In this document: in pieces, positions 1-36,998 of the stretch
Position numbering within the stretch: position 1 is the stretch's first letter
Layout of the letters: each line of letters begins with the position of its first letter
Translations under genes and position numbers: made by a program
Assembly (NCBI GenBank): GCA_007125985.1
Contig: SLCE01000188.1
Location: forward strand, 1 to 36,998
Length of the DNA stretch: 36,998 nucleotides
Direction: 5' to 3'
Source: Ectothiorhodospiraceae bacterium
Lineage (GTDB): Bacteria > Pseudomonadota > Gammaproteobacteria > Nitrococcales > Aquisalimonadaceae
The notes under the pieces: generated by a model
The model's database searches: none
Seen by the model: only the letters and a program-made list of their open reading frames with translations
What the model was told of the DNA's origin: nothing

Positions 1-31
1 CGGGTCTTTGCCAGCGATTGCGGGGTATTCC

Positions 32-1258
32 ATGCAGCCGACTCTGACGCGCACGGCGGCCAGCCTGGCGTCCATTGTCGGGCTGCGCATGTTCGGTCTG
101 TTCCTGATCCTGCCCGTGTTCGCCATCTACGGGCAGGAACTGGAGGGCGCGACGCCAAGCCTGATTGGTCTGGCCATCGGCATCTATGGGCTTACCCAGG
201 CATTATTGCAGATCCCCTTGGGCATGGTGTCCGACCGGGTCGGCCGGCGCCCGGTGATTTTCGCTGGTTTGCTGCTGTTCCTGTTGGGGAGTGTGGTGGC
301 CGCCCTGTCCGACCATATCGTCGGTGTCATCCTGGGCCGCGCATTGCAGGGGGCGGGAGCGATTTCGGCGGTGGTGATGGCATTGGCGGCGGATCTGACT
401 CCGCCGGAGCGTCGAACACGGATCATGGCGGCCATCGGTATGAGCGTCGGGGCTGCGTTCATGCTGGCGTTGATGCTCGGCCCCGTGATTGCCTCCTGGG
501 CGGGCTTGTCCGGCCTGTTCTGGACCACAGCGTTGCTGGCGCTGGCGGCCATGGTCAGCCTGGTTACGGTGGTGCCTTCTTCCCGCGGGCACCAGGTACA
601 GTCGTCCTCGCCCCGTCTGCGGGGCCTTCTGCATGTGCTGCGTAATGCGGACCTGATGCGGTTGAACCTTGCCGTCGGGGTGTTGCATTTCGTGCTCACC
701 GGGGCGTTTCTCGCCGTTCCTCTGATGCTGGCTGATGGCATGGGGCTGGCGGTGGATGACCACTGGAAGGTGTACATCCCCGTGTTGCTGTTGTCGGTGC
801 TGTTACTGGTTCCCGCCATTGGTTTCGGTGAGCGCACTGGCCGGCAACGGCTGGTGTTGGTCATGGCGCTGCTGTTGCTGACGTTGGTGCTCACCTCGCA
901 GTCGCTGGTGCCCGCCGGCTTCGGCTTCCTGGTCACCCTGTGGTTGTTCTTCTCGGCGTTCAATGTGCTCGAGGCCAGCCTGCCCTCGCTGGTGTCCCGG
1001 TATGCCCCCAATGCCGAGCGCGGTGCTGCGCTGGGGGTTTATGGCACATCCCAGTTCGGCGGGGCGTTCCTGGGCGGGGTGCTGGGGGGCGTGGTCCTCG
1101 GGGCGTATGGCACCGCCGGAGTGTTCCTGCTGTGCGCTGTGGCGGCCCTGCTGGGGCTCGGCTTCAGCCTGAAACTCGGGCCGGTGCCGGGAGGCTCGTC
1201 GAAGGAGCCGGCGAAAGCCGCGGAGGCGTGCGAGAGTGACGTAAATCGGCTAAAGTAA
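32..1258 (+). CDS. MFS transporter, YajR-like without the C-terminal soluble domain
   Basis: Probable proton-driven drug or metabolite exporter of the inner membrane, substrate unknown. The protein has about 12 hydrophobic segments. The MFS motif after helix 2 is seen as DRVGRRPV and the family-typical [16 protein letters not shown] segment follows. It most resembles the YajR/arabinose-efflux branch, but it stops at about 408 residues, so the ferredoxin-like C-terminal YAM domain of E. coli YajR is missing. An in-frame TTG at 8 would add eight residues; ATG at 32 is preferred because it follows a GGGG run and begins with a normal short cytoplasmic tail. It lies directly upstream of ssb in the same direction, an arrangement I know from pseudomonads, where uvrA lies on the other side. 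Substrate assignment is not possible from sequence. Confidence 0.85.
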
Positions 1259-1391
1259 CGCGATCCGATCCCGGTTCCCGGAACGCGATCGAATTCGAGT
1301 TTTTCTTCTTTTTTGTCAATCGAATGCGGGCTCCCGGCTGCGGGGGCGCAGGGAAGCAAATGCCGCATTCGCCGTCTGCAATGGAGGACAC

Positions 1392-1844
1392 ATGGCGCGA
1401 GGTATCAACAAGGTCATTCTCATCGGCAACCTGGGCAAGGATCCGGAGGTGCGTTATTCGCCGTCCGGCGCCGCCGTCGCCAACGTGACGCTGGCGACCT
1501 CGGATAATTGGCGGGACAAACAGTCCGGCGAGATGCAGGAGCGCACCGAATGGCACCGGGTGGTGTTCTTCGGGCGGCTGGCGGAAATCGCCGGCGAGTA
1601 TCTGCGCAAGGGCTCCAAGGTGTACGTGGAAGGCCGGCTGCAGACACGGAAATGGCAGGGGCAGGATGGCCAGGACCGTTACACCACCGAGGTGGTTGCC
1701 AACGAGATGCAGATGCTGGACAGTCGTGGCGAAGGCGGCGGCATGGGCGGCGGCGGCCAGAGCCGGCCGCAACAGTCGCGGCCCGCGCAGCAGGCGGAGC
1801 CGGACGCCATGAATCAGGATTTCGACGACGATATTCCCTTTTAG
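1392..1844 (+). CDS. ssb: Single-stranded DNA-binding protein
   Basis: Binds single-stranded DNA as a homotetramer during replication, recombination and repair, and recruits partner enzymes through its acidic tail. The 150-residue protein has the OB fold in about residues 1-110, opening [19 protein letters not shown] and containing [12 protein letters not shown], which is near-identical to other gammaproteobacterial SSBs. A Gly/Gln-rich linker follows at about 111-138, and the tail ends DFDDDIPF, the conserved partner-binding tip. ATG at 1392 has a GGAGG ribosome-binding site 5 bases upstream. The 133 bases before it hold a TCGAATTCGA palindrome and a T/C-rich tract but no LexA box that I can see. 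The 3' side ends in a strong hairpin (1931-1966). Length and termini match the family. Confidence 0.98.
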
Positions 1845-1874
1845 AGTTGACCTATAGGGATTTCGGTTGGTTTC

Positions 1875-1923
1875 AGGATGCTGCGGGAGTCGCAAAACGT
1901 TTCAGCGCCTCCCGCAGCATCCT
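1875..1923. repeat. Perfect 15-bp inverted repeat between ssb and ugd
   Basis: The arms 1875-1889 and 1909-1923 are exactly complementary (AGGATGCTGCGGGAG and its complement), separated by a 19-base spacer. It begins 31 bases after the ssb stop and sits before the terminator-like hairpin. A 15-bp GC-rich stem is far beyond chance for a 165-base gap. With a 19-base loop and no T tract it is a poor intrinsic terminator; it could stabilise the ssb mRNA 3' end, serve as an operator for ugd, or be a mobile palindrome. Confidence 0.75.
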
Positions 1924-1930
1924 ATGCTTA

Positions 1931-1966
1931 CGGGGCAGTCCGGTGACTGCCCCGGTTGTCGTTTTG
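1931..1966 (+). terminator. Rho-independent terminator of ssb
   Basis: A 10-bp perfect stem (1931-1940 with 1945-1954, CGGGGCAGTC and complement) closes a four-base CGGT loop. It is followed by the T-rich stretch GTTGTCGTTTT. The geometry fits an intrinsic terminator reading rightward, separating ssb from ugd. The T tract is interrupted, so efficiency is uncertain. Confidence 0.65.
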
Positions 1967-2009
1967 AGGGCGGTGCATTGCATCCTATATCAAGGAAAGT
2001 GAGGCAGTT

Positions 2010-3356
2010 GTGAAGGTCACCATTTTTGGTAGCGGCTATGTGGGTTTGGTCACGGGCGCCTGTCTGGCCGACGCGGGCAACGACGTGGTGTGCATGGACG
2101 TGGATCAGGGCAAGATCGAGCGCCTGAACCGCGGCGAGATTCCCATCTACGAGCCGGGGCTGGATGCGCTGATCGAGCGCAATGTGGACGCTGGCCGTTT
2201 GCAGTTCACCACCGACCCGGACATGGCTGTGGCCCATGGGCTGCTGCAGTTCATCGCTGTGGGGACGCCGCCGGATGAGGATGGCTCGGCCGATCTGCAA
2301 TATGTGCTGGCCGTTGCCCGGACCATCGGCGAACGGATGGATGGCTACAAGGTGATCGTCAACAAGTCCACGGTGCCAGTGAGTACCGCGGACAAGGTCC
2401 GGATGGCGGTGTCCCGGGTGCTTGCCGATCGCGGCGAACAGCTGCCGTTCAGCGTGGTGTCCAATCCGGAGTTCCTGAAAGAAGGGGATGCCATCAGCGA
2501 TTTCATGAAGCCCGATCGCGTGGTGGTGGGCAGCGAGGACGAGCGGGCCACTGCACTCATGCGGGAACTGTACGCGCCGTTCAGCCGCAACCATGACAAG
2601 CTGATTCTGATGGACGTGCGCTCGGCAGAACTCACCAAATATGCCGCCAATGCCATGTTGGCGACCAAGATCAGCTTCATGAATGAACTGGCCGGCCTGG
2701 CCGAGCGCCTGGGGGCGGATATCGAATCAGTCCGTCACGGCATCGGTTCGGATCCGCGCATCGGCTATCATTTCATTTATCCCGGCTGTGGCTACGGTGG
2801 TTCCTGTTTTCCCAAGGATGTAAAGGCGCTGGCGCGCACAGCCCGTGGGGCAAGCTATGAGCCACTGATTCTGGATGCCGTGGAAGCGGTTAACGCACGC
2901 CAGAAGCAGGTGCTGTTCCGACGGCTGGAAGAGCATTTCCATGGTGATCTGGCCGGGCGGACGATCGCCCTTTGGGGCCTGGCGTTCAAGCCGAATACGG
3001 ATGACATGCGCGAGGCTCCCAGCCGGGACCTGATGGAGGCGTTATGGGCTGCCGGTGCCCGGGTGCGCGCATATGACCCGGAGGCGGCCGACGAGGCGCG
3101 CCGCATCTATGGTGACAGAGAAGGCCTGGTGCTGTGCGACGGCGTCTACGATGCTCTGGAAGGTGCCGATGTACTGGCCATCTGTACTGAATGGCAAGTG
3201 TTCCGCAGCCCCGATTTCCCGCGTATCAAGTCACTGCTGCGCACACCGGCGATCTTTGACGGCCGTAACCTGTACGACCCGCGTGGGCTCAACGATCAGG
3301 GATTTGTCTACTACGCCATCGGGCGGGGAGACAGCGTACGCGGCAACGGCGCCTGA
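2010..3356 (+). CDS. ugd: UDP-glucose 6-dehydrogenase
   Basis: Oxidises UDP-glucose to UDP-glucuronate with two NAD+, giving precursors for capsule, exopolysaccharide or lipid A sugars. The 448-residue protein opens with the NAD-binding motif [17 protein letters not shown] (residues 7-23). It carries the nucleotide-sugar dehydrogenase signature with the catalytic cysteine in [10 protein letters not shown] (about residue 260), preceded by the central-domain helix [17 protein letters not shown]. The C-terminal UDP-binding domain includes [18 protein letters not shown]. The start is GTG at 2010, with AAGGAAAGTGAGG just upstream (1993-2005) as the ribosome-binding region. It is followed by pgi and galU in the same direction, and GalU makes its substrate. 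Length is typical of the bacterial UGD family. Confidence 0.97.
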
Positions 3357-3384
3357 TTTCGGCTGCTCCAATGGAGGCGGAGCC

Positions 3385-5040
3385 ATGAGCGACACCAGCA
3401 AGGAGCTTTCCACGGATGGCGCCTGGGCGGCGTTGGAACAGCATGCTGACACATTGGCCGGTATGCGCATCTGCCGGCTGTTTACAGACGATCCTCAGCG
3501 CGCCCGTCGCTGCCGCCTGCAATTGAACGGTCTGGTACTGGATTATTCCAAGCAACTGTTCCTGCCCCGCACGCTGGAACTGTTGCTGGAACTGGCCCGA
3601 GAACGCGGCCTGCAGGGTTGGATCAATCGCCTGTTTAGTGGCGAGGCGGTGAACTGCACCGAACACAGGCCCGCGTTGCACACCGTGCTGCGCGCACCCA
3701 ATGACACCGCGGTGATGGTGGACGGTGTAAACGTCATGCCGCAGGTGCAGCGCGAACGGATTCGCATGCGCTTGTTCGTGAATCAGCTGCACCGGGGGGA
3801 ATACCGGGGCTGTACGGGACGGGTGATCACCGATGTGGTCAATGTGGGCGTCGGTGGCTCCGACCTGGGCGCGGTGATGGCCACCGAGGCCCTGGCGCCC
3901 TATCGAACCAATGCGATTCGTATGCATTACGTCTCCAGCATTGACGGCGTGCATGTCACTGATGTGCTGGAGCGGGTGAACCCCAAGACCACGCTGTTCA
4001 TTATTTCGTCCAAGTCCTTCACCACGCTGGATACCATGACCAACGCGCGCACGGTGCGCGACTGGTTCCTGCGGCATGTGGACGACGAGTCGGCGCTGGA
4101 AACCCATTTCCTGGGCGTGTCGGCCAACGATCAGGCCATGGCGGGTTTCGGTATCACGGAACAGAACCGCTACCACGTCTGGGATTGGGTGGGCGGCCGT
4201 TATTCCCTCTCGTCCGCCGTTGGTCTGCCTCTGGCGATCGCGGTGGGTATGGAACACTTCGATGCCATGCTGGCCGGCTTCCATGCCATGGATCGGCATT
4301 TCCGGCAGGCGCCGCTGGAGGCGAACATGCCGGTGCTGCTGGCCATGCTGGGCATCTGGTACCGGAATTTTCTCGGCGCCACGGGGCATGTGGTATTGCC
4401 CTACGATCATCGTTTGCACCGTTTTCCCGCGTATCTGCAGCAGTTGGAGATGGAAAGCAACGGCAAGCGGGTCACGCGCGACGGCGAGCCCGTGACCTGG
4501 CAGACCTGTCCGCTGGTTTTCGGTGAGGTGGGGCCCAATGCCCAGCACTCCTTCTACCAGCTGCTGCATCAGGGCACCCAGTTGGTCACCGCGGATTTTC
4601 TGGCGCCGGTGCAGGGTTCATCGGAGTATCCGCGCCATCACGATCTGGCGCTGGCGAACTGCTTTGCCCAGAGCCGGGCCCTGATGGAGGGGCAGAGCGC
4701 GGAACAGGCCGCAGCCGCCTTGCGCGCTGAAGGCCTGTCGGAAGAAGAGATCGTACGGGCGGTGCCGCACAAGGTGCATGAGGGCAACCGGCCCAGCAGC
4801 ACCTTGTTGTTCCAACGGCTCGATCCCCACACCCTTGGCATGCTCATCGCGCTGTATGAGCACAAGGTATTCGTGCAGGGGGTGATCTGGGAGGTGAATT
4901 CCTTTGACCAGTGGGGTGTGGAACTGGGCAAAGAGCTGGCCAAGGAGTTGCTGCCGGCGGTCACGGGTGAGCAGTCGCCGGCAGGGCTGGATGCCTCCAC
5001 GCGGGAGTTGCTCGCCTATGTCAGGCAATGCAGGCGTTAG
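3385..5040 (+). CDS. pgi: Glucose-6-phosphate isomerase
   Basis: Interconverts glucose-6-phosphate and fructose-6-phosphate in the cytosol, linking glycolysis/gluconeogenesis to the nucleotide-sugar genes on both sides. The 551-residue protein contains NVGVGGSDLG and the phosphate-binding ISSKSFTTLDT. PGI signature 1 is seen as DWVGGRYSLSSAVG. Signature 2 is seen as GVIWEVNSFDQWGVELGK. The open frame extends upstream to 3055 inside ugd, but that part is out of frame with ugd and unlike any PGI. ATG at 3385 follows GGAGGCGGAGCC and gives the normal family length. It starts 28 bases after the ugd stop, so the two are probably co-transcribed. Confidence 0.97.
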   Translation: MSDTSKELSTDGAWAALEQHADTLAGMRICRLFTDDPQRARRCRLQLNGLVLDYSKQLFLPRTLELLLELARERGLQGWINRLFSGEAVNCTEHRPALHTVLRAPNDTAVMVDGVNVMPQVQRERIRMRLFVNQLHRGEYRGCTGRVITDVVNVGVGGSDLGAVMATEALAPYRTNAIRMHYVSSIDGVHVTDVLERVNPKTTLFIISSKSFTTLDTMTNARTVRDWFLRHVDDESALETHFLGVSANDQAMAGFGITEQNRYHVWDWVGGRYSLSSAVGLPLAIAVGMEHFDAMLAGFHAMDRHFRQAPLEANMPVLLAMLGIWYRNFLGATGHVVLPYDHRLHRFPAYLQQLEMESNGKRVTRDGEPVTWQTCPLVFGEVGPNAQHSFYQLLHQGTQLVTADFLAPVQGSSEYPRHHDLALANCFAQSRALMEGQSAEQAAAALRAEGLSEEEIVRAVPHKVHEGNRPSSTLLFQRLDPHTLGMLIALYEHKVFVQGVIWEVNSFDQWGVELGKELAKELLPAVTGEQSPAGLDASTRELLAYVRQCRR

Positions 5041-5149
5041 GGTTGCCGCCAAAGGGAGAGGGGTGCCACACGGCCTCGGCTCGATCAAAGGCTCCTGCCG
5101 GTGACCCGTCCACAAGTGATTAACAACTGGTAAATACGACAGGACTGTC
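5041..5149 (+). promoter_or_regulatory. pgi-galU gap with a short motif shared with the cysQ leader
   Basis: The 109-base gap contains AAGGCTCCTGCCG at 5088-5100, preceded by CTCGATC. The same 13 bases occur at 9855-9867, preceded by CTCGA, upstream of cysQ. Both copies lie 40-50 bases before a start codon. The last 40 bases are AT-richer and may hold a galU promoter, but I find no convincing -35/-10 pair. The galU ribosome-binding site is AGGA at 5141-5144. Confidence 0.35.
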
Positions 5150-6031
5150 ATGACTCAGCGTATCAAGAAAGTGGTATTCCCCGTGGCTGGCCTCGGCACG
5201 CGGTTTCTGCCGGCCACCAAAGCCAGCCCCAAGGAAATGTTGCCGGTGGTGGACAAGCCGCTGATCCAATACGCCGTGGAAGAGGCTGTGGCCGCCGGGG
5301 CCGAGACTCTGGTCTTCGTCACCGGCCGCACCAAACGCGCCATCGAGGATCACTTCGACAAGGCCTACGAGCTGGAGATGGAGCTCGAGGCCAAGGGCAA
5401 GCATGCCATGCTTGAACTGGTGCGCAACACGGTGCCCAGTGGCGTGAACTGCATTTATATCCGGCAGGGCGAGGCGCTGGGCCTGGGGCATGCAGTACTC
5501 TGTGCGCGGCCCATTGTCGGCAACGACCCCTTCGGCGTGATTCTGGCGGATGACCTGATTGACGGGAACGGCGAACAGGTCATGTCCCAGATGGCCAGGG
5601 AATTCACCGAGCACGGGTGTTCGTTACTGGGTGTGGAACAGGTGCCGCCCGAGGAAACCAACAAATACGGCGTGGTCAGTACCGGGGACTTCAATCACGC
5701 ACTCAGTCGGGTCACGGGCATTGTGGAAAAGCCTGAGCCGGACGAGGCTCCGTCCAACCTGGCCGTGGTGGGCCGTTACATACTCTCACCGCGCATCTTC
5801 CAGTTGCTGGAGCACACCGCCCCTGATGCAAGGGGTGAGGTTCAGCTTACGGATGCCATTGCCCGCCTGCTGGATTACGAGACCGTGTTGGCCCATGAGT
5901 TTCGTGGCGTGCGCTACGATTGCGGCAGCAAGCTCGGCTACCTCAAGGCGACCGTGGAATACGGGCTGAAACATCCGGAACTCGGCCCCGAGTTTGCCGC
6001 CTACTTGCGGCATTACCACAACGCCGATTAA
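5150..6031 (+). CDS. galU: UTP-glucose-1-phosphate uridylyltransferase
   Basis: Makes UDP-glucose from glucose-1-phosphate and UTP, feeding Ugd and glycan synthesis. The 293-residue protein has the nucleotidyltransferase signature [20 protein letters not shown] with the metal/UTP-binding region near the N terminus, then [14 protein letters not shown]. Further GalU features are [29 protein letters not shown] and [20 protein letters not shown]. The length is standard. ATG at 5150 is preceded by AGGA and a 5-base spacer. It follows pgi by 109 bases and may be read from the same transcript or its own promoter. The grouping ugd-pgi-galU makes UDP-glucuronate supply a coherent unit. Confidence 0.97.
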
Positions 6032-6128
6032 GCCGTGTAGCCGGTTCGGTCATGTGCTCATGGCAAATGCTTCTTTGGCCGTTGGCACAGCCCGTAATAG
6101 AGTCCGGCGCATTCCGGAATACTTGCAA

Positions 6129-6153
6129 GCCAGGTGCTGACCCCTGGCCAGGG
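6129..6153 (+). promoter_or_regulatory. Two overlapping palindromes just upstream of the permease start
   Basis: GCCAGG (6129-6134) can pair with CCTGGC (6143-6148). Alternatively CCCTGGCCAGGG (6142-6153) is a perfect 12-base palindrome on its own, ending at the GGGAG ribosome-binding site (6151-6155) of the TTG-started permease. The arrangement could mask the ribosome-binding site or bind a regulator. The rest of the 6032-6164 gap shows no clear promoter. Confidence 0.4.
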
Positions 6154-6164
6154 AGCGTGTTTTC

Positions 6165-7934
6165 TTGATCTGGGAGGCTTGGCTGACTGCTGCGGTGGTG
6201 GTGGGCGTACTGGGAACTCTGGTGTTCTCCAGAACGTCGCCAGACATCGTATTCCTGGGCGGAGTCACGCTGCTCTTGCTGAGCGGCGTGCTCACACCTG
6301 CCCAGGCCTTTGGCGGGCTAGCCAACCAGGGGCTCCTGACGGTGGCCGTGCTTTACGTGGTGGTTGCAGGGCTGCAGGAAACCGGAGGGATTCAGTGGAT
6401 TGTGCAGCGCGTACTGGGGCGACCCCGTTCGCTGGCGCACGCGCAAATCCGGGTGATGAGTCCGGTGGCGTTCCTCAGTGCCTTTCTCAACAACACGCCT
6501 GTGGTGGCGATGTTGATCCCCGCGGTCAGCGAATGGGCGCGGAAGTTCGGTCTGTCCAATTCCAAGCTGATGATTCCGCTCAGCTATGCGGCGATTCTGG
6601 GGGGCACTTGCACCCTGATTGGTACCAGTACCAATCTGGTGGTCAATGGCCTCATCCTGGACCGGAGCCCCGGGCAGGGGCTGGGCATGTTTGATCTGGC
6701 CTGGGTCGGGGTGCCTGTGGCCCTGACCGGCCTGGTTTTCATCCTGCTCTTTTCGCGCTGGCTGCTGCCGGACCGCAAGCCGGCACTCAGTCAGCTTGGT
6801 GATCCGCGCGAGTACAGTGTGGAAATGCTGGTGGACCCGGACGGCCCGCTGGTGGGGCGCAGCATCGAGGACGCGGGATTGCGCCATCTCACCGGCATGT
6901 TCCTGGCGGAAATTGACCGGGACGGAACCGTCATACCTGCGGTGTCCCCGAAGGAACTCCTGCAGGGTGGCGATCGACTGATTTTCGTTGGCATCGTCGA
7001 ATCGGTGGTCGAACTGCAGAAGATACGCGGCCTGACACCGGCTACGGATCAGGTGTTCAAACTGGATGGACACCGGTCCCAGCGGAATCTGGTGGAGGCT
7101 GCCGTGTCCGCTACCTCGCCCATGGTAGGGCGGAGTATCCGCGACGGCCGCTTCCGCTCTGTTTACGACGCCGTGGTCATCGCCGTGGCGCGCCACGGCG
7201 AGCGCATTCGCCAGAAGATAGGGGATATTGTCCTGCAGCCGGGTGACACGCTCCTGATCGAGGCGCGCCCGCAGTTCATCGAGCAGAACCGCAACAACCG
7301 GGATTTCTTCCTGGTCAGCCGGGTGGAAGAGTCCGCCCGGCCCCAGCATGAGAAGGCGCCGATTGCCCTCAGCATACTGATTGCCATGGTGGTCCTGGTG
7401 ACGCTGGGCCTGTTCTCCATGCTGGAGGCCGCGCTGTTGGCTGCAGGCGGTATGCTGATCACCGGCTGCGTCCGGCCAGCGAATATTTACCGGAACATCG
7501 ACTGGTCCGTACTCGTGGTCATCGCCGCGGCTTTCGGTCTCGGTGCAGCCATGGACGAGACCGGGGTCGCCTTTGCCATCGCCCAGTACGTGGTGGGGCT
7601 GAGCGGCGATATTCCCTGGATCAACCTCGCGGTGATCTACCTGTTAACGGCAGTGTTCACCGCCGTGATCACGAATAATGCCGCCGCCGTGCTGATGTTT
7701 CCCATCGCGCTCGCGCTGGCCGGGGATCTGGGGTTGAGCTTCATGCCGTTTGCCGTTGCCGTGATGCTGGCGGCGTCGGCCAGTTTCGCAACGCCCATGG
7801 GGTACCAGACCAACCTGATGGTGTTTGGCCCCGGCGGTTACCGTTTCGCGGACTTCCTGCGTATCGGCCTGCCGTTGAATCTGGTAACCGGTCTTGTGGC
7901 CGTGCTGATCATCCCGCTGATCTGGGGGTTCTGA
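6165..7934 (+). CDS. SLC13-type permease with two TrkA-C domains, probable sulfate transporter
   Basis: Inner-membrane anion symporter of the SLC13/DASS type. The 589-residue protein has an N-terminal membrane half with the family signature SAFLNNTPVVAMLIPAV and GTCTLIGTSTNLVVNG. Two cytosolic TrkA-C (RCK_C) domains follow at about residues 216-290 and 305-375. The second membrane half contains AVITNNAAAVLMFPIALALA and SASFATPMGYQTNLMVFGPG. TTG at 6165 follows GGGAG with a suitable spacer, and no better start exists. Its stop lies 29 bases before the chosen start of sat-cysC, so co-transcription with sulfate-activation genes is likely. By context it is probably the sulfate uptake system. The family also transports dicarboxylates and other oxyanions, so the substrate is inferred. 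Confidence 0.88.
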   Translation: MIWEAWLTAAVVVGVLGTLVFSRTSPDIVFLGGVTLLLLSGVLTPAQAFGGLANQGLLTVAVLYVVVAGLQETGGIQWIVQRVLGRPRSLAHAQIRVMSPVAFLSAFLNNTPVVAMLIPAVSEWARKFGLSNSKLMIPLSYAAILGGTCTLIGTSTNLVVNGLILDRSPGQGLGMFDLAWVGVPVALTGLVFILLFSRWLLPDRKPALSQLGDPREYSVEMLVDPDGPLVGRSIEDAGLRHLTGMFLAEIDRDGTVIPAVSPKELLQGGDRLIFVGIVESVVELQKIRGLTPATDQVFKLDGHRSQRNLVEAAVSATSPMVGRSIRDGRFRSVYDAVVIAVARHGERIRQKIGDIVLQPGDTLLIEARPQFIEQNRNNRDFFLVSRVEESARPQHEKAPIALSILIAMVVLVTLGLFSMLEAALLAAGGMLITGCVRPANIYRNIDWSVLVVIAAAFGLGAAMDETGVAFAIAQYVVGLSGDIPWINLAVIYLLTAVFTAVITNNAAAVLMFPIALALAGDLGLSFMPFAVAVMLAASASFATPMGYQTNLMVFGPGGYRFADFLRIGLPLNLVTGLVAVLIIPLIWGF

Positions 7935-7963
7935 ATTTGAGTCGCAATGTTAATGAGGATGCC

Positions 7964-9694
7964 ATGACCAACCCGAGCAATGAGCTTATTGCCCCGCATG
8001 GGGGTGTGCTGAAGCAACTGCTGGTCGACGAAAGCCGCGTGGCTGAACTGCGTCAGGAAGCCGTCGACCTGCCGTCCTGGGATCTGACCGAACGTCAGGT
8101 CTGTGACACGGAGCTACTGCTCAATGGCGGCTTCTCACCGCTGGACGGCTTCCTCACCCAGGCGGATTTCGATGCGGTTTGCCGCACCATGCGGCTGGCA
8201 GACGGCACCCTCTGGCCCATGCCCATCAATCTGGATGTCACCGAGGCCTTTGCCGAGGGGCTGCATCCCGGCGCCCGCATTGCCCTGCGCCACCCGGAGG
8301 GCATGGTCCTGGCCGTGATGACGGTGGAAGACATCTACCGGCCGGATTTCCGCGCGCAGGCGGAACAGGTGTTCGGCGCCGCCGACGAGGCGCACCCGGA
8401 GGTGTTTCGCCTGTTCCACCAGACCAACCCGGTGTACCTGGGTGGCCGGCTTGAAGGACTGGAACTGCCCCCGCACCACACCTTCAAGCACCTACGCCAC
8501 ACGCCACAGGAACTGCGCGAGTGGTTTGCCAAACTGGGCTGGAACAATGTGGTGGCCTTCCAGACCCGTAACCCCATGCACCGGGCCCATGTGGAATTGG
8601 CGAAGCGCGCGTCCCAGAAGGGGGCGGCCAATCTGCTGATCCACCCTGTGGTGGGTATGACCAAGCCGGGGGATGTGGACTACTTCGTGCGTGTGCGCTG
8701 CTACCAGGAGGTGATCAAGCACTTCCCCGAGCAGACCACCACGCTGTCGCTGCTCCCTTTGGCCATGCGCATGGGCGGACCCCGTGAGGCGGTCTGGCAC
8801 GCCATCATCCGCAAGAATTACGGCTGTGCCCGCTTCATCGTGGGGCGTGACCACGCCGGGCCGGGCAAGAACAACCAGGGCGAGGATTTCTACGGCCCCT
8901 ACGATGCACAGGAACTCGTGCAGAAGTACCAGGACGAACTCGGCATCGTCATGCAACCCTTCGAGGAAATGGTCTATGTCGAAGACCTGGCCCAGTACGT
9001 GCCCCGCTCGGAAGTGCCGGAAGGCGCGCGTGTTCTGAACATCTCCGGAACGGAACTGCGCCGCCGACTCAAGGAAGGGCTGGAGTTGCCGGAGTGGTTC
9101 TCGTACGCGGAGGTCATCTCCAAGCTCCGCGAGGCCTTCCCGCCGAAGCGGGAGCAAGGCTTCACCGTGTTCTTCACCGGCCTGTCCGGTTCCGGGAAAT
9201 CCACTGTCGCCAATATTCTGATGGCCAAGCTGATGGAAATCGGCACCCGGCCGGTGACGTTGCTTGACGGAGATCTGGTGCGAAAGCACTTGTCTAGTGA
9301 GCTGGGTTTCTCGAAGGAGCACCGGGAGATCAACATCAAACGCATCGGCTACGTGGCCAGCGAGATCACCAAGAACCGCGGCATCGCTATCTGCGCGCCC
9401 ATTGCCCCTTACGCTGCCACGCGACGCGAGGTGCGGGAGATGGTCAGCCAGCACGGCGGTTTTATCGAGGTGCACGTGGCCACGCCGCTGGAGGTCTGCG
9501 AGGAACGAGACCGGAAGGGGCTGTATGCCAAGGCGCGGGCCGGGCTGATCAAGCAGTTCACGGGTATTGATGATCCCTACGAGGAACCGGAAAACGCGGA
9601 GGTGGTGGTGGATACCTCCCGCTTCAGCGCCGACGAGCTGGCGCATCAGGTGCTGCTGCAGCTGGAGAAACAGGGATACATTGACCGGGAGTAA
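7964..9694 (+). CDS. Bifunctional sulfate adenylyltransferase / adenylylsulfate kinase
   Basis: Activates sulfate in two steps: ATP plus sulfate to APS, then APS to PAPS. The 576-residue protein has a PUA-like N-terminal domain (about 1-165). The homomeric ATP sulfurylase domain (about 170-390) has QTRNPMHRAH, containing the HxxH catalytic pair (His206, His209), and GRDHAGPG at 294-301. The C-terminal APS kinase domain (about 398-576) has the P-loop GLSGSGKS at 406-413 and DGD at 435-437. The order Sat-CysC is that of Aquifex and fungal enzymes, not the animal order. This Sat is unrelated to the CysDN type. ATG at 7964 follows GAGG with a 5-base spacer; an in-frame TTG at 7937 would add nine residues. 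It follows the SLC13 permease and precedes cysQ. Confidence 0.95.
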   Translation: MTNPSNELIAPHGGVLKQLLVDESRVAELRQEAVDLPSWDLTERQVCDTELLLNGGFSPLDGFLTQADFDAVCRTMRLADGTLWPMPINLDVTEAFAEGLHPGARIALRHPEGMVLAVMTVEDIYRPDFRAQAEQVFGAADEAHPEVFRLFHQTNPVYLGGRLEGLELPPHHTFKHLRHTPQELREWFAKLGWNNVVAFQTRNPMHRAHVELAKRASQKGAANLLIHPVVGMTKPGDVDYFVRVRCYQEVIKHFPEQTTTLSLLPLAMRMGGPREAVWHAIIRKNYGCARFIVGRDHAGPGKNNQGEDFYGPYDAQELVQKYQDELGIVMQPFEEMVYVEDLAQYVPRSEVPEGARVLNISGTELRRRLKEGLELPEWFSYAEVISKLREAFPPKREQGFTVFFTGLSGSGKSTVANILMAKLMEIGTRPVTLLDGDLVRKHLSSELGFSKEHREINIKRIGYVASEITKNRGIAICAPIAPYAATRREVREMVSQHGGFIEVHVATPLEVCEERDRKGLYAKARAGLIKQFTGIDDPYEEPENAEVVVDTSRFSADELAHQVLLQLEKQGYIDRE

Positions 9695-9721
9695 CAGCTG
9701 GGTTTTTTGGTGCTTCGTTCC

Positions 9722-9829
9722 GGCCGGAGTACGGGGCAGCGCGACGGACGCGCCGTGAATACGTCCCTGTAGGCTTGTCGGCCGCGTCCATGCGGCCGAC
9801 AGTCCGTCGCGCTGCCCCGTACCCCGGCC
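9722..9829. repeat. Large nested palindromic intergenic element
   Basis: Arms 9722-9749 and 9802-9829 are complementary at 27 of 28 positions, the single mismatch being A9728 against C9823; the inner 21 bp are perfect. The 52-base centre contains a second perfect hairpin, TGTCGGCCGC (9776-9785) with its complement (9792-9801) around GTCCAT, abutting the right arm. The centre also carries GTGAATACGTCCCTGTAGGC. From memory, intergenic palindromes with a very similar centre occur in many gammaproteobacterial genomes; I could not verify this. It fills most of the gap between sat-cysC and cysQ and could act as a terminator, an mRNA-processing site or a miniature mobile palindrome. Confidence 0.85.
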
Positions 9830-9854
9830 TTGGCCTCCGGTGCCGTCCGACTCG

Positions 9855-9867
9855 AAGGCTCCTGCCG
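9855..9867 (+). repeat. Short motif shared with the galU leader
   Basis: AAGGCTCCTGCCG, preceded by CTCG, is identical to 5088-5100 upstream of galU. It lies 39 bases before the cysQ start codon. It may be a regulatory site, a fragment of a dispersed repeat, or chance. Confidence 0.35.
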
Positions 9868-9906
9868 AAAGAGGCCAGCCTCGGCAAACCACATAGGATG
9901 AAAGCA

Positions 9907-10674
9907 ATGAACACCGAAATCACCGAAGGCGTCATTCGCATTGCCCGGGAAGCCGGCGCAGCGATTCTCAAGGTGTACAACAGCTCGGACTTCGGCGTGG
10001 AGCACAAGGACGACAACTCGCCGCTCACCGCCGCCGATCGGGCGGCCCACCGCATTATTGCGAATGGGCTGGCTGCGTTGACGCCGGATATCCCGGTGCT
10101 GTCCGAGGAGGGTAAAGACGTACCCTACAGCGAACGGTCCGCTTGGCAGCGTTTCTGGTTGGTGGATCCGCTGGATGGCACCAAGGAGTTCATCAAGCGC
10201 AACGGTGAGTTCACCGTCAACATCGCACTGATCCAAGAGGGGCGGCCGGTTTTCGGTGTGGTTTACGCCCCTGCACTGGATACCCTGTACGTTGGTGACG
10301 TGGGTGCCGGTGCCTGGAAGCAGGAAGATGATGGCGAACGCAGGCCGTTACAGGTCCGCAGCCCGGCGGAGGGTGAAGGGCATGCGGTGGTGAAGAGTCG
10401 CTCCCACCCCTCCGGCGAACTCGCTGAGTACCTGAAAACCATCAATGTAGCGGATTCGGTTCCGGTGGGCAGTTCGCTGAAGTTCTGCGTTGTGGCCGAG
10501 GGCCGCGCCACTCTGTATCCACGGTTCGGACCCACCATGGAATGGGACACCGGTGCAGGCCACGCCCTGGTGGAGGCCGCCGGCGGCAAGGTTGTGCGGG
10601 CGGATGCGCCGGACGAGCCGCTGCGCTACAACAAGGAAAACCTGCTCAACGGGTTTTTTATCGTCTCGGCTTGA
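9907..10674 (+). CDS. cysQ: 3'(2'),5'-bisphosphate nucleotidase
   Basis: Hydrolyses PAP (and PAPS) to AMP, preventing PAP build-up when PAPS is used in sulfate assimilation. The 255-residue member of the inositol-monophosphatase superfamily has the metal-binding pair SEEGK (Glu67, Glu68) and DPLDGTKEF with Asp87 and Asp90. The second motif, WDTGAGHALVEAAGG, contains Asp214. These are the hallmark lithium-sensitive phosphatase residues. ATG at 9907 has AGGA eight bases upstream; ATG at 9898 would have no spaced ribosome-binding site. The frame remains open upstream to 9775 through the palindromic repeat, but that part is not conserved protein. Its placement after sat-cysC supports a role in PAPS metabolism. 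Confidence 0.95.
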   Translation: MNTEITEGVIRIAREAGAAILKVYNSSDFGVEHKDDNSPLTAADRAAHRIIANGLAALTPDIPVLSEEGKDVPYSERSAWQRFWLVDPLDGTKEFIKRNGEFTVNIALIQEGRPVFGVVYAPALDTLYVGDVGAGAWKQEDDGERRPLQVRSPAEGEGHAVVKSRSHPSGELAEYLKTINVADSVPVGSSLKFCVVAEGRATLYPRFGPTMEWDTGAGHALVEAAGGKVVRADAPDEPLRYNKENLLNGFFIVSA

Positions 10675-10788
10675 GATACTCCGACTGTTTCCGGCTAAAA
10701 GGGCCGGCAATAGCTCCTCGGGCGCCTGACTGCAGGCGTGTAGGCTGGTAACCGGCGCAAGCCGGTTGCCGGCACCGGGCGTAAGGCT
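10675..10788. other. Gap after cysQ with two small hairpins
   Basis: No gene is seen. CGCCTG (10723-10728) and CAGGCG (10733-10738) form a 6-bp stem around ACTG. AACCGGC (10750-10756) and GCCGGTT (10761-10767) form a 7-bp stem capped by GCAA, a GNRA tetraloop. Neither has a T tract, so they are weak terminators at best. They lie beside the repeat copy at 10789-10841. Confidence 0.5.
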
Positions 10789-10841
10789 GGAAATACCGGG
10801 AATAGATCAGTGTTTCCTCAAGGGGGAGGCATCCGCCCCTT
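10789..10841. repeat. Dispersed small element, copy 1
   Basis: GGAAATACC, then GGGAATAGATCAGTGTTTCC (10798-10817), then AAGGGG with a later CCCCTT. The same order of blocks is found at 29596-29656, and the 20-base core matches that copy at 18 positions. GGAAA and TTTCC form the outer arms and GGGG/CCCC a second stem. The right half overlaps the last codons and stop of the amidotransferase on the minus strand. From memory, GGAAGCACTGATTTATTCC-like inverted repeats are common near insertion-sequence ends in Proteobacteria, so a miniature element is plausible but unverified. Confidence 0.7.
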
Positions 10842-11612
10842 CTTGGTCGCATGCCCCACCAGCGCCCGGAACAACGCCTGCTGTTCATCGCGCTGCGGCA
10901 GGTATTCGGGGTGCCACTGCACGCCGAAAGCGCAGGGGTGCTTCTCGTGCTCCACTGCCTGAATCACGCTGGTATCCTCCCAGGCCACCACCCGCAGGCC
11001 CGTCCCGGCCTTCCGGATAGCCTGTCGATGCAATGAATTCACCTGGCAGCTGTCGGCGTTGATCAATCGTGCCAAGCGGCTGTCTGTCGCCAGGTGCACT
11101 GTCTTCTGGGGCCAGATGGTCCAGAGGCTGGGGGTCTCCTCGTAGTAATCGGACAGATCCTGATGCAGGCTTCCGCCGCACACCACGTTCAGCAGCTGTG
11201 CTCCGCGGCAGATACCCAGTATCGGAAGATCACGCTCCAGAGCGTCCCGAAGCAGCTGGGTTTCCAGAGCGTCGCGGTTCTGGTCGCCGCGGGTCATCTG
11301 CTTGGTGGCCAGCAGCCGGCGCAACACCCAGATCAAGGGAAACAACAGCAGGGTAAACAGGAAGCGCGGAAGCCCCGGACTGCGGCGCCGCAGCTCTCCC
11401 AGCCTAGGAGATTCCGGCGGCTCGCCGTAGAGCGCCGGATCCACATCCGCGCCGCCGCCGATAACCAGGCCATCCAGGCCGTCCAGTGGCATCGGGCGTC
11501 GTGGTGTGATGCGCATCGGCCGGCCACCGGCCCGGCGGATGGCGAACCAGCAGAACACCCAGGCGGCCAGGCCGCCCCGGGAAGGTCCCGTGACGCCGAT
11601 CCGGGGTTTCAT
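10818..11612 (-). CDS. Class-I glutamine amidotransferase, PuuD-like, with hydrophobic insert
   Basis: Predicted gamma-glutamyl hydrolase or amide transferase of the peptidase C26 type. The 264-residue protein has LVIGGGADVDPALYGE (49-64), the nucleophile elbow GICRGAQLLN with Cys135, and QWHPE with His234 and Glu236, so the catalytic triad is intact. Between the GGGADVDP loop and the elbow it carries a very hydrophobic stretch at about 81-101 (FLFTLLLFPLIWVLRRLL), which ordinary PuuD-like enzymes do not have in my recollection; it may attach the enzyme to the membrane. ATG at 11612 overlaps the upstream gene's stop (ATGA), so the two are translationally coupled. The frame stays open upstream to 11735 inside that gene. 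The C-terminal tail KKGRMPPP is encoded by the dispersed element at 10789-10841. The substrate is unknown. Confidence 0.88.
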   Translation of the reverse strand: MKPRIGVTGPSRGGLAAWVFCWFAIRRAGGRPMRITPRRPMPLDGLDGLVIGGGADVDPALYGEPPESPRLGELRRRSPGLPRFLFTLLLFPLIWVLRRLLATKQMTRGDQNRDALETQLLRDALERDLPILGICRGAQLLNVVCGGSLHQDLSDYYEETPSLWTIWPQKTVHLATDSRLARLINADSCQVNSLHRQAIRKAGTGLRVVAWEDTSVIQAVEHEKHPCAFGVQWHPEYLPQRDEQQALFRALVGHATKKGRMPPP

Positions 11613-12613
11613 GCCGGCAACCAGCCCTCGCTTTCGAGGGCCCAGAGTTTGTCCACACCACCCAGGGCAGGGCCCTTCCGCCGCAGATAGCGGGCGCCCA
11701 GCTCGCGCATGCGATCCGGGCGTTCGGCCAGCCATTCAACCATCACCCAGCCAAACCATTCCCGTGCCAGCGTCCAGTCCGGTTCATCGATGCGACAATT
11801 GGGGAGCCGGTAATGAAATGCCGGGCGCGCCTTGACCAGTTTGGCCTCCGGCACGCCGCGCACCGCCTCATGGCCCATCAGTTCCCGGAACATGGGAAGC
11901 ATGTCCAGGGCACGGTTCCGGGTGGCGTTGTGACGCAGGTAATCCTCCACCAGTTGTGCCAGACCCGGCTGATAGTCCGGGTCCACCACCAGCCGACGGT
12001 AAGGTTCGGGGAATGGGTCGATATAGGGCGTCAGGCGGCGGCTCCAGTCGATTTGGCCGCTGACATGTAACCAATCGTAAAGCAGCAAAAAGGCCTTGAG
12101 GTAAGTCAGAGCGGTGGCGCAGTCGGCTTTCGGCGCCTCGGGGTTCAGGTGCAGGCCGAATGCGTACAGTACCGAGGCGCGGGTGCCCTGAGCCTGCTCC
12201 TGTTGCAGGCGCTGGCGCAGCCGTTCCAGCTGATGAACCTCATTCATGGGAATCGGAGGCGAGACGATTTCGTGAGGCACCACCGTGCCAGCCAGGCGGG
12301 CCAGCAGGTCCTCGGCACGTCCGCCGGGTTCCAGTTCCAGTCCGAGGCGTTCCAGGAAGCGGGAGTAGGTCCGCTCCTTCAGCAGTGCGGTATCAATCTC
12401 CACCGTGAAATCACCCCAGCGGGTGCCCTGGACGATCTGGACGAAGGGGTCCCGCTGTTCCACGTGACCGCCGTAGAGTTCCATAACCAGTTCACAGATC
12501 CGCTGCAGGGGAAGTCCCGCGAACTCCAGTTCCACGCCCAGCCGTCTGGGCTCGCCGTCCTCGCGCCACAATCGCTCGGGAAGAGGGAATGAGAGGTCAG
12601 CAAATGATTTCAT
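11609..12613 (-). CDS. Amidoligase-like protein (COOH-NH2 ligase fold)
   Basis: 334-residue protein that looks like the Amidoligase_2 type of glutamine-synthetase/glutamate-cysteine-ligase-like enzymes, predicted to join a carboxylate to an amine using ATP. Supporting features are an early RRLGVELEFAG with Glu28 and Glu30, WGDFTVEIDTALL (67-78) with Glu72 and Asp74, VVPHEIVSPPIPMNE (111-125), and AFGLHLNPEAPK with His155 and Asn157. All are typical positions of metal and nucleotide ligands in the fold. No membrane segment is obvious. ATG at 12613 has only a weak GAG upstream. It overlaps by four bases with the downstream amidotransferase. Published comparative work on amidoligases predicted pathways of this kind with GATase partners, but no reaction is known to me for this pair. 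Confidence 0.8.
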   Translation of the reverse strand: MKSFADLSFPLPERLWREDGEPRRLGVELEFAGLPLQRICELVMELYGGHVEQRDPFVQIVQGTRWGDFTVEIDTALLKERTYSRFLERLGLELEPGGRAEDLLARLAGTVVPHEIVSPPIPMNEVHQLERLRQRLQQEQAQGTRASVLYAFGLHLNPEAPKADCATALTYLKAFLLLYDWLHVSGQIDWSRRLTPYIDPFPEPYRRLVVDPDYQPGLAQLVEDYLRHNATRNRALDMLPMFRELMGHEAVRGVPEAKLVKARPAFHYRLPNCRIDEPDWTLAREWFGWVMVEWLAERPDRMRELGARYLRRKGPALGGVDKLWALESEGWLPA

Positions 12614-12891
12614 GGGCTCAGTTTACGCGTCATTGACGTAATCCGGTACTGTCCCCCAGCGGCTTTCCATGCAGGCGGGACGGGTGGGAATTTGCCTGTA
12701 GAATCCTGACCCTATAAGATCTTCCGCGTTACATCCGGGCTGTGCTGACGAATCCTGAAACATGTTGCATTTCCGATTGCGTGCAGCGTCAGGGTCTCCG
12801 CGCTAAAGTCGGGTGTCCGTAAATAATCGAATCAAGAAAAAAGTGAGTGGAGACGGCTGTGGCTGTTCTTCGGGGTTAATGCCGGGGTGGC
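12614..12891. promoter_or_regulatory. Divergent control region between the amidoligase and mshI
   Basis: This 278-base gap has no convincing gene. A sigma70-like site for the msh operon could be TTTGCC (12691-12696) and TATAAG (12713-12718) with a 16-base spacer. A second AT-rich patch, GTAAATAATCGAATC, lies near 12820-12835. I found no sigma54 site and no terminator. A ribosome-binding region, GGGGTGG, precedes the GTG of mshI. The promoter for the minus-strand amidoligase is not recognisable. Confidence 0.35.
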
Positions 12892-13827
12892 GTGATACGC
12901 GGGGGTTCGAGTCTGTTTCGCTTTTGGTTTCCTTCCAGAAAGTCCGGTCAGCTGCTCGCCATTCATCCAACCGATCATGGTGTTGCATGCGCCTTAGTTG
13001 AGCCGCAGGGGGAGCAACGCCCGCGGCTGGTGATGGCAGAGCATCGGAACGGTGATCCGGCCGAGGCACTGGCGGCCTGCGTGCGGGGGCACCGTGTGCG
13101 CGGTCGCCGGGCCACCGTTGTGCTGCCCCGGGATGCGTACAAACTACTGCAGATCAATGCGCCGGATACCCCTGCCGAAGAGCGGGCGGAAGCAGCGCGT
13201 TGGCGCATCCGAGAGTTGGTGGATCAACCGCTGGATGAACTGATCACCGACGCCTTTCCCGTGCCTGAAGGGGCCGGCCGGCAGGCCGTTTCCCTTATGT
13301 ACGTCGTGGCCTCGCCCAGGAAGCGGGTTCAAGCCTTGACGGAACAGGTGCGCAAGGCCGGTCTGCAACCAGCGGCTGTGGACATTCCGGAAATGGCCAT
13401 GCGCAACCTCGCGGCGCTGTTGCCGGACCAGCGGGGTGGGGTTGCCATGCTCTGGCCCAGTGGCGGTACGGCCCACCTCACCATCAGCCGTGGCGATACG
13501 CTGCATCTGGCGCGGCAGGTGGAGTTGCCCAGTGTGGAGGATCACACCGTGCGATCCGAGGCCATGGCGCTGGAACTCCAGCGCTCCCTGGATTTCTACG
13601 AAAGCCGTACCTCGGGGGCCAGCGTTTCGCGTCTGTTGGTGATGCCCTGCCCGGACTTTTCCGTCACCGACTGTGTTCGGGATCTGAGTAACCAGCTTCC
13701 GGTGGCGGTGGCCACAGTGCCGCTGACCGAGTTGCTGGTCGGTGCGGATGAGCTGGATGCCGAGACGCTGGATCGTTGCTCGGTGGCGCTGGGTGCGGCA
13801 TTGCGGGGAATGAGGCTGGAATCGTGA
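12892..13827 (+). CDS. mshI: MSHA pilus biogenesis protein MshI (PilM-like)
   Basis: Cytoplasmic actin-like platform component of the MSHA type IV pilus machine. The 311-residue protein resembles the PilM/MshI family: an N-terminal GQLLAIHPTDHGVACALVEP segment like an actin-fold phosphate loop, RRATVVLPRDAYKLLQINAPD, and the central YVVASPRKRVQALTEQVRKAGLQPAAVDIPE typical of MshI. The C terminus, RCSVALGAALRGM, is the usual PilM end. The start is GTG at 12892; upstream alternatives are poor. It is the first gene of the plus-strand operon, and its stop overlaps the GTG of the next gene (GTGA). Confidence 0.9.
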   Translation: MIRGGSSLFRFWFPSRKSGQLLAIHPTDHGVACALVEPQGEQRPRLVMAEHRNGDPAEALAACVRGHRVRGRRATVVLPRDAYKLLQINAPDTPAEERAEAARWRIRELVDQPLDELITDAFPVPEGAGRQAVSLMYVVASPRKRVQALTEQVRKAGLQPAAVDIPEMAMRNLAALLPDQRGGVAMLWPSGGTAHLTISRGDTLHLARQVELPSVEDHTVRSEAMALELQRSLDFYESRTSGASVSRLLVMPCPDFSVTDCVRDLSNQLPVAVATVPLTELLVGADELDAETLDRCSVALGAALRGMRLES

Positions 13828-14420
13828 GACAGGAAGTCAATCTGTATCAGCCGGAGACGCGGCGTGTCGACCCCTGGTCAGCGCGGGGCATGGCCCGCTG
13901 GCTGCTGCTGGGCGTGCTGGTGCTGGCGGCGTTGGCTGCCTTCCAGTGGCGCCAGACCCTGGCTCTGGAGCAGCTTCTGGCGGAACAGCGTGAAACAGCG
14001 GCAGCCCTGGAGGATGCCGTGGATGAACTGGAAGCCATGCGGCCGTCCAGCTCTCCCGACCAGGCTCTGCAGGCTGAGGTGGAGCGGCTGGAGCGCCGGC
14101 TCGCGGCTGTCAGCGGCGCTCGCGATCATCTCCCCAAACCGGGCAGCCTGGAGTTGGAAGGGTACGCCAGCGTGCTGGACGCGCTGGCGCGGGAGCGCAC
14201 CGACGGTGTGTGGTTGGAAAGGATCCGCGTGCAGCGGCAGGGCGAGTTGCTGCTCCAGGGCCGCAGTCTGCGCCCGGAGGCGGTGCCGGCCTTCGTGCAT
14301 CGGCTTGGACGGGAGCCGGAGTTCATCGGGCAGCGGTTCCGCACCGTGCGCCTGGACCGGGAGGACGGGGCGGCCGAGAGCTGGCAGTTTCAGCTCATCG
14401 GCCCGGGGGTTGAGCCATGA
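13824..14420 (+). CDS. MSHA biogenesis protein, PilN-like (MshI2)
   Basis: Bitopic inner-membrane protein of the pilus alignment complex. It has 198 residues: a short N-terminal cytosolic tail with VNLYQPE, matching the INLLP-type PilN motif that binds PilM, then a single membrane helix at about 25-41. A coiled-coil-like segment follows (about 45-95, rich in Glu, Leu and Ala), then a ferredoxin-like periplasmic domain. GTG at 13824 is chosen because it overlaps the mshI stop and puts the VNLYQPE motif at the very N terminus. A longer in-frame extension to 13776 lies inside mshI. Shewanella-type loci call this gene mshI2. Confidence 0.85.
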   Translation: MRQEVNLYQPETRRVDPWSARGMARWLLLGVLVLAALAAFQWRQTLALEQLLAEQRETAAALEDAVDELEAMRPSSSPDQALQAEVERLERRLAAVSGARDHLPKPGSLELEGYASVLDALARERTDGVWLERIRVQRQGELLLQGRSLRPEAVPAFVHRLGREPEFIGQRFRTVRLDREDGAAESWQFQLIGPGVEP

Positions 14421-15061
14421 ACGGTCCGCTAAAGCGTATAGAACAGTGGCTGGATGGCGTCTCGCGGCGCGAGCGGGTGTTGGCGATGGCCGCCGGTTTC
14501 GGCGTGCTGGTGCTGATCTGGAACTTCCTTGTTCTGGTTCCGCTGGAAACGCGTCAGGAGCGTGCCCAGCAGGGCATTGAGCAGACGCAGACGCGCATCT
14601 CCAGCCTGGAGGCGCGGCGCGAAGCCGCCACCGTGGCCTTGAGTGATGAACCGGACGGTGAGCTCCAGCGGCGGCGGCAGGAACTGCGCGAAGCGCTGGC
14701 CCGCGCCGAAGAGGCGCTGGAGGACGACGTGGCCGTGTATGTCAGCCCCGAAGAGATGGTGGATGTGCTGCATGCACTGCTGGAAAGCCAGCCTGGTCTG
14801 CGGCTGGATACGCTGGAAACCCTGGAGCCGCAGCGCCTGATTGGGCCGGACGAGGAAAGTCCCCCGGTCTACCGGCACACCATTGAGCTGGAGTTCACCG
14901 GAGATTTCTCCGGCACCCAAGTCTATTTGCAGCAACTCCGCGCTCTCCGCGGCCGGCTGCTTTGGGAGCAGTTGGATTACGCGGTGGAACGCCATCCGGA
15001 AGCCCGTGTCCGGCTGCGGCTGCACACACTCAGCGTCGGGGAGGATGCGCTCGGTGTCTAG
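14417..15061 (+). CDS. mshJ: MSHA biogenesis protein MshJ (PilO/GspM-like)
   Basis: Partner of the PilN-like protein in the inner-membrane complex that links the ATPase side to the secretin. The 214-residue protein has a cytosolic start, MNGPLKRIEQWLDGVSRRER, a single membrane helix at about 22-43, a long heptad-rich coiled coil (about 46-105), and a periplasmic ferredoxin-like domain. The latter has YRHTIELEFTGDFSGTQVYLQQLRAL split across the domain core. The motif pattern and gene order identify MshJ. Its ATG overlaps the previous stop (ATGA), and its own end overlaps the start of mshK by eight bases, indicating tight translational coupling. Confidence 0.88.
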   Translation: MNGPLKRIEQWLDGVSRRERVLAMAAGFGVLVLIWNFLVLVPLETRQERAQQGIEQTQTRISSLEARREAATVALSDEPDGELQRRRQELREALARAEEALEDDVAVYVSPEEMVDVLHALLESQPGLRLDTLETLEPQRLIGPDEESPPVYRHTIELEFTGDFSGTQVYLQQLRALRGRLLWEQLDYAVERHPEARVRLRLHTLSVGEDALGV

Positions 15062-15410
15062 GGAAACACTGATCCTGCTCCTTGTGGTCACGTGCGGTTT
15101 GTGGGTGACGGCCCAGGCGCATGACCCCACGGCCCCTCCGGCGGGTTTCTCGAACGATAGGGAGGCACCCGCCGAAGCCCCCCGGGCGGATGCCACCGGT
15201 TTCACCGTGACCTATGTGATGCTGGGCGTGGATCGCCGGCTGGCGCTGGTCAATGGTGCGCTGGTTGCCGAAGGGGACAGGGTCAACGGTGCTCGGGTGA
15301 CCGAGATCCGCAGTGATTCCGTCACCCTGGTGGTCGGTGAGCAGCGCCTCCGTCTGCCGGTGGCGGACAAATCAATCAGAAAACGCAATATCAGGGTGGA
15401 GAATCCATGA
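15054..15410 (+). CDS. mshK: MSHA biogenesis protein MshK (PilP-like)
   Basis: Small periplasmic protein, probably connecting the PilN/O-like complex with the secretin MshL. It has 118 residues. The N terminus is a signal peptide ([19 protein letters not shown]) followed by HDPTAPP, a common MshK/PilP-like mature start. The C-terminal part has [20 protein letters not shown] and [14 protein letters not shown], a beta-rich GspC/PilP-type fold. GTG at 15054 is preferred because GGGGAGG lies nine bases upstream; ATG at 15045 sits directly on the ribosome-binding site. The frame extends upstream to 14841 in the wrong frame of mshJ and is not real there. Confidence 0.82.
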
Positions 15411-17119
15411 AGGATGGTCGCGCAACTCCCCGCCACGGAGCGGCCCTGGGGTTTCTGCTGGCTTTGCTGCTGGCCGGCTGCGCCAGTATCACCGGCGAAC
15501 AAAAGGTTCCGCGTGACGATATCCAGGCGGCGCTGGACGAGGCGGTGGACGAGGCCGCGCGGGAGCGGGCGACGGAACGGCAGGTGCCGGATCGCGTCCA
15601 GCAGGCATTGATTCCGGAAGAACAACCCGTGCGCCCTGAGCCGGAGGCCGCCGAGGAACGTTTCGATCTGAGTGTGCGGCAGGCGCCGGCGGCGGATTTC
15701 TTCATGGCCCTGGTGGAGGGCAGTGACTACAACATGGTTGTGCATCCGTCGGTGGAGGGGTTGATCAGCCTCAATCTGCGGAATGTTTCGGTACCAGAGG
15801 TCATGGCCGCGGTACGGGATGTGTACGGTTTTGAGTACCGCCGTTCCGGCGACATGTTCCACGTGCTGCCCGCGGAACCGGAGACCCGCATCTTTCATGT
15901 GGATTATCTGAATGTGCAACGCGAAGGTTCGTCCCGGACGCGCGTTAGCTCCGGTCAGGCCACCAATGCGCGCCGGGATGAAGACGGTGGTACCCGGGGC
16001 GAGGGCGGCAGCAGCATGGCAGGCAGCGAGATCAGCACCCGCAACGATGCCGACTTCTGGCGTGAACTGCGGGAGGCGCTGGACGCCATCATGGCTGACG
16101 AGGATCGTGGGCGCGTGGTGATGAGCCCCCAGTCCGGCGTGATGGTGGTGCGGGCCACGCCCGCCACCCTGCGCCAGGTGGAGGAGTTCCTGTCCAGCGT
16201 GCAGGGAAGCCTGCAGCGGCAGGTGATCCTGGAGGCAAAGATCATCGAAGTGGAACTGGCCGAAGGGTTCCAGTCGGGTATTAACTGGGCTGCGCTCGGG
16301 CGGCCTGATGGGCGGCGTGTCATCGGCGGCCAGATTGGCGGCGGCAGCATTATTGGTGAAGGGGTGTCCGGTATCGAAGGACGCAGCGGCGGGTTGGCGC
16401 CGGGGGATGGCGGGCCGAATATAGACGGTACCTTCACCGAAGCCTTCGGCGGCATGTTCTCACTGGCTCTGGATCTGGGGGATTTCACCGCCTTTATCGA
16501 GTTGCTGGAGACCCAGGGCAATGTGCAGGTGCTCTCCAGCCCGCGGGTCTCCACGGTGAATAACCAGAAGGCGGTGATCAAGGTAGGCAGTGACGAGTTT
16601 TTTGTCACCGATATCTCCACCACCACCACGGCTGTGGGCACCACCGCCACCACCACGCCCAATGTGACGTTAACGCCGTTCTTCTCCGGTATCGCGCTGG
16701 ATGTCACCCCGCAGGTTGCGGCCAACGGTATGGTCACCCTGCACATCCACCCCTCGGTTTCCGAGGTGAGCGACCAGCGCAAGGTGATCAGCACCGGTGA
16801 GCAGGAGTTCACCCTGCCGTTGGCCTTCAGCACCATTCGCGAGTCGGACAGTGTGGTGCGTGCCCGCAGCGGCCAGGTGGTGGTGATCGGTGGGCTGATG
16901 CAGGAGCAGACCGAGGACGAGACGGCTTCCGTGCCGCTGCTGGGGGATTTGCCCGTGCTCGGCGGTCTGTTCCGTCACACCCGCACCAGCAGCCGCAAGA
17001 GTGAACTGGTGATTCTGCTGCGTCCCGTCGTGGCGGATGACGACGGCTGGGAGGCCGACCTGCAGCGCAGCGCCGATCGCATTCGCCGCTTTGGCGGTGA
17101 TACGGATTGGGCCAACTAG
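15407..17119 (+). CDS. mshL: MSHA outer-membrane secretin MshL
   Basis: Forms the outer-membrane ring through which the pilus exits. The 570-residue protein has a lipoprotein signal with lipobox LLAGC (Cys25). A secretin N0/STN-like domain follows (about 83-165, [20 protein letters not shown]). The secretin C-terminal domain (about 270-555) contains [44 protein letters not shown] with neighbours, and the closing [16 protein letters not shown] Thr-rich loop lies at about residues 404-424. Its ATG overlaps the mshK stop (ATGA). No dedicated pilotin gene is seen in the window. The assignment follows from the secretin domain and gene order. Confidence 0.95.
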
Positions 17120-17130
17120 CGGGGTGCGTG

Positions 17131-18039
17131 GTGTACCTGCAGCACTTTGGGCTTCAGGACTACCCGTTCCGGCTCACGCCGGACACACGCTATGCCTTTG
17201 ATCATCCCGGGCATCGCGAGGCCCTGAATGTGGTGCTGGTGGCTCTGGATGCAGGTGAGGGTTTCATCAAGGTCACCGGGGAGGTGGGCACGGGCAAAAC
17301 CCTGCTCTGCCGCCGCCTGCTGGCGCTACTGGAAGAACGGGCGGTCACTGCCTATCTGCCCAACCCCCATGTCAACCCGAATGGGCTGCGACTGGCGTTG
17401 GCTGAGGAACTGGGGCTCCAGTGCCCGCGCAATCTCGGCCAGCACCGGGTCATGCAGCTGCTGCGCGAGCGTTTGCTGGAACTGGCAGCCGATGAGCGCC
17501 CGGTGGTGTTCATCATCGACGAAGCCCAGGCCATGCCGGGCGAAACCCTGGAAGCACTGCGCCTGATCAGCAACCTGGAAACGGAACAGCGCAAACTGGT
17601 GCATCTGGTCCTGTTGGGTCAGCCTGAGTTGGACCAACGGCTGGCCGGACGCAAGCTGCGGCAACTCCGCCAGCGCATCAGTTTCTCCCACCAGTTGCAG
17701 CCGCTGGATGTGGCCGACGTGGCAAACTACCTCCGCTTCCGCTTGCAGCAGGCCGGGCATGACGGGGCACCGCTGTTCAGTCGGGCCGCCGTGCGCCACC
17801 TGGCACGGAGTTCCCGCGGGGTGCCCCGGTTGGTGAACATTCTGGCCCATAAGGCACTGCTGGTGGCTTTTGGTAAGGGTGCATCACGAGTGGAGGCCAG
17901 GCATGTTCTACGGGCGGTGGCGGATACCGACGATGCCAGGGCGCCGGACACGCTGCCCTGGCTGGGGATTGCCCTGGGCGGGCTACTGGTGTTGTCCACC
18001 GCGGCTGGCGCCGTGCTGGCGTCGGGAGCCCTGGGATGA
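17131..18039 (+). CDS. mshM: MSHA biogenesis ATPase MshM (ExeA/GspA-like)
   Basis: AAA ATPase thought to help secretin or peptidoglycan-related assembly, like ExeA of type II secretion. The 302-residue protein starts MYLQHFGLQDYPFRLTPD, the standard family N terminus. It has Walker A GEVGTGKT (50-57) and Walker B VVFIIDEAQ (Asp130, Glu131). Sensor and arginine-finger regions follow in RQRISFSHQLQPL and SSRGVPRLVNILAHKAL. A single membrane helix lies near the C terminus, with almost nothing beyond it, so the periplasmic peptidoglycan-binding part of ExeA is absent. GTG at 17131 is chosen because it yields the conserved MYL start; GTG at 17128 and TTG at 17107 are also in frame. The stop overlaps the ATG of mshN. 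Confidence 0.9.
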   Translation: MYLQHFGLQDYPFRLTPDTRYAFDHPGHREALNVVLVALDAGEGFIKVTGEVGTGKTLLCRRLLALLEERAVTAYLPNPHVNPNGLRLALAEELGLQCPRNLGQHRVMQLLRERLLELAADERPVVFIIDEAQAMPGETLEALRLISNLETEQRKLVHLVLLGQPELDQRLAGRKLRQLRQRISFSHQLQPLDVADVANYLRFRLQQAGHDGAPLFSRAAVRHLARSSRGVPRLVNILAHKALLVAFGKGASRVEARHVLRAVADTDDARAPDTLPWLGIALGGLLVLSTAAGAVLASGALG

Positions 18040-19187
18040 GTCTGATCAACGACGTGTTGCGCGATCTGGACCGGCGCCGCGGTAAAGCGCCGGATCCCGG
18101 GCTGGGGCAAGCCGCCGTGCCGGTACGCCGGCACCGCGGGCGACGCTTGGGTACGCGGTTGCTCGCCACCGCGCTGGGCCTGGTGTTGGTGGGCGCCGGC
18201 GGCGCCTGGCTGTTGTTCCCCTCGGAACAGGCGCTCGTTGATTACGCCACATCCGTGCAGCAACCGGCACCAGCAGCTGAGTCCCAGACTGGCGAACCCC
18301 CGGTCGAGTCGGGCGGTTCCGCTGCTTCCAGCCCGCCACCCACAGCGGACACCCCACCGGCTTACCCGGTGGCCGCGTTGGTGTCCAAGCCGGATACCGC
18401 GGAGCCCCCGCAGGCAACGGTGGCAGAGGCGCAGGAATCTGATCCTGCGCCGACCCCGTCGGCTGCTGATACAGCGGCTGAACAGACCCCTGAAGAGGCT
18501 GAGCCGTTGCAAGACGCGGTCACGTCCGAACCGGCGGTGGAGCAGCCGCAGGAGGTCGTGGCTACGGACTCCGAACTGCGCATCGAACGCAGGGCTTCGG
18601 CAGGGGAGCGGGAAGGCAGGCAGCTCTACCGCCGTGCCCTGTCCGCGCTGGACGATGGCGATACGCCCGAGGCCCGCAGGGCGCTGGCCGATGCCCTGAA
18701 CGGTATGCCGGAACTGCATGCAGCCCGGGAGCTGCTTGCCCGGCTACTGATGGAGGTGGGGGATTACGCCGCTGCCGGGGATCTACTCCAGGCCGGGCTG
18801 GAGCTGAAGCCGGACCACCCCGGGCTGGCGCGCCTGCAGGCGCGGGTGCTGATGCACCGGGGGCGCGCCGATGCGGCGATCCGTCTGCTGGCGGACACGC
18901 TGCCCGGGCATCCGGGAGATGGCAGCAACCATGCGCTGCTTGCCGCCCTTTATCGGGATCAGAGCCGGCCGGCGGAGGCGGTTCCTGTGTACCGTGAACT
19001 GGTGCGCGCGCATCCGGAGCAGGGCGTCTGGTGGTTGGGGCTGGGGCTCAGCCTTGAGGAGGCCGGCGACACCGCACGCGCCCTGGCCGCCTATCAGCGT
19101 ACGCTGCAGGCCGACGGGCTGGATATGGAGCTCGTGGCCTTCGTGCGACAGCAGATCACGGCGCTGGAAGGCGCTCGGGACGGTTGA
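18036..19187 (+). CDS. mshN: MSHA biogenesis TPR protein MshN
   Basis: Inner-membrane-anchored protein with periplasmic tetratricopeptide repeats, probably scaffolding the pilus machine. The 383-residue protein begins MSLINDVLRDLDRRR, the conserved MshN/GspB-like cytosolic head. One membrane helix lies at about 42-61. A long Pro/Ala/Glu-rich periplasmic linker (about 65-185) leads to TPR units at about 195-375 (ALADALNGMPELHAARELLARL, and LLQAGLELKPDHPGLARLQ). ATG at 18036 overlaps the mshM stop. The linker is strongly acidic, in keeping with the other proteins here. Confidence 0.9.
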   Translation: MSLINDVLRDLDRRRGKAPDPGLGQAAVPVRRHRGRRLGTRLLATALGLVLVGAGGAWLLFPSEQALVDYATSVQQPAPAAESQTGEPPVESGGSAASSPPPTADTPPAYPVAALVSKPDTAEPPQATVAEAQESDPAPTPSAADTAAEQTPEEAEPLQDAVTSEPAVEQPQEVVATDSELRIERRASAGEREGRQLYRRALSALDDGDTPEARRALADALNGMPELHAARELLARLLMEVGDYAAAGDLLQAGLELKPDHPGLARLQARVLMHRGRADAAIRLLADTLPGHPGDGSNHALLAALYRDQSRPAEAVPVYRELVRAHPEQGVWWLGLGLSLEEAGDTARALAAYQRTLQADGLDMELVAFVRQQITALEGARDG

Positions 19188-19206
19188 ATGAACGGAGCAC
19201 ACTGGC

Positions 19207-21006
19207 ATGTCTGAGGCAACGCAAGCCACGCGACGCAAACGGATCCGTATCGGCGATCTGCTGCTTCAGCACGGTATCATCTCCGAGCAGCAGCTGGAGC
19301 GCGCGCTGGAGGAGCAGCGCCGGACCGGCCGCCGACTGGGCCGCACGCTGGTGGACCTGGAGTTCATCTCCGAGGTGGAGCTGCTCCGTTTCCTGGCCCA
19401 GCAGCTCCAAGTCGACTATGTGGACCTGCGCAATTACCGCTATGACCCCTCTACCATCCGCCTGCTGTCCGAAACCTATGCCCGCCGTTACCGGGCGTTG
19501 GTGCTGCAGGAGAACGACGGCGAATGCCTGGTGGGCATGGCCGACCCCACGGATCTGTTCGCCTACGATGAGCTCACCCGTATTCTCGGTCGCCGCATCC
19601 GCCAGGCGGTGGTCAGCGAACAGGAATTACTGGAAGTGCTCGATCGCGTCTACCGGCGCACCGAAGAGATCAACACGCTGGCTGAAGAGCTCGGCGAAGA
19701 GCTGGGTGAGGATGACTTCGACCTGGCGCGGATGGGCGACGAAGAGGCGGATGATGCCCCAGTAGTGCGCCTGTTGCGCACCATTTTCGAGGATGCTGTC
19801 CAGATCGGCGCCTCCGATATCCATATCGAGCCGGACGACCACGTCCTGCGCATCCGCCAGCGAGTGGACGGTGTGCTGCAGGAACAGGAGATGCGCGAAC
19901 ACCGCATTGCCTCGGCCCTGATCCTGCGCCTGAAACTGATGGCCGGCCTCAACATCTCCGAGAAGCGGCTGCCCCAGGACGGCCGCTTCAACATAAAGGT
20001 CAAAGGCCATAGCATCGATGTCCGCCTCTCCACCATGCCCATCCAGTATGGCGAGTCGGTGGTCATGCGTCTGCTGGATCAGTCCTCTGGCGTGCTCCAG
20101 CTGGCCAAGCTGGGCATGCCCGCGGCGGTGAGCGAACGCTTCCGCAAGGTGATCCGTCAGCCCCACGGCATTGTGCTGGTCACCGGCCCGACCGGCAGCG
20201 GCAAGAGCACCACCCTGTACGCGGCCCTGTCCGAACTCAACGAGGCGGGCAAGAAGATCATCACCGTGGAAGACCCGGTGGAATACCGTCTGCCACGCAT
20301 CAATCAGGTACAGGTGCAGGAGCGGATCGGCCTGACCTTCTCCCGCGTGCTACGGTCCGCCCTGCGACAGGATCCGGATATCGTGCTCATCGGTGAGATG
20401 CGGGATGAGGAAACCGCGGAGATCGGTCTGCGGGCCGCCATCACCGGCCATCTGGTGTTGTCCACGCTGCATACCAACGATGCCATGTCCACGCCGGCCC
20501 GCTTGCTGGATATGGGCGCGGAACCCTATCTGCTTGCCGCCTCACTGCGGGCCGTGGTGGCCCAGCGCCTGTTGCGCCGGGTGTGCGAGGGCTGCGCCCG
20601 GCCGCAAACCCTGCCGCAGGAGCAGCTGGACTGGCTGGAGTCGGTGCTGGGGGAGCGTGTGCGCAAGGTGGCGTTCCGCCATGGGCATGGCTGCACATAC
20701 TGTAATGGCACCGGTTATCGGGGCCGTATCGGTGTCTATGAGATGGTGGAGATGACCACCAAACTGGCCTCCGCGTTGCGGCGCGGTGATCAGGATGCCT
20801 TTGAGGCCGTCGCCCGGACGCAGGCCGGCTACCGGCCGCTGGCGCTTGCGGCGCTGGATTACGCTGATCAAGCTGTGACCAGCGCCGAGGAAGTCATGCG
20901 CGTGGCCGGCGGCCTGGACATCACGCTGGAGGCGGCCCCAGTGTTGTCGGACGGTGCTGCGGCCGCCGATGTGGATCCGCAGTCCCTGAGCCTGGTGGAC
21001 GACTGA
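19207..21006 (+). CDS. mshE: MSHA pilus extension ATPase MshE with c-di-GMP-binding N domain
   Basis: Cytoplasmic hexameric ATPase that powers pilus assembly. The 599-residue protein opens with an MshEN domain made of two 24-residue motifs, at 14-37 (RIGDLLLQHGIIS...) and 43-66 (RLGRTLVDLEFIS...), with a five-residue spacer, the layout known from c-di-GMP-binding MshE. The second motif has Glu52 where the consensus has Gly. The GspE/PilB core has Walker A GPTGSGKST (327-335), the Asp box and Walker B around DPDIVLIGEMRDEET (389-403), and the zinc cysteines CEGC and CTYC. ATG at 19207 lies 19 bases after the mshN stop. The first motif matches the consensus except for a conservative Ile for Leu. 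c-di-GMP control of the pilus is inferred from the family. Confidence 0.95.
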   Translation: MSEATQATRRKRIRIGDLLLQHGIISEQQLERALEEQRRTGRRLGRTLVDLEFISEVELLRFLAQQLQVDYVDLRNYRYDPSTIRLLSETYARRYRALVLQENDGECLVGMADPTDLFAYDELTRILGRRIRQAVVSEQELLEVLDRVYRRTEEINTLAEELGEELGEDDFDLARMGDEEADDAPVVRLLRTIFEDAVQIGASDIHIEPDDHVLRIRQRVDGVLQEQEMREHRIASALILRLKLMAGLNISEKRLPQDGRFNIKVKGHSIDVRLSTMPIQYGESVVMRLLDQSSGVLQLAKLGMPAAVSERFRKVIRQPHGIVLVTGPTGSGKSTTLYAALSELNEAGKKIITVEDPVEYRLPRINQVQVQERIGLTFSRVLRSALRQDPDIVLIGEMRDEETAEIGLRAAITGHLVLSTLHTNDAMSTPARLLDMGAEPYLLAASLRAVVAQRLLRRVCEGCARPQTLPQEQLDWLESVLGERVRKVAFRHGHGCTYCNGTGYRGRIGVYEMVEMTTKLASALRRGDQDAFEAVARTQAGYRPLALAALDYADQAVTSAEEVMRVAGGLDITLEAAPVLSDGAAAADVDPQSLSLVDD

Positions 21007-21007
21007 G

Positions 21008-22234
21008 ATGCCGGCCTTTTACTACAAGGCGCGGGATGGCCGCGGCGAGGCCCTGGAAGGGACCCTGGACGCCCCATCGGCGGATGCAGTGGCCGAGCAG
21101 TTGCAGGCGGACGGTCATACGCCGGTGACGATCAGGCAGACCCGTGTCCGTTCTACCCCTGCACGCTCCGGAAGCGCCCTGTCCGGTCTGCGCTGGCGGC
21201 GCGTCAGCCTGCCTGACCTGATCATGTTCAGTCGCCAGATGTACAGCCTTAACCGGGCCGGTGTGCCCGTGCTGCGCGCCATGGACGGACTGGCCCGCAC
21301 CGCACGTGACCCCTACATGGCACAGGTCATCCGTGAGGTGCGGAATGACCTGGAGGAAGGGCGCGCCATGGCGGAGGCCCTGCGAAAGCATCCGCGGGTG
21401 TTCTCGCCGCTGTATGTGAGCATCGTGCAGGTGGGTGAGAACGCCGGGCGGCTGGACGAGGCGTTCCTGCAGTTGGCGAATCACCTGGAGCAGGACAAAC
21501 GCACCCGGGATCAGGTCAAGGCCGCGATGCGCTATCCGGTCATGGTGCTGGTCGCCATCGCCATTGCCATCGCGGTCATCAATGTCTTCGTCATTCCGGC
21601 CTTCGCCCGCCTGTTCGCCGGTTTCGGCGAACAGTTGCCGCTGCCCACCCGGATTCTCCTGGCCACCTCCGAGTTCACGGTCAGTTACGGAGTCTGGCTG
21701 CTGCTGGGCCTTGCCGCCTTGGTGGGTTTGTTCATGTGGTGGAAACAGACGCCTGACGGGGCCCTGCGCTGGGATCGCTTCAAACTGCGTATTCCCATCG
21801 TGGGCGATATCGTACTGCGGGCCACGCTGGCCCGTTTCGGCCGTTCCTTCGTCATGGCCAGCCGGTCCGGTGTGCCCATTACCACCGCCCTCAGTCTGGT
21901 GGCCCGGGCCAGCGGCAACGCCTGGGTGGCCTCGCGCATCGAGGGCATGCGTCAGGCCACGGAGCGCGGCGAGGGCATGGCCCGCAGTGCGGCGAATACC
22001 GAACTGTTCACGCCACTGGTGATGCAGATGATCTCGGTGGGTGAGGAGACCGGCCAGATGGACGACATGATGGAACAGATGGCCGATTTCTATGAGCAGG
22101 AGGTGGAATACGACATCCGCCAGCTCAACACCTATATCGAGCCGTTGCTGCTGGTGGTGGTGGGTGTGCTGGTACTGATACTGGCGCTGGGCGTGTTCCT
22201 GCCCATGTGGGATCTGGCCCAGGCGGCGCTGTGA
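21008..22234 (+). CDS. mshG: MSHA inner-membrane platform protein MshG (PilC/GspF-like)
   Basis: Polytopic platform protein on which MshE acts to insert pilins into the fibre. The 408-residue protein has two T2SF domains, each with the family pattern: SLPDLIMFSRQMYSLNRAG (first) and LARFGRSFVMASRSGVPI (second). Membrane helices lie at about residues 172-195, 219-241 and 377-400. VQVGENAGRLDEAFLQLA and MISVGEETGQMDDMMEQMA are the paired GE-x-G motifs typical of GspF. ATG at 21008 lies one base after the mshE stop, so translation is coupled. The stop overlaps the GTG of mshF. Confidence 0.95.
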   Translation: MPAFYYKARDGRGEALEGTLDAPSADAVAEQLQADGHTPVTIRQTRVRSTPARSGSALSGLRWRRVSLPDLIMFSRQMYSLNRAGVPVLRAMDGLARTARDPYMAQVIREVRNDLEEGRAMAEALRKHPRVFSPLYVSIVQVGENAGRLDEAFLQLANHLEQDKRTRDQVKAAMRYPVMVLVAIAIAIAVINVFVIPAFARLFAGFGEQLPLPTRILLATSEFTVSYGVWLLLGLAALVGLFMWWKQTPDGALRWDRFKLRIPIVGDIVLRATLARFGRSFVMASRSGVPITTALSLVARASGNAWVASRIEGMRQATERGEGMARSAANTELFTPLVMQMISVGEETGQMDDMMEQMADFYEQEVEYDIRQLNTYIEPLLLVVVGVLVLILALGVFLPMWDLAQAAL

Positions 22235-22686
22235 GCACGCCGCGGCAACAGCGCCAGGCGCTCCGGTTCATGGAGCTGGGGCTGGTCGCAGCTATTGTGG
22301 GCGTCTTGATTGCCGTGGCGGCAGGCCGCGTGTTGGATCTCCAGGCACGGATCGAGGCCCATGCCGTGCGCGCCGACATCAATGCCCTGCGGACCGCGGT
22401 GACCCTGACCTGGCTGCTGGATCGGGAGCAGGTGCAGCAGGGAATGGACCCCAGGAAAGTGTTGGAGCGGGCGCGCGGGGTGGAACTCCCCGTCAGCGGT
22501 GATGAGCATCCCGCCGCCCCCGGCGAATGGCGCTACGCTGCGGACAGTGGAACCCTGTACTACCGGCCCGCCCGTTCCCAGGCCTTCCCGGAGCTGGAGG
22601 CGGAAGCGCAAACCGCGATACGCCTCCGTGTTGTCGTAGAAGCGGACGGCGCCCGGGTGCAGGTCAGCCCATCGCTGGCGGACTGA
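22231..22686 (+). CDS. mshF: MSHA biogenesis protein MshF, pilin-like
   Basis: Short protein of 151 residues with an N-terminal hydrophobic helix (about 13-33, MELGLVAAIVGVLIAVAAG) followed by a soluble domain with pilin-like organisation. A canonical prepilin site (Gly followed by FTLIE) is not present; the segment reads RFMELGLV. GTG at 22231 overlaps the mshG stop (GTGA); the longer frame from 22207 lies inside mshG. It is the last gene of the plus-strand operon. The MshF assignment rests mainly on position after mshG and general architecture. It ends 23 bases before the convergent stop of mshQ, with no clear terminator between them. Confidence 0.72.
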   Translation: MSTPRQQRQALRFMELGLVAAIVGVLIAVAAGRVLDLQARIEAHAVRADINALRTAVTLTWLLDREQVQQGMDPRKVLERARGVELPVSGDEHPAAPGEWRYAADSGTLYYRPARSQAFPELEAEAQTAIRLRVVVEADGARVQVSPSLAD

Positions 22687-22709
22687 TTGCAGCCGCGAGC
22701 AGCGCCTGC

Positions 22710-25328
22710 TTAAAACCGTTCCCGTCGGTGGATATGGCGGCGCTCTGCCTCATAGATGCCAAAGGTGGCCACAGCGCCGGGGTCGTCCAGTTCGCCATCA
22801 CCCGTGTCATCATGCTGCAGCCAGCGCGGCCCCGGCAGAGTCACGCGGGTCTCGCCCACCGTGCCTGCTCCGGGTGCTTCCAGTTGTAGCTCCTCCCCCG
22901 CGGGCGGCAGACCGCCATCCAGCGTGCTGCTCACCGGGATGACCGCGGTGAGTTCCGGGTCCAGCGTGACAGTGGCCGTATCGTAGTCCCAGCAGCTGTC
23001 ATCCGCGTGCAGCAGGAAGCCGGTGCCATCGTAATATTCGGCCCGTAGGGGCAGGATCAGCGGGAGTAATTCAGAACCATGGGCGTTCTGAAGCCGCAAC
23101 CGCCCATAACGAACCGGAAACGCGGTTTCCGGCTCCAGATCCAGGGGCAGCGCGCTGGCCTCCACACCGTCGCCATCGATCAGTTCCGGCAGTTCCACCA
23201 GCAACTCGGGCTGGAAGGGCGCCACCAGGCTGTCCACGGTTTTGACGAAGGTGGTGCTGTCGCTGGCGGCGAAACGGTAGCGCTGCACGCCGGGGCTGGT
23301 GACAGTGAGTGAGCCGATATCCAGCACCATCTCCACCGGGAAGGGCTCTTCCAGTGCGTTCTCTGCCCCGGCATCCGCTGTGGCCGCAATCCAGGGCAGA
23401 TCCGCAGCGGTCAGCTTGTTGAACCCGCCCTCGGTGTAGTTGCGGGTGGTGCTGCCCTGGGCGGAGAGGGCGGTGATCTGCAGTTCCGGCCGCTGCTCCC
23501 AGGCCAGCGGTTCGCCCATGTAGGCATAGGCGTTCTGTTCCGCACAGGAAGGCGCCAGGCTGCCGTCCTCCAGCACCAACACGTTGAAATCGGCGGGGAT
23601 GAAGCGGCCGGTAAACGGGCTCTGCGCGGCGGGCAGGGTGGCGCCGTGGTAATTCGGTGAGGCGTCCGGATCAATGGCGATGCGGAAGACACCCACCTCG
23701 GAAATCCGCTGTTGCAGGTCCACCGAGCCCGATGCATCCGGGTTGCGCGGGTGATCGTAACGTTCCAGCGCCAACGCGCCGGGTTCCCCTTCAGACGGCG
23801 CCACCAGTTCGTGGGTCAGCGCGATGTCGTTGAGGGTGAAGTTGGGGGTAGGGGCATTGCCGCTGCAGAAATCGGCATCACCGTCGCTCTGCCAGACCAC
23901 AGCGGTGATGCCGAGATCAAAATCGGCGCCGGCGGTCAGGGTGTTGCCGCAGTCCGCGTCCGCCGTGGCACAGGTCTGTTCCGGTTCGATGCAGAACCCG
24001 GCGGGCAACGAGACGAAGCTGTCCGACCCGGGCATCACCAGGCCCTCGTCTTCCGTGGCCTCGCTACCCAGGTACAGGGTATTCAGCTCCATCAGGCCCG
24101 CGTCGGCGTAACGCAGTTCGATGGTGGCCACGCCGTTGCCGTCGAAGCTCAGCGGCAGCACGGTGGCCCCGGTTTCCGAGGTGCCGATTTCGGTTCCATC
24201 GACTTCCACAGGCAGGCTGGCCGGCCGGTCGTCCGGGCCCGGGTCCAGGTAGTCGAACCAGAACTGCACTTCACGGGTCACGTCACTGAAGGCCGGCACG
24301 CAGGCCTGGGTTTCGTCATCACGGCGTACCGCAGCCACGGTGATGGGGTCCGAGGGCCGGCCGGCGGTCTGGTCCGGGGTGTCCAATGCCAGGCCCGCCG
24401 GGAAGATCTGCATCTGGCAGGTCTCTGTGCCGCCACCGAAACAGCGGGTGGCGTTGAAGGCCGCAGGCGCGACCGCCGCGGCATCCAGGGTGATGGTGAC
24501 CGAGTCGTCGGTGGCCCCGGTGAACTGGAGCGGCACCGTGGTGCTGCCCTGGAAGGTGACAGGGTTTGCCCCCCAATTGCCGTCCGGTGAGGTGAACTCC
24601 ACGGTCACCTCGTCGGGATACAGCGCGCTGCAGTCCGGGTCGGCGCAGGCCTGCACGGTGATGTCCGAGGCCGCGCAGGACAAGCCTGTACCCGGGTGGG
24701 TCAGGCGGATGTGATCATAACCGGGGAAGGTCGGGGGTTCGTCGTCGTTTGAGCCACCGGGAGTGGGATCTCCTCCGGATTCCCCGGGCCCCGCGCTGGT
24801 CCAGTCGCCGGTGCCGTCCGGCACCCGTGCAACCAGGTTCGAATTCGTTTCCTCCATCGTGGTGTCGTAAACGAATGCGCATTCCGAGGTGAGCGGGCCG
24901 CTGTATCCTCCCAGGCTGAAGTAGTCGATGGCGCGACCATCCGCATCATCCAGGCGGATTTCCATCTGATTTCCCGTGCCGGGTCCGAAGTTGAGGATGT
25001 CCGCGTCGGGAATACCGTCCCGTGGGAGGATGATCCACGGGTAATCCGAATCGTCCATTGCGCTGTGATCCAGCCCTCGGGTCAGACAACCGCCCGGCGC
25101 GCAGATGGTTAATGTCCAATCCGTATAGTCGCTTGCGCTTATGGATGGGTTTAGAATCCGAATCTCCACGAAACGGGCGGCATTGCCGCGCCGATACGCC
25201 TCGTTGATCGTGGCGCCCCCGATGCGTGCCGAACAAGCCGTATCCGCTTCAGCGGTCAGGGGCAGGGCCGTAACCGCAAGCAGCACGGCCAAGAGGGACA
25301 GATGAAGGCAGCGCACGGAAGAGTTCAT
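22710..25328 (-). CDS. mshQ: MSHA-associated surface protein MshQ (DUF6701 type)
   Basis: Large exported protein, probably a pilus-tip or cell-surface component. The 872-residue protein has a signal peptide (about 1-28). Its N-terminal domain (about 39-175) resembles a lamin-tail (LTD) fold: INEAYRRGNAARFVEIRILN, DYTDWTLTIC and GRAIDYFSLGGYSG. A Gly/Pro/Ser-rich joint at about 178-200 leads to a long beta-rich region with many Cys pairs. The remainder matches my memory of the MshQ/DUF6701 family (FNVLVLEDGSLAPSCAEQNAY, PLDLEPETAFPVRYGRLRLQ, FLLHADDSCWDYDTA). ATG at 25328 overlaps the mshP stop (ATGA). It is shorter than Vibrio MshQ, as I recall it, and highly acidic. Confidence 0.82.
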   Translation of the reverse strand: MNSSVRCLHLSLLAVLLAVTALPLTAEADTACSARIGGATINEAYRRGNAARFVEIRILNPSISASDYTDWTLTICAPGGCLTRGLDHSAMDDSDYPWIILPRDGIPDADILNFGPGTGNQMEIRLDDADGRAIDYFSLGGYSGPLTSECAFVYDTTMEETNSNLVARVPDGTGDWTSAGPGESGGDPTPGGSNDDEPPTFPGYDHIRLTHPGTGLSCAASDITVQACADPDCSALYPDEVTVEFTSPDGNWGANPVTFQGSTTVPLQFTGATDDSVTITLDAAAVAPAAFNATRCFGGGTETCQMQIFPAGLALDTPDQTAGRPSDPITVAAVRRDDETQACVPAFSDVTREVQFWFDYLDPGPDDRPASLPVEVDGTEIGTSETGATVLPLSFDGNGVATIELRYADAGLMELNTLYLGSEATEDEGLVMPGSDSFVSLPAGFCIEPEQTCATADADCGNTLTAGADFDLGITAVVWQSDGDADFCSGNAPTPNFTLNDIALTHELVAPSEGEPGALALERYDHPRNPDASGSVDLQQRISEVGVFRIAIDPDASPNYHGATLPAAQSPFTGRFIPADFNVLVLEDGSLAPSCAEQNAYAYMGEPLAWEQRPELQITALSAQGSTTRNYTEGGFNKLTAADLPWIAATADAGAENALEEPFPVEMVLDIGSLTVTSPGVQRYRFAASDSTTFVKTVDSLVAPFQPELLVELPELIDGDGVEASALPLDLEPETAFPVRYGRLRLQNAHGSELLPLILPLRAEYYDGTGFLLHADDSCWDYDTATVTLDPELTAVIPVSSTLDGGLPPAGEELQLEAPGAGTVGETRVTLPGPRWLQHDDTGDGELDDPGAVATFGIYEAERRHIHRRERF

Positions 25329-25750
25329 GGCGCATCACTCATGGTTGCGCTGACGCGGCGGGAGATGTAATCAGCGTCGGCGTCATCGCCTTTTTCCGCG
25401 AGCGCCGACAAGCGGTAGACATTGAAGCTGTCGCCGGCTTCCTCATGGCCGCTGGCGTTGCATTCGACCGTGACCTGGAAGCCATCCAGCTCGTAGCTCT
25501 GTGTGCTTGGGCAGGCGCCGTCGCGGACGGCGATGAACGCCACTGCATCCACCCCGGAGCGGGCCGCATAGTAAGCCCGGCTGCCGTCGGCGGCCAGCAC
25601 GAAGGTCTGGTGCTGCACACCGCTGCTGGTCACCATGTAACCGGCTAGCACAGCCAGTGCCAGCAGCAGGAACAGGGCGTAGAACAGGGCCGCCCCGCGC
25701 TGGCGACGGAGCGCCGGATTGGCGGCGATGTGACTGCGGCAAACCGTCAT
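25325..25750 (-). CDS. mshP: MSHA biogenesis protein MshP (PilX-like minor pilin)
   Basis: Probable minor pseudopilin of 141 residues. After a basic leader RRQRG comes AALFYALFLLLALAVLAGYMV, a PilX/MshP-type helix lacking the usual Glu5, as is common for PilX-type proteins. The soluble part has single-copy Cys residues around ACPSTQSYELDGFQVTVECN that could form a disulfide. ATG at 25750 overlaps the stop of mshO (ATGA), and its stop overlaps the start of mshQ. Gene order O-P-Q supports the name; the sequence itself is short and divergent. Confidence 0.82.
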   Translation of the reverse strand: MTVCRSHIAANPALRRQRGAALFYALFLLLALAVLAGYMVTSSGVQHQTFVLAADGSRAYYAARSGVDAVAFIAVRDGACPSTQSYELDGFQVTVECNASGHEEAGDSFNVYRLSALAEKGDDADADYISRRVSATMSDAP

Positions 25751-26586
25751 GGCGCGTTATCCACGTGGACCTGGTGCAACAACCTTACCCGCTCGCCATC
25801 CCGGGCCAGCACCAGCTCCAGGCTGAGCAGCGCCGCGCGGCTGGACGTCCCCGCCTGGTAGCTGAACCTGCAGTCCTCCACATCTCCGCTCAGCGGGTCA
25901 CCAGTGCCGGCGGAATGGGTCTGGCCGGGCTCATAACCGGCGTAGCGCAGCAGTTGTCCGCCTTCGCAGACAAAGGCCACGGGCCCGGAGACCAGGAAAA
26001 ACCGCTGCCGGGGTGACTCCAGGGCGAAACGGAACGGCTGCGCCAGCGTGATGCGCGTTTCCTCCGGTACGTCCGGGTCCGCCGCCAGGGTTACGCCGCG
26101 GGTCAGGGTCATGCTGCCGGGCTCGGTCTGATCCCAGGCATTGGCGCCGGGTTGCCCGGTGTTGTACACCGACACGAACCAGTCGTAGCTGCCATTCCCC
26201 ACGCCCAGCCCACCCTGGGCGTTGAAGCTGTACTCGGTCACATTGGTGCGCAGCCGGCGTTCCGGCGCGCCGCCCACCGGCGCCGGGCCGGGCCCTGCCC
26301 GGTAGCGGCCACCGGCCTCGGTGGCCAGAAACTCCACGCAGGGCGCGCCGTCGCAGGTGTTCACCCGCAAACTGTTGGGGAGCGCGTGACGGGTTTCCCG
26401 CACCATGCGGCGCAGGGCGCGGTCGGATTGGTCAACCAGCTCAGCGCGGCGCTGCTGATCCAGATAGCCACCCACATTGCCCACCAGCAGGCCTACCGTG
26501 AGCACACCCAGCACGCCCACCAGGATCAGCACGATAACCAGTTCGATCAGGGTGAAGCCACGTTGGGGTGCCTGAACGTATCGCAT
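25747..26586 (-). CDS. mshO: MSHA minor pilin MshO
   Basis: Type IV prepilin-like protein of 279 residues. Its leader ends QRG before FTLIELVIVLILVGVLGVL, a canonical class cleavage site with Glu5, processed by a prepilin peptidase not in this window. The globular domain (about 60-275) includes the MshO-type VDQSDRALRRMVRETRHALPNSLRV with paired cysteines in CDGAPC and CEGG. ATG at 26586 gives a 12-residue leader; the frame extends upstream to 26703 but overlaps mshD. It lies four bases after the mshD stop. Confidence 0.9.
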   Translation of the reverse strand: MRYVQAPQRGFTLIELVIVLILVGVLGVLTVGLLVGNVGGYLDQQRRAELVDQSDRALRRMVRETRHALPNSLRVNTCDGAPCVEFLATEAGGRYRAGPGPAPVGGAPERRLRTNVTEYSFNAQGGLGVGNGSYDWFVSVYNTGQPGANAWDQTEPGSMTLTRGVTLAADPDVPEETRITLAQPFRFALESPRQRFFLVSGPVAFVCEGGQLLRYAGYEPGQTHSAGTGDPLSGDVEDCRFSYQAGTSSRAALLSLELVLARDGERVRLLHQVHVDNAP

Positions 26587-26590
26587 GATG

Positions 26591-27031
26591 TCAGTCCCGT
26601 GCGCGCCAGGCGGACAAGCGGAAATCCACGGTGCCGGCGTCATGCCGCACGCGCACGGTGATGCGTCGGGCGTCATCGCCCAGGCCCAGCGCGGTGTCCT
26701 CATCCACCGTCACGGTGACGGAATAGGCATCCAGCCCGGCAATGGTATCGCCCAGCACATTGCGCGGCGGCTGATCCTGCAGGCCATCATAGGCCTGCAG
26801 GTTATCCAGGCTGTCCCGGGCATCGCCGGGTGCGGAACTGCCCTCGAAGGGCCGGGCCATGATCTCCTCCATGTAGGCCTCGGCCAGGGCCAGGGCCTGC
26901 TGGCGGATCATGGGGTCGGCGCTGCGCGCCACCACCGTGGTGTACACGCCCACGATGGCCGCTCCGGCAATGCCGATGATCACCAGCGCCACCACCAGTT
27001 CAATCAGGGTCACCCCCCGCTGGCGCTTCAT
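26591..27031 (-). CDS. mshD: MSHA minor pilin MshD
   Basis: Prepilin of 146 residues with leader MKRQRG and GVTLIELVVALVIIGIAGAAIVGVYTTVV, carrying Glu5. The following LALAEAYMEEIMARPF is the hallmark MshD segment after the helix. The C-terminal part is a small beta domain (VTVTVDEDTALGL, RRITVRVRHDAG). ATG at 27031 overlaps the mshC stop (ATGA). It is likely a pilus-tip or initiation subunit together with MshC, MshO and MshP. Confidence 0.92.
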   Translation of the reverse strand: MKRQRGVTLIELVVALVIIGIAGAAIVGVYTTVVARSADPMIRQQALALAEAYMEEIMARPFEGSSAPGDARDSLDNLQAYDGLQDQPPRNVLGDTIAGLDAYSVTVTVDEDTALGLGDDARRITVRVRHDAGTVDFRLSAWRARD

Positions 27032-27570
27032 GGCAGCACCTCCACCAGACCGGTGTCCGGCACAATGCGGAAGCTCTGGCTGAAGCCCCCGCCGCTCACC
27101 GTCACCGTGGGCGGATCCGCCACCTGGGGCACACCCAGGGCGTTGAAGGGCACACTGCCGGCGCCGCTTACCTGCACCTGCACGCCGTCCGGCGTGCTGC
27201 CGGCAAAGGCACCGCTGCGGCTGGGGTGGGGAATTGGGAGGGAGAAGTTACCGGAACCGCAGGGGAATTCCCGTTCCAGGCTGTAGCCGCTGCTGCTTAT
27301 GGTGAAACGCGTGGAACAACCAGAGGCCGTGGCCTGCATTTGGGCGTAGCGGGGGGCGGCGGTTAGTTTGTCAAAAAAGCCTCGGGCGTCATAGCCCTGG
27401 AATCCGATGAAGCGGGGGGCGGCGATAATGACGAGAACACCGATAAGAACAAGAGTGATAATTAGCTCAAAGAGTGTGAATCCTCGATGCCTTTTAGAGT
27501 TGCCGTTCGGTGCGACCCGAGAAAAGTTAAAGCCCGGGCTTGGCAGAATGCCGATTGTACCCTGAAACAT
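27028..27570 (-). CDS. mshC: MSHA minor pilin MshC
   Basis: Prepilin-like protein with an unusually long 30-residue leader ending RHRG before FTLFELIITLVLIGVLVIIAAP, which has Glu5. The soluble domain carries QMQATASGCSTRFTISSSGYSLE and CGSGNFSLP with two cysteines, as in MshC. No ATG, GTG or TTG lies closer to the helix in frame, so ATG at 27570 is the only conventional start; its ribosome-binding sequence GGGAGA is too close to be ideal. The gene ends by overlapping mshD. It begins 36 bases after the mshA stop, with no terminator between. Confidence 0.88.
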   Translation of the reverse strand: MFQGTIGILPSPGFNFSRVAPNGNSKRHRGFTLFELIITLVLIGVLVIIAAPRFIGFQGYDARGFFDKLTAAPRYAQMQATASGCSTRFTISSSGYSLEREFPCGSGNFSLPIPHPSRSGAFAGSTPDGVQVQVSGAGSVPFNALGVPQVADPPTVTVSGGGFSQSFRIVPDTGLVEVLP

Positions 27571-27606
27571 TCTCCCAAGCCCGCGACGTACAGAGGATGC
27601 TTTGAT

Positions 27607-27969
27607 TTAATCGTTGTCGAAATCCACGAAACAGCTCACCTCAATAGGTGTGTCCCCATCCGTGCGAAGCAGCGTGAATGGCTCCCCTGTAGACGCCTCT
27701 AGGTCAAAGCGGTCTCCGTCAAAGCCAGTGACCAATTGATCAGCATCAGCGCACCCGGAAACTGTTATTACACCGTCTGCCTCAGCAACGTAAGCAGCAT
27801 AGTTAATGGCCGAGGCACTGCTGAGGGCAGAAGCTTGGGCACGAAGGGCAGACTGTTCTGCCTCCTCACTCAAATCAATAAACCGCGGCACAGCCACAGC
27901 CGCCAGAATGCCCAGCAGCACCAGGACGATAACCAGTTCGATGAGGGTAAAACCGCTTTGTTTTTGCAT
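27607..27969 (-). CDS. mshA: MSHA major pilin MshA
   Basis: Major subunit of the MSHA-type pilus. The 120-residue precursor has leader MQKQSG, then FTLIELVIVLVLLGILAAVAV with Glu at position 5 of the mature protein. The globular part has two cysteines, Cys73 and Cys113, closing the usual C-terminal disulfide loop. The mature protein is very acidic: about 20 Asp/Glu against four Arg and no Lys. ATG at 27969 follows GAGGTCATC, a good ribosome-binding site; the upstream extension to 28071 lacks one. It is the first gene of the minus-strand operon. The DNA is noticeably AT-richer than its neighbours, suggesting separate evolution of the pilin. Confidence 0.93.
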   Translation of the reverse strand: MQKQSGFTLIELVIVLVLLGILAAVAVPRFIDLSEEAEQSALRAQASALSSASAINYAAYVAEADGVITVSGCADADQLVTGFDGDRFDLEASTGEPFTLLRTDGDTPIEVSCFVDFDND

Positions 27970-27995
27970 GATGACCTCTAAAACGTGTGCCCACC

Positions 27996-28022
27996 CGAAG
28001 CATCCCGCTTCGTGTTTTTTTT
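27996..28022 (+). terminator. Terminator-like hairpin pointing rightward, upstream of mshA
   Basis: CGAAGC (27996-28001) pairs with GCTTCG (28007-28012) around ATCCC and is followed by eight consecutive T (28015-28022). This is a classic intrinsic-terminator outline on the plus strand, yet no plus-strand gene lies to the left; only mshA and its operon do, on the opposite strand. It may end an antisense transcript, or the hairpin may simply be part of the mshA 5' leader, where it would be preceded by an A tract. Confidence 0.5.
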
Positions 28023-28139
28023 GACGAATACATGGTGACGGGATGCGCCCCTCAGGCCGCACGCGCCCCACATGCAGAATCGAAGTCTACTCATGTCGCG
28101 TACAGGAGACAACATTTGTCAAGGAAACATGTATTTATA

Positions 28140-28199
28140 TGCATCTGTTCTTACCGTTAAGCGGATGCACCCTGCTACTCTATGCCGGTTCCGTCCGGC
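28140..28199 (+). promoter_or_regulatory. Structured leader candidate upstream of metY
   Basis: TGCATC (28140-28145) pairs with GATGCA (28164-28169); inside it CTTA (28150-28153) pairs with TAAG (28158-28161) around CCGT, giving a nested stem-loop. GCCGG (28184-28188) then pairs with CCGGC (28195-28199) around TTCCGT. These precede the sulfur-amino-acid gene metY by 70-130 bases. I do not recognise a known SAM or SAH riboswitch consensus. The nearest promoter candidate overlaps the first stem, so the transcription start is uncertain. Confidence 0.35.
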
Positions 28200-28268
28200 C
28201 GGGGGTGTTCCGGCTGCCTGCGGACACGAGATTCATGGCTATCGAACAACCACTCCGGAGGACCACAT

Positions 28269-29543
28269 ATGAAACTGGAAACCCTGGCCGTTCATGGCGG
28301 CTACAGCCCCGACCCCACCACCAAGGCCGTGGCCGTGCCTATCTACCAGACCACGTCCTATGCTTTTGATAACACCCAGCACGGGGCGGACCTGTTCGAC
28401 CTGAAGGTGGAAGGCAACATCTACACCCGCATCATGAACCCCACCAACGCGGTGCTGGAGCAGCGGGTGGCGGAGATGGAAGGTGGCATCGGCGGACTGG
28501 CGGTGAGCTCCGGCATGGCGGCCATTACCTATGCCATCGAGACCATCGCCGAGGCCGGTGACAACATTATCGCCACCAGCCAGCTCTACGGCGGCACCTA
28601 TAACCTGTTTGCCCACTCCCTGCCGCGCCGGGGCATCGAGGTGCGCTTCATCTCCCATGATGAGCTGGACAATCTGGCGTCGAAGATCGATTCCCGGACC
28701 AAGGCGGTGTTCTGCGAAACCGTGGGCAACCCGTCCGGCAATGTGGTGGACATCGAGCGCATGGCGGAAATCGCCCACGCCAACGGTGTGCCGCTGATCG
28801 TGGACAACACCGTGCCCACGCCATACCTGTGGCGCCCCATTGAGCACGGGGCTGATATCGTCATCCACTCGCTGACCAAGTACATGGGCGGCCACGGCAC
28901 CACGGTGGCCGGAGTGGTGGTGGATTCCGGCAAATTCCCCTGGGCGGAGCACAAGGAACGGTTCGCCATGCTGAATGAGCCGGATCCGTCCTACCATGGC
29001 GTGGTGTATACCGAGGCCCTGGGCCCGGCGGCCTTCATCGGCCGCTGCCGCGTGGTGCCACTGCGCAATACCGGTTCGGCGCTGTCGCCGTTCAATGCCT
29101 TCCAGATCCTGCAGGGCATCGAGACCCTGCCGCTGCGCATGGATCGCCACTGCGAGAACGCGCAGAAGGTGGCCGAGTACCTGGAAGGCCACGAACAGGT
29201 GACCTGGGTGAAGTTCGCCGGCCTGAAGAGCAGCCCGGATCACGCCCTGGCGCAGAAGTACATGGCCGGCCGCGCCTCCAGCGTGCTCAGCTTCGGCATC
29301 AAGGGCGGCGCCGAGGCGGGGGCGAAGTTCATCGACGCCCTGCAGCTGATAACCCGTCTGGTGAACATTGGTGATGCAAAATCCCTGGCCTGCCACCCGG
29401 CCACCACCACCCACCGGCAGCTCAACGACGCCGAGCTGGAGTCCGCCGGCGTGAGCCGGGACATGGTGCGGCTGTCCATCGGCATTGAACATGCGGATGA
29501 CATTCTGGCTGATATCGAACAGGCCCTGGCCGCGGCCCGCTGA
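28269..29543 (+). CDS. metY: O-acetylhomoserine sulfhydrylase (PLP-dependent)
   Basis: Makes homocysteine directly from O-acetylhomoserine and sulfide, a methionine-biosynthesis route that uses the product of sulfate reduction. The 424-residue protein of the Cys/Met-metabolism PLP family has YQTTSYAF, YTRIMNPTNAVLEQRVAEMEGG, SSGMAAITYAIETIAEAGD, and the lysine-bearing HSLTKYMGGHGTTVAGVVV, where the Lys forms the PLP Schiff base. The long insertion AEHKERFAMLNEPDPSYHGV is typical of MetY and separates it from MetB/MetC. The C terminus has SLACHPATTTHRQL. ATG at 28269 follows GGAGG. The upstream open frame to 28182 lacks support. The family name homocysteine/O-acetylserine sulfhydrylase also fits. 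Confidence 0.94.
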   Translation: MKLETLAVHGGYSPDPTTKAVAVPIYQTTSYAFDNTQHGADLFDLKVEGNIYTRIMNPTNAVLEQRVAEMEGGIGGLAVSSGMAAITYAIETIAEAGDNIIATSQLYGGTYNLFAHSLPRRGIEVRFISHDELDNLASKIDSRTKAVFCETVGNPSGNVVDIERMAEIAHANGVPLIVDNTVPTPYLWRPIEHGADIVIHSLTKYMGGHGTTVAGVVVDSGKFPWAEHKERFAMLNEPDPSYHGVVYTEALGPAAFIGRCRVVPLRNTGSALSPFNAFQILQGIETLPLRMDRHCENAQKVAEYLEGHEQVTWVKFAGLKSSPDHALAQKYMAGRASSVLSFGIKGGAEAGAKFIDALQLITRLVNIGDAKSLACHPATTTHRQLNDAELESAGVSRDMVRLSIGIEHADDILADIEQALAAAR

Positions 29544-29553
29544 ACCAGTTCCG

Positions 29554-29585
29554 CCACACCCGCCCCGGAACCGGGGCGGGTGTGG
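29554..29585 (+). terminator. Strong GC hairpin after metY
   Basis: Arms 29554-29568 and 29571-29585 are perfectly complementary over 15 bp (CCACACCCGCCCCGG and complement), with AA at the tip. It starts 11 bases after the metY stop. No T tract follows, so it may act as a transcript 3'-end stabiliser or a pause site; it is positioned as a terminator. Confidence 0.6.
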
Positions 29586-29595
29586 GTGGTCCATG

Positions 29596-29656
29596 CTTAA
29601 GGAAGCACCATGGGAATACATCAGTGCTTCCTTAAAGGGGCAGGTGCCCCTTTAAG
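29596..29656 (+). repeat. Dispersed small element, copy 2, with two competing hairpins
   Basis: TTAAGGAAGCAC (29597-29608) pairs perfectly with 29624-29635, a 12-bp stem with a 15-base loop. CTTAAAGGGGCA (29631-29642) pairs perfectly with TGCCCCTTTAAG (29645-29656), a second 12-bp stem. Both stems need bases 29631-29635, so only one can form at full length. The core GGGAATACATCAGTGCTTCC (29612-29631) matches the copy at 10798-10817 at 18 of 20 positions. The second stem ends nine bases before the GGAG ribosome-binding site (29665-29668) of the DUF411 gene. Confidence 0.75.
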
Positions 29657-29676
29657 CGTATTCCGGAGATTTTGTC

Positions 29677-30213
29677 ATGCCCTCAAGAAAGGCTCTTGCC
29701 CGACGCCTGATCCTGCCGGTGCTGTTGCTGTTCGCCGCTGTGGCTGCCGCCACCTGGTGGGCGGAGCGCAATGCTGCCCAGGCGGAGGCGGCAAACGACG
29801 GCGTGCCGCAGGAACTGGCCGCCACCGACCAGGATATCAAGGTGTATAAGACCCCCTGGTGCGGTTGCTGCACCGACTGGGTGGAGTACCTGGAGCGGGA
29901 GGGCTTCACCACGGATGTGGTGGACGTGGATCAGGGCGAACTCAATGACATCAAGCAGCAGGTGGGGCTGCGTCAGGAACTGGCGTCCTGTCACACGGCC
30001 TTTATCGACGGCTACGTGATTGAGGGCCATGTGCCCGCTGAGGATATCCGCACTCTGCTGGAACAGCGACCGGACGGTGTGCGCGGCATTGCCGTACCGG
30101 GCATGCCCATCGGATCCCCGGGTATGGAACAGGGTGATCGTCGCGACCCGTACCATGTGGTGGCGTTTGACGCCGACGGCAACGCGGCGATCTTCTCCAG
30201 CCACAACCAATAG
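29677..30213 (+). CDS. DUF411 metal-binding protein, membrane-anchored or exported
   Basis: Periplasm-facing DUF411 protein, likely a copper-binding or thiol protein. It has 178 residues: a basic start and hydrophobic segment (about 10-28) act as signal or anchor. A thioredoxin-like domain begins VYKTPWCGCCTDWVEYL with Cys62, Cys64 and Cys65, followed by SCHTAFIDGYVIEGHVPAEDI with Cys105 and His106. The C terminus has the Met-rich GMPIGSPGME typical of the family. ATG at 29677 is preceded by GGAG with an eight-base spacer. It stands between metY and a protease gene. Many relatives are linked to copper resistance, but no copper genes are in this window. Confidence 0.88.
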   Translation: MPSRKALARRLILPVLLLFAAVAAATWWAERNAAQAEAANDGVPQELAATDQDIKVYKTPWCGCCTDWVEYLEREGFTTDVVDVDQGELNDIKQQVGLRQELASCHTAFIDGYVIEGHVPAEDIRTLLEQRPDGVRGIAVPGMPIGSPGMEQGDRRDPYHVVAFDADGNAAIFSSHNQ

Positions 30214-30310
30214 ACGCGCCGCTGGGCGCCGCACCGTGCGCGTTCCGGCCTGGTCCAGCTAAACTGGTAGCAAATGGCGCTGCCGCGCCCAGCCGATCAT
30301 TGAGGGTTCC

Positions 30311-31144
30311 ATGAACGTCCAGCTTCGCCGCTCCGCGCTCCATCGCGCGTCCCGACTTCTACTGGCCGCCTGCGCCGGCGTGGCGCTGGTGGCCTGTTCC
30401 ACCTCGCCCACCGGCCGCAGCCAGCTTGCCTTTTTTCCGCAGGGGGAGCTGAACCGCATGGGGCTGGCTGCCTATGAGCAGATGAAGGAGCAGACCCCGG
30501 CCACCGACAGTGACGCCAAGCGTGCTTACGTACAGTGCATCACGGACGCCCTGATCGCGGAGTTGGATTCCCGTGACCAGCGCCGTCATGACTGGGAGGT
30601 GACCGTGTTCGAAGACGATGCGGTCAACGCCTTCGCCCTGCCCGGCGGCAAGATGGGTGTGTACACGGGCTTGCTGGACGTGGCCGACAACCAGCACCAG
30701 GTGGCGACGGTCATGGGCCACGAAATCGGCCATGTGCTGGCGGACCACGGCAACGAGCGTATGTCCACGGCCTTCGCCACCTCCGCCGGGTTGCAGGTCG
30801 TGCAGATAATTGGTGACGACGGTTCGCCTCAGCGGGCACAGATCCTGGGCCTGCTGGGCCTGGGGGCCCAGGTAGGGATCATGCTGCCGTTCAGCCGTAC
30901 CCACGAGCGGGAGGCGGATGTGATCGGGCTGGACCTGATGGCGCGGGCCGGCTTCGATCCGCAGGAGAGCGTGCGCCTGTGGCAGAATATGGCGGACGCC
31001 AGCGGCGGCCAGCCGCCGGAGTTTTTGTCCACCCATCCGGCCCACGGCACACGCATCAGAAACCTGCAGGACCACATGCCGGACGCGATGGAGAAATACG
31101 AAGCCGCGCGTCAGGCCGGTAAGCGGCCCCAGTGCAGCCTCTGA
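30311..31144 (+). CDS. M48-family metallopeptidase lipoprotein
   Basis: Zinc endopeptidase anchored to the envelope, of the LoiP/YcaL/BepA-related M48 type, probably involved in outer-membrane protein quality control. It has 277 residues with signal peptide and lipobox LVAC (Cys29). The zinc site is HEIGHVLADH (His137, Glu138, His141) with the third ligand in HEREADVIG (Glu201). LPGGKMGVYTGLL and LSTHPAHGTRIRNL are standard family segments. There is no C-terminal TPR region, so it is not BepA. ATG at 30311 follows GAGGGTTCC. Ser30 after the lipidated cysteine predicts outer-membrane sorting. Confidence 0.9.
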   Translation: MNVQLRRSALHRASRLLLAACAGVALVACSTSPTGRSQLAFFPQGELNRMGLAAYEQMKEQTPATDSDAKRAYVQCITDALIAELDSRDQRRHDWEVTVFEDDAVNAFALPGGKMGVYTGLLDVADNQHQVATVMGHEIGHVLADHGNERMSTAFATSAGLQVVQIIGDDGSPQRAQILGLLGLGAQVGIMLPFSRTHEREADVIGLDLMARAGFDPQESVRLWQNMADASGGQPPEFLSTHPAHGTRIRNLQDHMPDAMEKYEAARQAGKRPQCSL

Positions 31145-31157
31145 TACGCGAAGGGTG

Positions 31158-31185
31158 ACGGGGCCGACCACACGGTCGGCCCCGT
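31158..31185. terminator. Bidirectional terminator-like hairpin between the M48 and GAPDH genes
   Basis: A perfect 12-bp stem (31158-31169 with 31174-31185, ACGGGGCCGACC and complement) closes an ACAC loop. It sits in the 48-base gap between two convergent genes, the usual place for a shared terminator. Neither side has a T tract, so strength is uncertain. Confidence 0.6.
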
Positions 31186-31192
31186 TACTGGA

Positions 31193-32641
31193 TCAGGGCA
31201 GGTTGGGGAAGCAGATGCCCACCATTTCCTGCATAACCCGGATCACCTGGCAGCTGTAGCCGAACTCGTTGTCGTACCAGACATAGAGTACGCACTTGTT
31301 GCCATTCACCAGGGTGGAGGCGGAATCCACCACACCCGCATGGCGTGAGCCCACCAGGTCGCTGGAGACAATCTCGGTGGACGCGGTGTAGTCGATCTGC
31401 TCCTGCAAACCGGAATGCAGGGCCATGTCCCGCAGGTAGGCGTTCAGTTCTTCCTTGCTGGTATCCCGGCTCAGACTCAGGTTCAGTACCGCCAGCGAGA
31501 CGTTGGGCGTGGGCACCCGGATGGCATTGCCGGTGAGCTTGCCCTTCAGCTCCGGCAGGGCCTTGGCCACCGCTTTGGCTGCCCCGGTTTCGGTGAGCAC
31601 CATGTTCAGCGCCGCGCTGCGGCCCCGGCGGGAGCCCGGGTGGTAGTTGTCGATCAGGTTCTGGTCGTTGGTGTAGGAGTGCACCGTTTCCACGTGGCCG
31701 TGCTCGATGCCGTACTCGTCCTGCAGCGCCTTCAGCACCGGCACAATGGCGTTGGTGGTGCAACTGGCGGCGGAGACAATGCGGTCCGTCGACTTCATGT
31801 CGTGCTGGTTGACGCCGTAGACGATGTTGGGCAGGTCACCCTTGCCCGGCGCGGTGAGCAGCACCTTGGATACACCCTTGGCCTGCAGGTGCAGGCTGAG
31901 CCCTTCCTCGTCACGCCACTTGCCGGTGTTGTCCACCACCAGGGCGTTGTCGATGCCGTACTGGGTGTAATCGATGGTGTCCGGGGAATCGGCGTAGATC
32001 ACCTGGATGAAGTTGCCGTTGGCGATAATGGCGTTGGCGTCATCCAGCACGTGAATGGTGCCGTTGAACGGGCCGTGCACGGAATCGCGGCGCAGCAGAC
32101 TGGCGCGCTTCTCGATGTCATGGCCCTTGCCCTTGCGCACTACGATGGCCCGCAGGCGCATCTTGTTGCCGCTGCCGGTGCGCTCGATGAGCAGGCGTGC
32201 CAGCAGTCGCCCGATGCGGCCGAAGCCGTACAACACCACGTCTTGCGGCTCCCGCAGCTGTAGTTCCCCCTGGCCGTCCAGGATATTGCCCAGCTTGCGC
32301 TGCAGGTAGTCGGCGATGGTCTCGTCCTTCTGACCGTCCTTGAGGAAGCCGGTGGTGAGCTTGCCCAGATCCAGCCGCGCCGGGCTGAGATCCAGCTTCA
32401 TCAGTTCCTCGAGCACGGGGAAGGTGTTGTGGATGGAGAGCCCTTCAGGTTCGTACTGCTTGACGAAGCGATGTGCCTTGAGGATGTCGATGGTGGTGCA
32501 GTTGATCAGCGGGCGGCCGTAGATCCGCAGGACCACGCCCTTGTCCCGGTAAAGCTTGCCGATCATCGGCAGCATCAGTTCGGCCAGTTCCTGGCGCTGG
32601 GTCCAGTCGTTAAGATAGGAATCCTGCTGTTGCTGGTTCAT
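31193..32641 (-). CDS. Glyceraldehyde-3-phosphate dehydrogenase, long form
   Basis: NAD(P)-dependent conversion of glyceraldehyde-3-phosphate to 1,3-bisphosphoglycerate. It has 482 residues against about 335 for classical GapA. The first 130 residues are an extension with no motif I recognise, but rich in helix (ELAELMLPMIGKLYRDKGV; FPVLEELMKLDLSPARLDLG). The dehydrogenase proper starts with VVLYGFGRIGRLLARLL (GFGRIG at 139-144). The catalytic SAASCTTNAIVPV has Cys294, the partner is His321 in TVHSYTNDQNLIDNYH, and the end has YVWYDNEFGYSCQV. I recall similar long forms in Pseudomonas and Vibrio beside ordinary GapA. ATG at 32641 follows GGAG with a seven-base spacer. Confidence 0.93.
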   Translation of the reverse strand: MNQQQQDSYLNDWTQRQELAELMLPMIGKLYRDKGVVLRIYGRPLINCTTIDILKAHRFVKQYEPEGLSIHNTFPVLEELMKLDLSPARLDLGKLTTGFLKDGQKDETIADYLQRKLGNILDGQGELQLREPQDVVLYGFGRIGRLLARLLIERTGSGNKMRLRAIVVRKGKGHDIEKRASLLRRDSVHGPFNGTIHVLDDANAIIANGNFIQVIYADSPDTIDYTQYGIDNALVVDNTGKWRDEEGLSLHLQAKGVSKVLLTAPGKGDLPNIVYGVNQHDMKSTDRIVSAASCTTNAIVPVLKALQDEYGIEHGHVETVHSYTNDQNLIDNYHPGSRRGRSAALNMVLTETGAAKAVAKALPELKGKLTGNAIRVPTPNVSLAVLNLSLSRDTSKEELNAYLRDMALHSGLQEQIDYTASTEIVSSDLVGSRHAGVVDSASTLVNGNKCVLYVWYDNEFGYSCQVIRVMQEMVGICFPNLP

Positions 32642-32697
32642 GCTGACTCCGGATGGGCTCTGGCTGTTGAGGGGGTGCTCATCTATCGGGCGGCCGG

Positions 32698-32726
32698 ATT
32701 CTACGAAAATCCGCGCCCGGAGTCAC
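32698..32726 (-). promoter_or_regulatory. Candidate promoter of the long GAPDH gene
   Basis: Read leftward, GTGACT (32721-32726) and TAGAAT (32698-32703) are 17 bases apart, matching sigma70 -35 and -10 at four and five positions. It lies 57 bases upstream of the GAPDH start. No other candidate in the 146-base gap is better. Confidence 0.4.
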
Positions 32727-32731
32727 GGCCC

Positions 32732-32747
32732 AGTTATTTCAATAACT
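32732..32747. promoter_or_regulatory. Palindromic operator candidate between GAPDH and SRPBCC genes
   Basis: AGTTATT-TC-AATAACT is a perfect 7-bp inverted repeat in an otherwise GC-rich gap between divergent genes. It lies just upstream of the candidate -35 box of GAPDH and 40 bases before the SRPBCC start, a fitting place for a dimeric regulator. The regulator is unknown. Confidence 0.4.
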
Positions 32748-32787
32748 TGATTGCGCCCGTACCGGGTGCACACATGCAGGCAGGCCC

Positions 32788-33243
32788 ATGCGCAAGGAAG
32801 TCATTGCCGAAACCCGCATTGCCGCTGAGCCCGCCGTGGTCTGGGAGCGCTTGCTGGACTTTTCCGCCTACGCGGAATGGAACCCGTTCATCGCGCCGGC
32901 GGAACTGGATGCCGAGGCGCGTACCGGCCAGCGGCTTGCGCTGCAATACCGCCCACCGGGGCTGCAACCCCGGTCGGCGCACGTGGAGTTGCTTCGGGTG
33001 TTGCCGGCAGAGGAACTGAGCTGGCTGCAGCGTTGGCTGCCCATGGCCGGTCTGTTGGATATGGAACACCGCTTCATCCTGGAAACCGAGGATGATGCGG
33101 AAACCCGGCTGCTGCAGCGGCTGCGCCTGAGCGGTGTGCTGGTCCCCTTCCTGTGGTGGAAGCTGCGTACACCGTTGCAGCAGGGGCTGGTGGAATCGAA
33201 TCGGGCCCTGGCGCGCCTGGCGGTCAGCGGTTCGCCCGGCTGA
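32788..33243 (+). CDS. SRPBCC-domain protein
   Basis: 151-residue soluble protein of the START/Bet v1-like (SRPBCC) superfamily, which binds hydrophobic ligands. The family pattern is visible: EVIAETRIAAEPAVVWERLLDFSAYAEWNPFI at the N terminus (helix-grip fold start), a central beta run, and a C-terminal long helix LRTPLQQGLVESNRALARLA. No catalytic residues can be named. ATG at 32788 has only a weak purine-rich upstream site. It overlaps by 20 bases at its 3' end with the convergent thioesterase gene. Confidence 0.82.
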   Translation: MRKEVIAETRIAAEPAVVWERLLDFSAYAEWNPFIAPAELDAEARTGQRLALQYRPPGLQPRSAHVELLRVLPAEELSWLQRWLPMAGLLDMEHRFILETEDDAETRLLQRLRLSGVLVPFLWWKLRTPLQQGLVESNRALARLAVSGSPG

Positions 33244-33643
33244 CACGGCGAATCACCCCGCTGAAACCCAGCACCGGATGGGCATTGGTATACATGCGAC
33301 CGCGCACGAACAGCATGCGGCCGGTGGCATGCAGCACCTCGCCGTCCGCATGGACCGCGTCACCGCGAAAGGCGGGGGCTGTGAAGTCGCCGTTCAAGGA
33401 GACGGTGAGGCCGCTGTCCCCTTGCAAGCGGTGGCGGGCGATGACGAACAGGGCGTAATCCGCCAGCAGCATGAGCATGCCGCCATGGACAGCGCCCAGG
33501 TTGTTGCAGTGGCGGTCTTCCACCACGAAGCCGCATCGACCACGGCCCTCGGCGTCCAACGTCCAGTACAAGGGGCCGTTATGGGCTTCGAAGGGGTCTC
33601 CGGCGGCGGTTTCCCAGCCGGCGAAGGGATGTGCTTCTGTCAT
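33224..33643 (-). CDS. PaaI-family (hotdog) thioesterase
   Basis: Predicted acyl-CoA thioesterase of 139 residues with the hotdog fold. The active-site region is CNNLGAVHGGMLMLLADYAL, with Asn48, His53-Gly-Gly and Asp62 in the usual places. The last strands (VSLNGDFTAPAFRGD, GRMLFVRGRMYTN) match 4HBT-type proteins. ATG at 33643 has GGAGG six bases upstream; the longer frame to 33718 lacks this. The acyl substrate is unknown. Confidence 0.88.
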   Translation of the reverse strand: MTEAHPFAGWETAAGDPFEAHNGPLYWTLDAEGRGRCGFVVEDRHCNNLGAVHGGMLMLLADYALFVIARHRLQGDSGLTVSLNGDFTAPAFRGDAVHADGEVLHATGRMLFVRGRMYTNAHPVLGFSGVIRRVSRANR

Positions 33644-33795
33644 GCCATGCCTCCATGGAAATGGTGAAATGCCGCGCCGCGCTGGCGCCAAGCAGGTGCG
33701 GCGCATTACTGTACACATAAATTACTAGCTTACTCATCTTTTCAGGGTCGCGGCCAGATGCGGCGATCTGAACCGGGCACAAGACAGGGGGGAGC
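33644..33795. promoter_or_regulatory. Divergent gap with an AT-rich promoter patch
   Basis: A 152-base region between the thioesterase and an MFS gene. The segment 33704-33745 is AT-rich and holds two ATTACT copies (33705-33710 and 33721-33726) 16 bases apart plus TGTACA. It probably contains both promoters, but no boxes can be assigned with confidence. No gene or terminator is seen. Confidence 0.3.
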
Positions 33796-34968
33796 ATGGC
33801 AGGGCAGGAACGGATGCGCATTGATCAGGTACTGGCCGGTGCAGTGGCCATACTGGTCGGCCTGGGGCTGGCGCGTTTCGGTTACCCGCCACTGGTTCCT
33901 GGCATGATCGAGGGCGACTGGTTCACGCCCGCGGCTGCCGGTTACCTTGGCGCTGCCAACCTGTTGGGGTATCTGTTCGGGGCGCTCAGTGCCTCCTGGT
34001 TTGCCGGCCGGGTCGGACCAACAGCGGCCATCCGCGCGGGTCTGCTTCTGATCACGCTCAGTTTTCTGTTGTCCTCCTGGGCCGCGCCGTTCTTCTGGAT
34101 CTTCATCTGGCGTTTTCTGTCCGGTTGGGCCGGCGCCATTCTGATGGTGGTGGCGGCGTCCACGGTGCTCACCACCACGCCGCTGGCGCGGCGACCCCTG
34201 GCCGGCGCCATTGTGTTCAGTGGTGCCGGCGTGGGTGTGCTGTGTTCCGCCACCGTGGTGCCCTGGCTCACCACCCTGTCGGTGAGTTGGGCGTGGGTTT
34301 CCCTGGGTGTGGTTTGCCTGGTGCTGACCCTGGCCACCTGGCCTGCCTGGCGCACCGAATCCCCTGCTTCAGGGGGGGCTGCGGCGCAGCCCCTGCCTCC
34401 CATGCGCGTGGTGCCCCTGGCCGTGATCCTGGTGGTGATCGGATACGGGCTGCAATCCGTGGGTTACGTGCCGCATACGCTGTTCTGGGTGGATTTCCTG
34501 GCCCGGGAGCAGGGGCTGGGAACGGCGTTCGCGTCAGTGCAATGGAGTGTTTTCGCGCTGGGCGCCATTGCGGGGCCGTTCATGGCTGGTTGGGTGGCGG
34601 CACGCCTGGGTTGGTATCCGGCGCTACTGCTGGCGGTGGCGCTGATGTCGGCGGCGTTGTTCCTGTCCAGCGTGGCGGATGCCCTGTTGCTGGCCTCGCT
34701 GTGTTCTTTCGTGGTGGGGGCCATGGTGCCGGGGCTAGTGTCGCTGACTTCCGGCTATCTGTCGCAACTGGTGCCGCTGGAGCAGCACCGCCGCGCCTGG
34801 GGCTGGGCCACGGCGTCCTTTGCCCTGGCCCAGGCGGTGGGCGGTTATGCCCTGGCCGGCGTGTTTGGTTGGCTGGGTAGCTACCCGCCGGTGTTCATCA
34901 TCGGCGGGGTGTCGCTGGCGTTGGGGCTGGCCGTGACGGCCCTGACCCGGTTCGGGCGGGCCGCCTGA
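33796..34968 (+). CDS. YbfB/YjiJ-family MFS transporter
   Basis: Inner-membrane transporter of 390 residues with about 12 hydrophobic segments and the typical YbfB/YjiJ start IDQVLAGAVAILVGLGLARFGYPPLVPGM (in pieces up to residue 36), then GYLGAANLLGYLFGAL and a strongly conserved GAGVGVLCSATVVPWL. The substrate is unknown; relatives are annotated only as MFS proteins. ATG at 33796 lies very close to GGGGGGAGC, so ATG at 33814 is an alternative. It ends six bases from the stop of the convergent dehydrogenase. Confidence 0.88.
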   Translation: MAGQERMRIDQVLAGAVAILVGLGLARFGYPPLVPGMIEGDWFTPAAAGYLGAANLLGYLFGALSASWFAGRVGPTAAIRAGLLLITLSFLLSSWAAPFFWIFIWRFLSGWAGAILMVVAASTVLTTTPLARRPLAGAIVFSGAGVGVLCSATVVPWLTTLSVSWAWVSLGVVCLVLTLATWPAWRTESPASGGAAAQPLPPMRVVPLAVILVVIGYGLQSVGYVPHTLFWVDFLAREQGLGTAFASVQWSVFALGAIAGPFMAGWVAARLGWYPALLLAVALMSAALFLSSVADALLLASLCSFVVGAMVPGLVSLTSGYLSQLVPLEQHRRAWGWATASFALAQAVGGYALAGVFGWLGSYPPVFIIGGVSLALGLAVTALTRFGRAA

Positions 34969-34974
34969 AGCCGT

Positions 34975-35910
34975 TTACGTCGGTGTCAGCAGCGGCTGGC
35001 CGTCGAAATGGGCACGGAGATTGTCCACCACCAGCTGACCCATTTCCAGCCGGGTTTCCACCGTGCCGCTGGCGTAATGCGGTTGCAGCACCACATTGTC
35101 CATGTCGATCAGTGCATCCGGCACGTGGGGCTCATCATGGAAGACGTCCAGGCCGGCGCCGCGCAGGCGCCCTTCCTGTAGCGCGTCCACCAGGGCGGGC
35201 TCGTCCACTGTGGAGCCGCGGCCGATGTTGATCAGGGTACCCTCGGGGCCTAGGGCATCCAGCACCGTGCGATCCACCATGCCCTCCGTGGCGGAGCCGC
35301 CGGGCACGATGACCATCAGAAAGTCGCTGTCCGCGGCCAGATCGGGCAGGCTGTCGTAGTAGCGATAGGGGACATCCGGGTTTGCGCGACGCTGGTGGTA
35401 GCCGATGTGCATGTCGAAGGCCGCGGCGCGACGGGCCACGGCCTGGCCGATACGCCCAAGGCCCAGAATGCCGAGTCGCTTGCCGGTCACCCGGTGACCC
35501 AGCCCCAGCCCCTGCAGCCAGCGGCCGGCCCGGACGTTCCGATCCGCCTGACAGAGCTTGCGCGCCGTGGCCAGCATCAGCGCAATGCCCGCATCGGCCA
35601 CGTCCGCCGTGAGCACGTCGGGGGTATTGGCCACCCGGATGTTGCGGCGCCGGGCGGCGTCCAGGTTCAATGCGTCCGTGCCGATGCCGGAGGAGGCCAC
35701 CACCTCCAGTGCGGGTAGCGCATCCATCAGCGCCAACGGGACGCCCTGGACGGCGTTGGTCGCCAGGCCGCGGATCTGCGACCCGACCTCCTGCAGCAAC
35801 GCGTCGGCCTCCGCTGTTGGCTCGGGCAGGATGTGGACGGGAAAGTGTTCCTGCAGTTGCGGGATCACGTTGGGCGGCATGCGGCCGGCAATCAGGATGG
35901 GCGCAGTCAT
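34975..35910 (-). CDS. D-isomer-specific 2-hydroxyacid dehydrogenase
   Basis: NAD(P)H-dependent reductase for a 2-oxoacid such as hydroxypyruvate or glyoxylate. The 311-residue protein has VVASSGIGTDALNLDAARRRNI, the Rossmann motif GILGLGRIGQAVARR (Gly150-x-Gly152-x-x-Gly155), and the catalytic set Arg231 (INIGRGS), Glu260 (FHDEP) and His278 (LQPHYASGT). HQRRANPDVPYRYY after the first strand suggests NADPH preference because of the Arg pair. ATG at 35910 is chosen since the upstream extension to 35958 is unlike the family; GAGGAG lies 12 bases upstream. The exact substrate is not resolvable. Confidence 0.9.
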   Translation of the reverse strand: MTAPILIAGRMPPNVIPQLQEHFPVHILPEPTAEADALLQEVGSQIRGLATNAVQGVPLALMDALPALEVVASSGIGTDALNLDAARRRNIRVANTPDVLTADVADAGIALMLATARKLCQADRNVRAGRWLQGLGLGHRVTGKRLGILGLGRIGQAVARRAAAFDMHIGYHQRRANPDVPYRYYDSLPDLAADSDFLMVIVPGGSATEGMVDRTVLDALGPEGTLINIGRGSTVDEPALVDALQEGRLRGAGLDVFHDEPHVPDALIDMDNVVLQPHYASGTVETRLEMGQLVVDNLRAHFDGQPLLTPT

Positions 35911-35973
35911 GGTCGGGCCAGGCTCCTCTCTATTTTTAGCTTGTCGAGCGTAGCTCATTCCATGAAGGATTCC

Positions 35974-36891
35974 CTAATCCTGATGCGACTCCAATTGGAG
36001 GTTGTCGTGGTCCACCGCGTCCAGCCGCAGCTCCCGCACCACGGGGCCGGGATTGGCCATCAACTGCAGCTCGGCCCCGGTGCCGGTATCCGATCCCAGG
36101 CGCAGTTCCACCGTGCGGTCGTCCAGATGCAGACTGAGCACTCCCTGTTGTACGGCGCCGGTATGCATATCCAGCCGGACCGGATGCTCCGCACGGGTGT
36201 ACACCAACTGGCGCTGTCCGTCCGCGCCATGCCGCACCGCCTTGATGTGCAGCGCCCGCTGACCGTCTGCTTTGTCCAGCATCAGGTCCACCTGGCCGAT
36301 CTCGGTGTTCGCCTGCCGTAGCGCATACCGGTGCGTGCCGGGCGCCAGGGTGCGCGCGGTGTCCAGTGCGGCGGCCAGCACGGGCAGCAGGGATTTCGCC
36401 GTATCCAGTTCTGTTTCCACGGCCTGGGTGGTCAGCGGCGTGGACTGCAGGCTGAGCACGCCGGCATCGATTTGCCACAAAGAGGCCTTCTTGTAGGAGG
36501 GGCTCAAGGTCGTGGTCAGCGTGTAATGGGTGCGCCCGTAGTCCCAGCCGATGATGTCGATGAGCCATTCGCCCGGGGTGGGATTGTAGAACACGCAGGT
36601 GTCGGTGCGGGTGCCAGGCTCGGTGGAATCGCAGGTGTCATTGCGCTGCGGCCCGGCCACGAACAGGTCAGCATCCTGGCTGAGACGGTGCAGGCGGATT
36701 TCCAGCCGTGAGGTGCCCCGGGGCACGTGGGTGGCGTAGCTCTTCCAGTGATCGTCCCGGACGCTGGAATCAAGGGACACCGTATTGCCGTAGTACGTGG
36801 ATGAGCGCTTGCCCTCGCTTTCGGTGCAGCCGGTGAGCAGCGTTGCGGCAGCCAGTGTGGCGAGCAGGGCCGGAAGGCGGTATCTGTGCAT
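35974..36891 (-). CDS. Lipoprotein with a PPC-like domain
   Basis: Envelope lipoprotein of 305 residues, function unknown. The signal peptide ends in LLTGC (Cys22). Residues of about 40-130 look like a bacterial pre-peptidase C-terminal (PPC) beta-sandwich: HWKSYATHVPRGTSRLEIRL, DADLFVAGPQRNDTC, TPGEWLIDIIGWDYGRTHYTLTT. A second domain (about 135-305) is mostly beta strand with no recognised motif. No protease is adjacent, although PPC domains often accompany secreted enzymes. ATG at 36891 follows GAGG with a five-base spacer; an in-frame ATG at 36909 is less likely. Confidence 0.8.
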   Translation of the reverse strand: MHRYRLPALLATLAAATLLTGCTESEGKRSSTYYGNTVSLDSSVRDDHWKSYATHVPRGTSRLEIRLHRLSQDADLFVAGPQRNDTCDSTEPGTRTDTCVFYNPTPGEWLIDIIGWDYGRTHYTLTTTLSPSYKKASLWQIDAGVLSLQSTPLTTQAVETELDTAKSLLPVLAAALDTARTLAPGTHRYALRQANTEIGQVDLMLDKADGQRALHIKAVRHGADGQRQLVYTRAEHPVRLDMHTGAVQQGVLSLHLDDRTVELRLGSDTGTGAELQLMANPGPVVRELRLDAVDHDNLQLESHQD

Positions 36892-36998
36892 GGCAACCTC
36901 GTACTCCATGAGTCATGGCGTCATGGTGCACGGGGTAAACCGAACGGAAGCTGAACGAGAACGAGGAGGGCGGTGGTGGCCCGGGTTGGCGGCTGAAC
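36892..36998. other. Right edge, no gene seen
   Basis: The last 107 bases hold no open frame of note on either strand and no hairpin. They probably contain the promoter of the leftward lipoprotein gene. Confidence 0.5.

Follow-up and report, generated by a model that had tools for sequence, protein, structure and literature searches.

The leader of a DUF411 gene in an Ectothiorhodospiraceae bacterium carries two perfect hairpins that share bases, and the question raised by this locus is whether they form an RNA switch or came together in some other way. The leader lies in a 36,998-nucleotide stretch of contig SLCE01000188.1, the whole of which was analysed (hereafter, the window). The initial annotation described two hairpins just before the gene, read them as mutually exclusive stems of an attenuator or translational switch, and added that the element was a dispersed repeat that may have been placed there as a mobile sequence. 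We scanned the window for perfect inverted repeats, with a minimum arm of 10 and a maximum loop of about 60. This whole-window scan returned 14 repeats, including both leader repeats and a hairpin at 29554-29585. The first leader repeat has 12-bp arms at 29597-29608 and 29624-29635 with a 15-nt loop, and the second has 12-bp arms at 29631-29642 and 29645-29656 with a 2-nt loop as drawn; both are 100% complementary and their arms overlap at 29631-29635, exactly as described. The placement before a DUF411 gene was also confirmed, as the product matches PF04214 and GGAG at 29665-29668 precedes the ATG at 29677. Elsewhere in the window, at 9729-9822, after a gene ending at 9694, a 21-bp perfect inverted repeat has a 52-nt loop that contains a 10-bp hairpin. 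The features of the locus are as follows:

28182..29543, + strand: upstream gene, a Cys/Met-metabolism PLP enzyme (PF01053, E 1.9e-139), 3' end as in the syntenic congener locus L081
29554..29585: perfect hairpin of 15 bp that follows the upstream gene and has no T tract; L081 has a similar one
29593..29600: ATGCTTAA, presumed left foot of a host palindrome, detached by the insert (from the reconstructed empty site)
29597..29600: TTAA on the left of the 31-bp unit, probably one copy of a target duplication
29601..29631, - strand: 31-bp inverted-repeat unit, an IS5-type MITE in shortened form (TTCC following terminal repeat positions 1-27)
29632..29635: TTAA on the right of the unit, the other copy of the probable duplication; with 29631 it makes up the shared bases
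29632..29659: remaining host palindrome, TTAAAGGGGCA GG TGCCCCTTTAAGCGT, single copy in the genome
29665..29668, + strand: GGAG, presumed ribosome-binding site, read from the sequence
29677..30213, + strand: DUF411 gene, 178 aa (PF04214, E 1.2e-27)
10798..10817, - strand: truncated terminal-repeat fragment of the MITE family, 90% over 20 nt

The upstream gene is placed by its profile match and we take it to be metZ-like. It is codirectional with the DUF411 gene, from which it is separated by a gap of 133 nt. The DUF411 protein also has a weak glutaredoxin-like stretch (PF00462, E 5.2e-5).

The leader has a stable predicted fold, at -36.2 kcal/mol versus -25.1 kcal/mol for shuffled sequences (z -3.4), and 0 of 200 shuffles were as good. 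The minimum free energy structure of 29590-29690 holds both hairpins together, closed by an outer stem (AUGCUUAA / UUAAGCGU). The predicted arrangement of the two stems is a three-way junction, which gives way to two adjacent stems when upstream bases are omitted. When the ensemble of 29590-29676 was computed, the inner pairs of the first stem had probabilities of 0.93-1.0 and those of the second stem 0.87-1.0, except for the innermost pair of the second stem, which is sterically impossible. Competition between the stems is limited to their shared foot of five base pairs. The stems are therefore not mutually exclusive, since the cores of both stand at 0.87-1.0 in one ensemble; the two hairpins are predicted to form together in the RNA.

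We then looked for the sequence signals of a regulatory leader. No terminator-like site, T tract or promoter consensus match was found in 29480-29760, and a looser two-hexamer promoter scan (at least 8/12, + strand, first hexamer starting at 29481-29670) also gave none. Rfam matches and tRNA or tmRNA genes were both absent from the window. The predicted unpaired fraction of the GGAG, with and without the insert, was 0.26/0.29, 0.47/0.57 and 0.20/0.21 for three transcript starts. In the congener G007, the DUF411 orthologue (locus L081; 71% identity) is preceded by the same upstream gene and hairpin, yet neither palindrome is present in its leader, the only one among the congeners with that upstream gene. 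Absence from the leaders of close relatives, which the initial annotation had named as evidence against its own reading, is thus what this sole syntenic congener leader displays. Different hairpins (GGGACGG/CCGTCCC) occur in the L081 leader, so that both species have a structured gap downstream of the upstream gene even though the two sequences are not homologous. In G006, a different sequence lies upstream of the DUF411 orthologue, and no homologous leader was found in the genomes searched. We folded the 80-base leaders of 12 orthologues, our own included, and obtained a z of -3.9 here and of -1.6 to +2.2 for the other 11. A conserved leader structure was absent from the 11 other orthologue leaders that were oriented and folded.

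These results bear directly on the reading of the leader as an attenuator or translational switch of the DUF411 gene, with two alternating stems and possibly a response to metal. The stability of the fold, the position just upstream of the ribosome-binding site and the 5-nt overlap of the stems speak for a switch. However, both stems coexist in the predicted fold, terminator and promoter matches are lacking at the locus, accessibility of the ribosome-binding site changes little when the insert is taken out, and neither the syntenic congener leader, the other orthologue leaders nor Rfam offers a counterpart. We consider a switch highly improbable.

The first stem has a different explanation. 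It corresponds to a 31-bp unit, 29601-29631, with TTAA on either side. The 27-nt core of this unit occurs in 74 copies in the 3.24-Mb genome at up to 3 mismatches, and the reversed pattern occurs in none. Across 14 genomes of the family, at the same threshold, the core was found 74 times in this genome, 127 times in G007, 3 times in G006 and once in G013; the remaining 10 had no copy, and the reversed control pattern was absent from all 14. Re-scanning the loci of this genome at up to 5 mismatches raised the number to 78 copies, whose interiors continue into one sequence (L) in 27, into another (R) in 20, have the short form in 10 and differ in 21. An exact YTAR tetranucleotide, the target duplication reported for IS5 in the available text of PMC10359306, lies at the outer edge of 47 of the 78. 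The window has one other copy of the family, the truncated one at 10798-10817, where the family end GGAAACACTGATCTATTCCC stands on the minus strand without a recognisable partner.

Most core copies are the ends of a MITE of about 263 bp. Fifteen pairs of cores face each other within 4 kb, and we tested the flanks of the 13 that span 54-264 bp, leaving out the 3062-bp pair on C77 and the 746-bp pair on C206. Identical 4-bp flanks were found in 7 of the 13, compared with a shuffled mean of 2.4 (p=0.0013). Five pairs are 256-264 bp long and the others 222, 194, 182, 118, 89, 68, 63 and 54 bp. The C77 pair (C77:13167 to 16202, 3062 bp) was rejected as a composite element, as its flanks are unlike. 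The 54-bp element (L042 295-348; G000:C164:7194-7247) pairs two terminal repeats back to back, is bordered by TTAA at each end, and is an intermediate in a length series that runs down to 31 bp.

The family is linked to an IS5 transposase through its interior. MITE positions 148-263 match positions 1447-1332 of locus L152 in the same genome at 84%, about 40 bp from a fragment of an IS5-family transposase. The fragment shares 67% identity with residues 277-321 of a transposase that is intact in the congener G006 and matches the IS5 family profile NCBIfam NF033581 with 341 bits. The G006 element extends over L175 762 to 1963; its left flank is CTAG, and its right flank, at the end of the contig, is CTAA. 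Because its ends resemble those of the MITE only loosely (10 and 6 mismatches of 27), it appears from sequence likeness to be a relative of the MITE and not a proven parent; the exact parent was not found in the genomes searched. Among the PF01609 matches of this genome, a MITE-like end was present only at the C232 fragment, with none within the locus of a 577-aa frame on C237, and a PF05598 search of the genome gave no match. With multiple copies bearing terminal inverted repeats, YTAR target duplications and a related autonomous IS, the dispersed family qualifies as a MITE of IS5-type origin. The claim of a dispersed repeat, possibly placed as a mobile sequence, thus stands for the first stem and fails for the second, which is single-copy.

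How did the unit come to be only 31 bp long? The 10 copies of this length contain terminal-repeat positions 1-27 plus TTCC, ending ...GTGCTTCC. GTGC is present at positions 24-27 in 9 of these 10 versus 36 of the 68 others (Fisher p 0.038). It also lies within the terminal 8 bp at the right end, and the interior of a MITE of about 263 bp would most likely have been deleted between the two GTGC copies to leave the 31-bp palindrome. In the short class, flanks are identical in 2 of 10, this site being one of them, against a shuffled mean of 1.6 (p=0.54), and TTAA is self-palindromic, which makes a flank match cheap. Given that matched flanks are not in excess, a duplication here is argued from this single site and from the MITE class. 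Within the unit the two ends overlap and do not offer a transposase two separate ends to bind; at only 31 bp, we therefore file it as a MITE remnant, not a mobile MITE.

The ten short copies with one junction require either recurrent deletion or copying of the short form. We take them for remnants formed in place; that a transposase needing two ends would move 31 bp seems unlikely. Their mean distance is 3.3 within the class and 3.6 to other copies, so they are not clearly a separate lineage; the short copies C108:1689 and C57:4068 are each other's nearest neighbours. The short form is found mainly in this species, with 10 copies versus 1 seen in G007. That the 31-bp hairpin is a copying unit of its own, among the smallest mobile palindromes, and that its landing in a palindrome converted a plain hairpin into a three-way junction by which the leader now modulates the DUF411 gene, is in our judgement very unlikely.

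The second stem belongs to the host. Its bases, 29632-29655, have no second occurrence in the genus or across 54 genomes of the order, so we rejected the idea that this palindrome is a shared operator or a dispersed repeat. When the 31 bp and one TTAA are removed, the palindrome arms become ATGCTTAAAGGGGCA / TGCCCCTTTAAGCGT, with 13 Watson-Crick pairs plus T-G and A-T, versus 12 before. Since removal lengthens the palindrome, the simplest history is an insertion into its left arm, and target duplication is the best account of most of the shared bases. A host palindrome with these arms, including one G-T pair, would originally have stood upstream of the DUF411 gene; with its single TTAA, the uninterrupted form would have read ATGCTTAAAGGGGCAggTGCCCCTTTAAGCGT. 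An IS5-type miniature element would then have inserted at the TTAA of the left arm and duplicated it, and the duplicated TTAA together with the terminal C of the element would now be read as shared bases. The host palindrome itself may be a weak terminator or a binding site. The G007 leader lacks it too and so is not a clean empty site; the comparison is one across species. Overall, a decayed IS5-type MITE inside a host palindrome is the best explanation of this leader (probability roughly 0.8), and its switch-like geometry is probably a by-product of target duplication. What we infer in this account is that the element inserted at this site, that its interior was lost between the GTGC copies, and that it has no function.

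The element is most likely passive today. Judged with a simple purpose-written gene finder, each of the 10 short copies is intergenic (6 in tandem, 3 in divergent and 1 in convergent gaps), at varied distances, and of the other 68 copies, 33 lie between genes, 6 inside a frame, 2 across the end of one and 27 too near an edge to be assigned. This varied placement, the absence from the congener leader and the largely unchanged accessibility of the ribosome-binding site make the unit look like a tolerated insertion and not a leader module. A scrap of MITE placed by chance could nonetheless have a modest effect, as an RNase III site, an mRNA stabiliser or a block to read-through, as has been reported for Correia elements. 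It sits in the gap between codirectional genes, it would form a long stem if transcribed, and RNase III cleavage and regulatory effects of MITEs are cited in the available text of a review (PMC10969869). The mixed orientations and distances of the short copies speak against such an effect, which we think unlikely.

The genome also has a gene for a REP-associated tyrosine transposase (RAYT), on contig C117 (NF047646, 204 bits), and the 31-bp palindromes could be REP-type units that it moves, being short, imperfect and found in gaps. By eye, however, the RAYT gene (L031 1-800, G000 contig C117) is flanked by a different, GTAG-headed repeat; L031 contains no core copy, the nearest listed on C117 being at 6004, and terminal repeats, YTAR duplications and a link to IS5 mark the family. 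We rejected a RAYT/REP origin, which is extremely improbable with another repeat accompanying the gene. Short dispersed palindromes in this genome thus belong to at least two unrelated families.

In kind, a decayed copy of an IS5-type MITE interrupting a host palindrome is something already known. The family resembles IS5-family MITEs in its terminal inverted repeats, lack of coding capacity, YTAR flanks, location mostly in gene gaps and continuity with an IS5 transposase fragment; unlike them, the copy here is reduced to 31 bp with overlapping ends and has no exact parent IS among the genomes searched. The G006 IS5 shares the genus, related ends, CTAG/CTAA flanks and 67% identity to the transposase fragment, but differs in its ends. 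REP/BIME elements with RAYT are likewise short dispersed palindromes, but lack the IS5 hallmarks of this family. The Correia elements (NEMIS) of Neisseria differ from the 31-bp unit in sequence, duplication and size. As here, where the stem is predicted, they are MITEs in leaders with stems in the mRNA, according to the available text of PMC10969869. The available text of the literature on MITEs, IS5 and YTAR, DUF411 and copper, and transposable elements of Ectothiorhodospiraceae gives no description of this MITE family.

No large biological question depends on the leader finding. It illustrates that a target duplication in a host palindrome can pass for an RNA switch with two states and so mislead riboswitch searches based on structure. 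It also documents, in a genus of the Ectothiorhodospiraceae, an IS5-derived MITE family of high copy number whose lengths step down from about 263 bp to 31 bp.
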